Shown here: positions 1-53,706 of the stretch, in pieces
Layout: every line of letters starts with the position of its first letter
Position numbering within the stretch: the stretch's first letter is position 1
DNA from: Acidobacteriota bacterium
Lineage (GTDB): Bacteria; Acidobacteriota; Blastocatellia; Pyrinomonadales; Pyrinomonadaceae
Length of the DNA stretch: 53,706 nucleotides
Reading direction: 5' to 3'
Assembly: GCA_029557535.1 (NCBI GenBank)
Contig: JAKQII010000156.1
Coordinates: 1 to 53,706 of the forward strand
Translations under genes and position numbers: made by a program
The notes under the pieces: generated by a model
Seen by the model: only the letters and a program-made list of their open reading frames with translations
Told to the model about the DNA's origin: nothing
Databases searched by the model: none

Positions 1-210
1 GAAGATCCTGCCTCCGGAGGATTTCGGGGGTATGTCCCCATACCCGACGGTGGTCACGGTTTCGGTCGAAATGTAGAAACTTTCGAGCCAGGTCCAGCCT
101 TCGAGCATTTTGAAGCCGACCGCTCCGAAGACGATCATTCCAATGATCACCGCAGAGGCGTTGACGAGACGGCGGCGCGTTGTATTGGTCATGTTCAGCA
201 AGGTAGTCAT
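1..210 (-). CDS. Potassium channel, pore-domain protein (3' end cut by window edge)
   Basis: The first 70 residues of a minus-strand protein run off the left edge of the window. A hydrophobic helix at about residues 17-34 is followed by a pore loop whose sequence TVTTVGYGD (about residues 51-59) is the K+ selectivity filter. This places it in the ion-channel (Ion_trans_2) family: a membrane channel passing K+ down its gradient. The second membrane helix and any cytoplasmic RCK domain lie outside the window. The start could be the ATG at 210 or the in-frame ATG at 192; neither has a good ribosome-binding site. It is divergent from the PBP gene at 321, with about 110 bases between them. The family call is firm; the subtype is not knowable here. 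Confidence 0.8.
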   Translation of the reverse strand, partial: MTTLLNMTNTTRRRLVNASAVIIGMIVFGAVGFKMLEGWTWLESFYISTETVTTVGYGDIPPKSSGGRIF

Positions 211-320
211 CGCGGTCCGAAACGGAAAAAACTGGACACCGGGCGGCAGAATTTTCTAGAATCTATTGAGCAACCGCTGCGCGCAAGACCCACACTAATT
301 CTCATATAACTAACCGGAAA

Positions 321-3125
321 ATGCCAAACCAGGTTTCAGTTCAGTCGCGCCGTCCGCGCAAGCCGCCAAAGTACTGGCGCGATAAGCATCCGATCAAGTC
401 GGTCAAGGCGCCGAAGCCTAAGTGGTACAAGCGTTTGTGGCGGATGGTCTTCAACGCGTACACGCTCTCGTTCGCGGGTCTCGCCGCGTTGATCGTCTTT
501 CTTGCGACGACCTATTTCTGGTTCGAGTATTCGGACGTGATCGACCGTAAGCTTCTCAGCGGAGAAGTTTACACGCAGAATGCCGGGATATACTCCGCTC
601 CGAAGACCCTTCGCGCGGGCGAACCGATCACGCCGGCCGAATTGGTCTCGTATCTGAAATCGGCCGGTTACATCGAAAAAAGCGACAAGGCCGATCCGTC
701 ACGGAGCCGGTTCACGGCGTCGGACGGACTGGTCGAGATCGAACCCGGCGCGACCGGTGTCATCGACGGCGCCAAGATCTTTCCTGACCTGTCGGTGAAG
801 TTCGACAAGGATCGAAAGGGTGTTGCATCGATAACCGATAAGGACGCGTCAAAGGATGTGGCGCAGGCGCGACTCGAGCCGAAACTGCTCAGTTCGGTGG
901 CGGAAGAGTCAAACGCGAGACGAAAGCCTGTAACCTTCAACGATATCCCTCCGGTGCTCGTCAAAGCGATCACGGTCACCGAGGATCGCGCATTCTTCGA
1001 GCATTACGGAGTTAATTTCCGGGGAATTGCCCGCGCCCTGTGGCGGCGCTACGAAAAGGAAGAGGACAATTCGCCGATCGCCAACCAGGGCGGATCTTCG
1101 ATCACGCAGCAGTTGGTGAAGAACCTGCTTCTCACCAGCGAACAAACGCTTGAACGGAAGGCAAAAGAAGCGTTCATGTCGATCATTCTTGAGACACGGC
1201 TCTCGAAAGAAGAGATCTTCACACTCTACGCGAATCAGATCTACCTCGGCCAGCAGAACGGAATCTCGATCTACGGCGTCGGGGAAGCGTCAAGCGTCTA
1301 TTTCGGCAAGGACGTTTCGCAGCTCTCACTCCCGGAGGCCGCGTTCATCGCCGGGATCATTCGCAGTCCGAATCGCTATAATCCGTTCAAAAATCCCGAA
1401 CGTGTTTCCGAAAGGCGCAATCAGGTGCTCGATTCCATGCTTCAGGTCGGTGAGATATCGCCGGATCAGGCGAGTGCGGCGAAAGGAACGAAACTCGAGC
1501 TCAAAGCGTTCAGCGCGGCAAAGGATCTGCAGGGAATGCCGTACTTCTCGCAATACGCGCTAGACGAACTTCCGAAGGTCGTCAGCGACCCGGAAGCGAT
1601 CCAGCACATGCGCGTATTCACGTCGATCGATCCGGACCTTCAGAAACTCGCCTACGACATCGTCATCAAACGCTTGGAAAAATTGGACAAGCATTTTCCG
1701 AAACAGCCTGCCGGGAACCTCAATGCCGCTCTGGTCGCGATCCGACCGAAAACAGGCGAGATCGTCGCGATGGTCGGCGGGCGAAATTATCTTCAGAATC
1801 AATTCAATCGGGCGACGAGCGCGATGCGTCATCCGGGCTCCGTTTTCAAGCCGTTCGTCTACGCGACCGCGATCGGAACGGCATACGACGCTCAATCGCG
1901 GGTCATTACCGCGGCGACACTGTTCAAGGACGAGAAGAAGGTTTTTCTGGTCGGCAATGAGACCTATGCGCCGAACAACTACGGCGACACGTTTTCGAAC
2001 AAGGAGCTTTCGCTGCGTGAATCGCTCGTCAAGAGCAAGAACACGATCACGGTCGGACTCGGAATCGAACTCAATATCGGGAAGGTCATGAACCTTGCGG
2101 CGAAGGCCGGTTTTCCGAAAGTTGAGAAGGCGTATCCGTCGATGGCGCTGGGAACCGCCGAAGCGACTCCGCTCAACGTCGCGACCGCCTACACGATGTT
2201 CGCCAATCTCGGCGAGCGCGTCCTGCCGTCTCCGATCACGCGCATCACAAGCGGCGACGGGACGACCGTGATCCAGCCGGAGACCGACAAGAAGACTGTC
2301 GTCCGTTCCGACGTGGCGTATATCATGGACGACATCATGAAGGATGTCGTCAATAAAGGCACCGCCGCGGAGTTGCGTGCATGGGGATTTCAGAATGTTC
2401 CAGGAAAGATCGGGATCGCCGGGAAAACCGGTACGTCGCGTGACGGTTGGTTCGCGGGATTCACTCCCGAGATTGTCTGCGTCGTTTACGTCGGATTCGA
2501 CGACAACGCTGACCTTGGAATGAAGGGGTCCGACTCGGCAATGCCGATCTGGGCCGATTTCATGAAAGCGGCGCTCGATCTCCACCCCGAATGGAACGGC
2601 GACTGGCAAATGCCGGCGAGCATCAAGAAAGGCGAGATCGATTCCCGGAACGGGAGTTTGATCCGTGAACTTTCGAACGAGGAAGCGGATTCGATCAAGG
2701 CCGAGCTGGAAGTGATCAAGAAGAAGGCGAATGCAAATGTGAGTCCGACGCCCGATCCGAGCCTTGATTCGCCGGACATGCGCGAGATCTACGTGACGAA
2801 CGTCCCGCCCGAATTCCGGCGCGTTGAATTGTTCATTTACGGAACGCTTCCCGCAAAGACGCTGCTTCCCGCCGACGATCTCGACGCGAATAAGCCGACG
2901 CCGAGTCCGAGGCCGTTCACGACATGGCAAGAGGAAGGGACGACGACGTCGACCCCGCAACCTCGAGACGAACAGCGAAGCCGCGAAACCGGCGGAAGAG
3001 TTACTGTCATGATCTGTCCCTTGTCAGCGATGCGGGCGACATCGAATTGCCCAGAGAAAGAATCCAGAGTATTTCAGCAAGGTCAGGAACCCAAGGAGTT
3101 CTGCAATCTTCACCGGGGACAGTAA
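321..3125 (+). CDS. Class A penicillin-binding protein (PBP1-type, bifunctional)
   Basis: Bifunctional peptidoglycan synthase of 934 aa. It would polymerise lipid II by glycosyl transfer and cross-link stem peptides by transpeptidation, anchored in the inner membrane. A basic cytoplasmic tail (1-45) precedes one membrane helix (about 48-67). A short region at about 75-150 resembles the UB2H domain of PBP1B. The GT51 domain (about 195-370) has EDRAFFEHYG with the expected catalytic Glu221, and QGGSSITQQLVKN. The transpeptidase domain has SVFK (Ser507, Lys510), SKN (572-574) and KTGTS (702-706), so all catalytic residues are present. A Pro/Thr-rich linker leads to a C-terminal tail with two cysteines that I cannot assign to a domain. 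It stands alone, and a terminator follows. Length is normal for the family. Confidence 0.95.
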   Translation: MPNQVSVQSRRPRKPPKYWRDKHPIKSVKAPKPKWYKRLWRMVFNAYTLSFAGLAALIVFLATTYFWFEYSDVIDRKLLSGEVYTQNAGIYSAPKTLRAGEPITPAELVSYLKSAGYIEKSDKADPSRSRFTASDGLVEIEPGATGVIDGAKIFPDLSVKFDKDRKGVASITDKDASKDVAQARLEPKLLSSVAEESNARRKPVTFNDIPPVLVKAITVTEDRAFFEHYGVNFRGIARALWRRYEKEEDNSPIANQGGSSITQQLVKNLLLTSEQTLERKAKEAFMSIILETRLSKEEIFTLYANQIYLGQQNGISIYGVGEASSVYFGKDVSQLSLPEAAFIAGIIRSPNRYNPFKNPERVSERRNQVLDSMLQVGEISPDQASAAKGTKLELKAFSAAKDLQGMPYFSQYALDELPKVVSDPEAIQHMRVFTSIDPDLQKLAYDIVIKRLEKLDKHFPKQPAGNLNAALVAIRPKTGEIVAMVGGRNYLQNQFNRATSAMRHPGSVFKPFVYATAIGTAYDAQSRVITAATLFKDEKKVFLVGNETYAPNNYGDTFSNKELSLRESLVKSKNTITVGLGIELNIGKVMNLAAKAGFPKVEKAYPSMALGTAEATPLNVATAYTMFANLGERVLPSPITRITSGDGTTVIQPETDKKTVVRSDVAYIMDDIMKDVVNKGTAAELRAWGFQNVPGKIGIAGKTGTSRDGWFAGFTPEIVCVVYVGFDDNADLGMKGSDSAMPIWADFMKAALDLHPEWNGDWQMPASIKKGEIDSRNGSLIRELSNEEADSIKAELEVIKKKANANVSPTPDPSLDSPDMREIYVTNVPPEFRRVELFIYGTLPAKTLLPADDLDANKPTPSPRPFTTWQEEGTTTSTPQPRDEQRSRETGGRVTVMICPLSAMRATSNCPEKESRVFQQGQEPKEFCNLHRGQ

Positions 3126-3150
3126 TCCGAGCTTGATCAGCATTCATCCG

Positions 3151-3170
3151 AGGGCCGCAGGCCCTTTTTT
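3151..3170 (+). terminator. Intrinsic terminator after the PBP gene
   Basis: Six-pair GC-rich stem AGGGCC/GGCCCT with a 3-base loop, followed by six T residues at 3165-3170. It lies 25 bases after the PBP stop codon. Confidence 0.8.
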
Positions 3171-3335
3171 GTGTTTCAAGTTCGGCTTCCGCCCCTGCAA
3201 AAGTTGTATTTCAGTCCAAAAAAGGTTATACGAATTGGGTAACCTATTAAGAAAACAAGGCGTTAGTTCGTGGAATCCGAGATCCGCGCGCTCGACAATC
3301 ACATTGTTTCTCGGGAAATCAGAGGAGGGAGAATC

Positions 3336-4769
3336 ATGCCGAAACACGCCGAAAGGCTTCGAACTACTTTTTGCACGCTTGTCTTTTTTGCGTTAATGGT
3401 GACCGCGAACCAACTCGCGTTCTCACAATATGTCTGTCAACTTCAGCCCGGATCGGTCATCCAAACAGGAGCATTGACTGCCGGCGATCCGACGCAGGCC
3501 GGACGCGTCGTCCGCGGCGGAATTCCATCGACGTGTATCGGCAAGTCGAACACGCTCCAGAACTCGACCGCGGTCAACTACGATTCGTACACCTACATGT
3601 CGCCCGTTACCGGCTGCGCGACGCTCGACTTCGACGCCACCGCATGTGGCGGGGCGACGACGCAGGCAGTTGCCTACTCGTCTTTCAATCCCGCATCGCC
3701 GGCGACGAACGTTATCGGCGACTTTGGTTTCAGCACAATCGGGATTGCGCGGTTCTCGTTCCCGGTGACCGCCGGACAGAATTACACGATCGTCGTCCAC
3801 GATATCCTTGAAACGACGAACGTTCTTTGTACCTCGTACACCTTTACGATCACATACCGGACCGGTTGCCGTCAGCCTGGTTTCGACCAAACCAATGACA
3901 ACCACGCGGACCCGGTCGTTTTCACGCCCAGCACGGGTGACTGGAAGACGCTCAATTCAGGCGGCGCGAACGTGACGCAGAATTTTGGACTGAGCTCTGA
4001 TCTTCTGACGCCCGGCGATTACACCGGCGACGGTTCGACGGACGTCGGTGTGTTCCGTCCGAGCACGAATACATGGTTTTACGGAAACAATACGACGAGT
4101 CCGGGGACAAACTTCACGACGCAGACGTTCGGTGCGGCCGGCGACGTTCCGGTTCCGGGCGACTACGACAGCGACGGCAAGAGCGACGTTGCCGTCTGGC
4201 GTCCCGGCAACGGGGTTTGGTACGTTTTGAGGTCGTCCGACAGCACCGTACAGTATCAGCAGTGGGGAACCAACGGCGACACCCCGGTGACGGGTGATTT
4301 CGATGGCGACCTGAAGACCGACTTTGTCGTCGTCCGGCCGAACGAGGTCGGGATCACGCCGAATTACCGTTGGTATTTGCTCCAGACCAATTTCAACTTC
4401 GGTTTCCCGTTGGTTACGACCTGGGGAATCGCCGGCGACAAGATCGTTCCGGGCGACTATGACGGCAATGGCAAGGCCGATATCACCGTATTTCGTCCCT
4501 CGGACGGCAAGTGGTACTCGATTCAAAGCAATGCCGAAAACGGAATCGGAACCGTCACGAGCGGGTTTAATTGGGGGCTTAACGGCGACATTCCGCAGCC
4601 TGCCGATTACGATGGCGACGGTCGCACCGACTATGCCGTCTTCCGGCCGTCGACGGGAACGTGGTTCATGAGCAACAGCAACAACGGAACGTACAGTACG
4701 TACTCCCAACAGAATTGGGGTGTTTCAACTGACACGCCGGCGACGACCGCGTACCGGATTCTTCCGTAG
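3336..4769 (+). CDS. Secreted FG-GAP/VCBS repeat protein
   Basis: A 477-residue exported protein. The start is the ATG at 3336 because a strong AGAGGAGGGA ribosome-binding site lies at 3321-3330; an upstream in-frame GTG at 3270 lacks one. The signal peptide spans about residues 1-30, with likely cleavage after AFS. Residues ~35-170 form an unrecognised cysteine-containing N-terminal domain. From about 175 to the end, five blocks of 50-60 residues each carry an Asp-rich calcium loop (GDYTGDGSTD, GDYDSDGKSD, GDFDGDLKTD, GDYDGNGKAD, ADYDGDGRTD) followed by a 'VFRPSxGxW' strand. This is the FG-GAP/VCBS beta-propeller type, used for adhesion or extracellular binding in other families. A single propeller is likely. 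The ligand is unknown. It is a single-gene unit with its own terminator. Confidence 0.85.
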   Translation: MPKHAERLRTTFCTLVFFALMVTANQLAFSQYVCQLQPGSVIQTGALTAGDPTQAGRVVRGGIPSTCIGKSNTLQNSTAVNYDSYTYMSPVTGCATLDFDATACGGATTQAVAYSSFNPASPATNVIGDFGFSTIGIARFSFPVTAGQNYTIVVHDILETTNVLCTSYTFTITYRTGCRQPGFDQTNDNHADPVVFTPSTGDWKTLNSGGANVTQNFGLSSDLLTPGDYTGDGSTDVGVFRPSTNTWFYGNNTTSPGTNFTTQTFGAAGDVPVPGDYDSDGKSDVAVWRPGNGVWYVLRSSDSTVQYQQWGTNGDTPVTGDFDGDLKTDFVVVRPNEVGITPNYRWYLLQTNFNFGFPLVTTWGIAGDKIVPGDYDGNGKADITVFRPSDGKWYSIQSNAENGIGTVTSGFNWGLNGDIPQPADYDGDGRTDYAVFRPSTGTWFMSNSNNGTYSTYSQQNWGVSTDTPATTAYRILP

Positions 4770-4794
4770 GACTCGGTTTCGGTAGATACGAAAG

Positions 4795-4820
4795 AGGCCG
4801 TCAGCGATGACGGCCTTTTT
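4795..4820 (+). terminator. Intrinsic terminator after the FG-GAP protein
   Basis: Perfect 9-pair stem AGGCCGTCA/TGACGGCCT with loop GCGA, then T residues to 4820. It sits between two convergent genes, so it may also end transcription of the small minus-strand gene, though the A-run on that side is short. Confidence 0.88.
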
Positions 4821-4855
4821 CAATTGAGATTGTTTTTCCGGTAGACGTTCGATTA

Positions 4856-5086
4856 CTAGTCTTTCATCTCGGTCTCAGGTTCCGGCGGAGAACCATTCTG
4901 ATTTGAAGGCAGTGCGAACCGTTGGTAGCCGGCAAACAGGATCAGACCGAGCATCGCACCGCAAAGGCCGCCGACCCCACCGGCAAATGCCGAACTCTGG
5001 TCAAAAACGAATCGGGTCACAGACAGTCCGATCGCGATACCGAGCCCGAAACATATTGCCTTGACGATATTAGTCTTTTTATCCAT
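4856..5086 (-). CDS. Small two-helix membrane protein, unknown function
   Basis: A 76-residue protein with two hydrophobic segments (about residues 7-25 and 34-54) separated by a Gly-rich turn, and an acidic Pro/Glu-rich tail. No family recognised. The second helix has small-residue packing (GGVGGLCGAMLG), suggesting close helix pairing or oligomerisation. It lies alone, convergent with the FG-GAP gene. A repeat-rich stretch separates it from the prolyl oligopeptidase gene, which ends at 5206. It is plausible as a gene because the hydrophobic pattern is coherent and it lies in an otherwise empty interval. Confidence 0.55.
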   Translation of the reverse strand: MDKKTNIVKAICFGLGIAIGLSVTRFVFDQSSAFAGGVGGLCGAMLGLILFAGYQRFALPSNQNGSPPEPETEMKD

Positions 5087-5110
5087 AGCTCGTTTGAAGT
5101 GTTCTTGGTA

Positions 5111-5197
5111 CTGAGTCGAGAGTACGGAGTCGGGAGCCGGATCAGCTTTTCAAATTTCAGACCTCTCCCGACTCCTTACGTCAAACTCCGTACTTCC
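5111..5197. repeat. Intergenic inverted-repeat cluster
   Basis: The 17-mer at 5120-5136 (GAGTACGGAGTCGGGAG) has two perfect reverse complements downstream. GGAGTCGGGAG pairs with 5165-5175 (11 bases), and AGTACGGAGT pairs with 5185-5194 (10 bases). The element fills the gap between two minus-strand genes. It looks like a dispersed repeat rather than a terminator, because no T-run follows on either strand. Confidence 0.6.
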
Positions 5198-5205
5198 CAA
5201 ATGCG

Positions 5206-7317
5206 TTACTTCATTCCCAGGTTCTTGAACAGAAAGCCGTAGATGTCGGCCTGTTCCTCGATCACTTTCGCGGTCGGCTTGCCCGCGCCATGTCCGGCCT
5301 TTGTTTCGATCCGGATGATCGTCGGCGCGTCACCGGCCTGCGCGGCCTGCAGTGCTGCGGCGTACTTGAAACTATGGGCAGGGAAGACGCGGTCGTCGTG
5401 ATCCGCCGTCGTCACCATCGTCGCCGGATATTTCGTTCCGGGTTTGACGTTGTGATACGGCGAATACGCATACAACGCCCTGAACTCGTCCTCTTTCTCG
5501 GGCGAACCGTAGTCCGAGGTCCACGCCCAGCCGATGGTAAACTTAGTGAAACGCAGCATGTCCATCACACCGACGGCCGGAAGCGCCGCGCCGAAAAGAT
5601 CCGGACGCTGGTTAAGCACAGCGCCGACGAGCAATCCACCGTTCGAACCGCCCTGGATGGCCAGTTTCTTGTTGTTAGTGTACTTGTTCGCGATCAACCA
5701 TTCGCCCGCCGAGATGAAGTCGTTGAAAACGTTCTGCTTCTTGAGCTTGGTGCCGGCCTCGTGCCATGACTCGCCGTATTCGGCTCCGCCGCGGAGGTTC
5801 GCGACAGCAAAGACTCCGCCCATTTCCATCCAAACGACCCGCGAAACCGAAAATCCCGGGGTCTGCGAAATATTGAAGCCGCCGTATCCGTACAGAAGCG
5901 TCGGATTGTTCCCATCGAGCTTGATGCCGTTCTTGTGCACGATGAACATCGGAACCGTCGTTCCGTCCTTGCTCGTGTACTTGACCTGCTTGACGACGTA
6001 ATCCTTGGGATTGAATCCGACCTTTGCCTGGCGGAATAGCGTGCTCTTTCCGGACTTCATGTCGTAGCGATAGATAGTCGGAGGCGAATTGTAGCTTGAG
6101 TACGAGTAAAACGTCTCGGTGTCGAACCGATCGCCGCCGAATCCGCCGGCAGTCCCGATCCCGGGAAGTTTGACCTCACGGACAAATTTCCCGCCGAGAT
6201 CGACGATCTTGATCTGCGTATACGCGTCCTTCAGATAGTTCAGGACAAACTGATTGTTGAGAAAATCGACGCTCTGGAGCGTTTCAGCGGCCTGAGGAAC
6301 AACTTCCTTCCATCCCGCCGAACGATCGAGCACGTCGCGCATCACCAGTCGCGCCCGCGGGGCGTCGAGATCCGTTTTGAAGTAGAACTTGCTGCCGTCG
6401 TTTCCGACGAACGAGTAGTCATTTTTGAGTTCGTCAACAACCGGAATGATTGGCGCTTTCTCCATCGTCAGATTTTTGAAATAGACCATGTTTTGCGGTC
6501 CGGTTCCTTTTCCTACGTTGATGATCAGAAAATTTCCGTCCTCGGTAACACCCGATCCGACGAAGTACTCCTTGTTGTCGGGACGTTCGTAAACGACATA
6601 GTCTTCATCCTGCGGAGTGCCGATCTTGTGGAAATAGAGCTTCTGAAAGAAATTCTGGCTTTTGAGTTCCTTGCCCTTCTCGGCATCCGGAAAGCGGCTG
6701 TAGAAGAACCCGGAATTATCCTTCATCCATGCGATCCCGCCCTGACGGTTCGGTCGAAGCGTATCATTCAGATCCTGGCCGGTGGCGACATCCTTAACAT
6801 GCCATTCGGTTCGATCGGAGCCTGAGAACGCGACGCCGTACGCCATGTACTTTCCGTCGTGGGTGAACGATACGCCGGACAGGGCCGCCGTACCGTCCGC
6901 CGCGAGTTTGTTCGGATCAAGGAAAACGCGGCCCGGATCTTCGATCGAATCAGCGATATAAAGTACCGACTGGTTCTGCAATCCGTCGTTCTTGTAATAA
7001 AAGTACTTGTTGCCGCGTTTGAACGGCGCACCGTATTTCTCGTAGTTCCAAAGCTCGGTCAGGCGCTTACGGATCGATTCCCGTTGCGGAATGGTGTTCA
7101 GATATTCAAAGGTAACCTTGTTCTGCGCCTCGACCCATGCCTTGGTTTCAGCGGAATTGTCGTCTTCGAGCCAGCGGTAAGGGTCGGGAACTTTTACGCC
7201 GAAATAGTCGTCTACCTGGGCAACTCTTCGGCTGTCCGGGTATTTCAGTTTGGTCTGGGCCAAGACCATGGGAGACAGCAACATACAAATCAGTCCAAGA
7301 CAGAGCACTTTTCTCAT
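5206..7317 (-). CDS. Prolyl oligopeptidase (S9A family), exported
   Basis: Serine peptidase of 703 aa that would cut short peptides after proline. A signal peptide (about 1-21, ending VLAQ) puts it in the periplasm or outside. The N-terminal segment DPYRWLEDD is diagnostic for S9A. A seven-bladed propeller occupies roughly 75-430. The alpha/beta-hydrolase part carries GGSNGG (Ser558), DHDDRV (Asp about 639-642) and KAGHGAGKP (His676), so the catalytic triad is complete. The start is the ATG at 7317, which follows GAGG and opens the signal peptide; the reading frame stays open further upstream but without a plausible start. A TATAAT-like -10 on the minus strand lies at 7348-7353, without a convincing -35. 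Length matches the family (about 700). Confidence 0.94.
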   Translation of the reverse strand: MRKVLCLGLICMLLSPMVLAQTKLKYPDSRRVAQVDDYFGVKVPDPYRWLEDDNSAETKAWVEAQNKVTFEYLNTIPQRESIRKRLTELWNYEKYGAPFKRGNKYFYYKNDGLQNQSVLYIADSIEDPGRVFLDPNKLAADGTAALSGVSFTHDGKYMAYGVAFSGSDRTEWHVKDVATGQDLNDTLRPNRQGGIAWMKDNSGFFYSRFPDAEKGKELKSQNFFQKLYFHKIGTPQDEDYVVYERPDNKEYFVGSGVTEDGNFLIINVGKGTGPQNMVYFKNLTMEKAPIIPVVDELKNDYSFVGNDGSKFYFKTDLDAPRARLVMRDVLDRSAGWKEVVPQAAETLQSVDFLNNQFVLNYLKDAYTQIKIVDLGGKFVREVKLPGIGTAGGFGGDRFDTETFYSYSSYNSPPTIYRYDMKSGKSTLFRQAKVGFNPKDYVVKQVKYTSKDGTTVPMFIVHKNGIKLDGNNPTLLYGYGGFNISQTPGFSVSRVVWMEMGGVFAVANLRGGAEYGESWHEAGTKLKKQNVFNDFISAGEWLIANKYTNNKKLAIQGGSNGGLLVGAVLNQRPDLFGAALPAVGVMDMLRFTKFTIGWAWTSDYGSPEKEDEFRALYAYSPYHNVKPGTKYPATMVTTADHDDRVFPAHSFKYAAALQAAQAGDAPTIIRIETKAGHGAGKPTAKVIEEQADIYGFLFKNLGMK

Positions 7318-7434
7318 AGAAGCATTCCTCGCTTTGGTTTTTTCAAGATTATATTGGATTTCGGAAAAGAAGTCGCGTCTATTACGGGTTGATGGCAGGT
7401 TAGGTTTCGCGGCGAACGTCCTGCAGCACTGCGC

Positions 7435-7468
7435 AAAAAAAAAGAACCGGGACTCAACGTCGCGGTTC
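7435..7468 (-). terminator. Intrinsic terminator after the GGDEF/EAL gene
   Basis: Read on the minus strand: GAACCG, one mismatch, GAC, a 5-base loop, GTC, mismatch, CGGTTC, then nine T residues (the A-run 7435-7443). It is placed 38 bases after the GGDEF/EAL stop codon. Confidence 0.85.
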
Positions 7469-7505
7469 CTGATTTGATGGATTGAATTCCTAATTGACTG
7501 CGGGA

Positions 7506-9740
7506 TCAAAACGCCGGCAGGTTCATCTCGTCGTTGACGGTTGTTTCCGATGCGTCGATCATCGATTCGGGGAACCAATTGGACTTCTTGTACATAAGCT
7601 CGCTGATCTGGTCCTTCGGAAGCGGTTTCGAAAGGAGGAACCCCTGTCCGTAGTCGCAACCGAGATTGCGCAGCAATCGAAGCTGATCCTCGGTCTCGAT
7701 ACCCTCCGCGATCACCTTCATTTGAAGGTTTTTGGCGAGGGATACTATCGTCTGCAAGAGTTCAGAGTTCTCGCCTTTCGAACCGACGACATAAACAAAC
7801 GATCTGTCGATCTTGAGAGTGTCGAAGGGAAGCGAGTGAAGTTGGCTAAGGCTTGAATAGCCGGTACCAAAATCGTCGATGGACAGCTGTACGCCGAGAC
7901 TCTTCAGGCTGGACAGCATCCTTACGGTTTGTTCGACATCGTCCATCGCGGCGCTCTCGGTTATTTCGAGCTTCAACGACGAAGGCGAGATCTTGGACGT
8001 CGAGATTGCGTCGTCGACATCGACCAGCAGGCTCTGAAATCCAAGATGTTTTCCCGAGATGTTGACGCTCATCATCAGGTTCTTCGTGTCGTAGGAGAGG
8101 CGTTGCCATTCGGCCAGCTGGGCACATGTCTCTTTAAGAAGCCAGGTGGTTATCGGGACGATCTGGCCGGTGTCCTCGGCGACCGGGATGAATTCGCCCG
8201 GCGAGATCAAACCTCGTTCGCGATGAAACCACCTTAGCAGCGCTTCAAATCCGATCAGTGAGCCGTCGGCGAGCGAAATGAGCGGCTGATAGTGGATAAC
8301 CAACTCATTGCGTTCAATTGCGAAGGGCAATTCCGATTCGATCCTCGCCAATTGAACAAAACGTTCGCGAAGCTCGCGATTGAACCGTTCGACACCGGAT
8401 CCGCGGTTCTTTGCGTGATGCATCGCGATGTCCGCATCCCGAAGTATTTCTTCCGGCGTGCTGTAATCGGGGTCGCAAGGTGCGATTCCGATGTTGATTC
8501 CGATGTTGATCTTGTTGCCCGAAAGGGAAAACGGCTGGGAGATCTTCTGATGGACCTTCCACGCGACCTTCTCGGCTTTTTCAAGAGTCGATAGTCCGTT
8601 GAGAATAATTGCGAATTCGTCCCCGCCGAGTCGCGTGACCATGTCGGTCGGACGCACCGTTTTCACGAATCGTTTGGCGACGATCATCAAGACCTTGTCA
8701 CCGATCGTGTGGCCCAGGCTGTCGTTGATCTTCTTGAATCGTGCGAGATCGACGAAAAGAACGTATGAGTCGGACGCGCCGTTTTCGCGGTTGGACCTGA
8801 TCAGCTGCCTTAAGTGTTCGGCGAAGGCCGCGCGGTTCGGCAGTCCGGTGAGTGCGTCATGAAGAGCCGCGTGCTCAAACTCCTGGCGGCTCTTGCGAAG
8901 GGCCTTTGTCGCTTCCTCTTCGATCTTGAGCAGGGCCGAAAGCTCGGCGGCGTATTGCTCGGCCTCGGTTGCCCGTTGCGTCTCCGCCTCCGCCTTTTCT
9001 CGGACGGCAAGCTCCGCCTGCTCGATCGATTCGGTCATCTCGGAGATGATCTTCCGGTAGGCGAAGAAAAAGATCCCAAGGGCGACAAGCGAAACCGCGA
9101 TCGCTGCAGGGTCTGCATAGGAGAAGAGCTTGAAGATGACGGCCGCCAGCGCGGCTCCGACGAATTGCGTAATGGCGATGGCCGACCCTTCTTCGAGCCA
9201 GACTGTCAGGAATCTTGTGCGCAGCTTTTGTGTGTAATAGACAGCCGCCAACAATGAAGTAAGAACAAACTGAAAAATCGCAAACAGACCAAGTACTACG
9301 ATGAGTCCAGAGGTGGTTGCAAACGACGGCACACTTTCAATTTGCCCAACCAGAAGCCTAGCAAGTGTCGTGGCCCCAAATATTGAAATCGAAACCATTC
9401 CAACACTGTAGCCAATCGCAAATTCGCTGAATGTTACCCCTTTTAGCTTGAAATAGAGACAACTCAAGAGCATTTCGACGGCGCCGGCGATTACGGCAGC
9501 TTCACCGCCATAAAGCAGATACACCAAGCATATCGCGGCGTCCGAAAAGCTCAAGATTATTTTCGATTTAGGCAGACTTAGACTTAGCCGTGGCGCAACA
9601 AGTACTGCCACTAGGAATAGCAAAACAAATGTTGGCGTGAACTTAGAATACTCAAAGCGGAAGACCGCAGCGCCAAAACACAGTGTGCCAATAGCTGCGA
9701 CCGATATCCGGAATAACCTTTCGTTTTTGTTGTGGGACAT
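7506..9740 (-). CDS. Membrane-anchored GGDEF/EAL cyclic-di-GMP enzyme
   Basis: A 744-residue protein. Residues ~8-230 form a multi-helix membrane domain (six to eight hydrophobic segments) resembling MASE-type sensor modules. A coiled coil (about 235-290) leads to a GGDEF domain with intact GGDEF (372-376) and an RPTD I-site five residues before it. The EAL domain (about 465-720) has FEALLRW (EAL at 499-501) and DDFGTGYSSL. Both activities look intact, so it could make or break down c-di-GMP; which dominates cannot be read from sequence. The ATG at 9740 is preferred over a GTG at 9770; neither has a clear Shine-Dalgarno. The part coding for the membrane domain (above about 9240) is visibly more AT-rich than the GGDEF-EAL part. 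Confidence 0.93.
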   Translation of the reverse strand: MSHNKNERLFRISVAAIGTLCFGAAVFRFEYSKFTPTFVLLFLVAVLVAPRLSLSLPKSKIILSFSDAAICLVYLLYGGEAAVIAGAVEMLLSCLYFKLKGVTFSEFAIGYSVGMVSISIFGATTLARLLVGQIESVPSFATTSGLIVVLGLFAIFQFVLTSLLAAVYYTQKLRTRFLTVWLEEGSAIAITQFVGAALAAVIFKLFSYADPAAIAVSLVALGIFFFAYRKIISEMTESIEQAELAVREKAEAETQRATEAEQYAAELSALLKIEEEATKALRKSRQEFEHAALHDALTGLPNRAAFAEHLRQLIRSNRENGASDSYVLFVDLARFKKINDSLGHTIGDKVLMIVAKRFVKTVRPTDMVTRLGGDEFAIILNGLSTLEKAEKVAWKVHQKISQPFSLSGNKINIGINIGIAPCDPDYSTPEEILRDADIAMHHAKNRGSGVERFNRELRERFVQLARIESELPFAIERNELVIHYQPLISLADGSLIGFEALLRWFHRERGLISPGEFIPVAEDTGQIVPITTWLLKETCAQLAEWQRLSYDTKNLMMSVNISGKHLGFQSLLVDVDDAISTSKISPSSLKLEITESAAMDDVEQTVRMLSSLKSLGVQLSIDDFGTGYSSLSQLHSLPFDTLKIDRSFVYVVGSKGENSELLQTIVSLAKNLQMKVIAEGIETEDQLRLLRNLGCDYGQGFLLSKPLPKDQISELMYKKSNWFPESMIDASETTVNDEMNLPAF

Positions 9741-9837
9741 TCGCGAGCGTGTGTAGTTGGAATGGGGCACATGGTTCGGCCCAAACAGAGTTTAACATTT
9801 GGATATTAGTTTGTGCCAGATTTTTCTTAGGAAATGG

Positions 9838-9872
9838 AAAAAGAGCCGAACATGGGATGTTCAGCTCTTTTT
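9838..9872 (-). terminator. Bidirectional terminator between the repeat peptide and GGDEF/EAL genes
   Basis: Near-perfect palindrome: AAAAAGAGC, mismatch, GAACAT, loop GGG, ATGTTC, mismatch, GCTCTTTTT. T-runs occur on both strands. It isolates the peptide gene (stop at 9905) from the GGDEF/EAL gene (start 9740), so the two are probably separate transcripts. Confidence 0.85.
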
Positions 9873-9904
9873 CGCGGGAGTTTTCAACCACGAGGGTGGA
9901 AACT

Positions 9905-10174
9905 CTAGTCCGTAAGAATAATGCCGCAATTCACTTGCCGATCACTCTTCTCGTTGGAGAATGTTACGATGACCCCAGTGAAAGTGACGATCACGCCCGT
10001 TAGGGTCACGATTACTCCATTGTCCACTTTCGTGTCATCCGTCGGCTCGGAACAGCTGGTATTTTTGGTTTCTGGATCGCTCACATCACCGAGAATGATC
10101 CCGGCATTTGCAAAACTGACCGAACCAATCAAAATGGACGCTAGCAGTACACTGTTACGAAAAACTCTTCTCAT
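9905..10174 (-). CDS. Short secreted peptide with three tandem heptad repeats
   Basis: An 89-residue product with a clear signal peptide (about 1-24, ending FANA) and an AAGGAG ribosome-binding site 9-10 bases before the ATG. The mature part is about 65 residues. It holds GVIVTLT-GVIVTFT-GVIVTFS (53-73), flanked by Asp/Ser/Lys-rich segments and one cysteine on each side (Cys41, Cys83). The motif GIIL appears near both ends. Alternating Val/Ile/Thr suggests beta strands or an amyloid-like core. The three 21-base units differ at nearly every third codon position while keeping the residues, which argues for selection on the peptide. I know no family for it. It lies between a winged-helix/TPR regulator and a c-di-GMP gene in an AT-rich block. 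Confidence 0.75.
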   Translation of the reverse strand: MRRVFRNSVLLASILIGSVSFANAGIILGDVSDPETKNTSCSEPTDDTKVDNGVIVTLTGVIVTFTGVIVTFSNEKSDRQVNCGIILTD

Positions 10175-10444
10175 GTTCTCTGACTCCTTATTAACTCAAC
10201 TTTTCGTTCTGACCTTGCCCGATTGGCTTCAACTGGCGTGCCACATTTCTTCGTAGATGATATGGTGTCCGTAAGTGTAAAAGATGTAATGACTTAGCGT
10301 GTTGATTCATTCTCTAATCAATCGGTTGCGTCATTGTAAACTCTCGTAACAATTTGGGAGTCCAAATAAAGCAGAATCCCGTAACGCTAGTTTTGTCAAT
10401 GTATTAGCAACAAAAGGGGGTGTTACCTGAGTATGCGCCGACTA

Positions 10445-12205
10445 TTAGGTATCCACGTTATTAGAGTCGTACGGGAGATTGATACGCTTTAGCGCCGAGA
10501 CGTATCGGGGGTCATTTTGATAGCGAAGCCAATTACCGCTCAGGTCGATTGAGATTAAATCAACGTCACGGGCTTCAATCGCTCTTTCCAGGCATTCAAA
10601 CGCCTCATCAATTCTACCCAATGGGAGTAAGATTCTGGCGATTTTAAGCGCGGAGGACGACTCGCAATCGCCTTGACGCCGAATCTCGTCAATTGCTTTT
10701 TGAGCTTCGTCGGGTTCATTCTTCAACGCGTAGACGCAACCAAGAAACGAGAGCGTATCCAAATTGTGGTTAATTTCGATTGAGCGTTTGAGCAGTGACA
10801 AGGCCTCGTCAAGTCGACCAATCTCAGAGTATGTCGCCGCAAGCAGATCTAGGACGATGTAATTGTCTGGTGCAAGTTCCAGGGCTTCCTCGAGATAGCT
10901 TGCTGCACTGTCGAATCGACGCATTTTGAAGAAAGTACGTCCCGACCGTATGAGTGATTGAACGGAAATAGGGTCGATCGTGGAAATCTCACGCATTTCT
11001 CGAAGAGCCTCGCTAAATCGCCTCATACTCAACAGGGCGCTGGCGAGCCGATATCTAGCTAGTAAGCACCCAGGGTTGATCGAAATCGCGCGCCGGAAGT
11101 GTTCGAGGGCCTTTTCGAAATCCCAATCAAGATAAAGTGACTTGCCACCGAGTAATGAATAGTAGGTGTCGTCGTGGCCTTTGAAATCTGACGTAATGCG
11201 AAGTATGGAATCGATACTTTCATATGTTGCTTTGTGTTCCTTGTAGTCACAGCAGAACATCGTCAAATAAGTCTCCGCCAACTCGACATAAGACGCCAAG
11301 TTTGTTGGGTCATACCGTATCGATTCGTTCAGTAAAACGATGGCCTTTTCGAGATCCGCTTTTGTCGCCTTTTCGTGGAAGTGTTTACCTTTCAAATACA
11401 CGCGATAGGAATCGTAGTTGCTGGTATGAAGACCAAAATTTCGTTCCGACGATAGGTTTATACGATTCAAGATCTCGGTAACCACAGCCGATACCAGCTC
11501 TGATTCAACCGTAACCAGCTGAGGTTCTTGGCCGATAAAACTCTGGCCCCAAACCAAGGAGCCGCTCGAGCAATCGATGATTTCACAGTTAAGAAAAATC
11601 TGAGCCCTGAAGATGCGCATTCGGACTTGAACCATATACGCGACGCCAAGCTGACGAGACGCCTCCTCTGAGGGGTTTACTGCCTTTGCAATTCGGATTA
11701 CTGTTTCTCGAGCGAGCACACGTAGGTCGCTCAGTCGCGCCAACGTGTTGGTCAGCTGAAAGTAGATTCCCTCGGCAAGGTATTCATGTTCGGGATCACC
11801 CATGGCGGTCGAGAACGGAAGTACCGCAATGGTGTTACGCAATAACTTCCTTCTACTTGAAGTCTTTTCGATTTCTCGCAACCATTCGTTTTCGCTAACT
11901 TTCTTCAAAGGCCCGATGAATCTGTAGCCAACCCCGGGGACCGTTTCAATGAACGGTTCGTCCTTTGTCTGGCCGAGGGCGTGGCGGATCTTCGAGATGT
12001 GGACCGGGAGGTTGCCTTCTTCGACAAAACTGCCGTTCCAGACGATGCCAAGGATATCGTCCTTCGTGACCACGGTGCCGTGGCGTTCGATAAGCAACTG
12101 AATGACGTCGAATGACTTGGGTGTAAGGTCGAGGAAGACTCCGTTCTTGATAACTCGGCGCTCCTCGAAGTTTATCAGCCAGTCACGACAAGAGAAGATC
12201 GGCAT
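10445..12205 (-). CDS. Winged-helix / TolB-like / TPR transcriptional regulator
   Basis: A 586-residue protein. Residues 5-97 are an OmpR/CadC-type winged helix (Trans_reg_C): LTPKSFDVIQLLIE then the recognition segment PVHISKIRHALG and the wing VPGVGYRFIG. Residues ~120-255 resemble the TolB-like domain (NTIAVLPF, EYLAEGI, LRVLARETV, LVWGQSF). About 270-570 are tetratricopeptide repeats (FEKALEHFRRAISINPG, FDSAASYLEEALELAPDN, LDEALSLLKRSIEIN). There is no receiver domain and no membrane helix, so it is probably a soluble DNA-binding protein sensing a protein or peptide partner through the TPRs. This architecture is common in Acidobacteria and rarely characterised. Its promoter carries direct repeats that could be its own operator. 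The TPR part is AT-rich; the DNA-binding part has normal GC. Confidence 0.9.
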   Translation of the reverse strand: MPIFSCRDWLINFEERRVIKNGVFLDLTPKSFDVIQLLIERHGTVVTKDDILGIVWNGSFVEEGNLPVHISKIRHALGQTKDEPFIETVPGVGYRFIGPLKKVSENEWLREIEKTSSRRKLLRNTIAVLPFSTAMGDPEHEYLAEGIYFQLTNTLARLSDLRVLARETVIRIAKAVNPSEEASRQLGVAYMVQVRMRIFRAQIFLNCEIIDCSSGSLVWGQSFIGQEPQLVTVESELVSAVVTEILNRINLSSERNFGLHTSNYDSYRVYLKGKHFHEKATKADLEKAIVLLNESIRYDPTNLASYVELAETYLTMFCCDYKEHKATYESIDSILRITSDFKGHDDTYYSLLGGKSLYLDWDFEKALEHFRRAISINPGCLLARYRLASALLSMRRFSEALREMREISTIDPISVQSLIRSGRTFFKMRRFDSAASYLEEALELAPDNYIVLDLLAATYSEIGRLDEALSLLKRSIEINHNLDTLSFLGCVYALKNEPDEAQKAIDEIRRQGDCESSSALKIARILLPLGRIDEAFECLERAIEARDVDLISIDLSGNWLRYQNDPRYVSALKRINLPYDSNNVDT

Positions 12206-12260
12206 ATGGAAGCGCTATCCGTATCTAGGGTGACTCGATTAAAACCTGAGCGTTGGACGA

Positions 12261-12288
12261 ATCATAGCACATTGCCCCAGAAAGGCAA
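12261..12288 (-). promoter_or_regulatory. Sigma-70-like promoter of the winged-helix/TPR regulator
   Basis: On the minus strand, TTGCCT (12283-12288), 16 bases, TATGAT (12261-12266), giving a leader of about 50 bases before the ATG at 12205. Confidence 0.6.
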
Positions 12289-12313
12289 CAATTTCCACAA
12301 TTTAGAACAATTT
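12288..12313 (-). promoter_or_regulatory. Triple direct repeat, candidate operator
   Basis: Three copies of AAATTGT (minus strand; ACAATTT on plus at 12288, 12297 and 12307), with 9-10-base periodicity, directly upstream of and touching the -35 box. OmpR/PhoB-type winged helices bind tandem direct repeats with about this spacing, so this is a candidate autoregulatory site. The rest of the 12206-12535 gap holds no gene I can support, only the hairpin at 12503-12537. Confidence 0.45.
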
Positions 12314-12502
12314 AGGCGAATTAAAGACCGTTGACTTTCGGTCACGTATTCTGAAGGCCAATTGAGTGAGTCAGCAGCGAATCCGGGGTCGCCGATGCCG
12401 TTTCGGTCCAGCCGGTTCGGCAAATCAAGCGGGTCCGGTCGCAGTAAGCTGCAGACTACCCACCTCAACGACTGACCGATCCTTATCACTCACTCCTCAC
12501 CA

Positions 12503-12537
12503 ACGACTGGCCGTCCGAAAGGGCGGCTGGTCGTTTT
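12503..12537 (+). terminator. Strong hairpin at the 3' end of the cysteine desulfurase gene
   Basis: Fourteen-position stem (12503-12516 with 12521-12534, including G-T wobbles) capped by a GAAA tetraloop, then TTTT on the plus strand. It directly abuts the stop codon of the minus-strand desulfurase. In the desulfurase's direction there is no T-run, whereas in the plus direction there is. It may be a bidirectional-folding 3' stabiliser or the end of an unrecognised plus-strand transcript. Confidence 0.55.
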
Positions 12538-13705
12538 AGCGCCGCGATAACCGCCGGAGCGACTCGACGGCCGCCGGAACGAGCTCAAGCACCCGGTCGA
12601 CGTCGTCAAGGCCGTTCTGCGGTCCGAAACTGAAGCGGACGGCCCCCCTTGCAATTTCCTCGGGAATGCCGAGCGCAAGGATGACCGGGGATGGCTCGAT
12701 CGAACCGGAACTGCATGCGGAACCCGTCGAGACGGCAACGCCCTGCATATCAAGATTGATCAAAACGCCCTCTCCCTCGACTTCGCCGAAGATGACGTTT
12801 GAGATTCCCGGGGCGCGGGACACATCGGCCCCGCAGATTCTCGAACCCGGGATGCGCTCGAGGAGTCCGGATTCGAGCCGGTCCCGCAACCCGCGAATTC
12901 GTTCGGAAGTCTCGGAAAGATCGCGTAACACGATTTCGCATGCCCGCCCAAACGCCACAATTCCGGCCACATTTTCGGTCCCCGCCCGCACGGCACGCTC
13001 CTGACGGCCGCCGATATTCTGCGGACGCAGCCGGGTTCCGCGCCGAACGTAGAGCGCCCCGACCCCTTTCGGAGCATTGATCTTGTGCCCCGAGAACGTG
13101 AGCAGATCGCATCCGATCGCCTCGACGTCGATCGGAATCTTGCCAACCGCCTGGACGGCGTCGGTATGGAATCGGATCTTCGAGCCGGCGGCCTGCCTCG
13201 TCCGCACGATCTTACCGATCTCTTCAACGGGCTGCACTGTCCCGATCTCGTTGTTGACCGTCATCACCGAAACAATGATCGTCTGATCCGATAATGCGTT
13301 GCCGAGTTCTTCGGGGCTGACGACGCCGTCAGGACTCACCGGCAACCGGGTCACCCGGAACCCGCGATCCTCGAGATCACCGCAGACTTCGATCACCGCC
13401 GGGTGTTCGATGGCCGATATGACGACGTGATCGCCGTGCTGCCGGTTGGCCTCGGCGAACCCGCGGATCGCAAGATTGTTCGACTCGGTCCCGCCCGAAG
13501 TGAAGACGATCTCCGCGGGCCGGCTGTTGATCAGCGCCGCCGCCTGGTGGCGCGCGCGATCGATCGCCGACCGGGTCTCCTGACCGAAGAAGTGAATGCT
13601 TGAAGCGTTTCCGAACTTCTCGGTCAGGTACGGAAGCATCGCGTCGAGGACTTCCGGAACTATCGGCGTCGTCGCGGCGTTGTCGAGGTATATCCGGCGG
13701 AACAT
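12536..13705 (-). CDS. Cysteine desulfurase (NifS/IscS family)
   Basis: PLP enzyme of 389 aa that removes sulfur from cysteine for Fe-S cluster and other sulfur-cofactor synthesis. The start MFRRIYLDNAATTP is canonical. His101 (AIEHPAV) stacks on PLP, Lys208 (FSGHKINAPKG) is the Schiff-base lysine and Cys331 (STGSACSSGS) carries the persulfide. The loop around Cys331 has the class I ACSSG signature. The start at 13705 is chosen because it matches the family N-terminus; upstream in-frame ATGs would add unrelated residues translated from the intergenic palindrome. No iscU, iscR or suf gene is adjacent, so the scaffold must be elsewhere. Confidence 0.94.
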   Translation of the reverse strand: MFRRIYLDNAATTPIVPEVLDAMLPYLTEKFGNASSIHFFGQETRSAIDRARHQAAALINSRPAEIVFTSGGTESNNLAIRGFAEANRQHGDHVVISAIEHPAVIEVCGDLEDRGFRVTRLPVSPDGVVSPEELGNALSDQTIIVSVMTVNNEIGTVQPVEEIGKIVRTRQAAGSKIRFHTDAVQAVGKIPIDVEAIGCDLLTFSGHKINAPKGVGALYVRRGTRLRPQNIGGRQERAVRAGTENVAGIVAFGRACEIVLRDLSETSERIRGLRDRLESGLLERIPGSRICGADVSRAPGISNVIFGEVEGEGVLINLDMQGVAVSTGSACSSGSIEPSPVILALGIPEEIARGAVRFSFGPQNGLDDVDRVLELVPAAVESLRRLSRR

Positions 13706-13750
13706 GATGACGATTGTATCCAAGATCATTCCGACAGGTGAAACGATGCG

Positions 13751-13780
13751 GTCATTCGAACCGGGATACTCCGGAATGAC
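13751..13780. repeat. Intergenic palindrome
   Basis: GTCATTC (13751-13757) and GAATGAC (13774-13780) enclose CCGG...CCGG, making an interrupted hairpin between divergent genes. A second copy of TCATTCCG lies nearby at 13726. It could be an operator shared by the two divergent genes or a small dispersed element. Confidence 0.4.
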
Positions 13781-13835
13781 AGGGGAAATTGCTGCGAACG
13801 ATCCGTAGGGCATTGATTTTGAGCGTACTTTTCGT

Positions 13836-13865
13836 TTGAACTGCAAAGCCGCGATACGATACAGT
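13836..13865 (+). promoter_or_regulatory. Candidate promoter of the radical SAM gene
   Basis: TTGAAC (13836-13841), 18 bases, TACAGT (13860-13865); the start codon lies 40 bases downstream. Confidence 0.45.
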
Positions 13866-13905
13866 AAAGCTTCGGCGCAATCGACTGTCGAAAAGGTTGA
13901 AAAGA

Positions 13906-15072
13906 ATGGATTTTGTTACCAAAGAACTCTTCAAGCGGTACGCGAGCATCGTTGTCGGGCGGCCGATCTCGCCGGTTTTCCTTAACATCCTGGTGACGAG
14001 CGTTTGCGACATGCGTTGCACGCACTGCTTTTTCACCGACGAACTCGACGACCGGCCCCGCAAGAAGCTGCAGATGAAGGCCGACGAGATCGACAAAATT
14101 GCGAGTACGCTCGGCGGAAATCTCGGCATCCTCGTACTTGCCGGAGGCGAACCGTTCACCCGCAAGGATTTGCCGGCGATCGTCCGCTCGTTCTACGAAC
14201 ACAACAAACTCGACTCTGTCTATTTGATGAGCAACGGCCAGATTCACCAAAGGATCTTCCCGGACGTTACGCAGATCCTTGAAGAATGTCCGAACCTGAA
14301 CGTGACCGTCGCGCTCGGTATCGACGGACTGAAGGAAGCCCACGAGAAGATCAGGCAGAAAGACGGAAGTTGGGACAAGGCGATCCATACCGCGCGGACG
14401 CTTCAGCAAATGAAGCGGGAGCAGTATCCGCGGCTTGATATCCAGACGTGCACTTGTGTCATGAACTCGAATCAGGACACGATCTTCGAGTGGTACGATT
14501 TCCTCAAGCAAGACCTGAGGCCGGACAAGATCAATATCAATTACATTCGTCCGCCGTCGAAAGACCCGAACGAGCTCAATTTTGATCCGGCACGGTACGC
14601 GAAGCTCTCCGAGATGATCCTCGAGGACACGCGCAGCGCGGCATTGAAGAACGTTTACGGAGGTAAATCGGGATATTTCAAAGCGGCGGTCGATATTTAC
14701 ATGCACGATCTGATCACGAAAACCGCCGAAGAAAACAAGGCGCAGCTGAAATGCTATGCCGGAAGCGCAGGGGCGGTGATCTATGACAACGGAGCGTTGT
14801 CGTCTTGCGAGAACAAGGCGGACGTTTTGAACCTTCGCGATTACGGCTGGGACTTTCAATCGGCGTGGACGACGGATCTCATGAAACAGCGCCGCAAAGA
14901 AGCCGGGAACGGTTGTTACTGCACGCACGAATCGAACTGCTTCTATCCGAGCCTTCCGTTCAATTTGAAACATCTGGTTCAGATCAAGAAGCTTGAAAAG
15001 GAAATGAAGAAGGCGTCGGAAAAGCTCAAGTCCGGCGCGCGCCATCCGGAGGGTTTGGCCGTTAAGGCTTGA
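13906..15072 (+). CDS. Radical SAM protein with C-terminal cysteine-rich segment
   Basis: A 388-residue protein. The [4Fe-4S]/SAM motif is CDMRCTHC (Cys34, Cys38, Cys41), followed by the GGEPF motif (80-84). A second set of cysteines (283, 301, 337, 339, 345) suggests a SPASM/twitch-type auxiliary cluster domain. The start ATG at 13906 has AAAAGG nine bases upstream; a TTG at 13897 is possible. The substrate is not predictable from sequence. The next gene, a diacylglycerol glycosyltransferase-like protein, starts only 80 bases on, in the same direction and probably the same transcript. A joint role in lipid, envelope or peptide modification is inferred from context, not shown. Confidence 0.88.
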   Translation: MDFVTKELFKRYASIVVGRPISPVFLNILVTSVCDMRCTHCFFTDELDDRPRKKLQMKADEIDKIASTLGGNLGILVLAGGEPFTRKDLPAIVRSFYEHNKLDSVYLMSNGQIHQRIFPDVTQILEECPNLNVTVALGIDGLKEAHEKIRQKDGSWDKAIHTARTLQQMKREQYPRLDIQTCTCVMNSNQDTIFEWYDFLKQDLRPDKININYIRPPSKDPNELNFDPARYAKLSEMILEDTRSAALKNVYGGKSGYFKAAVDIYMHDLITKTAEENKAQLKCYAGSAGAVIYDNGALSSCENKADVLNLRDYGWDFQSAWTTDLMKQRRKEAGNGCYCTHESNCFYPSLPFNLKHLVQIKKLEKEMKKASEKLKSGARHPEGLAVKA

Positions 15073-15152
15073 AAAGTGGAACGCATGTGACCGTACGTCG
15101 GATAAACAAAAGACGACGGACCGGGAACCGCGAGGTTCGCAAACGACAATCG

Positions 15153-16325
15153 ATGCCGCAAAACACCCCGAAGATCCTTATCATTTCGTCAGATACCGGC
15201 GGCGGACACCGTTCCGCCGCTCAGGCTATCGCGGACGGTTTGAACAAATTCTGGCACGGCAAGTCGCACGCGGTGCGTATCATCAAGGCGGTCGAGGAAG
15301 CCCATCACATCACCGAGAAGTTGGTAAACGGATACAATTGGGTACTGCGCAATAAGCAGCACTGGATGAAGTATCTCTACTGGGTGATCAACAAGATCCG
15401 ACCCGAGACCCGCGAGTTCGTGCATCGGCGCTGCGTCGGATACGTTCGAAGTATCTTCGAGAAGTGGTGTCCGCATATCGTGGTCAGCGTGCATCCGCTG
15501 ACGCAGCATATTTTTGCGAAGATACTCAAAGAGCTGAAACTCTCAGAGCAGATCCCGTTGGTGACGGTCGTGACCGATCCGTGCTACGGATTTTGGAGAG
15601 GTTGGGCGTGCGACGACGTTTCCTTGTACCTTGTCGCCAACGACGACGCGCGCCGCCAGTTGATCGACTACGGCGTGTCGGCAGACAAGATAAAGATCTC
15701 CGGAATGCCGGTGCACCCGAAATTCCACGAAGTCGATGAAATGGACGCGCAGAATGTACGTCGTGCGTTCGGACTCGATCCGGACAAATTCACGGTATTC
15801 GTCAATGCGGGTTGGATCGGCGGCGGGAATATCCCCCAGATCTTCCGCGAACTTGTGCGCGGCGACCTGGATGTCCAGGCGATCTTTCTCGCCGGGAAGA
15901 ATGAAAAACTTAAGCGGGAAGCCGAGGAGATCGCGCGGCACGCGAAGTTCCCGGTCAAGGTTATCGGGTATTCTGACGAGATCGAAAAATTGATGCAGTC
16001 CGCCAATATCATGGTCAGCAAACTCGGCGGTTTGACGACATTTGAGGCTCTCGCCTGCAAGCTCCCCATAATTGCCGACACGACGACTCCGCCCATGCCC
16101 CAGGAGGCGGGTACCGTAGCCCTGCTCAAATCGCGCGGTGCGGGAATTCTGCTGGAGAATTCCTCGGATATCGTGCCTGCTATCAAGGGACTTCTCGACG
16201 ACCGGCGAAAGTACGATCTGATGCGCGACGCTACCGTCGGGATGACGATCCCGAATTCGACCCGTAACATCATCGACGAGATCGGCGCGTTGCTGCCACC
16301 GGAGACCCGGGCGGCGAGCGCCTAA
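15153..16325 (+). CDS. MGDG-synthase/UgtP-like glycosyltransferase (GT28)
   Basis: A 390-residue GT-B glycosyltransferase. The N-terminal part has SSDTGGGHRSAAQAI (about residues 11-25), the MGDG-synthase acceptor-domain signature. The C-terminal part has the MurG-like nucleotide-sugar region with GGLTTFEALACKLPII. The family adds a sugar from UDP-Glc or UDP-Gal to diacylglycerol at the inner membrane face; MurG itself differs in the N-terminal motif. There is no signal peptide, consistent with a peripheral membrane enzyme. The ATG at 15153 is the first start that fits the family; the frame is open upstream to 15069. Its TAA overlaps the stop of the convergent 16322 gene within CTAA. The sugar donor and lipid acceptor are not determined. 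Confidence 0.85.
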   Translation: MPQNTPKILIISSDTGGGHRSAAQAIADGLNKFWHGKSHAVRIIKAVEEAHHITEKLVNGYNWVLRNKQHWMKYLYWVINKIRPETREFVHRRCVGYVRSIFEKWCPHIVVSVHPLTQHIFAKILKELKLSEQIPLVTVVTDPCYGFWRGWACDDVSLYLVANDDARRQLIDYGVSADKIKISGMPVHPKFHEVDEMDAQNVRRAFGLDPDKFTVFVNAGWIGGGNIPQIFRELVRGDLDVQAIFLAGKNEKLKREAEEIARHAKFPVKVIGYSDEIEKLMQSANIMVSKLGGLTTFEALACKLPIIADTTTPPMPQEAGTVALLKSRGAGILLENSSDIVPAIKGLLDDRRKYDLMRDATVGMTIPNSTRNIIDEIGALLPPETRAASA

Positions 16326-18232
16326 AGTTCCGGTGATACATTCACGCCTTGCGTTGAAAGATCGCCCATCGGCCGACCGTCGGCGTTTGTTACGATCACG
16401 GTTTCGATCTTTGTCGGCGATCCGATACCCGTGAGTTTTCCCAACGCTTCCTTTTTCTGGTCCTCTTGCAGATTTTCCCAACTGTCCCTGGCGACAACGA
16501 AGAGCGTGCCCTTATGACGGAATGCGCTGACAAAGTGTTCGCCGGACGGCAGCTCTGCGGCATTCAGTTCTTCGACGTCCTCAGACTTCGGGACATTCGC
16601 GGCCATTTGATCAGCGAAAAACCAGGCGGCGGCGCAAAGCACACAGACGACGAGCGTCAACAGCATCAGCCATCGGTTCACGCGGCCTGGCTTTGCGGTC
16701 TCGGGCGCTGCCGCCGTTGTCAACCGGGCGGTCTTCGACGTGTGCGCCGCATCCGGCGCCCTGACCAGACCGAGGTGGTGGTTGCTGAAACGCACGATCG
16801 TGCGTTCGAGTTTGAGTCGGGTTTCAAAGAACTTATTGGATACGAAAAGGAGTCGGTTTTGTGTCGTGCCCTCCGAGTGTTCAAGCAGTTCCTCGAGAAT
16901 TTCGCCGAGGTCAAGCGACTTCTGAAAGACTCGCGACAGCTCTTCAAAAACTGTCTGGCTGATGTCCTTCGGCTGATTCAGTTCATGCGTGCACAATTCA
17001 TCCGTCAGCAGGATCACCCGGAGGACGTCACGGCAGATCCGGTCGATGTCCGGGTCTTCGTTCTTGATGAAATCGTTGAGATCGATGGTCCAGAGGGTCT
17101 TCGACTTTTGCGTGTACTCGCGCAGCATGCGGACGTCTGGTTCGGGCTCATCAAGTGTTGCAAGCAGGTGGGCAAGGCGTTCGGTCGCCGATTTCGGTTC
17201 CTGCGAAGGGAAGGCGGTTGCCGAAGACGAGGACTCGGTATCCGCCCCCGTGTGCCCGCAGACAACGTTGAGTAGGTCCCAAATATGACTTGCGTCCTCG
17301 CGCACCGATGAAGAGTCATGAAGCTCGGTTTCTTCGCGCAGCTGCGTGAGGATCTCGGAAACGCGTATCTGAACATTTGGCGAGGTGTCATGAAACGCCC
17401 CGGCGAAGTCGAACGACGCGCTGAGTTTTTCTCCGAGATTCTGGTTGGCGCGCGTAAGCAGATCGTTGAAGACATTGCCCAGCAGCAAATTGCACTCGAC
17501 TGAGACAGCCGCAACCGCGGGTTCATAAAATACAGCGCCGAGGTCGCGTTTGAAGGCCCTCAGGCGATCGAAGATATTGCTGCGGATAAGGTCTTCGAAA
17601 TCGACAAGCATCTCCGCTTCGAGCAGGAACTCCTCAAACCGCGCGACAGCGCCGAAGACTGCGTTCGATGAGTGCGGCGGGTCCGATTCAGTTCCGTCCC
17701 ACCTCGCGAACAGTTCGGAAAGTTCGGCGGTTCGCTCGTCGCGGTCGTTCCGTGCCTCCCGACGCGACCGATCGCGAAGGCTGAAGAGTCGCGTGAGCAC
17801 AAGATCGAACTTGCTCAGATGTTCGAGGCGATTCTCGGATCCGCGATAAAAGTACGCAAGCGCGACATATACGGCGGGGTCGAACGTCTGATTGGAAGTG
17901 TCGAAGAACCGGCGCAGGTGGTACGTTTCGATCTTCGCGTCGCGCTGTTCCAGCAATCCGCGCCAGAGGTTGAATTCCTGATCGATCGCAAATTGGATCT
18001 GGATGAATTCGTCGGTCAGGGTTTCCGGTGGGAGCGCCTTCACTTTCTGGAGGTTGTTCTTAACGATTTCGATGTCAAAAAGCGCCTGATCGGGTGAGAA
18101 GAGCCGGCGCTCGATCTCAGCAAGAATCTTTTCCGTTACCCTCAGGTTGATCGCGATATCGCCGGCAAACTTCAGGAACTGCGCGGCGGTCTTTTTGCGG
18201 ACGGCGACGGAATTATGAATTGCAACTGTCAT
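16322..18232 (-). CDS. Large bitopic protein of unknown function, paired with a prepilin
   Basis: A 636-residue protein that I do not recognise. Residues 1-515 are charged, helix-rich and without a signal peptide, so cytoplasmic. A single membrane helix at 521-541 (WLMLLTLVVCVLCAAAWFF) is followed by about 95 residues on the outer side. That topology resembles assembly-platform or tail-anchored scaffold proteins. A low-complexity acidic/Ser patch lies at 331-350 and an Ala/Thr linker before the helix. No catalytic motif is visible. It begins 21 bases after a prepilin gene and was probably co-transcribed with it, so a role in pilin-like assembly or secretion is possible but inferred. Composition matches its surroundings. 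Confidence 0.75.
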   Translation of the reverse strand: MTVAIHNSVAVRKKTAAQFLKFAGDIAINLRVTEKILAEIERRLFSPDQALFDIEIVKNNLQKVKALPPETLTDEFIQIQFAIDQEFNLWRGLLEQRDAKIETYHLRRFFDTSNQTFDPAVYVALAYFYRGSENRLEHLSKFDLVLTRLFSLRDRSRREARNDRDERTAELSELFARWDGTESDPPHSSNAVFGAVARFEEFLLEAEMLVDFEDLIRSNIFDRLRAFKRDLGAVFYEPAVAAVSVECNLLLGNVFNDLLTRANQNLGEKLSASFDFAGAFHDTSPNVQIRVSEILTQLREETELHDSSSVREDASHIWDLLNVVCGHTGADTESSSSATAFPSQEPKSATERLAHLLATLDEPEPDVRMLREYTQKSKTLWTIDLNDFIKNEDPDIDRICRDVLRVILLTDELCTHELNQPKDISQTVFEELSRVFQKSLDLGEILEELLEHSEGTTQNRLLFVSNKFFETRLKLERTIVRFSNHHLGLVRAPDAAHTSKTARLTTAAAPETAKPGRVNRWLMLLTLVVCVLCAAAWFFADQMAANVPKSEDVEELNAAELPSGEHFVSAFRHKGTLFVVARDSWENLQEDQKKEALGKLTGIGSPTKIETVIVTNADGRPMGDLSTQGVNVSPEL

Positions 18233-18253
18233 TGGTGACCTCTGGGGGCGGGC

Positions 18254-18676
18254 TTATCTCAAATAAATGGATTGGATCTCTCCGTTTTGATTCATTGAGA
18301 AGGATGGATAAAGGTACTCGGAGTTCAGACTGTAAACGACGATCTGGTAACCGGTTTTGAGTGATTTGAGGGAAGGCGAAGGTGACATCAAATACATGTA
18401 ATTGCTCTTGTACAGCCGAGAACCGACGGTGGTTCCAAACGTCCGCTTGAAGGTTGAATTGAGCTCATTGAGCCTCGCGTATCGGCCCTTACTTGAGTAG
18501 TACATCAGCTGGTCGGTGTGCATCGTGCGGAGGGTCCCGATCGTCGCTCCGCGTTGTGCGGCCTCCCTGGCCTTGAGCATCGAAGGGACGCCGATCGACG
18601 CAAGTAGACCAATGATAACCGTGACCATAAGCATTTCGATGAGTGAGAACCCTTTCTGCGCATCTGTTCTGTCCAT
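18254..18676 (-). CDS. Type IV prepilin / pseudopilin
   Basis: A 140-residue prepilin with an 8-9 residue basic leader, the PilD cleavage motif KGFSLIE (cut between Gly9 and Phe10, Glu at +5) and a hydrophobic N-terminal helix to about residue 31. After processing it would polymerise in the inner membrane as a pilus or type II secretion pseudopilus subunit. An ideal AGGAGG lies 9 bases before the ATG at 18676. The C-terminal globular region is rich in Tyr/Ser and lacks the usual pair of cysteines. It is a single prepilin with no minor-pilin cluster. The downstream partner is the unknown 636-residue protein; pilT is 3 kb away on the other strand. Confidence 0.92.
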   Translation of the reverse strand: MDRTDAQKGFSLIEMLMVTVIIGLLASIGVPSMLKAREAAQRGATIGTLRTMHTDQLMYYSSKGRYARLNELNSTFKRTFGTTVGSRLYKSNYMYLMSPSPSLKSLKTGYQIVVYSLNSEYLYPSFSMNQNGEIQSIYLR

Positions 18677-18986
18677 TTGAATCGCCTCCTGACATGCCTT
18701 TGAAACGGCAAAAGTGCAAAGAATTGTCATCGCGTCTGACAAAACATTGCACGTTTCGCGCGACTCCAAGCGCCGCCGGGCATGAATTCGAAGTTTTCAG
18801 GGGTTATTTTAAGTTTGCCCGGGGCCGGCGCGGTTAGTCTTCGCAATACACGTGCCAGAGGCCTTGAGCGATCGGGCGTCTGTGTTCCAATTTTTCAAGA
18901 TTCGAACTTGTCAGTTACTTTCAATTTCATTAACCTTTTTGTTTGACCCGAAGACAACCTTTCTAACTGTTGATTGGAGAACTTTC

Positions 18987-19736
18987 TTGACGCTATTACT
19001 TGAAGGGAAACGGACGTTTGTCAGTGGCGGGACGCGCGGGATCGGAGCGGCGATCTGCGAGGTCTTCGCGCGCGAAGGCTCAGACGTGGCGTTCAATTAT
19101 CAAAGCAGCGATGATCTCGCCGATGAGGTACGGGCGAAGATCGAGGCTTTTGGCCGGAAGGCCCTAAGCTTCAAGGTATCGGTCACCGACCGTTTCGGGA
19201 TGAAGCAAGTCGCGCGTGAGATTCTCGACAAATGGGGACCGATCAATGTGCTGGTCAATAACGCTGCGGTGAACAAGGCGGATAATTTCGCGACGACGAC
19301 TGACCGATCGTGGGACTGGGTCGTCGACACGAATGTTAACAGTCTGTTCGCAGTCACGAAGCCGTTTTACAAGCAGATGATCCGCGAACGGTCAGGGGCT
19401 ATCCTGAATATTACGTCGGTCGGTGCGATCAGATCCTTGCCGACCTCGGTGCATTACGCGACCTCGAAGGCCGCAATGATCGGGTTTACGAAGTGCCTCT
19501 CGCGGGAAGCGGCGAATTTCGGGATCAGCGTCAATGCGATCGCCGCGGGCATTTTCGACACGGACCTTGGTCAGACGCTGCCGCAACGCCTTCTTCAAAT
19601 GCACGATTTCTGGGTCTCGAAAGGACGGGTCGGAAAGCCGATCGAACTCGCCGAGTTTGCGGCGTTCATAACAAGCGACAGGAACAGCTTCATGAACGGA
19701 GAGATCGTTATTGTCGACGGCGGCGCCGTTACGTAA
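18987..19736 (+). CDS. Short-chain dehydrogenase/reductase (FabG-like)
   Basis: A 249-residue NAD(P)-dependent oxidoreductase. The Rossmann motif SGGTRGIG spans 13-20, NNAA 91-94, and the catalytic Ser144, Tyr157 and Lys161 (YATSK) are all present. FabG-type enzymes reduce 3-oxoacyl-ACP, but many SDRs of this size act on other ketones or alcohols, so the substrate is open. The start is taken as the TTG at 18987: GGAGA sits 7 bases before it and the resulting N-terminus matches the family. Longer forms would add an unrelated 45 residues. The next gene, ferritin-like, follows 3 bases after the stop codon, so the two are translationally linked. Confidence 0.88.
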   Translation: MTLLLEGKRTFVSGGTRGIGAAICEVFAREGSDVAFNYQSSDDLADEVRAKIEAFGRKALSFKVSVTDRFGMKQVAREILDKWGPINVLVNNAAVNKADNFATTTDRSWDWVVDTNVNSLFAVTKPFYKQMIRERSGAILNITSVGAIRSLPTSVHYATSKAAMIGFTKCLSREAANFGISVNAIAAGIFDTDLGQTLPQRLLQMHDFWVSKGRVGKPIELAEFAAFITSDRNSFMNGEIVIVDGGAVT

Positions 19737-19739
19737 CGA

Positions 19740-20177
19740 ATGACGAATGGCATGGCTAGAAATGAATTGATTGAGTACCTGAACGTCGCGATGTCGTATG
19801 AACTCGCAGGTGTCATACAGTACATGCAGCACAGTTTCCTCATTACGGGCGAAAACCGCGAAGTCTTTCGTGCCTTCTTCCGGACGCTGTCGAACGAAGC
19901 CCATCTGCATGCGGAGACCATCGGTGACAAGATCATCGCGCTTGGAGGCGTCCCGACGGTTCAACCGGCGGCCGTCCGGCATTCGGATCAACTGCCGGAA
20001 ATGCTGGCGCAGGATCTCCAACTGGAGCGTGAAGCGCTCGCCGCGTACATGAAGGCTTGGGCGGCCTGCGGAGAAGAGGATCTGCCGCAGAAATTCTGGA
20101 TCGAAGGCCGGATCGCCGACGAGCAAATTCATATCGAAGAACTTGAAAAGTTGACTGCTGAACGCGAGCGCACGTGA
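19740..20177 (+). CDS. Ferritin-like di-iron protein (bacterioferritin-like)
   Basis: A 145-residue four-helix protein. Candidate di-iron ligands are Glu21 (YELAGVIQY), Glu53 and His56 (NEAHLHAE), Glu98 (EREAL), Glu128 and His131 (DEQIH), matching the ferritin/bacterioferritin pattern. It might store iron, bind DNA or act as a small di-iron oxidase. The heme-ligand Met of true bacterioferritin cannot be confirmed by eye. An alternative start lies at 19752 (MARNELIEYL), which would be closer to the family N-terminus. It is directly coupled to the SDR gene, and a terminator follows 33 bases after the stop. Partnership of a ferritin-like protein with an SDR is unusual. Confidence 0.85.
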   Translation: MTNGMARNELIEYLNVAMSYELAGVIQYMQHSFLITGENREVFRAFFRTLSNEAHLHAETIGDKIIALGGVPTVQPAAVRHSDQLPEMLAQDLQLEREALAAYMKAWAACGEEDLPQKFWIEGRIADEQIHIEELEKLTAERERT

Positions 20178-20209
20178 CACGGTGCGACGCAAACTTGTCA
20201 CAAATTATG

Positions 20210-20238
20210 AAGTCGGCCGCGTTTGCTGCCGACTTTTT
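20210..20238 (+). terminator. Intrinsic terminator of the SDR-ferritin operon
   Basis: Eight-pair perfect stem AAGTCGGC/GCCGACTT around a 10-base loop, ending in TTTTT at 20234-20238. Confidence 0.82.
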
Positions 20239-20258
20239 CTGCTCTCTAAACCGATCTT

Positions 20259-21131
20259 CTACTTTTTGCTCTTCCAGGCGTTCAAGGTACGCTCAACGGC
20301 CGCCGTGTCCTGTGTCGCGGCCTTGCCCGCGGCGACCGCCTTTTCCCCGGTCGCGATGGCCTCATTCTGTCGGCCCATTTCGGCAAGGAGCCGGGCCTTC
20401 GCCCATAGGTTTGCCATCGTTTCGCGTGAGCTGATCGCGGAATCGAGAAGCGCAAGTACCTCGGAATACTTCGAAGTCACCTTTTGCCCGATCACGTAAT
20501 TCGCCAGCTGAAGCGGCGAACCGGCCATTTCCCGGCGGGCGGTCTCGACGAGGCGGGCGTTCATGTCGCCGATGTCGATCGTGAAGGGCACGACCATCTT
20601 ATCCCATCGGATCTGAACGTCGGCAGTCGTTCCCGCGACGTTCGCAAACATGATGGTCATTGTTTCGAACGCCTCGCCGGATCCGGGTTTGGCTGAAACG
20701 CGAAGCTGATCCTGCGCGGCATCATAACGGAAGCTGCCCCATTGATCCCAGGTTTTGTTGAAGACGATCGTCCACTCGCCGGCCCCGGGAATGCTGAAGA
20801 GGCCGTATTTGCCCTTCGGCAAGCGCTGACCGTTCACCAGGATGTCGCCGCTCGTCTCGAAGACCGTTGCGTTGTTAGCGCCGGTGCGCCACACCTGACC
20901 GTTCGGGACGAGACAGTCATACGTCGTCCCGCCTTTCGGAATGACGTCGGTGGAAGTGCATCCCCAGATCGCGCGTCCTTTCGCGTTGGGCCGGAAGTAC
21001 GAGATCGATATTTTCGCATCGCCGATAACTTGAGTGACCTCCTGCCGGGCGCTGGACTGGATCGGATACTGCGCTGCGGCGCTGATCGCGGCGGCCAACG
21101 CAAGAATAATCGTCAAAACAACCTTGTTCAT
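20259..21131 (-). CDS. DUF2911 exported protein with TPR-like tail
   Basis: A 290-residue protein with a signal peptide (about 1-21, ending AAAQ). Residues ~25-195 match the DUF2911 pattern (ISYFRPNAKGRAIWG, PNGQVWRTGANNATVFE, KGKYGLFSIPG, EWTIVFNK), a beta-rich periplasmic domain without known activity. The rest (about 200-290) is helical and looks like one or two TPR-type hairpins. GGAGGG lies 7 bases before the ATG at 21131. The upstream SRPBCC gene ends at 21134, two bases before this start, so the two form an operon. Function unknown. Confidence 0.88.
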   Translation of the reverse strand: MNKVVLTIILALAAAISAAAQYPIQSSARQEVTQVIGDAKISISYFRPNAKGRAIWGCTSTDVIPKGGTTYDCLVPNGQVWRTGANNATVFETSGDILVNGQRLPKGKYGLFSIPGAGEWTIVFNKTWDQWGSFRYDAAQDQLRVSAKPGSGEAFETMTIMFANVAGTTADVQIRWDKMVVPFTIDIGDMNARLVETARREMAGSPLQLANYVIGQKVTSKYSEVLALLDSAISSRETMANLWAKARLLAEMGRQNEAIATGEKAVAAGKAATQDTAAVERTLNAWKSKK

Positions 21132-21133
21132 AA

Positions 21134-21619
21134 TCAACCCTCCAATTTCTGTTTAGCCCTATTGATGAATGTCCGGATCATTCCGGCAACGTGTTTCGTC
21201 ATCTCCGCGCTGATCATGTTTTCGCCGGCAACGCCCGCAAGCAGGTGCAGTTCCTTTGCGGATCGGCGTCGCAATTCGACCATCTGCAGGTAATTCACGA
21301 GGGTGCGATCTGCAGAGCGTTCCATGAAATCTGCCGAATAGCGAAGAAAGTTCTGCGACTCGCCGGGTGCCGGCATCCACTCGATCCGTTCGTCGGAGTC
21401 CTCGGTTTGGGCAACGGAAAATCGCTGTGAGAAATCTCCGACGAACGGAACCGTCACCGCGATCTTCCAGTGATTGATTCCCTTTGAATCCCCAAAGATG
21501 GTCTCAACGCCGGGCATCAGTTCGATGAAATTGCGGACGTCGGCGAAAAAACCGCGTACTGACTCAAGATCAGAGCGGACCTCAATGGTGTCGATGCATT
21601 TGGCGCGTATGGCAAACAT
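21134..21619 (-). CDS. SRPBCC / polyketide-cyclase-like lipid-binding fold protein
   Basis: About 161 residues, starting MFAIRAKCIDTIEV. The pattern of an N-terminal strand, SDLESVRGFFADVRNFIELMPGVE, then FVGDFSQRFSV, and a long C-terminal helix ending in a basic segment fits the START/SRPBCC helix-grip fold (CoxG-like). Such proteins bind hydrophobic ligands. The ATG at 21619 is chosen because residues upstream (the frame opens at 21736) look non-homologous; no good ribosome-binding site decides it. The stop codon overlaps the ribosome-binding region of the DUF2911 gene, implying co-translation. Confidence 0.7.
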   Translation of the reverse strand: MFAIRAKCIDTIEVRSDLESVRGFFADVRNFIELMPGVETIFGDSKGINHWKIAVTVPFVGDFSQRFSVAQTEDSDERIEWMPAPGESQNFLRYSADFMERSADRTLVNYLQMVELRRRSAKELHLLAGVAGENMISAEMTKHVAGMIRTFINRAKQKLEG

Positions 21620-21749
21620 GCGGAATTCAGATCGGAACAGCGATGATCGGGTGGCGACAGGAATCCGTAATCTCCGGTCCTTTGCCGGAACGAATCGTTT
21701 TGAAAGATTGTAAAGATGCCGACCGATAAGCGTCAAACGGAAAAAAACA

Positions 21750-21779
21750 TTGACTGGGAATTCGACGGAAGTTTAGAAT
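21750..21779 (+). promoter_or_regulatory. Sigma-70-like promoter of pilT
   Basis: TTGACT (21750-21755), 18 bases, TAGAAT (21774-21779); ATG 68 bases downstream. Confidence 0.6.
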
Positions 21780-21846
21780 TTATTTCGGATCAACGACTTA
21801 TTACGATTACTTCCCAGCAATTCCCCGGATCCACCAGGTATTCTCT

Positions 21847-23001
21847 ATGTCGAGCAGAATAGACGATTTGTTGCGGATGACGGTTAGTTTCGGCGCGTCG
21901 GACCTCCATTTGCGCGCCGGGGCCTTTCCGATCATTCGCGTAAACGGGGAATTGAGACCGTTGAGCGGCGTCGAGCGCCTTGGTCAGGAAGAGACGCTTG
22001 AGATGGCCTTCTCGATGATGTCGAACCGCCAGAAGCAGCATTTCAAGGAAGCGTACGAAGTCGATATCGGCTACGGGATCTCCGGACTCGGGCGATTCCG
22101 CGTGAACATTTTCCAGCAACGCAGTTCGATCGGGCTCGTGGCGCGCGTCATTTCAGACACGATCAAGAACTTCAGTGAACTCGGCTTGCCGCCGATCCTC
22201 AACAAGGTTGCCGAGGAACATCGCGGCCTGGTCCTCGTGACCGGAACAACGGGTTCCGGCAAATCCACGTCGCTTGCGGCCGTCGTCGACCATATCAATC
22301 AAACCCGAAACTGCCATATCGTGACGATCGAGGACCCGATAGAATTCCTTCACAAAGACAAGAAGTCGTTTATCACGCAGCGCGAGGTCGATGTCGATAC
22401 GCGCAATTTTGCCGAAGCCCTTCGCGGATCGCTCCGCCAGGATCCGGATGTTATCCTTGTCGGCGAAATGCGCGACCTTGAGACGATCGAGACGGCTCTC
22501 GTCGCAGCCGAAACCGGCCATCTCGTGCTGTCCACACTGCATACGCTGGATGCGTCCGAGACTTTGACACGGATAATTTCGGCCTTCCCGCCGTATCAGC
22601 AGAAATCGATCAGAATTCAAATCGCCGGTTTGCTGAAGGCGGTCATCTCGCAGCGGTTGATGAAGTCGGCACGCGGGAACTCGCGCGTCCCGGCCGTCGA
22701 GGTCCTGATCTCGACCCCGCTCATCCGCGACTACATTCTGCATGAGGACAAAACGGCTTCGATCCGCGATGCGATCGCCGCCGGAACCTCGCAGTACGGG
22801 ATGCAGACTTTCGATCAGTCGCTCTTTTATCTCTACCAATCGGGCCTGATTTCGCTCGAGGAGGCGCTTCACGGATCGACCAATCCGGACGAATTCCGTT
22901 TGCGGCTCGCGGGAATTCAGAACACATCAACGATCGCGAAAGAGGAAATGGAGCGGTCGAGCGGCGTCAACGTCATCAGCGATCTCATCACGCGCATGTG
23001 A
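21847..23001 (+). CDS. pilT: Type IV pilus retraction ATPase PilT
   Basis: Hexameric cytoplasmic ATPase (384 aa) that depolymerises type IV pili for twitching motility. The N-terminal PAS-like domain (about 1-105) opens with the ASDLHLRAG signature. Walker A GTTGSGKS spans 133-140 (Lys139), the Asp box TIEDPIEF 160-167, atypical Walker B VILVGE 203-207, and the His box STLHTLDASET 229-239. The canonical C-terminal AIRNLIRE is replaced by SIRDAIAAG, a form I associate with PilT outside Proteobacteria; PilU is less likely from length. No other pil gene is adjacent except the prepilin at 18254, on the other strand. It has its own promoter. Confidence 0.93.
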   Translation: MSSRIDDLLRMTVSFGASDLHLRAGAFPIIRVNGELRPLSGVERLGQEETLEMAFSMMSNRQKQHFKEAYEVDIGYGISGLGRFRVNIFQQRSSIGLVARVISDTIKNFSELGLPPILNKVAEEHRGLVLVTGTTGSGKSTSLAAVVDHINQTRNCHIVTIEDPIEFLHKDKKSFITQREVDVDTRNFAEALRGSLRQDPDVILVGEMRDLETIETALVAAETGHLVLSTLHTLDASETLTRIISAFPPYQQKSIRIQIAGLLKAVISQRLMKSARGNSRVPAVEVLISTPLIRDYILHEDKTASIRDAIAAGTSQYGMQTFDQSLFYLYQSGLISLEEALHGSTNPDEFRLRLAGIQNTSTIAKEEMERSSGVNVISDLITRM

Positions 23002-23068
23002 GATACCGGCCGCCCGGCCGCCGGCACGCCCCGAACTCTTGCAAATCATTAGAAAACGCGGATTTGTC

Positions 23069-23098
23069 TTGACAGACGAAGGCGTTGAACTGTAGATT
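23069..23098 (+). promoter_or_regulatory. Distal rpsA promoter candidate
   Basis: TTGACA (23069-23074), 18 bases, TAGATT (23093-23098). It would give a 5' leader of about 235 bases. It lies in the 339-base gap 23002-23340, which contains no coding sequence that I can support. Confidence 0.6.
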
Positions 23099-23207
23099 TT
23101 AACTTTGTCCGATCGAAGGTGCGAAATGGAATCTGTAGTAGAATAGATCGATCTTGATTCTCTCTTTTTTCTTATTTCCCGGAACCAATTAGACAAGTTC
23201 GATCGTC

Positions 23208-23236
23208 TTTCCATCGGCACCGGATACGGTTATAAT
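23208..23236 (+). promoter_or_regulatory. Proximal rpsA promoter candidate
   Basis: TTTCCA (23208-23213), 17 bases, perfect TATAAT (23231-23236), about 100 bases before the rpsA ATG. With the distal promoter this suggests dual control of ribosomal protein S1. Confidence 0.6.
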
Positions 23237-23340
23237 CGACGAACCCGCTTCGTCCGGATTATTGATTTTGCCTGATCGGGCAAACGCGGGGCGCGCTTTG
23301 TGTAAGCAGCTTTATCGAGAAGGAAATTAACAGAATATAG

Positions 23341-25455
23341 ATGTCAAACGAGGAAATTAAGGAAACTGAGGAGACTCCGGCTGAGACTTCCCCGGTTTCG
23401 GAGGTTAAGACAACGACGGCCCCCGCTGAAATCGCAGCGGAAGATTCGTTCAGCGAGCAGGTGTCGAGCGAAGAGGATTTCGGCTCGATACTTGAAAAAT
23501 TCGAACAGGATCAGGTTGTCGTTCACCCCGGTGAAGTGGTCACCGGCAAGGTAATCGGTGTTTCAGAACACGGAGTTGTCGTCGATTTCGGCTATAAGGC
23601 CGAAGGCGTCGCCCCGCTCGAAGAGTTCACGGCACCGAACGGCGAAGTTACGGTCAAGACAGGGGACGAGGTCGAGGTCGTTATCCGGAACCTCCCGTCA
23701 GGCGATGGTCCGCCGGTGCTTTCGTTTAATGATGCACAGCGACGTAAGACCTGGGAAGAGATTGAAAAGGCGTTCAGGGACGGAACCCCGGTCAGCGGCG
23801 TCGTCGTGGACAAGACGAAGGGCGGTCTGAACGTAGACATCAGCGGTATCGAGGCATTCATGCCGGGGTCGCTCGTCGATTCGCGTCCGGTCTCCAACCT
23901 TGATTCGTACAAGGGTCAGGAGATCGAGGCGGTCGTCATCAAGTTCAGCCGCAAGAAAAACAATATCGTCCTTTCTCGCAAAGCAATCACTGATGAGGTC
24001 ATCGGCAAACAGAAAGCTGAAACGCTTGAGAAGCTCGAAACAGGCTTCGTGGTCGAGGGGGTCATCAAGAACTTGACCGACTACGGCGCGTTTGTCGATA
24101 TCGGCGGGATCGACGGGCTACTGCACGTCACCGATATGTCGTGGGGCCGTTTGCAGAATCCGTCTGACATGTTCAAGGTCGCCGATACGATCCAGGTCAA
24201 AGTTCTCAAATTGGACCGGGTCAAAGAGAAGGTTTCGCTCGGTTTCAAGCAACTTCAGCCCGATCCGTGGTCGGCCGTCGTTGAGCTTTACCCCGTTGGT
24301 GCGCGCATCAAGGGGAAGATCTCGAGCGTAACGGAATACGGCGCGTTCGTTGAACTCGAGCCAGGAGTTGAAGGACTGGTTCACGTATCGGAGATGTCGT
24401 GGTCGAAGCGTGCGCGCAGCCCGAAGACGTTTCTCAAATCCGGTGACGAGGTCGAAGTTCAGGTGCTCGGGGTCGATACGGAAGATCGCCGGATCAGCCT
24501 CGGCATGCGCCAGCTGCAGCCGAATCCCTGGGAACACGCGGCGGCGCTATATCGTGTGGGTACGACGGTGACCGGCAGCGTCCGCAACCTGACTGATTTC
24601 GGCGCCTTTATCGAACTCGAAGAGGGAATCGACGGCTTGGTCCACATCTCGGATATTTCGCGTTCGAAGAAGATCAAGCACCCGAAGGAGGTCCTGAAGA
24701 AGGGCCAGGAAGTACAGGCGGTTGTCACGAGCCTCGACGTCGACGCACAGAAGATGTCGCTCTCGATCAAGGAACTGGTTCCGAGCGTTTGGGATTCATT
24801 TATTACGGCGCACCGGCCGGGCGACGTCGTCCGCGGGAAGATCTCCCGATTTGCCGGGTTCGGTATTTTCGTAGAGCTCGAAGAGGATCTCGAAGGACTG
24901 TGCCATATCTCCGAGCTTTCGGACGAGCGGATCGATAATCCCGAAAAGATCTTCAGCATCGGTCAGGAACTGGATTTCAAGATCCTGCGTATCGAAACTG
25001 ACAATCACAAAATCGGGCTTTCGCACCGGGCGGTCGGAAAGGAAGACGAACCGATCGTCGACTACAAGAGCTACACAACCGAGGCGAAGGGCGGTATGGC
25101 TTCGCTCGGGGAACTTGCGAACTTGAAATTCTCTTCGTCAAAATCCGAGGAGGCGAAAACCGAGGCGGCCGAACCGGCCGCTTCCAAAGCCAAGGAAGTT
25201 GAGGAAGTTGCGGAAGTTGAAGAAGCTGCCTCATCTGAAGAAGTTGCGGCAGTTGAAGAAGTTGCCGTAGTTGAAGAAGTCGCGGAAGTCGAAGAAGTTG
25301 CGGCAGTTGAAGAGGTTGCTGAAGCCGTTGACTCGTCGGAAGTTTCGGATAAGATCGATTCCGCCGAATCGACTGACGCGCCTGACGTACTTGAAGCTGC
25401 GGAGCAAGGCGTTGAAGTGAAGGGCGGTGAGGCGGACGCTGAAGCCGCGTCCTGA
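23341..25455 (+). CDS. rpsA: 30S ribosomal protein S1
   Basis: A 704-residue S1 with six OB-fold S1 domains starting at about residues 60, 145, 225, 315, 400 and 490. Typical cores are DYGAFVDIGGIDGLLHVTDMSW and EYGAFVELEPGVEGLVHVSEMSW-like segments. It recruits mRNA to the small ribosomal subunit. An acidic N-terminal extension (1-55) precedes domain 1. The C-terminal tail beyond about 590 is very acidic and rich in Glu, Val and Ala, built from repeats of the type VEEVAxVEEVA. It is longer than the roughly 560 residues of E. coli S1, mainly because of the two acidic tails. AAGGAAA upstream serves as ribosome-binding site. Confidence 0.95.
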   Translation: MSNEEIKETEETPAETSPVSEVKTTTAPAEIAAEDSFSEQVSSEEDFGSILEKFEQDQVVVHPGEVVTGKVIGVSEHGVVVDFGYKAEGVAPLEEFTAPNGEVTVKTGDEVEVVIRNLPSGDGPPVLSFNDAQRRKTWEEIEKAFRDGTPVSGVVVDKTKGGLNVDISGIEAFMPGSLVDSRPVSNLDSYKGQEIEAVVIKFSRKKNNIVLSRKAITDEVIGKQKAETLEKLETGFVVEGVIKNLTDYGAFVDIGGIDGLLHVTDMSWGRLQNPSDMFKVADTIQVKVLKLDRVKEKVSLGFKQLQPDPWSAVVELYPVGARIKGKISSVTEYGAFVELEPGVEGLVHVSEMSWSKRARSPKTFLKSGDEVEVQVLGVDTEDRRISLGMRQLQPNPWEHAAALYRVGTTVTGSVRNLTDFGAFIELEEGIDGLVHISDISRSKKIKHPKEVLKKGQEVQAVVTSLDVDAQKMSLSIKELVPSVWDSFITAHRPGDVVRGKISRFAGFGIFVELEEDLEGLCHISELSDERIDNPEKIFSIGQELDFKILRIETDNHKIGLSHRAVGKEDEPIVDYKSYTTEAKGGMASLGELANLKFSSSKSEEAKTEAAEPAASKAKEVEEVAEVEEAASSEEVAAVEEVAVVEEVAEVEEVAAVEEVAEAVDSSEVSDKIDSAESTDAPDVLEAAEQGVEVKGGEADAEAAS
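25197..25330 (+). repeat. In-gene 18-base tandem repeat coding for the S1 acidic tail
   Basis: Imperfect units of GTTGAAGAAGTTGCGGCA-like sequence recur about seven times in frame, encoding VEEVAA/VEEVAE. Units differ by single substitutions, so slippage or unequal recombination could change tail length between strains. Confidence 0.75.
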
Positions 25456-25531
25456 TCCGCACTGAGTTGTTTAGGCCGCGGGGAGTGTTTTTTGAGTTTT
25501 GCTAATTCTAGGGTCTTGAGAGGAGAAAAAC

Positions 25532-25813
25532 ATGACGAAGGCTGACCTGGTCGAACGTGTCGCAAAGGAAGCGGAGCTAACAAAGAAAGATGCGGAACAA
25601 CTCGTTGAAATTGTGTTCGACAGCATCATCGATTCACTCAACTCCGGCGAGAAGATCGAGTTGAGGGGATTCGGTAGTTTCAGGGTCCGTCAGCGCAACG
25701 AACGGAGCGGCCGAAATCCGAAGACCGGAGCCGCGGTCAGCATTCCCGCGAAACGCGTCGCCTACTTCAAGCCCGGAAAAGAACTCAAGGAACTTATCAA
25801 TAAAGGGAAATGA
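25532..25813 (+). CDS. HU/IHF-family DNA-binding protein
   Basis: A 93-residue nucleoid protein that dimerises and bends DNA. MTKADLVERVAKEAELTKKD is the HU N-terminus, GFGSFRVRQRNERSGRNPKTG the diagnostic core (about residues 47-67), and PAKRVAYFKPGKELKELIN the C-terminus. The sequence KTGAAVSIPAKRV leans to the HU/IHF-beta side; HU versus IHF cannot be decided without a tree. GAGAGGAG lies before the ATG. It follows rpsA by 76 bases in the same direction, the order seen for rpsA-ihfB in Proteobacteria, and precedes HIT and lexA-like genes closely. Confidence 0.95.
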   Translation: MTKADLVERVAKEAELTKKDAEQLVEIVFDSIIDSLNSGEKIELRGFGSFRVRQRNERSGRNPKTGAAVSIPAKRVAYFKPGKELKELINKGK

Positions 25814-25822
25814 GGTGGCTCC

Positions 25823-26317
25823 GTGGATCTTTTGTGGAGTCCGTGGCGATACGATTACATAACTAAGGATATTGCAAATTCAGCCGCCGATCCGTGCGAC
25901 TGTGTGTTCTGCAGAATTCTCGAAAGCTCGGCCGGTGACAAGGAGAAGTTCATTCTCCATCGGGCCGAGCATAATTTTGTGATCCTCAACATATATCCGT
26001 ACATAACCGGACACCTCATGATCGTCCCGTACGAGCATCTGGCGAACTTCGACGAGTTGTCGACGCCGGTTTCGAACGAACTGACCGAGATTACGAAGCG
26101 GTGCCAATCGATACTACGCGAGGTTTATCGGCCGGACGGATTCAATATCGGGATGAACCTCGGAAAAGCGGCCGGAGCCGGAGTAGCGGGGCACCTGCAT
26201 CAGCACATTCTACCGAGGTGGTCCGGGGATTCGAACTTCATGACATCGATCGCGCAAACGCGGACGATTCCCGAAGCGCTGACAATGACGTTTGAGAAAC
26301 TCTCTTCACGATTCTGA
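25823..26317 (+). CDS. HIT-family nucleotide hydrolase/transferase
   Basis: A 164-residue protein whose motif HLHQHILPRW (about residues 131-140) is the histidine triad; the middle region has HNFVILNIYPYITGHLMIVP. The N-terminal LWSPWRYDYI and the pair Cys26/Cys29 (CVFC, likely zinc) match the AP4A-phosphorylase/HIT branch. The expected reaction is cleavage of dinucleoside polyphosphates or adenylylated compounds. The start is the GTG at 25823, with GAGGTGG 4-10 bases upstream. It lies 9 bases after the HU/IHF gene and 14 before the LexA-like gene: one operon. Confidence 0.9.
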   Translation: MDLLWSPWRYDYITKDIANSAADPCDCVFCRILESSAGDKEKFILHRAEHNFVILNIYPYITGHLMIVPYEHLANFDELSTPVSNELTEITKRCQSILREVYRPDGFNIGMNLGKAAGAGVAGHLHQHILPRWSGDSNFMTSIAQTRTIPEALTMTFEKLSSRF

Positions 26318-26331
26318 ATTGGGATAACCGG

Positions 26332-26952
26332 ATGCACCCACGCACGAAGCGCCAAAAAGAGATCCTGGAGTACATCACGACATTTATTGCGACGCGCGGG
26401 TACAAGCCGTCGTATCGCGAGATCGCGGACCACTTCAACCTGGCCTCAAAGGCGGCCGTCGCGAAGCATATTGAATCTCTCGAAAAACAAGGGCTTATTT
26501 CGCGGCGGCGTGACAACGGCAGTTTCGGACTTCAGATCCAGCCGAAGGAAGCCGCGGTCGATCTCGTCTGCGAGATCGAATGGCTCGACGTGCCGCGGAC
26601 GACACGGACCCTCGACGACTATTCGGACGAGTCGGTGCTGGTTCCGTCGTTCATGCTCGGATTTTACAAGCCCGAGCGGCTCGCGGCATTCGTGGTTCCC
26701 AACGATTCGATGCTTGACGAACATATCTGCGAGGGCGACATCGCGCTGGTTGAGCGTCGTACGTTCGCGCGGGACGGAGACGTCGTGGTCGCTATCGTCA
26801 ATTCCGAGCGCGCGGTGCTCAAGCGCATCTTCCGCAGCGGCGCCGACGTCGAACTTCATCCGGCCAATAAGAATTACGAGAGCATTCGCATCGGCGCCGA
26901 CAGCATCGAAGTGATTGCGATCTTCCGGGGACTTATCCGACCGCTTGTTTGA
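26332..26952 (+). CDS. lexA: LexA-like repressor without a recognisable cleavage site
   Basis: A 206-residue S24/LexA-family protein. The N-terminal winged helix has the LexA signature (KRQKEILEYITTFIATRGYKPSYREIA, then AVAKHIESLEKQGLI). The C-terminal peptidase domain has the Ser126 (NDSML) and Lys164 (AVLKRI) dyad with normal spacing (38, against 37 in E. coli). The hinge region 72-105, which should contain an Ala-Gly bond, reads DLVCEIEWLDVPRT and has no Ala-Gly pair. Self-cleavage of the usual kind therefore looks unlikely, while the fold is otherwise intact. It may be a non-inducible or differently triggered regulator. Co-transcribed with the HIT gene. Confidence 0.85.
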   Translation: MHPRTKRQKEILEYITTFIATRGYKPSYREIADHFNLASKAAVAKHIESLEKQGLISRRRDNGSFGLQIQPKEAAVDLVCEIEWLDVPRTTRTLDDYSDESVLVPSFMLGFYKPERLAAFVVPNDSMLDEHICEGDIALVERRTFARDGDVVVAIVNSERAVLKRIFRSGADVELHPANKNYESIRIGADSIEVIAIFRGLIRPLV

Positions 26953-27077
26953 GCCGAGCCGGGCCTCAGAGCGCCGTTCTTGCATGAGTCCTGAAACAAC
27001 TGGACCGTTGTCTGTTAGCCGCCCGTCCTTGGTTTGATTCACCTCAATGCAAGGAGTATTCTTAGACCTTCGCTGTT

Positions 27078-28520
27078 ATGTCGAAACCTACTCCAAACGC
27101 AAGTTACAGCCTGACGCTTCGGGTTAAAATTCATAATCGGCCGGGAAAACTCGGCGAGATCACGACCGCGATCGGGCAAGCCGGCGGTGATATCGGCGCG
27201 ATCGACATCGTGTCTGTCGGACGGGATTTTCTGATTCGCGACATCACGGTGAATGCATATTCCGAAAGCCACGACCGGGAGATCCTTGACGCGATCGGAA
27301 ACATCGACGGCGTCGAGGTTATCAACTCATCCGACAAGACGTTTCTGATGCATCTTGGCGGCAAGATCGAAATGGTCTCGAAGGTTCCGCTGAAGACCCG
27401 TGCCGATCTTTCCATGGCCTACACTCCGGGTGTCGCCCGCGTCTGCGAAGCGATTCACCGCGATCCGGAGAAAGCCTACACCCTGACGATCAAGAAGAAC
27501 ACCGTCGCCGTCGTGTCTGACGGCACGGCAGTCCTTGGGCTCGGTGATATCGGACCGGCTGCGGCGATGCCCGTGATGGAAGGCAAGGCCCAGTTATTCA
27601 AGGAGTTCGGCGGCGTCGACGCGTTTCCGATCTGTCTGGATACGAAAGATCCGCACGAGATCGTGGAGACGGTGAAACGCATCAGTGTCGCGTTCGGCGG
27701 GATCAATCTCGAGGACATCTCGGCTCCGCGGTGCTTTGAGATCGAAGAGAGGTTAAAGAACGAACTCGACATCCCGGTATTTCACGACGATCAGCACGGC
27801 ACGGCGGTTGTCGTTCTCGCGGCGTTGATCAACGCGCTCAAGATTGTCGGTAAGAGGATCGGGGATATCAAGGTTGTTGTTAACGGGATCGGGGCCGCGG
27901 GCGTCGCCTGTTCCAAGATCGTGATGGCCGCGGGCGTCAAGAACCTCGTCGGCTGCGATACCAAGGGAGCGCTTTATCTTGGGCGCAAAGAGAACATGAA
28001 CTGGGTCAAGGAGTGGTTCGCGAACAACACGAACCCGGCCCGTGAGACAGGAACGATCCACGACGTGATAAAGGGTGCCGACGTTTTTCTCGGATTGAGC
28101 GTTCCTGGCGTGATCGGGCCGGACGATCTCAAGAACATGGCACCCGATCCGATCGTTTTTGCGATGGCGAATCCGATACCCGAGATCATGCCGGAAGATG
28201 CGGAGGGCCTTGTCGCGGTCATGGCGACCGGACGCAGCGATTATCCGAATCAGATAAACAACGTCCTTTGTTTTCCGGGTATTTTTCGGGGTGCTCTCAA
28301 TTGCCGGGCATCGAGGATCAACGAAGCGATGAAACTCGCGGCGGCCGAGGCGATCGCGGGGATCATCTCTGAAGACGAGCTTCATCCCGACTACATCATT
28401 CCCTCGGTATTCGACCGGCGGGTCGGCGACGCGGTCGCTCATGAGGTCGAGAACGCGGCATACGAAAGCGGCGTCGCCCGTCGCGGGCATACGACACTCG
28501 AATCGACGTTTTCCTCCTGA
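27078..28520 (+). CDS. Malic enzyme with N-terminal ACT domain
   Basis: A 480-residue protein that would decarboxylate malate to pyruvate with NAD(P)+. Residues 8-85 form an ACT regulatory domain (RVKIHNRPGKLGEITTAI), so allosteric control by an amino acid or similar ligand is expected. The catalytic part has YTPGVARVC, LGLGDIGPAAAMPVMEGKAQLFKEFGGVDAFPIC, and the metal-binding FHDDQHGTAVV (about residues 235-245). The nucleotide fold contains NGIGAAGVAC. Length without ACT (about 390) is the small bacterial form, without the phosphotransacetylase domain of MaeB. NAD versus NADP preference cannot be read by eye. Convergent with a 65-residue gene; its terminator lies inside that gene. Confidence 0.93.
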   Translation: MSKPTPNASYSLTLRVKIHNRPGKLGEITTAIGQAGGDIGAIDIVSVGRDFLIRDITVNAYSESHDREILDAIGNIDGVEVINSSDKTFLMHLGGKIEMVSKVPLKTRADLSMAYTPGVARVCEAIHRDPEKAYTLTIKKNTVAVVSDGTAVLGLGDIGPAAAMPVMEGKAQLFKEFGGVDAFPICLDTKDPHEIVETVKRISVAFGGINLEDISAPRCFEIEERLKNELDIPVFHDDQHGTAVVVLAALINALKIVGKRIGDIKVVVNGIGAAGVACSKIVMAAGVKNLVGCDTKGALYLGRKENMNWVKEWFANNTNPARETGTIHDVIKGADVFLGLSVPGVIGPDDLKNMAPDPIVFAMANPIPEIMPEDAEGLVAVMATGRSDYPNQINNVLCFPGIFRGALNCRASRINEAMKLAAAEAIAGIISEDELHPDYIIPSVFDRRVGDAVAHEVENAAYESGVARRGHTTLESTFSS

Positions 28521-28718
28521 TCAGGTCGAGACGCGGCCCGAATCCGAATAGAGGCACCGCATGCAGAAGCGGTGCTTTTTTCGTTCGTCCGGCGGTATCC
28601 GCGCGGTTCGCGGATGCCGTTCGAGGATCGTCCGCTCGTCCGGGTCCAAGTCGCTCCAGCCTTTGAGATTCGGGGACAGGCAACGTGGACAGGTCGTTTC
28701 GTGAATGAGTTTTCGCAT
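28521..28718 (-). CDS. Small zinc-ribbon protein
   Basis: A 65-residue protein with two CxxC knuckles, CPRC (10-13) and CMRC (52-55), separated by a basic/acidic helical middle with DPDER and PPDERKKH. It probably binds one zinc ion. The function is unknown. The frame is open further upstream to 28775, but the ATG at 28718 gives a compact family-like start. The stop codon touches the malic enzyme stop (TGA then TCA), and the malic enzyme terminator hairpin is embedded in codons for the second knuckle. Confidence 0.7.
   Translation of the reverse strand: MRKLIHETTCPRCLSPNLKGWSDLDPDERTILERHPRTARIPPDERKKHRFCMRCLYSDSGRVST
28554..28581 (+). terminator. Malic enzyme terminator, inside the opposing coding region
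   Basis: Perfect 7-pair stem GCACCGC/GCGGTGC with an 8-base loop, followed by six T residues (28576-28581). Read on the other strand it codes for the KKHRFCMRCL region of the 65-residue zinc-ribbon protein. Confidence 0.82.
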
Positions 28719-28843
28719 CGCTTTTGACCGATATGAATCGGAATGTTCTTCAGGTTCAGAATTTCGGCCGACCATCCGTTAGATGTAGATCGCCGTTATC
28801 GCGTCGCAAAAGGTTTCTTTTGGAATCGTCGCAACGGATGTTT

Positions 28844-28873
28844 TTGCCCGCAACGAATGCGAACGTCTATAAT
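28844..28873 (+). promoter_or_regulatory. Promoter of the transglutaminase gene
   Basis: TTGCCC (28844-28849), 18 bases, perfect TATAAT (28868-28873); ATG at 28905. Confidence 0.6.
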
Positions 28874-28904
28874 CTAAAAGCGGCCGGACCGCATCGAAGA
28901 ACTG

Positions 28905-31091
28905 ATGACGTTCGAAACCTTCTTCAGGCTGACATCATATCTCGTCGTTATGTGCGGCTTCCTGGCGCTCTTTGTGTCGGGCTCCGTCGGGGTCGCGTTT
29001 TCGGGCGTTTTCCTCGTTCTTTTCATTGTCGCCTGGTTTCTTGAATCTACAAACTGGCAACTTTCCGAACGCGTTGGCACCGCGTTGGTCATTCTTACGG
29101 TGCCGCTCTTCTATTTCACCTGGCGGTTCAGGCTCTTCGGAGCGGGCGGGGACGAAGCTGCGATCGCCGGGCTCCTTTCCCGGTTCATTCTGGGGCTTTC
29201 GATCGTCAAACTCCTGCAACGCAAGCGAGACCGCGACTGGCTTTTTCTTTACATGATGGCGTTCTTCGAGGTGCTGCTTTCCGCGGCGATGAGCGTCAGT
29301 CCGGTTTATCTCGCGGTGCTCGTTCTCTTTTTGTTCTTTACGGCGATCGCGGTCCTGGGATTCGAGATCGGCAAATCATCGAGAGCGTTACCATCGTATC
29401 GGTTGAATTCGGAACAGGGACAGAAGCGGCTCGATGCGGCTCCGTTCAGGCGCCTTCCGACGACCGCGATACTGCTGATCGTTGCGGTGATCGTGTTCGC
29501 GGCCCCCATCTTTTTTCTTCTTCCGCGGGTCGGCGGCGCGGGTTTCGGTGCTGGTGAAAATGGCGTGCGCGGGATGACGGGATTTTCGGATTCGGTGCGC
29601 CTCGGGGAACTCGGACGGATCCTTGAAAGCGACGAGACGGTGATGCGCGTCAAGGTGGACGTCGCACCCGGCGCGTCGGCGTCGGGTTTTCGCTGGCGCG
29701 GCGTCGCGCTCGACCAGTTCGATAACAAGACCTGGAAGCAGTCCCGGAAACGGAAGCAGAGTTTTTTTCGTGCGGATCGGGACGTTTTCCTTGTCGGACC
29801 TCGCATGACGCGGCCGAAGCCGGTGCTCCAGACGATCTACCTCGAACCGATGGACTCGAACGTTTTATTCTCGCTTGCCCATCCGGTCATGGTTCAGGGG
29901 AACTTCCTCGAAGTCCGAAAAGACGAGGACGACGGGTTGAGCGCAACCCGAGCTGGGAACGAGAGGATCAACTATTCGGTCCAGTCGGATCTTGGCGAGC
30001 CGTCGCCGGAACGCCTGCGGAGCGACGATACTTCATATTCGGCGGACGAAGTATCCCGATTTCTGCAACTCCCGGATGAATTTGATCCCGGGATTTCGGC
30101 GCTGGCGGCGCAAGTCACGGGAGGTTCGGTGAGCCGTTTTGACAAGGCGCGGGCGATCGAGTCGTATCTGCAGAAAAATTTCGGTTACACACTCGAACAA
30201 AAGTCTTCCGGGGAACAGCCCGTCGCCGACTTTCTATTCAATGTACGCGAAGGGCACTGCGAGTATTTTTCGTCGGCGATGGTCCTGATGCTGCGAACAC
30301 AGGGGATTGCCGCTCGCGTCGTCAACGGATTCCAGCAGGGGGAATTCAACGATACGGCCGGGGTTTTCGTCGTCAAGCAGAAGGACGCGCACTCATGGGT
30401 TGAGGTATATTTTCCCCGAGATCGGGTCTGGATCGCGTTCGATCCGACGCCGTTCGCCGGCCGTGCGGATTATTCGCTATCAGGCGGATTGCTCGGTCAA
30501 GTCAGCCGTTATCTCGACGCGCTCGAGACCTTTTGGATCCAGTACTTCGTGGCATTCGACAATCACGAGCAGCGCTCTCTTTTCAGATCGATACGTGACG
30601 GATTCAATGATTTTCAGAATTCTGTCTCGATTCAGGCCGAGTATCTTCAAGCTCGGATCAGCGAATGGTGGTCGGCGATCAGAGGCGACCGGGGAATCGA
30701 GGCGCGGTTGTCGGCGGTCAAATACGGGGTCGTGTACGTGGCCGGGATCATGATCGCCTTGTTCGCCTCGACATGGCTCTACAAGAGGCTGAATCTGCGG
30801 GATCTGGCGAAACGCATTTTGATGTGGCTCCGGCGGCGAAAGGTCCGAGGAATCGTTGAATTCTATGACCGCATGACCGCGGTTCTCTCACGCCGCGGAC
30901 TTAACCGTGATCCCTCACAGACTCCGCTTGAATTCGCCGTCGCGGTCGGTATACCGGCAGTCGGGGTCATCACCGACCGCTATAACCGCGTCCGATTTGG
31001 CGGCGCGGACCTGACGGAGTCCGAATCGGAGGAGATCGAGCGGCTGATCGTTTCGATCGAGGATCAGCCTCATACGTCCAGGCGAATCTGA
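28905..31091 (+). CDS. TgpA-like membrane transglutaminase (DUF3488 plus transglutaminase core)
   Basis: A 728-residue inner-membrane protein. About six hydrophobic helices fill residues 8-205. A large periplasmic domain contains the transglutaminase core with Cys452 (EGHCEYFSSAMVLMLRTQG), His496 (KDAHSWVEVYF) and Asp513 (AFDPTP): a complete papain-like triad. A further helix at about 603-623 is followed by a cytoplasmic DUF4129-like tail. The Pseudomonas TgpA family is essential for growth, but its substrate remains unclear. The usual neighbours (a MoxR ATPase and a DUF58 protein) are absent here. It stands upstream of rimO with a 40-base gap, so read-through is possible. Confidence 0.92.
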   Translation: MTFETFFRLTSYLVVMCGFLALFVSGSVGVAFSGVFLVLFIVAWFLESTNWQLSERVGTALVILTVPLFYFTWRFRLFGAGGDEAAIAGLLSRFILGLSIVKLLQRKRDRDWLFLYMMAFFEVLLSAAMSVSPVYLAVLVLFLFFTAIAVLGFEIGKSSRALPSYRLNSEQGQKRLDAAPFRRLPTTAILLIVAVIVFAAPIFFLLPRVGGAGFGAGENGVRGMTGFSDSVRLGELGRILESDETVMRVKVDVAPGASASGFRWRGVALDQFDNKTWKQSRKRKQSFFRADRDVFLVGPRMTRPKPVLQTIYLEPMDSNVLFSLAHPVMVQGNFLEVRKDEDDGLSATRAGNERINYSVQSDLGEPSPERLRSDDTSYSADEVSRFLQLPDEFDPGISALAAQVTGGSVSRFDKARAIESYLQKNFGYTLEQKSSGEQPVADFLFNVREGHCEYFSSAMVLMLRTQGIAARVVNGFQQGEFNDTAGVFVVKQKDAHSWVEVYFPRDRVWIAFDPTPFAGRADYSLSGGLLGQVSRYLDALETFWIQYFVAFDNHEQRSLFRSIRDGFNDFQNSVSIQAEYLQARISEWWSAIRGDRGIEARLSAVKYGVVYVAGIMIALFASTWLYKRLNLRDLAKRILMWLRRRKVRGIVEFYDRMTAVLSRRGLNRDPSQTPLEFAVAVGIPAVGVITDRYNRVRFGGADLTESESEEIERLIVSIEDQPHTSRRI

Positions 31092-31131
31092 ATCCGAACA
31101 ATGTGCTATCCTAGCTATTTCGTTCGGAGTT

Positions 31132-32493
31132 ATGAAAAAAGTCGGTTTTGTCAGTTTGGGATGTCCGAAGAATCTTGTGGATTCGGAGGTCATGATGGGT
31201 CAACTTCGCGCAGCCGGATATGAGATCACGGCAGATGCGGCGGAGGCCGAGACGATCGTCGTCAACACCTGCGGTTTCATCGAATCGGCGAAACAGGAGT
31301 CGGTCGAGGCGATCCTTGAAGCGACATCGTTCAAGACGGAGGGCGACGCCAAGCGGGTCGTGGTCGCCGGCTGTCTCGTCGAGCGCTATCGTGACGACCT
31401 CGTCAAGGAACTTCCCGAGGTGGACGCATTCATCGGGACCAACGAGATCGGGCGTATCCTCGAAGCGGCGGACGACGAGGTTGACTTCCGATCGCTCCCG
31501 CTGTCGGCAATCGGCAACAAGACGGCGACATACCTTTACGATTTCGATACGCCGCGATTTCGCGCGACCGATTCACACACCGCATTCATAAAGATCGCGG
31601 AAGGTTGCGACCGGCCGTGCGCGTTCTGTTCGATCCCCCAGATGCGAGGTTCGTTCCGGTCCCGCCGGTTCGGATCGATCCTGAGAGAGGCGGAAGACCT
31701 TGTCGCTCAGGGCGTCAAGGAAGTTGTGCTGATCGCCCAGGATTCGTCGCGCTTCGGCGAGGATCTTGGTGAGACCGACGCGCTGGCGAAACTGATCCGC
31801 GCGCTCGGTGAGGTCAAAGGGCTCGAATGGGTCCGCGTCATGTACGCTTACCCGACCCACATCAGCGAAGAATTTCTGAGCGCGCTTGCCGAAACGCCGA
31901 ACGCCGTCAAGTACCTCGACATGCCGCTTCAGCATGCTTCCCGCAACGTCCTGAAATCGATGAAACGCGGCGGCAGTCGGGAATGCCTCGAACGCCTGAT
32001 CGCCAAGGTCCGCGACAGGGTTCCGGGGATCACGATCCGGACGACGTTCATCACCGGATTTCCGGGAGAGACCGATGCCGACTTCGAGGAACTGATGACA
32101 TTTGTCCGAAACTGCGAATTCGACAATGTCGGCGTTTTCACCTACTCCGACGAGGAAGGGACGGCCGCATTCGAACTCCCCGGAAAAATCGACTCGAAGA
32201 TCGCTTCCCGGCGACGCAACCGATTGATGAAGGAGCAGGCGAAGATCTCGAAGCGCAAGAACAGATCGAAGGTCGGGCGTACGTTCCGGGTTCTGTTCGA
32301 AGGTCTGTCGAAGGAGTCGGATCTGTTGTTCCAGGGACGTACGGAAGGTCAGGCTCAGGAGATCGACGGCTACATCCTGATCAACGATATGCCGGAAGGT
32401 TTCGATCCGAAGGTGGGTGAATTTTATCAGGTTCGAATCTCCGAGGCGCTCGAATACGATCTCATCGGCGAGATCATCGGATTGAAGAATTAA
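31132..32493 (+). CDS. rimO: Ribosomal protein S12 methylthiotransferase
   Basis: Radical SAM enzyme of 453 aa that adds a methylthio group to an aspartate of ribosomal protein S12. The N-terminal UPF0004 domain carries Cys11 (LGCPKN), Cys47 (NTCGF) and Cys81 (AGCLVERY) for the auxiliary cluster. Cys159, Cys163 and Cys166 (CDRPCAFC) hold the SAM cluster. The TRAM domain occupies about 385-453. The RimO-specific pattern VSLGCPKNLVDSEVM separates it from MiaB. GGAG lies just before the ATG. Confidence 0.95.
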   Translation: MKKVGFVSLGCPKNLVDSEVMMGQLRAAGYEITADAAEAETIVVNTCGFIESAKQESVEAILEATSFKTEGDAKRVVVAGCLVERYRDDLVKELPEVDAFIGTNEIGRILEAADDEVDFRSLPLSAIGNKTATYLYDFDTPRFRATDSHTAFIKIAEGCDRPCAFCSIPQMRGSFRSRRFGSILREAEDLVAQGVKEVVLIAQDSSRFGEDLGETDALAKLIRALGEVKGLEWVRVMYAYPTHISEEFLSALAETPNAVKYLDMPLQHASRNVLKSMKRGGSRECLERLIAKVRDRVPGITIRTTFITGFPGETDADFEELMTFVRNCEFDNVGVFTYSDEEGTAAFELPGKIDSKIASRRRNRLMKEQAKISKRKNRSKVGRTFRVLFEGLSKESDLLFQGRTEGQAQEIDGYILINDMPEGFDPKVGEFYQVRISEALEYDLIGEIIGLKN

Positions 32494-32564
32494 TTTCACC
32501 AGACCGGTTTTTATGTTAGGCTTCCACAGATTTTGCTAAATGAATCCGGAGGGTCCATTTTCCG

Positions 32565-32975
32565 ATGAAATCAATCATCCGCAATATTCTTGCCTTCATC
32601 GCCGGTCTGATCGCGCTCGTCGTCGTCAAAATGATCGTCACGAAAATCGGCAATCTCGTCATACCGCCGCCCGCGGGTATCGATCTTTCAACGGTCGAAG
32701 GATGGAATGCCGCAATGCCTCTATTTGAAGTGAAGCACTGGGTGACGCCGTTTCTCGAACATTCGATCGGGTCGTTTTTCGGTGGATCGGTGGTGGCGCT
32801 GCTCGCCGCGACTCAGAAAACGACGCTTGCGATCGCCATCGGCGTTCTTCATCTCCTCGGCGGGATCATTGCCGCGGCGTTGCTGCCGGTTCCGGTTTGG
32901 TTTTCGGCTCTCGATCTCATTGTTGCGTATGTTCCGATGGCCTTGCTCGGCGGAATGATCGGAGCGCGAAAGTAG
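32565..32975 (+). CDS. Small integral membrane protein, unknown function
   Basis: A 136-residue protein with four hydrophobic segments (about 5-25, 68-83, 85-107, 112-131) and a short polar loop (38-60) containing WNAAMPLFEVKHWVTPFLEHS. No family recognised with confidence. GGAGGG lies about 13 bases before the ATG, a somewhat long spacing. It follows rimO by 71 bases and may be co-transcribed. Its stop codon is one base from the stop of the convergent M50-like gene. Confidence 0.65.
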   Translation: MKSIIRNILAFIAGLIALVVVKMIVTKIGNLVIPPPAGIDLSTVEGWNAAMPLFEVKHWVTPFLEHSIGSFFGGSVVALLAATQKTTLAIAIGVLHLLGGIIAAALLPVPVWFSALDLIVAYVPMALLGGMIGARK

Positions 32976-32976
32976 A

Positions 32977-33774
32977 TTAGTTGTCTTCGAACGGTAGATC
33001 GTGATTTGCCGACTTTTGGCTCACGGCGTAGAGCCTCAATCCGATCGAGATCATTGCGATCGAAACGAGTATCCAAACGAAAACCCAGATCAAGGACGGG
33101 ATCCCGGTCGACGAAGCCATGTTCACGGCGTCGGAATGCGCGTCGGTGGTGGCCGAAAGCACGAAAAGATCGCCGAGACTGAAGAACGAGTTCAAAAGAC
33201 ACTGAACCGCGATGAACGCGAGGGCGAAATCGGCCCATTTGAGTGTCGCGAAACGCGCCGTGGCAAACAGCGCCGCCGTTAGCAAGGCACCGGAGAACAC
33301 GGTAAAAATCACGCTCCCTAAAGTGACGTTGGCCGTAAAGACATTGAAGACCGGGAAAATAAGGCCGAAAACGACCGTCATCAATCCCACGAAACCGGAG
33401 GCGGCGTAAAGCGCGATCCTCGACGAGAATCCGTAACGCATCCAAACCAGCAGCAATGTTCCGAAGAGCGTTGTTCCGATATACCCGGCACTTGAGATCA
33501 GAAGTCCCGAAAACCATCCATTGGGTTGAGACCAAACGACTCCGCTCGTGTCCGGCGAGACCGTCAGACTCTGGACGGCGCTGCCGGTGACCAACGCCGC
33601 GAGGACGTGACTTCCTTCATGAACGAAAGTCGCAAAAAGCTGCAGCGGATAGAACACAAAGTTCAGCGACGGCAGGAACCAGGAGGCCAGGAACCAGACG
33701 GCGATGCTCAGCACGGTTGCGACGAGAAGTAGTTTGAACTGCGGTTTTACGTCTTCGGCGATCTGATATTTCAT
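32977..33774 (-). CDS. M50B-like membrane metallopeptidase
   Basis: A 265-residue multi-helix protein with HEGSH (His52, Glu53, His56) in the second hydrophobic segment, the zinc-binding motif of the M50B-like peptidase family (site-2 protease relatives). Six to seven helices follow. A third ligand cannot be placed with certainty (candidate: the Asn/Asp-containing helix near FPVFNVF). It may be an intramembrane protease or an inactive relative. AAGGAG is positioned for the ATG at 33774 rather than the TTG two codons upstream. Not closely linked to other genes: 90 bases separate it from moaC. Confidence 0.8.
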   Translation of the reverse strand: MKYQIAEDVKPQFKLLLVATVLSIAVWFLASWFLPSLNFVFYPLQLFATFVHEGSHVLAALVTGSAVQSLTVSPDTSGVVWSQPNGWFSGLLISSAGYIGTTLFGTLLLVWMRYGFSSRIALYAASGFVGLMTVVFGLIFPVFNVFTANVTLGSVIFTVFSGALLTAALFATARFATLKWADFALAFIAVQCLLNSFFSLGDLFVLSATTDAHSDAVNMASSTGIPSLIWVFVWILVSIAMISIGLRLYAVSQKSANHDLPFEDN

Positions 33775-33863
33775 CTTCAACTCCTTTTCCGGGCAATCTG
33801 GATACGAAACATTCTATCTCAAAGTTCGACGCGCGGAAAAACAAATCCGTTCGCCGCTAACGT

Positions 33864-34334
33864 TCACTCGCGCCGGTAATCGCCGGATCGGCCGCCGCTT
33901 TTCGCGTCAAGCCTGACCTCGCCGATCGAGATATCCCTCTGAACCGCTTTGCACATGTCGTAGATGGTCAAGGCCGCGACACTGACCGCGGTCAGGGCCT
34001 CCATCTCAACGCCCGTCTGTGACATCGTCTTCGCTTCGGCGGTGATCAAGATCCCATCCGCCGCGAATTCACAGCGTACGTCGACCTTTGAGAGGTTGAT
34101 CTGATGACACAGCGGGATCAGTTCCGATGTTCTCTTTGCTGCCATGATCCCGGCGACCCGCGCGATCTCGAGCGGGTTTCCTTTCGGATTGCCGCCGGCT
34201 CGCAAGAGGTGCAAGGTCGTTTCGGAAAGGCAGACCTTTCCGGAGGCGACGGCAACGCGGCTTGTCGATTCCTTGTCAGAGACGTCAACCATGCGGATCT
34301 CTCCGTGTTCGTCGTAATGTGAAAGTCTGTTCAT
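33864..34334 (-). CDS. moaC: Cyclic pyranopterin monophosphate synthase
   Basis: A 156-residue enzyme of molybdenum cofactor synthesis, converting the MoaA product to cyclic pyranopterin monophosphate. Diagnostic segments are [32 protein letters not shown] and [23 protein letters not shown] with the catalytic Lys. The ATG at 34334 overlaps the stop of the upstream methyltransferase (ATGA), which fixes the start; a farther ATG at 34355 exists. It is the last gene of a four-gene overlapping run. No moaA, moaD or moaE is present in the window. Confidence 0.94.
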
Positions 34335-35077
34335 GGTGTGCAATTTCCGCGGCATGCGGTAAAGATCAGGGTGTTTCCGCCCAACAGCACTTCGTCGGAA
34401 TTGAGTTCATCGGCCCAACGCGTCGCGCGCTTTCGCGAGGAAACAAACCTCCCGGAGAGCCGGATGGCGGCGGTGATCGGAAAGAACGCCCAAAGCTTCC
34501 TTTTTGGCGCGTCCTGCGACACGCCGATCAATTCAAATCCGTTTTTCTCAAGCAGATAACGAATCTCGGAATAGCCGATCGGGTTGACGTGAAGAGCGAT
34601 CTCTTCCATCCCCGGAAATTCGCTCGAAATGTCCCGGATCGCGGTCCGCGAAAGCGGCTTGAAATGCGAAGTGTAGCCGCTGACGAGCCACCTGAGCCGT
34701 TCCTCGATGTTCATAATATTCGGAACCGAGACGATCAGCGTTCCCCCGGGTCTCAAGATGCGTCTGAATTCACGGATCGCGTTCGCCGGATTCTCGATGT
34801 GTTCAAGGCCTTCGACGCAGACCGCATAATCGAACGATCCGTCGGCGAAAGGAAGCTCGGCGTCGAGGTCGGCTCGGCTGACCGACCGGTCCTTTAGTTT
34901 GAAGATCTCGGGGTAAAGATCCGCGCATTCGACTTCGAATCCGAGGTCCCAAAGGCGTTGGGCGAGAGCGCCTTCTCCGGTCGGGACGTCGAGCAGTCGT
35001 CCGCGGGGTACCTCCGCGAGGATTCGTTCGACGGTGTCATGGATGGCGATATGCGCCAACGGCGCGGCGTCGTTCAT
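34331..35077 (-). CDS. Class I SAM-dependent methyltransferase
   Basis: A 248-residue protein with motif [13 protein letters not shown] (about residues 28-39), an acidic end of strand 2 (CADLYP), [12 protein letters not shown] (motif II region) and [12 protein letters not shown] (motif III). It belongs to the Methyltransf_11/23 type; the substrate cannot be predicted. Four-base ATGA overlaps on both sides (with moeA and moaC) embed it in the molybdenum cofactor operon. I know of no methylation step in standard Moco synthesis, so the co-occurrence is noteworthy. A role in an unrelated pathway with shared transcription is equally possible. Confidence 0.85.
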
Positions 35078-36273
35078 CGTTCTAGAAAACAGACTTCAGC
35101 GACCTCGCCCGGGGCGATCGTCGTGCCTTTCTGGACGTACAAAAGCGCGTCGGCGGCAGAAAACGCGATGAAATCGGAAGAGCCCGTAAATCGCAGCGAA
35201 TCGATGATCAATCGCCCGCTATCATCGGTCGCTAATGAAACCGGCAGATAACAGTCACGTTTTGGCGTCGAACGGATCTCGTGCATCGCAACCGCGTTTC
35301 CGCGACGCATTTCAGGATCCGCCGCGTTCTGCATCAGCAGCGCCGCAAACCGCACAAACAAGAAGTAAGTGACCGCGACCGACACGGGATTTCCTGGAAG
35401 CCCGAACACAAGCGTTCGGCCCGAGCGGCCGAAAACTGTTGGCTTTCCGGGTTTGAGCGCGATCTTGTCGAAAAAGATCTCCACTCCGGCGTCCCGAAAC
35501 GCAGTCTTGGTGAAATCGTAATCGCCGACGGAGACGCCGCCCGTCAGAACGATGATCTCGGGTTGCGACGAAAGCATTTCAGAGATTGCCGCAGTGAGGT
35601 TGCCGAGATCGTCCCCGACAATCGGCTCGACTCGGTGACGTATTCCGTCGGCGGCGGCGAAAGCGCTCAGCATCGCCGAATTCGAGTTCCGGATCTGATC
35701 CGGACCCGGCACGCGGTCGATGTCGACGATCTCGCTCCCGGTGGCGAGGATCGAAGCGCGAGGCGCCGCTGAGACCGCGACGTCAGAATATCCGAATGAA
35801 GCGAGGGACGCGATCATACGCTCGTTGATCCGCGCGCCGGCGCGAAAAAGAGTGTCTCCGATCCGGATCTCCCGGGCGCGCCCGACGATATTTTGCCCGG
35901 CCGTCACCGCCTTCCGGATCTCGACTGTTCCAGTCGATTCGCGGGTTTCCTCAATCTTCTGGACGGCATCGGCGCCGGCCGGAACCCGCGCGCCGGTCAT
36001 GATGCGGACGGCCTCACCCGTCCCGAGGTCTCCGTCGAATCCCTTGCCGGCAACGGATTCTCCGATGATGCGAAGCCGCGTGCCCTCGGTCGCTTCCGCG
36101 GCCCGGACGGCGAAACCGTCCATTTGCGAGCGGTCGAACGGTGGCAGGTCGAGATCGGCGACGATGTCCTCCGCCAGGATCCGCCCGACGCACTCCCCGA
36201 GCGCCACGCGCTCGGCTTCCAGCAGCTGCGTTTCACGGGCGACGATCGATATGGCTTCTGAAATCGGGATCAT
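35074..36273 (-). CDS. moeA: Molybdopterin molybdenumtransferase
   Basis: A 399-residue enzyme that inserts molybdate into adenylylated molybdopterin. Signatures: LPPFDRSQMDGFAVRA (about 42-57), MTGARVPAGADAVQKIE, LTGGVSVGDYDF (about 240-251) and FGLPGNPVSVAVTYFLFVRF (about 285-304). All four MoeA domains seem present. Start and stop overlap its neighbours by four bases each. The mogA partner is not in the window. Confidence 0.95.
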   Translation of the reverse strand: MIPISEAISIVARETQLLEAERVALGECVGRILAEDIVADLDLPPFDRSQMDGFAVRAAEATEGTRLRIIGESVAGKGFDGDLGTGEAVRIMTGARVPAGADAVQKIEETRESTGTVEIRKAVTAGQNIVGRAREIRIGDTLFRAGARINERMIASLASFGYSDVAVSAAPRASILATGSEIVDIDRVPGPDQIRNSNSAMLSAFAAADGIRHRVEPIVGDDLGNLTAAISEMLSSQPEIIVLTGGVSVGDYDFTKTAFRDAGVEIFFDKIALKPGKPTVFGRSGRTLVFGLPGNPVSVAVTYFLFVRFAALLMQNAADPEMRRGNAVAMHEIRSTPKRDCYLPVSLATDDSGRLIIDSLRFTGSSDFIAFSAADALLYVQKGTTIAPGEVAEVCFLER

Positions 36274-37616
36274 CGAATGACATAGATCGCGGTTTGCCGC
36301 GGACGGAAGAACTCGAATCCGTTCGCGGTCATATATGCGTCGTCTTCAGCCATTATGGTTACCTTTTGGTTGTCCCACTCCGGCACTTGAGAAGAGGTGT
36401 TCAGCTCAATCGAGGTGTACGATCCGAGCCTGAAGACCTCTTCGGAAACTCCAAGCGCGCGGCGAAAATCGATAGCAGGTCCGAGGCCGTGACCGTGTAT
36501 CCCGATCGGGTGCGAGTAGATCATGGCTTCGATACCGTGCCGTTTCATTTCGGCCATTGCCGCGTCGTAAACGTCGGCACCTGTCATTCCCGGGCGTGCG
36601 ATCCGAAAGATCGCGTCCTGAAGCTTGTTCGTATTGCCCAGAGCCTTCTTCAGACCTTCGGGAACGTCCGTTTCGCCACGGCCGAGGATGTAGCCGTGCT
36701 TCTGCCAGTCGGTCGACAGTCCCATATAGATCAGGCCGCAGTCGATATGGATGAGGTCGCCGCGTTCGAGGACGACACCCTCGTTGGCGACAGCAAGGAA
36801 CTGCTGCGAAGTTTGGCTCTGTTTCGCGCGGCGCTGGATCCTGATGTCGGGCTGGAACCATGTCGTCAGTCCGAGTTTGTTGAGTTGCTCGAGAAACCAC
36901 CAGCGGACATCTCCAACCGTCGTTTTGCCGGGCTTGATCACCTCCGACGAAAGTGCGCGGCGTGTCAGAATGTCGGTGACGGCAACCGCAACGCGATAAT
37001 GCTCCAATTCGTCGGTGATCCGGGTATCAAGGTAGTCGGCGACGAGAGGCCCCGCGGAGACGAACCTGCTCTCGAGTTCCGGCCCAAGAGCCTCGGCGAG
37101 GAAGCGGAACGCGTCTCGCGTGAGACCGTCGGCCTGGCCACGGCCGTATCCGAAATTCAACGCGATGTTGCGCGGGTTTCGTTCGGCGACGAGATCGCGG
37201 ACCGTCGCGCCGATCTTGTCGCGCGGCGGGCTCAACATCCTGAAGAACTTCTTTATCTGCTCTTCTTCGTAACGGACGACGGCGATTCGCTCCAGATCCT
37301 TGCCATTGTCGAAAAATAGAAAAAAGTCACGGCGCCCAACGATTGGTATGGCGGGGGCGACAGTCTCGATTACCGGATCCGGATGGAATTCCTCGTTCGT
37401 CACGATCCACATCGCGATCCCATGCCGCCTCATCATCGGAAGTAGCACCGTGTCGAGACGCTTACTAAGCCATCCGTTTCTTACTTCGAGCTGTTCGCGA
37501 AGGGTCAAGAGTCGCGGGAGCGGCGGGACCCGGTCACGGTTCAGAGACTGCGGCAGCCCGGCCGCGGCCGGTATCAAAAGGAACGCAATTACGAGAAGGA
37601 TCTTGGGAAATTTCAT
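36270..37616 (-). CDS. M24-family metallopeptidase (Xaa-Pro aminopeptidase-like), exported
   Basis: A 448-residue protein with a signal peptide (about 1-23, ending GLPQ). The N-terminal creatinase-like domain (about 40-210) precedes the pita-bread fold. Metal-ligand candidates are Asp in HIDCGL and in STDW, His in HPIGIHGHGLG, Glu in SIELN and Glu in MAEDD, consistent with an active M24 enzyme. Expected reaction: removal of N-terminal residues before proline, in the periplasm. It is the first gene of the moeA-methyltransferase-moaC run (ATGA overlap with moeA), a pairing without obvious logic. Confidence 0.88.
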   Translation of the reverse strand: MKFPKILLVIAFLLIPAAAGLPQSLNRDRVPPLPRLLTLREQLEVRNGWLSKRLDTVLLPMMRRHGIAMWIVTNEEFHPDPVIETVAPAIPIVGRRDFFLFFDNGKDLERIAVVRYEEEQIKKFFRMLSPPRDKIGATVRDLVAERNPRNIALNFGYGRGQADGLTRDAFRFLAEALGPELESRFVSAGPLVADYLDTRITDELEHYRVAVAVTDILTRRALSSEVIKPGKTTVGDVRWWFLEQLNKLGLTTWFQPDIRIQRRAKQSQTSQQFLAVANEGVVLERGDLIHIDCGLIYMGLSTDWQKHGYILGRGETDVPEGLKKALGNTNKLQDAIFRIARPGMTGADVYDAAMAEMKRHGIEAMIYSHPIGIHGHGLGPAIDFRRALGVSEEVFRLGSYTSIELNTSSQVPEWDNQKVTIMAEDDAYMTANGFEFFRPRQTAIYVIR

Positions 37617-37734
37617 CCGGCTTTCCAGACCTCGCGCCCGCTTAGCCCATGCGAGCGCCAGATGTTAGACTTACAATAGTGAATTTTGATCAGACTTTAT
37701 CATATTAACTTTTCCAGAGAGGTAAACAAAAACT

Positions 37735-38952
37735 GTGATCGACTTTGAACTTACCGACGAACAAATAGCGCTTGAGAACACTGTCCGCGAATTTTGCGCG
37801 GGCGAGGTGGCGCCCCATATCAAAGAGTGGGATGAAAAAGCCGTTTTCGAGCCGAAGATCTTTGAAAAAATGGCCGAGTTGGGACTCCTGGGCGTTTGTA
37901 TTCCCGATGAATATGGCGGCGCGGGATTTGATTACGTTTCGCTCGGACTCGTCTGCGAGGAGCTTGAGGCGTGCGATACGTTCCTGCGGGTAGCGATGTC
38001 GGTACACGTGGGACTCAATTCGTTGTCGCTTTTGACCTGGGGAAACGAAGAGCAGAAACAGAAGTACCTTGTCCCGCAGGCAAAGGGCGAAAAGCTGGCG
38101 ACCTTTGGTTTGACCGAACCAAACGCCGGCAGCGACGTCATCGGCATGCGTTCATACGCCCGGCGGGACGGCGATGACTGGATCCTCAACGGTGAGAAGA
38201 TGTGGATCTCGCTGGCGGATGTCGCCGACAATTTCCTTTTCTTCTGCTGGACAGACCTTGAAAAGCAGAAGATCCGTGATCATTCGGGCCTGAGCTGCTT
38301 TATCGTCGAGCGGACAATGCCCGGATTCACTTCGGGAACGATCCATGGAAAGATGGGCATCCGCGCCGGGAACACAGGTTATTTTTCCCTGCAGGACGTT
38401 CGGGTTCCGGCCGCCAACATGCTCGGCAAAGAAGGCGAAGGATTCAAGATCGCGATGTTCTCGCTCGAGAACGGACGCTACACCGTCGCTTCGGGGGCGA
38501 CGGGCGTGATCCGCGCTTCCCGTGACGCAGCCGTCGATTACGCGAACACGCGCGAGGTTCAGGGACAAACGATCGCGAACTTCCAGCTCGTCAAACAGAA
38601 GATCGCAGATATGCAGGCGGATTATGAAATGTCGCGTCTGCTTTGGATGAAGTGCGGCTGGATGAAGAATATGGGAATGCCGTCGGCACGTGCCGCGAGC
38701 CTCGCCAAGTGGCAGGCGACGACGCGTTCGGAGAAGGCCGCATCGATGGCGATCGAGGTCCATGGCGCCAACGGTTACACGAACGACTATCCGGTCGAGC
38801 GTTACCTGCGGAACTGCAAGGCCGCGGTCATTTACGAAGGAACGCGCGACATCCATACGTTGATGCAGGCGGACTGGGCGCTCGGACTGAAAAAGGAACC
38901 GAAGGCACGTGTTGTCCTGCCTCCGTACAAGGCCGGAGCGCAGTCAGCCTGA
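37735..38952 (+). CDS. Acyl-CoA dehydrogenase
   Basis: A 405-residue FAD enzyme oxidising an acyl-CoA to the 2-enoyl-CoA. Characteristic segments are FGLTEPNAGSDV (about 121-132), the FAD-contacting WISLADVAD, EGEGFKIAMFSLENGR, and VIYEGTRDIHTLM near the C-terminus with the likely catalytic Glu. Start is the GTG at 37735 with GAGAGG upstream; the N-terminus VIDFELTDEQIALENTVREF is standard. Chain-length preference is unknown. It is a single-gene unit between a divergent peptidase operon and a terminator; no ETF or beta-oxidation genes are nearby. Confidence 0.94.
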   Translation: MIDFELTDEQIALENTVREFCAGEVAPHIKEWDEKAVFEPKIFEKMAELGLLGVCIPDEYGGAGFDYVSLGLVCEELEACDTFLRVAMSVHVGLNSLSLLTWGNEEQKQKYLVPQAKGEKLATFGLTEPNAGSDVIGMRSYARRDGDDWILNGEKMWISLADVADNFLFFCWTDLEKQKIRDHSGLSCFIVERTMPGFTSGTIHGKMGIRAGNTGYFSLQDVRVPAANMLGKEGEGFKIAMFSLENGRYTVASGATGVIRASRDAAVDYANTREVQGQTIANFQLVKQKIADMQADYEMSRLLWMKCGWMKNMGMPSARAASLAKWQATTRSEKAASMAIEVHGANGYTNDYPVERYLRNCKAAVIYEGTRDIHTLMQADWALGLKKEPKARVVLPPYKAGAQSA

Positions 38953-38979
38953 CGCTTGTCAATAGGTCGTGTCAAACGA

Positions 38980-39010
38980 AAAAGCCGTTCCGAATCTCGG
39001 GACGGCTTTT
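38980..39010 (+). terminator. Bidirectional terminator between convergent genes
   Basis: Twelve-pair stem (AAAAGCCGTTCC with GGGACGGCTTTT, one G-T pair) and a 7-base loop, with T-runs on both strands. It serves the acyl-CoA dehydrogenase and the convergent lytic enzyme gene. Confidence 0.88.
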
Positions 39011-39033
39011 GTTTGTCCGGAATTGAATCGCGC

Positions 39034-40311
39034 CTAACGCGTTCTCGGGATGATCGGAACGAAACGGTCGAGCGAGGCGTTGATCTGCAGATAGATCTGG
39101 GTTTCGCGGGGGATCAGATTGCGCCAATTGTCGCCGCCACGCTTGATATAGCCGGCCAGTCTCGCCGGGTTCGAGTTGTATCCCGCCGAAAGGAGCTCGA
39201 GTTCGTTCGCCTGCCCGGTTTGAAGGGCGTTTACGATCGTCGGGCTCATCAGCAGGTCGTCATACGTCGACTGAATGTAAAGAAGCATCGCCTGCGCCGC
39301 GTTCGAATGATTCTGCATACCTGCCACGAAATCGGGCATCAGGCCTGCGGCCGGGAACCGGTTGCGGATCATGCGATAGGTCGAAGGGATCATCTGGACC
39401 ATTCCGCCGGCTCCCGCGGAACTCACCGAATAGCGATAGGTCTGTCCCTCGTTCAACGCATAGAGCGTGAATATGTCGTTGTAGATGTTCTGATGATATT
39501 CGGTTCGAAAACGGTAGTGATCGACGTGCTCGACGATCGAAAGGCGCTCGGCAATGTCCGCGGCTTTCGGCGTGATCGTGATCCCGCGCTGACGCAACTT
39601 TTCACGGGCGCTGTCGATCGTGCTGGCAACATAGTACTTGCCCGCGGAGATCACTTCCGGCGTGACCAAGCCGGGATGAGTGGACATATAGTACGCCGTT
39701 TCGTAGTAAACGCCGCCGCGGACGACCGGGTACTGGACCATCAGCGGGATGTGCGTGACACCGTTAAGATCGACGATCGTGACCGGCGTGTTGACGCCGT
39801 TCGGACGGATCGTCCGGAACTTGATCATTTTCATCGCGCCCGATGTCAGAACATACTCGCCGTTCTTGGTCAGGAACGCATCCTTGGTCATCGTCACGTA
39901 ATCAAGATTCTTCGTCGTTCGGTCGTAAAATGCGACGCGGACGATCTCAAGCGGCGAAACGGGAGCGATCCCGTCGACCATGGCGATCGTCATCGGTTTT
40001 GCCGTCATTTCGCGTTTCGCTTCAGCGAGCTTCTGCCTGATCTGGCCAAGAGAAAGGTACACGCCGCCGGTGTTCGTGTTCGCAGGATTGTTCGTGTTCT
40101 GACTCGCGCCGACGATGATCGGTGTTGCCGTCGGCTTCGGAGAGGGAAGTGTACCGGTTATGACAACGGTTTTCGACGGCGACGCGGCCGGCGTCGGCGA
40201 CGCGCCAATAACGCGCTGACGTGTTTGAGCGGGCGTTTGTTGCGGTGTCTGGGCGAAGGAACCGATAGTTGAGGACACGACAATAACGGCAGCAAAAACA
40301 GAAAATTTCAT
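39034..40311 (-). CDS. Exported SLT-type lytic transglycosylase-like protein
   Basis: A 425-residue protein. Signal peptide about 1-20 (GSFAQ), then a Gln/Thr/Pro/Ala-rich linker (21-80). Residues ~85-245 form an unrecognised domain. The C-terminal part resembles the SLT lysozyme-like fold: NEGQTYRYSVSSAGAGGMVQMIPSTY aligns position by position with the classical ESxFNxxAxSxAGAxGLMQxMP pattern, placing catalytic Glu at residue 288, and AGYNSNP matches the later AYNxG motif. It would cut glycan strands of peptidoglycan in the periplasm. Divergent from glmM, a peptidoglycan-precursor gene, with a 253-base regulatory gap. Confidence 0.75.
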   Translation of the reverse strand: MKFSVFAAVIVVSSTIGSFAQTPQQTPAQTRQRVIGASPTPAASPSKTVVITGTLPSPKPTATPIIVGASQNTNNPANTNTGGVYLSLGQIRQKLAEAKREMTAKPMTIAMVDGIAPVSPLEIVRVAFYDRTTKNLDYVTMTKDAFLTKNGEYVLTSGAMKMIKFRTIRPNGVNTPVTIVDLNGVTHIPLMVQYPVVRGGVYYETAYYMSTHPGLVTPEVISAGKYYVASTIDSAREKLRQRGITITPKAADIAERLSIVEHVDHYRFRTEYHQNIYNDIFTLYALNEGQTYRYSVSSAGAGGMVQMIPSTYRMIRNRFPAAGLMPDFVAGMQNHSNAAQAMLLYIQSTYDDLLMSPTIVNALQTGQANELELLSAGYNSNPARLAGYIKRGGDNWRNLIPRETQIYLQINASLDRFVPIIPRTR

Positions 40312-40470
40312 AAAGCTTGATTTCCGGCGGCTTGGGTTTAACGGATGAATTCGATTCGGAGCGTTTCGCGGCGAACGAGCATCGCCGTGTTAAGATTCTC
40401 GCAAACACCGTTGGGTTGTCAAGTTTATGCGGCTTTTCTTATGGAACGCACAAGAAAAAGTTATGAGTCG

Positions 40471-40528
40471 TTGATTAAATCGCGACCACTGTATAGATTA
40501 AATTTTTGTTCCGAACTGGTTACGGAAC
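40471..40528 (+). promoter_or_regulatory. glmM promoter with adjoining dyad
   Basis: TTGATT (40471-40476), 17 bases, TAGATT (40494-40499). Just downstream, GTTCCG (40508-40513) and CGGAAC (40523-40528) form a 6-base dyad with a 9-base spacer, positioned where a repressor would block early transcription. Nothing else was recognised in the 253-base gap. Confidence 0.5.
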
Positions 40529-40564
40529 TGAACAATTGGAGAAATTGCAAGTTTTTAGTCACTT

Positions 40565-41911
40565 ATGAAGCAGTTATTCGGCACGGATGGAATGCGGGGA
40601 GAGGCCGGAACCTTTCCGCTCGATCGCGCGACGGTTGCGATCGTCGGCAGATCGTTGTCGCGGCAACTCGAGGAAGCGCTCGGGCGAAAGCCGAGATTCG
40701 TCACCGGCCGGGACACGCGCGAGTCCGGAACCTGGATCGAGGCGGCGATTCATGCAGGGATCCGGTCCGCAGGCGCTGAAGGCGAAACGGCCGGAGTCAT
40801 TACGACGCCGGGGGTCGCCTTTGTCACACGGGAGTTCGGTTTCGACGCCGGAATCGTCATCAGCGCTTCGCATAATCCATATTTTGACAACGGGATCAAG
40901 GTGTTCTCGCCGACCGGTAAGAAGATCGCATCCGAGATCGAACGGGCGATCGAGCGTGACGTTTTCGAGTCAACGCTTCCCGTCGAACTTCAGGACGCAA
41001 CGGCGACCGAAAGCGGCAATGCGACGCGATATTCCGAACGATATCTCGAACATCTTCTCGAGGGCTTTCCGGAACTTGCGCTCGATGGGTACCGGGTCGT
41101 TGTGGATTGCGCAAACGGGGCGGCGTTCGAACTTGCTCCCGAATTGTTCGGCCGGCTCGGAGCGGACGTCGTCGCGGTTTCTGACAAGCCAGACGGAAGG
41201 AACATAAACGAGGGGTGCGGTTCGCTTCATTTGGACGGCCTGCGTGATCGCGTACTCGAGGAAGACGCCGACATCGGGATCGCCTTCGACGGCGATGCCG
41301 ACCGGGCGCTTTTTGTCGACGAAAAGGGAAACGTCGTCGATGGCGACGCCGTCCTGTGGGTCATGGCCCGTCTGTTGGCCGACAATGGCGGTCTCGCGAA
41401 TCAAACCGTCGTGGCGACCGTCATGAGCAACCTCGGACTCGAAGTCGCGCTCAGCGCCCGAAACATCCGGCTTCTCCGCACGTCCGTCGGCGACAAGTAT
41501 GTCCTCGACGAACTTCTGAGAACGAATTCAGAGGTCGGCGGCGAGCAGTCGGGGCACATAATATTTCCTCAGCGCAGTCTTGTTGGTGACGGCATGATGA
41601 CCGCGCTGTTTGTACTCGAAGCGATCTTCGAAAACCAAAGGCCGCTCTCGGAGATCACTTCCGGATTCACCCGCTATCCGCAGATTCTTGTAAACGTTAA
41701 GGTTAGGGAAAAGCGGCCGTTCGACGAGGTGGCCGCGATCAGCGAGGCGGCAAAGACCGTCGAACGACAACTTGGAACGAACGGCCGGCTCTTGCTTCGT
41801 TATTCCGGAACGGAGAATCTCGCGCGCGTGATGATCGAAGGCGAGGATCAGGCTGTAATTGACGGCCATGCAAACCAACTTGCCGAGGTTATCCGCGCGA
41901 ATTTGGGCTGA
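40565..41911 (+). CDS. glmM: Phosphoglucosamine mutase
   Basis: A 448-residue enzyme converting glucosamine-6-phosphate to glucosamine-1-phosphate for UDP-GlcNAc. The N-terminus LFGTDGMRGEAG is diagnostic. The phosphoserine loop is SASHNP (Ser102), the Mg2+ loop AFDGDADR, the sugar loop GGEQSGH, and the phosphate-binding loop RYSGTENLARVM. Full length, all sites present. Confidence 0.95.
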   Translation: MKQLFGTDGMRGEAGTFPLDRATVAIVGRSLSRQLEEALGRKPRFVTGRDTRESGTWIEAAIHAGIRSAGAEGETAGVITTPGVAFVTREFGFDAGIVISASHNPYFDNGIKVFSPTGKKIASEIERAIERDVFESTLPVELQDATATESGNATRYSERYLEHLLEGFPELALDGYRVVVDCANGAAFELAPELFGRLGADVVAVSDKPDGRNINEGCGSLHLDGLRDRVLEEDADIGIAFDGDADRALFVDEKGNVVDGDAVLWVMARLLADNGGLANQTVVATVMSNLGLEVALSARNIRLLRTSVGDKYVLDELLRTNSEVGGEQSGHIIFPQRSLVGDGMMTALFVLEAIFENQRPLSEITSGFTRYPQILVNVKVREKRPFDEVAAISEAAKTVERQLGTNGRLLLRYSGTENLARVMIEGEDQAVIDGHANQLAEVIRANLG

Positions 41912-41924
41912 CGAGAAAATCGGC

Positions 41925-41953
41925 TTGCATGTGATGATGCCGGTTGATATGAT
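41925..41953 (+). promoter_or_regulatory. Promoter of a candidate small RNA / aroB leader
   Basis: TTGCAT (41925-41930), exactly 17 bases, TATGAT (41948-41953), placed 14 bases after the glmM stop codon. It predicts a transcript start near 41960. Confidence 0.6.
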
Positions 41954-41957
41954 TAAG

Positions 41958-42116
41958 GCAATTGAAACGGTTGGTGAATCCACCGTTTCCAGTGGTAGCT
42001 GGGGTGAGGACAGTTACTGCGAATTGGCAGGTGCGGTACACTTCCACGTTGCTTCGCCTGCTTTAATATCAAGAATCTGAGCCGCGAGGTTAAGGCCCCG
42101 CGGCTTTTGATTTTTT
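41958..42116 (+). ncRNA. Candidate structured small RNA or attenuator leader
   Basis: About 155 bases bounded by a good promoter and an intrinsic terminator, with no convincing coding frame. Foldable elements by eye: GAAACGGT...ACCGTTTC (41963-41988, an 8-pair stem extended by GG/CC around a TGAAT loop), TAGCTG...CAGTTA (41995-42016), a closing helix CAATT/AATTG, and GCAGG...CCTGC (42027-42061), then the terminator. I could not match it to 6S RNA, SRP RNA, tmRNA or any riboswitch consensus that I know. It could be an independent small RNA or a leader controlling aroB by attenuation. Confidence 0.5.
42080..42116 (+). terminator. Intrinsic terminator upstream of aroB
   Basis: AGCCGCG (42080-42086) pairs with CGCGGCT (42099-42105); GG/CC extends it past one mismatch, with a 6-base loop. 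It is followed by TTTT and, after GA, TTTTTT (42111-42116). It ends 26 bases before the aroB start. Confidence 0.82.
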
Positions 42117-42142
42117 GCGTTTCAGGTCGCAGAATCCCAATC

Positions 42143-43315
42143 ATGTTCGACGAAGTCGGGAAACTCGAATTGAAGTTGCCGGGAACAGATTCCGAATATG
42201 GGATCATCGCCGGTTCCGATCTGCTCGCGCGGCTTGGCGAATGGGCAGGCCACTGTCTCGGGAGGCCTGGCGGCAGGGTGATGGTCGTCTCAAACCCGCG
42301 TGTCTTCGGACTCTACGGCGAAGGCGCTGAGGAGTCGTTGCGGCGAGCGGGATTCGACGTTCACGTTTGGCTGATGCGAGACGGAGAGCGGTACAAGGAT
42401 CTGCGGTCCTATTCACGACTTTTGAGCCGGCTGGGAGAACTCACGTTCACGCGGACCGACGCAGTGGTCGCTTTGGGCGGCGGAGTCGTGGGCGACATTG
42501 CGGGTTTTGCGGCGGCGAGTTTTCTGCGGGGTATCCGCTTTTTACAGGTTCCGACCACGTTGCTCGCAATGATCGACTCTTCGGTTGGCGGAAAGACAGG
42601 GATAAACCTTGAGTCCGGAAAGAATCTGGTCGGGGCGTTTCATCAACCGGCCGGAGTGCTGATGGATGTTTCGACACTGCGGACGCTCCCGCGGCGCGAG
42701 GTCGTCGCCGGATATTGCGAGGCCGTAAAACACGCCGTCCTTTCCGGCGGGTCGCTTTTCGAGGAAACGCGATCGCATCTCTCGGTCGTCGATACCTCCC
42801 GTTTCAAGCGAGTATTCGAATCCCCGGATCTTATCGCCGATATTGCCGAATTTGTCTTGAAACAGGCGGCGTTCAAAGCGAGCGTTGTCATCGGTGACCA
42901 AACGGAGGACGTGTCGCGAACGGACTTTCGCTCGCGCAAAGTTCTGAATCTCGGCCATACACTTGCGCATTCGCTCGAAAAGGTTACGGCTTACCGATAC
43001 TTCCGCCACGGCGAGGCAGTCGGATGGGGATTGCGTTTCGCCGGCGAACTGTCAAAAAGTCTTGAATTAATCCACTCAGATGAACTAAACTTGTTAAACC
43101 ATGTTGTGCAGCTCGTAGGTGAGTTGCCCGACATAAGCAAACTCGACGCCGAATCGATCGTCCGGTCGTTCGCGTCAGACAAGAAGAACGTGACCGGAAA
43201 ACTCCAATGGGTCCTCTTGCAAGGGATCGGATCTCCGGTAATCGTCGCTAGTGATCAAATCCCGGAATTGTCCATTCGGGCCTGCCTCGACCAATTGATC
43301 AAGAGAACAAGTTAG
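42143..43315 (+). CDS. aroB: 3-dehydroquinate synthase
   Basis: A 390-residue NAD+/metal-dependent enzyme of the shikimate pathway. ALGGGVVGDIAGFAAASFLRGI (about residues 111-132) and QVPTTLLAMIDSSVGGKTGIN (about 135-155) are the diagnostic blocks. Metal ligands are expected in the Glu of EAVKHAVL, the His of GHTLAHSLE and the His of FRHGEAVGWG. The ATG at 42143 gives the usual N-terminus; the frame is open slightly upstream, into the terminator. A 138-residue protein gene follows after 27 bases. Confidence 0.95.
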   Translation: MFDEVGKLELKLPGTDSEYGIIAGSDLLARLGEWAGHCLGRPGGRVMVVSNPRVFGLYGEGAEESLRRAGFDVHVWLMRDGERYKDLRSYSRLLSRLGELTFTRTDAVVALGGGVVGDIAGFAAASFLRGIRFLQVPTTLLAMIDSSVGGKTGINLESGKNLVGAFHQPAGVLMDVSTLRTLPRREVVAGYCEAVKHAVLSGGSLFEETRSHLSVVDTSRFKRVFESPDLIADIAEFVLKQAAFKASVVIGDQTEDVSRTDFRSRKVLNLGHTLAHSLEKVTAYRYFRHGEAVGWGLRFAGELSKSLELIHSDELNLLNHVVQLVGELPDISKLDAESIVRSFASDKKNVTGKLQWVLLQGIGSPVIVASDQIPELSIRACLDQLIKRTS

Positions 43316-43342
43316 ATTCTGTTTGAGCGGAGTAATTTCAAG

Positions 43343-43759
43343 ATGAAAATTCAGGTAGTACGCAGGAACTCGGAGCGCGGCGGCGCCGCGGCGAAGTTGT
43401 TGGTTGTGTTGTTCATTCTCGTGCTTTGTGCGAACGCCGGTCTGAATTATGTGCCGGTTGCTTACAACGGCGAGCATTTGCGGGAAGAGATGAAAACCGC
43501 GGTCGTTCAGGTTATGGCGCTCCCACCGAGTGCCGGAACCCCGGCGGACGTCGCGAAGAAACGCATTCAAAGCGCTTTTGCCGCTCACGAGGTTCCGGCC
43601 GACGCATTTATCGACGTCAAGCTCAACGGAAAGGTCCTTCAGGCGCGGGTCGCTTATTCGAAGCAGGTTCCGTTGCTTCCGTTCGGCCTGTACAACTACC
43701 AGTACGATTTCGACTACACGGCGACGCCGGGCGGTTTCTTTGAGGGTGGCTCGAACTAG
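43343..43759 (+). CDS. Small membrane-anchored protein, unknown function
   Basis: A 138-residue protein. A basic start and one hydrophobic helix (about 17-37) are followed by an extracytoplasmic domain of about 100 residues with a predicted helix (GEHLREEMKTAVVQVM), a segment resembling ADVAKKRIQSAFAAH, and beta strands. It resembles small DUF4845-like anchored proteins, but I am not sure. GGAG lies 9-12 bases upstream of the ATG. Probably co-transcribed with aroB. The stop overlaps that of the convergent radical SAM gene within CTAG. Confidence 0.65.
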   Translation: MKIQVVRRNSERGGAAAKLLVVLFILVLCANAGLNYVPVAYNGEHLREEMKTAVVQVMALPPSAGTPADVAKKRIQSAFAAHEVPADAFIDVKLNGKVLQARVAYSKQVPLLPFGLYNYQYDFDYTATPGGFFEGGSN

Positions 43760-45645
43760 ACCGCAGAGGGGGCAAGGATAGCCCGAATCTTCGAAGGTTG
43801 GATGTTCACCAACGCTGGAGGAGCATCCGCCAGCCAGGTTGTCGGACAGACACCGCAAGTCGTGCATTTTTCAACCGCAGGACAGGGTTTCGATGAGAGG
43901 CTCGCCTGCGATTTTTCATGTTCGTCCTTAAGAAACTCCAAGGACAGTCCCGAATCGACGATCGACCACGGCAGGAATTCATCGTAGGTGCGGTCGCGTG
44001 ATATATGAAAAGCGTCGTCGAATCGCAGATCGCGCGCCGCTTCGCGGATCGAAAGTCCTCCTGACGCCGCATGTTGGATCACTTTGGCCACGGTCCGATC
44101 GCCCGAAGAAAACAGCGCCTGCTCGTGAGCGATCCTCGCGGACATGAAGCGAACTTCGACGTTCGGAATCCGCGAAAGCCCCTTGCAAACATACTTCAAG
44201 CGCCGCTTGAGTTCCTTTTCGCCGCAGATCGCGTCCCACTGCAACGGCGTATTCGGCTTCGGAACGAATCCGTTCAGGCTCGGAATGATCTTTCCCGCAC
44301 GCCCGAACTTTTTGCCCGCCTCCAGCATCCTGTCCTTTATCCGTTCGACAAGGATGAACATTTCGTCAAGATCTTCGTCGGTTTCGGTCGGCAACCCGAC
44401 CATCAGATAAAGCTTGATCGTCAGCATTCCCCGATCGAACACCGAACCGCAAATATCGACGATCTCATCGTTCGTGAGATTCTTGTTGATCACTCGGCGA
44501 AGGCGGTCCGAACCCGTCTCCGGCGCGACGGCGATCTGCTGGTCCTTCGATTCGACGAGCGCGTCGAGCAACTCGTCCGAGATCTGATCAAGCCGAAGGC
44601 TCGAGACCGAGATCCTGTAGTCCATCGCGCGCAACTCGCGGAGTATCGTCGAGATCTCGGGATGATCGCAAACTGCGGTGGAAACGAGACCGATCTTGGC
44701 GGTCTTCGAACGCCACTCACGGGCCTTCTCGAGAATGTCCCTGGCCGGAACGACGCGCGGCGGATAGTAGTTGTAACCGGCCCAACAGAATCTGCAGCCT
44801 TGCGAACAACCGCGTGAGATCTCGACGAGCAACCGATCGCCCATTTCAGCTTTCGGTGCCCAGACGGACGTCGACGGGCAAAAGACGTCCTGACCCAAGA
44901 GGAATTCGTGAAGCTCCGTCTCGCCGCGCCTCATCGCCCGGCGCAACGTCCCTTCTTTTGGATTTACCGCAGCCACCGCACGTCCGACGCGGCGCGGAAC
45001 CCCATCGCCTTTGGGTACGTAGTCGAATACGGTTCCGTCATCATTGTAAATTACGTCGTATAGTGAAGGAACGTAAAAACCGCGGCCGATCCGCGCGAGT
45101 GCCAACAGGATATCGTCCTTTGTTTCGTTCTCGAAAATTGCGTCGACGAGTTGATAGGCGAGGATTTCGCCCTCGCCGACGGCTATCAGATCGGTGAAAT
45201 CGGCGATCGGTTCGGGGTTGAGGAACGACGCGGCGCCGCCCATGATCACGAGCGGATGAAAATGGTTTCGGTCCTTTGACCAAACGGGAATGCCCGAAAG
45301 CTCGAGCATCGTCGCCATGTTGAGATAGTCGGTCTCGAACGATATCGAGAACGCGACGACATCGAAATCCGCGACCGGATTCTGCGATTCGAGCGACATC
45401 AGTCGCGTCTTCGTCTTCTTGTATTCGGCAAGTTCGTCCGGATCGGGCAGAAAAACCCGCTCGCACGAAACTCCCGGGATGGCATTGAAAAGCTCATACA
45501 TCGTATGAAGTCCGAGATTCGCCATGCCGATCGCATAAGTATTTGGATAGCAAAGTGCAATCCGCAGTTCCGCACCGGCCTTGATGCGGTAACCCTCCTC
45601 GGATTCGAGCTTTTTCCTGTAACTCTCGACGATCTTTCGGCTCAT
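43756..45645 (-). CDS. B12-binding-domain radical SAM protein, TIGR03960 type
   Basis: A 629-residue protein. The N-terminal half has a cobalamin-binding-like Rossmann region (RIALCYPNTYAIGMANLG, then DVVAFSISFETDYLNM, IMGGAASFLNPEP). The radical SAM cluster motif is CSQGCRFC inside SRGCSQGCRFCWAGY, at about residues 281-288. A TRAM-free C-terminal part ends in a cysteine cluster (CPAVEKCTTCGVCP) that may bind another Fe-S cluster. TIGR03960 proteins are widespread, often next to a TIGR03936 protein and ribosomal or tRNA genes, with no settled substrate. That partner is not adjacent here. It stands alone, separated from rpoD by a terminator. Confidence 0.88.
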   Translation of the reverse strand: MSRKIVESYRKKLESEEGYRIKAGAELRIALCYPNTYAIGMANLGLHTMYELFNAIPGVSCERVFLPDPDELAEYKKTKTRLMSLESQNPVADFDVVAFSISFETDYLNMATMLELSGIPVWSKDRNHFHPLVIMGGAASFLNPEPIADFTDLIAVGEGEILAYQLVDAIFENETKDDILLALARIGRGFYVPSLYDVIYNDDGTVFDYVPKGDGVPRRVGRAVAAVNPKEGTLRRAMRRGETELHEFLLGQDVFCPSTSVWAPKAEMGDRLLVEISRGCSQGCRFCWAGYNYYPPRVVPARDILEKAREWRSKTAKIGLVSTAVCDHPEISTILRELRAMDYRISVSSLRLDQISDELLDALVESKDQQIAVAPETGSDRLRRVINKNLTNDEIVDICGSVFDRGMLTIKLYLMVGLPTETDEDLDEMFILVERIKDRMLEAGKKFGRAGKIIPSLNGFVPKPNTPLQWDAICGEKELKRRLKYVCKGLSRIPNVEVRFMSARIAHEQALFSSGDRTVAKVIQHAASGGLSIREAARDLRFDDAFHISRDRTYDEFLPWSIVDSGLSLEFLKDEHEKSQASLSSKPCPAVEKCTTCGVCPTTWLADAPPALVNIQPSKIRAILAPSAV

Positions 45646-45690
45646 ACGACAACGAATTGAAAGTTTACCAAAAAGTAAGGATTGAATGCA

Positions 45691-45720
45691 TTTCGGATTT
45701 TCGATTTGGGGTTTGCGATC
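45691..45720. repeat. Short A/T-patterned repeat (GATTTTCGATTTG type)
   Basis: The run around 45694-45720 contains GATTTTCGATTTGGGGTTTGCGATC-like steps (given here only as type). With 45811-45846, which is ATCGCAAAATCGCAAATG-like, it shares the word set found inside mutS2 at 51689-51723. Nothing else is coded between 45646 and 45849. Confidence 0.45.
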
Positions 45721-45762
45721 GGATACGCACGCAAAATGTGGGACATTCGGTTAAGCGATCAG

Positions 45763-45804
45763 AAAAAAAGAGCCGCGTCCGATGATAACGGACACGGCTC
45801 TTTT
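45763..45804 (-). terminator. Bidirectional terminator after rpoD
   Basis: GAGCCG + GTCCG stem (one internal mismatch) with a 7-base loop and matching A/T runs on both sides (45763-45769 and 45801-45804). It lies 46 bases past the rpoD stop codon. Confidence 0.88.
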
Positions 45805-45810
45805 GCTTGA

Positions 45811-45846
45811 CGCACTCGCAAATTGAAAATCGCAAAATCGCAAATG
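45811..45846. repeat. Short A/T-patterned repeat next to rpoD
   Basis: Repeated AATCGCAAA steps (three in 26 bases), ending four bases before the rpoD stop codon. Same vocabulary as the in-frame insertion of mutS2. Confidence 0.45.
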
Positions 45847-45849
45847 CCG

Positions 45850-47571
<1,722 letters not shown>

Positions 47572-47594
47572 ATCAATTGATATAAATCACTTTC

Positions 47595-47623
47595 GATTAA
47601 GACTTTCGCCCAACCGTTGTCAA
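47595..47623 (-). promoter_or_regulatory. Internal promoter between dnaG and rpoD
   Basis: On the minus strand, perfect TTGACA (47618-47623), 17 bases, TTAATC (47595-47600; TAATCG with 18). The palindrome AAGAATTCTT overlaps the upstream edge of the -35 box. It allows rpoD expression apart from dnaG. Confidence 0.6.
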
Positions 47624-47658
47624 GAATTCTTAATAACGCGCCGTCCTGACTTTTTGTT

Positions 47659-49506
47659 TCAGCCCTGGCTGATGCGCGCCATGAAGTCGCGTTTGATCCG
47701 TGCGTATCTGATCTGCTCGCCGACAAGCTCCGCGACTGAGTCGAGATCGCCCGACTGCTCGGCGACTACAAGCGCCCGGCTGATCTCAAGGATCTTGTTC
47801 GAGATCGCCATGGAACGCAGTGTGAAAACGCAACTCTCCGCCTCTTTAAGTACTTCATCGATCGCGTCACCCGGCTCGCGAGGCGGTTCGCTCAGCATCA
47901 GCATCGGAATGACATCATTGATCAAATCCTCGGATTCCACCTGCGCAAGCAAACTTTCAAGTGTAACGGCGTCGCCCCTCTTTTGCAATTCCAGCAACGC
48001 CCGGAAGATCTCGGTTGTCGCCAATGAGGCGTAATCAGTTTCTTCCAGGCTCGGAATTATCACCGAACGCAGTTCCTCGTCAAAGATCAGCAATTCGAGA
48101 AGCCGTTCCTCGGCAACCGTGATCTTCGCGGCCGAAACGCGCGCGACCTTTTTGCGGAGGGCGTCCGGCGCAAGATGGCCGCCGAGTTTGACGGTCTTCC
48201 AAAGATCGCGTTTCAGAACATCGTCAACGCGGAAAAACGTCATCGCCTGATCAAAAGACTCACGCTTTTGGATCGGGTTGCGAATGACCGAAATAACGGG
48301 CAGGACATCTTCTATCGCCTCAGCCTTCTGCTTCGGGACCGATAGATTCCTCGCCTCTACCGAGTTTTCGAGTACGAATTGGAGATAGGTGGTTGCGCGT
48401 GTTTCGTGTTGCTGTTTATAAGCCTTGAATCCGTGAGCTCGAATGAAATCGTCGGGGTCGGAGCCGTCCGGCAGAATAAGGACCTTGATCTCGAAATCTT
48501 CGGCTAAAAGGATCTCAATGGCGCGCCGTGCCGCTTTCACACCTGCCTTGTCACCATCATAGTTGACAACAACTTTGCGCGCAAACTTGCCCAAAAGCCG
48601 CGCCTGGTGTTCGGTGAACGCGGTTCCGAGGCTCGCCGCGGCGTTTGTCACCCCGGCCTGATACAGCGCGAGAAAATCGAGATAACCTTCGACGAGGATC
48701 GCGTATTTCTTGCGCCTGATCTCGTCCTTCGTCTGAAACAGACCGTACAGATGATCGCCTTTCACATAAGCCGGAGTTTCAGGTGAATTGAGGTATTTGG
48801 GCTCGCCGGCGCCGAGCGTCCTCGCGCCGAACGCGACCGGATCGCCTGCGGCGTTGAAGACGGGGAATATGAGCCGACCGCGGAAGCGATCGTAGATCCT
48901 TTCCTTTTCCTCACTCTTGCTGACTAGTCCCGATTGTTCGATCAACTTGTCGTCTGCCGCTTTCTCGCGCAAAAGGCTGAGAAGCGCGTCCCAGCGATCC
49001 GGAGCGAAACCGATCTCGAATTTATCTATCGTCGCGTTGTCGAGTCCGCGTTTTTCAAGATATTCACGGGCTTCGCGGGCATGCTGATTGTCGGCTTTGA
49101 GTTCCGCGCGCCAGAAATCGAGCGCCCAGCGGTTGAGTTCGACGACGTGCTCGGAAAGTTCCTTTCGCTTCTGGCGCCGTTTCTTGTTTTCCTGGAATTC
49201 GCGGTCGTCGACAGGTTCCGGCAGCGGGACACCCGCAACTTCCGCGACACGCTCGATGGCCTCAGGAAACGAAAGCCCTTCCATCTCCATCAGAAACGTG
49301 TAGGCGTTTCCGCCTTTGCCGCAGCCGAAGCATTTGTAGAAACCCTTGTTCGGATTGACCGAGAACGACGGCGTTTTCTCTTGATGGAACGGGCAGCACG
49401 CCATCCAGTTCTGCCCCTTTTTCTTGAGCGGCGCGTACGGTTCGATGATCCGCACAAGGTCGGCGCGGTTCTTCAGTTCTTCGATGAACGATTCGTCGTA
49501 ACGCAT
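47659..49506 (-). CDS. dnaG: DNA primase
   Basis: A 615-residue RNA-primer synthase of replication. The zinc-binding domain has CPFH (Cys38, His41) and CFGC (Cys59, Cys62) in WMACCPFHQEKTPSF...GFYKCFGCG. The catalytic RNAP core includes RLIFPVFNAAGDPVAFGAR, and the TOPRIM part has LVEGYLDFLAL and VNYDGDKAGVKAARR, with Glu and Asp metal ligands. The C-terminal helicase-binding domain (about 450-615) is full length. It is the upstream gene of rpoD. Confidence 0.96.
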   Translation of the reverse strand: MRYDESFIEELKNRADLVRIIEPYAPLKKKGQNWMACCPFHQEKTPSFSVNPNKGFYKCFGCGKGGNAYTFLMEMEGLSFPEAIERVAEVAGVPLPEPVDDREFQENKKRRQKRKELSEHVVELNRWALDFWRAELKADNQHAREAREYLEKRGLDNATIDKFEIGFAPDRWDALLSLLREKAADDKLIEQSGLVSKSEEKERIYDRFRGRLIFPVFNAAGDPVAFGARTLGAGEPKYLNSPETPAYVKGDHLYGLFQTKDEIRRKKYAILVEGYLDFLALYQAGVTNAAASLGTAFTEHQARLLGKFARKVVVNYDGDKAGVKAARRAIEILLAEDFEIKVLILPDGSDPDDFIRAHGFKAYKQQHETRATTYLQFVLENSVEARNLSVPKQKAEAIEDVLPVISVIRNPIQKRESFDQAMTFFRVDDVLKRDLWKTVKLGGHLAPDALRKKVARVSAAKITVAEERLLELLIFDEELRSVIIPSLEETDYASLATTEIFRALLELQKRGDAVTLESLLAQVESEDLINDVIPMLMLSEPPREPGDAIDEVLKEAESCVFTLRSMAISNKILEISRALVVAEQSGDLDSVAELVGEQIRYARIKRDFMARISQG

Positions 49507-49552
49507 TCAGCAGCGGTCTATAGTTAATAACGAAATTTTGGCGCGGATTGGC

Positions 49553-50227
49553 TCATTTTCGTTTTTTCGGCGGAACCAGCCAGTATTCGATTACCGGATA
49601 TTTCGACCGCACGTAGAAGAACCGAAGTCTCGACAGTGGAACCGCAATATTACTTTCCTCGATCACTTTCCTTCTATTCTTCCAACTCGAGCGATCTTTT
49701 TCACGAATGACGATATTTCCCCGGTAGCGTTGATTTGCCGCGAGCAGTTCGAAAAAATGCCCGGTCAACGATCCGCCCGGACAAACTGAATCGACCTCGT
49801 CGTATTCTTCATAAAGCTCTAGAGTCCGTTGCAAGTTCAACGTAAGATCCCACACCTTCGTCTTAATAGATGATAGATCTGACCCATCCGGAATCACCCG
49901 TAGCCTCATCACAATGCGGTCTGACGCGGCCGTGCGGAATATCCGCAATCGACCCGCGTCGTAATTCCTTGCGATCATGGTGCCGGTCACGATCGACTCG
50001 AGGCCAAGAGATTTCAACGCGTCCTCTTGCTCGGCTGGCTCAACGACGCCGACCGATCCGGGATTCGCCGCGAGCACGATGAAGACTGCATCAATTCTGG
50101 CTTTGAGTTCTTCGCAAGAGGTTCGCCCGACGTCATCCGAATAGAGCGTAGTAGCGTTGTCCTGGCCGCAAACGAGGACAGTGAGTAACAAGATCAAACT
50201 CGAGAGAACGATTATTCGCGACCTCAT
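49553..50227 (-). CDS. Exported protein of unknown function
   Basis: A 224-residue protein with a signal peptide (about 1-21). The Cys near the cleavage site is preceded by Val, so a lipoprotein is unlikely. The mature part has two cysteines (in RTSCEEL and DSVCPGG) about 110 residues apart that could form a disulfide, and mixed alpha/beta character with many Arg and Lys at the C-terminus. I do not recognise a family. Start codon and mutS2 stop overlap (ATGA), so it is co-translated with mutS2. A functional link is not obvious. Confidence 0.8.
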   Translation of the reverse strand: MRSRIIVLSSLILLLTVLVCGQDNATTLYSDDVGRTSCEELKARIDAVFIVLAANPGSVGVVEPAEQEDALKSLGLESIVTGTMIARNYDAGRLRIFRTAASDRIVMRLRVIPDGSDLSSIKTKVWDLTLNLQRTLELYEEYDEVDSVCPGGSLTGHFFELLAANQRYRGNIVIREKDRSSWKNRRKVIEESNIAVPLSRLRFFYVRSKYPVIEYWLVPPKKRK

Positions 50228-52839
50228 TGCTTCATCTCCACGATCGTCGCGCCGTTGCCGCCCTGGTCCTGCGGCGCGAAGCCGAATTTCGAGACATGCG
50301 GATGCCCTTTGAGAAAATGATGGACGAAATTCTTGAGCGCACCGGTGCCGAATCCGTGAATGATCCGAACGCGGGGCAGTGCGGCGAGAAACGACTCGTC
50401 GAGGAACCGGTCGATCTCGTATTCGGCGTCCGCCGTCGTCATTCCGATCAGGTTCAGTTCCGCAGCCGCATCCTTCGTGTCGAGCCTGATGTTCGAGCCC
50501 TTCGCCTGCGCCTGAAGTTTTTCGCCGCGGGTTTGCTTTGCCTCGATCGGCGCGACGGCGACGAGTTTCGACAGCGGCTCGCGAAGCCGCATCGATCCGA
50601 CCAGAACCTCGGCGATGTCGCCCTGAATGCGTTCGACCTTGCCGACGCCGAACGAGGTCTGAACGGAAGATCCGATCTCAATCGGTTGAGTTGATTGTCC
50701 GCCCGCTGACGCAGGCGGTACCGACGGCGGCCGATCCAACACATTCTGCCCACCGACCACCGACCACTGGCCACTGCCGGAGGCCTTCGCGACCACCGCG
50801 CGGTTCAGCTCGGACTTCCGCGCGAGCCGTTCCTTTTCCAGTTTGTTCTTGAGCGCTTTGTCCTCGATCGACGCGATGAACGCCTTCGATTGGCGGTCGA
50901 ATTCCTCGATCGTCCGCGCGAGTTCGGCTTCGAATTCCTTCTGCCGGCGCTTTTCTTTCTGCCGGAATTCGATATCGAGCTTTGCGTATCTTGTCGCCGT
51001 CGCCTCACGCTCTTCTTCGAGCGCGACCCGCAGATCCTCGGCCTGCCGCGTTTCGTTCGACAATTTGATCAGGTAATTTTCTGCCTCGCGTGCGGAGACG
51101 TCGAGATTCTCACGCGCGTTGTCGATGACTTCCGAGCGGATGCCGAAGCGTCGGGCGATCTCGATCCCGCTTGACGCGCCCGCGAGTCCGACGAGCAAGC
51201 GGTACGTCGGCTGCAACGTCTTTTCGTCGAATTCCACCGAGGCGTTCGCGACGTTCTCGTCGTTAGCCGCGTACATCTTCAGCCCGCGGTAGTGCGTCGA
51301 GGCGATGACCTGCGCGCCGATCTTCCGCCGGAACCAGTCGACGACGGCGACGCCGAGCGCCGATCCTTCGTCCGGATCGGTTCCCGTTCCGACCTCGTCG
51401 AGCAGGACCAGCGCCGGCGCGCGGCACGTGTCGAGCATCGACGCGATGTTCGAGATATGCGACGAGAACGTCGAGAGATTCGCCGACAGCGACTGATGAT
51501 CGCCGATGTCGGCAAGGACCGACCGATAATACGGAACCGTCGCCGATCTTGCGGGCACGGGAAGCCCGGAGATCGCCATCAGGCTCAGCAATCCAGCGGT
51601 TTTGAGCACCACGGTCTTGCCGCCCGCGTTCGCGCCTGAAATGATCATCACCGGCTTTTCCGCTTCGAGACGGAAAGAAACAGGAACGACCGATTTGCGA
51701 TTCTCGATTTGCGATTTGCGATTGTCAGAGCTTTGATCTTTAACCTTAGAACTTTGAGCTTGGAACTTTGAACTATCAGATTTGAGATTTGAGATCTGAG
51801 ATTTGAGATTTGCGCCCCGATCCTCTGTCGTGAATCCGGAATCCTGAATCTTGGAATCTGCCAGGCTGGAATTATGGAATGCTAAATTGTCCTGCCGGAA
51901 ACTCTCTTCAAGCAGCGGATGCCGCGCGTCGGCGAGTTCAAGCACGCCGTCGTCCGAGATCTCGGGAACGACGGCGCCGAACGATCTTGCGAATTCCACC
52001 TTCGCTTTGATGAAGTCGAGTTCGGTGACGGCGGTGACGGCCGCTTCGATCGCCGGAAGTTCGTCGCGGAGCTTGTCGGTCAGCGCGTACATGATCCGCG
52101 CGATCTCGCGTTCCTCCTTTCCTTTCAGGTTCTGGAGTTCGTTGTTCGCCTCGATCACGTCCAAAGGCTCGACGAAAACCGTCGCGCCCGACGACGAGAA
52201 CCCGTGAGCGACGCCCGAGACCTTGCCTCGAAAGTCGGATTTTACAGGGATCACGTAACGATCATTGCGCTGCGTCACGATTGCATCCTGGATCGCGTCT
52301 CCCAACGAGCGCATCGCCGATTCGAGCGCTTTCTGGAGCCGGCCGCGCTGATGATTGAGATCGCGCCGGATCCTCGCGAGTTCCGGCGACGCCGCGTCGT
52401 CGATCTCACCCGACGGAAGAAGACGTTTATTCACCTCGGCGATCGTTTGAAAAAGCGAGCCGGGAATCGGTTCAACCAGCGACCAGATCGCCGGCGCGAA
52501 TTCGCGTTCGGGTGAAACCGCCGATTTCGCGAAAAGCGCCTGATTGCACACGCGGACGACCTCGAGCATCGCGTGCGCTTCGAGCACCGAGCCGCGGATT
52601 CGCAGGACGGCGATCGCCTCCGACGGATCTTCGAGCCCGCTGAACGACCACGAGACCTGCTTTTCCTCGTTCAGCGCGATCGTTTCCCGAACATGCCCGA
52701 GTCGCGCGTCGAGCTCCCGGCGCGATTCGATCGGCAACAGCTCGTCGAAACGCGCGCGGCCCGTCGGAGTTTGGGCGTAGCGCGCGACAAGATCGCAAAG
52801 TCGGTCATATTCGAGTGCCGTCGAGGTTGTTTCGTTCAT
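50224..52839 (-). CDS. mutS2: MutS2 ATPase/endonuclease with two in-frame insertions
   Basis: An 871-residue MutS2. The N-terminal core (1-310) is normal (ARHPLLEES at 305-313). Walker A is GANAGGKT (402-409), Walker B region ALVLLDEVGTGTDP (476-489), and ASTHYRGL follows. Then come a coiled-coil linker (about 585-685), a KOW-like region and the Smr nuclease domain (about 790-871) with LNLIGMTTADAE and the motif HGFGTGALK. MutS2 acts on stalled or collided ribosomes and on branched DNA. Residues about 312-383 and 687-718 are low-complexity additions without counterpart in the usual roughly 780-residue protein. The first sits just before the ATPase core, the second between coiled coil and KOW. 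The gene precedes the 224-residue secreted protein. Confidence 0.92.
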   Translation of the reverse strand: MNETTSTALEYDRLCDLVARYAQTPTGRARFDELLPIESRRELDARLGHVRETIALNEEKQVSWSFSGLEDPSEAIAVLRIRGSVLEAHAMLEVVRVCNQALFAKSAVSPEREFAPAIWSLVEPIPGSLFQTIAEVNKRLLPSGEIDDAASPELARIRRDLNHQRGRLQKALESAMRSLGDAIQDAIVTQRNDRYVIPVKSDFRGKVSGVAHGFSSSGATVFVEPLDVIEANNELQNLKGKEEREIARIMYALTDKLRDELPAIEAAVTAVTELDFIKAKVEFARSFGAVVPEISDDGVLELADARHPLLEESFRQDNLAFHNSSLADSKIQDSGFTTEDRGANLKSQISNLKSDSSKFQAQSSKVKDQSSDNRKSQIENRKSVVPVSFRLEAEKPVMIISGANAGGKTVVLKTAGLLSLMAISGLPVPARSATVPYYRSVLADIGDHQSLSANLSTFSSHISNIASMLDTCRAPALVLLDEVGTGTDPDEGSALGVAVVDWFRRKIGAQVIASTHYRGLKMYAANDENVANASVEFDEKTLQPTYRLLVGLAGASSGIEIARRFGIRSEVIDNARENLDVSAREAENYLIKLSNETRQAEDLRVALEEEREATATRYAKLDIEFRQKEKRRQKEFEAELARTIEEFDRQSKAFIASIEDKALKNKLEKERLARKSELNRAVVAKASGSGQWSVVGGQNVLDRPPSVPPASAGGQSTQPIEIGSSVQTSFGVGKVERIQGDIAEVLVGSMRLREPLSKLVAVAPIEAKQTRGEKLQAQAKGSNIRLDTKDAAAELNLIGMTTADAEYEIDRFLDESFLAALPRVRIIHGFGTGALKNFVHHFLKGHPHVSKFGFAPQDQGGNGATIVEMKQ
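50686..50781 (-). repeat. In-frame low-complexity insertion 2 in mutS2
   Basis: Codes for a Gly/Ser/Gln-rich then PPSVPPASAGGQ-type segment (residues about 687-718). The DNA has CCACCGACCACCGACCACTGGCCACTG-like tandem steps at 50750-50776 and a 20-base GC palindrome (CGCCTGCGTCAGCGGGCGG, read either way) near 50700. Its composition is unlike the coiled coil before and the KOW-like region after it. Confidence 0.6.
51691..51906 (-). repeat. In-frame low-complexity insertion 1 in mutS2
   Basis: 216 bases coding residues about 312-383, rich in Ser, Gln, Lys and Asn (LKSQISNLKS, KSQIENRKS). On the plus strand it is a chain of AGATTTG, CGATTTG, AACTTTGA and GAATCCTGAATC-type words, unlike any coding DNA around it, yet without stop codons in the mutS2 frame. 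The same words occur in the noncoding gap at 45691-45720 and 45811-45846. Confidence 0.7.
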
Positions 52840-52843
52840 TTGA

Positions 52844-53233
52844 CTACGCGAGGAATTTCGCCCTCACTTCAGGCGTCGGGAGCATGCATTCGTCTTTGCG
52901 CCCGAACAATTGATAACGGTACTTGGCAAAAGTCCTGTAGATGAAATCGCGGATGAAGCGCGGGACGACGACGCCAATGTACAGGAGGCTCCAAGGGAAG
53001 CCCAATCCGCGGGCGATCCTCAGCGCCGCGGTCGAGTGCGCGAACGACCGTTCGTCCTCGACGAGGATTATGGAATCGAGCGAGTCGAGCCCGAACCGAT
53101 CGATATTCTCGCGCCCCAGGTCAGATTGAAGCGGTGCAAATCTGAAACGATCGTTCTTGTCGTGACGTATGATGAAATTTACGGAACCGTTGCAAAAATT
53201 GCAGACTCCGTCGAATAGGACCAAGGATTTCAT
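52844..53233 (-). CDS. DCC-family (DUF393) thiol-disulfide oxidoreductase-like protein
   Basis: A 129-residue protein with the family motif DGVCNFCNGSVNF (residues 8-20), a CxxC pair in a thioredoxin-like setting, and RFAPLQSDLGRENI. DCC proteins are found widely; few have a tested function. The CxxC suggests redox chemistry. It ends 4 bases before the mutS2 start, so it is probably the first gene of the DCC-mutS2-secreted protein operon. The 173-base gap to the right holds nothing that I can identify. Confidence 0.88.
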   Translation of the reverse strand: MKSLVLFDGVCNFCNGSVNFIIRHDKNDRFRFAPLQSDLGRENIDRFGLDSLDSIILVEDERSFAHSTAALRIARGLGFPWSLLYIGVVVPRFIRDFIYRTFAKYRYQLFGRKDECMLPTPEVRAKFLA

Positions 53234-53406
53234 ATTCGACTACATTCTAATCGCAATCGTCTGCGAAAAACAGTCATGAGATCTTTGACCCGCGACGGGC
53301 CGGTTTCGTTGCAATCCGAAACGAATTCATTTATCTTTCGGTAAATTCAGAACGCAGCGGCAGCGTTTGCCAGACGTCTGCCGCAACAGCCAATCCAAAT
53401 AGAATT

Positions 53407-53706
53407 ATGAAACTCAGGAACTACGGTGTGATCGCCGCGTTGGTTGTACTGGTTGCTTCGCTTGCGACTGTCGGCCAAAGCCGCTTGGACGTTTTTGCCC
53501 TAACGAATGCGAGGATCGTCACGGTTTCGGGTGCGACGATCGAAAAGGGAACCGTTGTTATCCGCGACGGGCTGATCGAATCGGTCGGCGCCGATGCGAA
53601 GGTCCCGGCAGACGCCCGCGTCATCGATGCGACGGGACTGACCGTCTATCCGGGCGTGATCGACGCGCTGACGAATCTCGGTGCGCCGCAGCCGGCGGCG
53701 CCGGCC
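53407..53706 (+). CDS. Amidohydrolase-family protein, exported (3' end cut by window edge)
   Basis: The first 100 codons of a plus-strand gene. A signal peptide (about 1-23) is followed by [32 protein letters not shown], the beta-sandwich start of the metal-dependent amidohydrolase superfamily, and [21 protein letters not shown], which leads to where the metal-binding HxH would stand. Here the position carries Asp-Ala-Leu-Thr instead of the usual 'DxHxH', so it may be a metal-poor relative. The catalytic part is beyond the window, and the substrate is unknown. Confidence 0.8.

Follow-up and report, generated by a model that had tools for sequence, protein, structure and literature searches.

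What is encoded in the short interval between glmM and aroB in this genome of the Acidobacteriota? The window, i.e., the whole stretch of 53,706 nt that we analysed, comes from the Pyrinomonadaceae (class Blastocatellia), and the interval had been read in two ways in the initial annotation: as an independent small RNA, or as a leader whose terminator is controlled by folding and regulates aroB. Our analysis argues for the former. We propose, with a probability of about 0.8 and on the basis of sequence comparison, that this unit, hereafter RNA-I, belongs to a putative family of independent, trans-acting sibling small RNAs. Acidobacteriota are abundant in soil and, to our knowledge, little is known of riboregulation among them.

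A predicted RNA gene behind glmM

The gene lies 13 nt behind glmM (Table 1). The initial annotation had described a promoter, about 155 nt rich in stems, a terminator and an aroB start codon 26 nt past the end of the terminator, and direct reading of the sequence recovered each of these elements in its place (aroB ATG at 42143). The terminator was also picked up by a terminator scan of the window. The promoter was missed by a simple sigma-70 scan, since no more than three of the six bases of TTGCAT match. Relatives carry TTGCCA or TTGCAA, a spacer of 17 or 18 nt and TATATT at the same position, and this conservation supports the promoter. In many relatives, hairpin 3 (HP3) serves as the terminator, with the T tract directly 3' of it in loci L013-L030, and hairpins equivalent to the additional terminator of the window are present in L003-L005, L007 and L008.

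Table 1. Features of the RNA-I gene and of its neighbours in the window.
Feature	Position	Strand	Basis and remarks
glmM-type phosphoglucosamine mutase	40565..41911	+	ORF; Pfam PGM_PMM I-IV; conserved upstream neighbour of RNA-I
glmM stop codon TGA	41909-41911	+	direct reading
Sigma-70-type promoter TTGCAT-17-TATGAT	41925..41953	+	direct reading; positional match in relatives
-35 element TTGCAT	41925-41930	+	
-10 element TATGAT	41948-41953	+	spacer of 17 nt
RNA-I transcript, predicted	41960..42116	+	5' end inferred from the -10 position
RNA-I hairpin 1 (HP1) GAAACGGTTGGTGAATCCACCGTTTC	41964..41989	+	fold; covariation
RNA-I hairpin 2 (HP2)	41992..42020	+	loop GGGUGAGGA at 42002-42010; module reused in other RNAs
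RNA-I hairpin 3 (HP3)	42027..42061	+	C-rich loop CACUUCCACG at 42039-42048
Additional intrinsic terminator AGCCGCG...CGCGGCTTTTGATTTTTT	42080..42116	+	direct reading; terminator scan; GC-rich hairpin at ~42080-42105, then TTTTGATTTTTT (10 T in 12), end at 42116
aroB (3-dehydroquinate synthase)	42143..43315	+	Pfam DHQ_synthase; not counted as part of the RNA-I gene

RNA-I is a real structured RNA, with a structure far beyond chance. As a single sequence, positions 41955-42118 fold at -66.5 kcal/mol, against -49.6 ± 4.2 kcal/mol for shuffled versions (z = -4.05, none of 200 shuffles being as good). The alignment of 45 homologous copies folds into three hairpins: 96.7% of the pair cells are standard pairs, and 24 of the 28 pairs show double-sided changes, which amount to 126 against 33.9 in shuffles. 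A control in which the structure was slid gave only 38-56% pairing. The covariation of the stems among relatives, proposed earlier as a check, is thus borne out, with both controls clearly passed. HP1 has double-sided changes in five of its six modelled pairs (93% of cells paired) and HP3 in all eight outer pairs; HP3 and the joining segments also show length differences that are not divisible by three. In HP2, eight of the ten stem pairs covary and 100% of cells are paired. Although this stem covaries, the loop and its closing pairs read G-GGGTGAGGA-C in every one of the 45 copies. The stems had originally been described as four and nested; they are real, but the hairpins stand side by side.

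Distribution and copy number

No Rfam 15 family, riboswitches, attenuators, 6S RNA, tmRNA and known small RNAs among them, reached its gathering threshold in the window or in ten relative loci, the best sub-threshold matches having E values of 1.2 and 2.5. A literature search, most subscription papers being outside its reach, found no earlier description of RNA-I or of its sibling RNA-II, presented below. By DNA search, the intergenic sequence was matched in 34 of 60 relatives, which represent 28 of 47 genera and belong without exception to the window's own family (f1), and the conserved part was mostly positions 41957-42061 of the window. The RNA stems, the terminator hairpins and the promoter position recur among relatives. 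A covariance model, which matches the window at 41953-42073 with 112.7 bits, identified RNA-I in 98 of the 162 genomes of the class, in family f1 and the sister families f2, f6 and f8, with 1 to 11 copies per genome; these copy numbers are approximate, the assemblies being fragmented metagenomes. Two public-record loci from Pyrinomonadaceae and Blastocatellia (L034, L036) also carry it. Outside the class, a broader model gave nothing convincing in 396 genomes sampled from the rest of the phylum, with one marginal match (E = 7e-4). RNA-I is therefore, as judged by these searches, a small-RNA family absent from Rfam and spread over one class, the Blastocatellia. Most genomes of genus g9 lack RNA-I, and hence it is not essential there.

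Genomic context

In family f1 the constant neighbour of RNA-I is glmM, and aroB is a frequent but not a constant one. Among 30 relative loci, glmM lies upstream in 24 and aroB downstream in 17, and at least 11 loci, in each of which the sequence extends beyond 1 kb on the downstream side, have no aroB there. Outside f1, RNA-I adjoins various genes: a Ham1-family gene, aroB (two loci, L173 and L178 of another family), a gene without Pfam match and a DUF2270 gene, and one copy adjoins a transglycosylase gene on the opposite strand. Conversely, in four public-record loci (L031, L032, L033, L035) only a short spacer separates glmM from aroB; RNA-I is missing, and these loci represent natural deletions. 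The inconstancy of aroB and the variable neighbours indicate that the RNA-I gene is independent of aroB.

These data bear directly on the two readings offered originally. Control of aroB through the terminator, by a riboswitch or an attenuator, would account for the closeness of the terminator to aroB and for the loci, in f1 and beyond, where this gene comes next. We nevertheless consider it very unlikely, since RNA-I is not constantly placed ahead of the gene that it would control, most of the extra copies adjoin unrelated genes or face genes on the opposite strand, the glmM-aroB junction is kept without the RNA in four genomes, and the simple side-by-side hairpins revealed no conserved alternative pairing able to disrupt the terminator. 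Still less probable, to the point of being nearly negligible, is that the interval holds a short translated ORF or a fragment of the glmM 3' UTR instead of an RNA gene. The short distance to glmM and, in some species, a short frame readable through HP3 would fit this explanation, but the segments that vary by non-multiples of three do so with compensatory pair changes, RNA-I has promoters of its own, and there are copies far from glmM. The independent small RNA is the reading that stands, given its own promoter and terminator, its covarying structure, its dispersed copies with their own promoters and the lack of an Rfam match. RNA-I shows what is generally expected of an intergenic small RNA, i.e., its own promoter, its own terminator, no ORF and a conserved structure, and is almost certainly an independent RNA gene.

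A predicted shift from sigma-54 to sigma-70

We compared the DNA just upstream of RNA-I in 88 copies. A sigma-54 core was defined as TGGCAC-N5-TTGCW with at least 10 of 12 matches, so that these promoters are predictions by consensus matching. Such a core precedes 16 of the 17 copies of families f2, f6 and f8 (6/6, 7/8 and 3/3 in the three sister families), e.g., CTGGCACGTTCATTGCA in L176, and nearly all of these cores are at one offset from the conserved start of RNA-I; the chance rate at this threshold is about 0.4% of shuffled sequence. Most of the glmM-linked copies of f1 are hybrids that keep TGGCA-N6-TTGC, overlapped by a sigma-70 -10 element TATATT. The window's genus and near genera have the sigma-70 pair only, with no sigma-54 element left, and the RNA-I paralogues of f1 have sigma-70-like promoters. 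As read from these predicted elements, the promoter of RNA-I was converted from sigma-54 to a sigma-54/sigma-70 overlap and then to sigma-70. Loss of rpoN as the cause was ruled out, because this gene is nearly universal in the class (150 of 162 genomes, among them the window's); the change therefore sits in the promoter and was not forced by the loss of the factor.

A second RNA and a recurrent module

The HP2 module, with its loop GGGUGAGGA, recurs in further RNAs, including one in the window's own genome that we named RNA-II. It was found when 11 genomes were searched for the complement of the HP2 loop before ATG codons. An 8-nt seed site, TCCTCACCCCTCGTGACC, recurred in eight of these 11 genomes and was rejected as an mRNA target because it is the antisense strand of RNA-II; no other 8-nt seed site before ATG was recurrent among the 11 genomes. 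The exact 11-nt complement of the HP2 loop occurred only in the RNA-I gene itself and at two sporadic sites.

In the window's genome, RNA-II is at about 5118-5208 of contig C369 (2018-2108, + strand, of locus L304), with a promoter TTGCAA-16-TAAAAT. It has three hairpins with loops UCCCC, GGGUGAGGA and GUGUGGGAGA, which present CUCCCC in hairpin A and GUGGGAG in the third, hairpin C. Its structure is also supported by covariation (98.6% of cells paired; 101 double-sided changes versus 31.5), and it has no Rfam match. When weak matches are counted, RNA-II is found in 95 of the 162 genomes of the class, all those listed being from f1; the model is narrow, so that its non-detection in families f2, f6 and f8 is not proof of absence. 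A gene for an M10-type (matrixin) metalloprotease lies before RNA-II in all seven loci examined. In locus L307, RNA-II is closely followed by a c-di-AMP riboswitch (2214-2349; Rfam RF00379), and this in turn by a transporter-like ORF. Short two-hairpin RNAs share the GUGUGGGAG hairpin with RNA-II and occur in tandem in L340-L342 and L373, as two to three units spaced by ~75-90 nt. The arrays of L340 and L341 sit between an oxidoreductase-like and an HTH-like ORF.

In genus g10, the HP2 sequence is part of another, compact RNA architecture that has a TTGAC...TAGAAT promoter and a GGCCTTTCGGTTTTT terminator of its own (L148, L149, L151, L222-L231, L236, L238), and it also occurs as isolated hairpins. 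Around position 1477 of L234, T8 and AAGGAGAG...ATG come directly after the module, an arrangement that resembles a terminator within a 5' leader. Three loci of a single genome (G135; L232, L233, L235) contain a longer repeat-like RNA, GGCAACG...CGTTGCC..., with the module at its end. Whether HP2 is a docking site shared by these RNAs is, in our judgement, an evenly balanced matter.

Possible function and partners

RNA-I is probably a trans-acting regulator, and we propose the following mechanism. The fixed HP2 loop GGGUGAGGA would dock a factor, protein or target RNA, common to all RNAs with the module; one common partner is suggested because the invariant loop is kept in otherwise different RNAs. 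The C-rich loop of HP3 would base-pair with G-rich sequence, either in the Shine-Dalgarno regions of mRNAs or in the GUGGGAG loop of RNA-II. The siblings RNA-I and RNA-II might then compete for one partner, as GlmY and GlmZ do. Hfq is encoded in 59 of 60 genomes. CsrA (PF02599) is absent from the window's genome and was found in 5 of 60 relatives.

Two other explanations of the conserved loops have to be weighed. The GGUGAGGA hairpins might titrate an RNA-binding protein without base-pairing to mRNAs. A loop held fixed across several unrelated RNA architectures is what one expects of a protein-binding site, and no conserved mRNA complement was found, yet the obvious candidate, CsrA, is missing from the window's genome and from 55 of the 60 relatives, each RNA has a single such hairpin, and the C-rich loop of HP3 is conserved too. 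Such a sponge is thus on the unlikely side. Alternatively, RNA-I and RNA-II could form a small RNA/anti-small RNA pair that is mutually inactivated through kissing loops. Seven nucleotides of RNA-II, its GUGGGAG loop, are complementary to the HP3 loop CUCCCAC, with one G-U pair for the CUUCCAC of the window's genome, and the loop duplex is stronger in the genomes with RNA-II (-9.5 to -17.9 kcal/mol, with one genome at the lower bound of -9.5) than in the clade that yielded no match to RNA-II (-6.4 to -8.6 kcal/mol). However, shuffling the letters gives an equally good complementarity in 0.6-8% of cases, which makes it only moderately unlikely by chance, UCCCAC is kept in the sister families where RNA-II was not detected, and g9 keeps RNA-II, mostly without RNA-I. 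Co-evolution of the HP3 loop with the presence of RNA-II was rejected: on the glmM tree, the loop change and the absence of RNA-II are a single clade event (two changes each, two independent pairs), and for this reason we did not use the association as evidence. Given an energy difference confined to a single clade and the moderate chance level of the complementarity, we regard direct pairing of the two loops, and with it mutual inactivation, as doubtful.

The trans-acting sibling RNAs that we favour may be part of something wider. More tentatively, and with the odds rather against it, the Blastocatellia as a class might possess an RNA network in which RNA-I, RNA-II and further modular forms would show one fixed loop to a common partner, with cross-talk through C-rich and G-rich loops and with expression passed from sigma-54 to sigma-70.

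Comparison with known systems

CsrB and RsmZ are protein-sponge RNAs with many repeated sites. RNA-I resembles them by the GGA inside a hairpin loop, but has one such loop, not many, and its membership in the Csr/Rsm sponges was rejected because the partner protein CsrA is absent from the window's genome. Small RNAs with C-rich loops, such as the RsaE-type and cuckoo RNAs, target Shine-Dalgarno sequences. The exposed UCCCA/UUCCA loop of HP3 in RNA-I and the CUCCCC of hairpin A in RNA-II are similar; unlike these RNAs, ours carry G-rich loops as well, and the families are different.

Transcription of the Qrr RNAs is sigma-54-dependent and controlled by LuxO. In Vibrio, they have several dispersed copies per genome and an almost unchanging core (PMC4211561). 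RNA-I likewise occurs in dispersed copies with a fixed core, but this core is a 9-nt hairpin loop whereas that of Qrr is a 32-nt pairing segment, and the promoters in the window's genus and in the f1 paralogues are of the sigma-70 type. With no Rfam match, membership in Qrr was discarded.

The GlmY and GlmZ RNAs of Enterobacteriaceae, of which GlmY is a decoy for GlmZ, are homologous siblings with a shared structure, as RNA-I and RNA-II appear to be. The setting is also similar, i.e., amino sugars and the cell wall, RNA-I being located behind glmM. In contrast to GlmZ, which activates glmS by base-pairing in a system that includes RapZ binding, RNA-I is tied to glmM by position only; its hairpins and loops differ, it reaches 11 copies, and the GlmY/GlmZ family models of Rfam gave no match, so that membership was rejected. 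For GlmY, overlapping sigma-54 and sigma-70 promoters have been described (Reichenbach 2009, as cited in PMC4211561; PMC6075780). By consensus match, RNA-I has sigma-54 or overlapping sigma-54/sigma-70 promoters in the sister families and in most of f1, but not in the window's genus.

A multi-copy RNA with a near-invariant loop, together with a second RNA that has the same loop, raises a concrete question: what binds GGGUGAGGA? The natural losses of RNA-I and its promoter switches provide ready-made comparisons. By analogy, RNA-I would follow a logic like that of GlmY/GlmZ or Qrr while being a member of neither, and it would offer a concrete case of a small-RNA gene whose control passed from sigma-54 to sigma-70, a course also proposed for GlmY/GlmZ, in a distant group.
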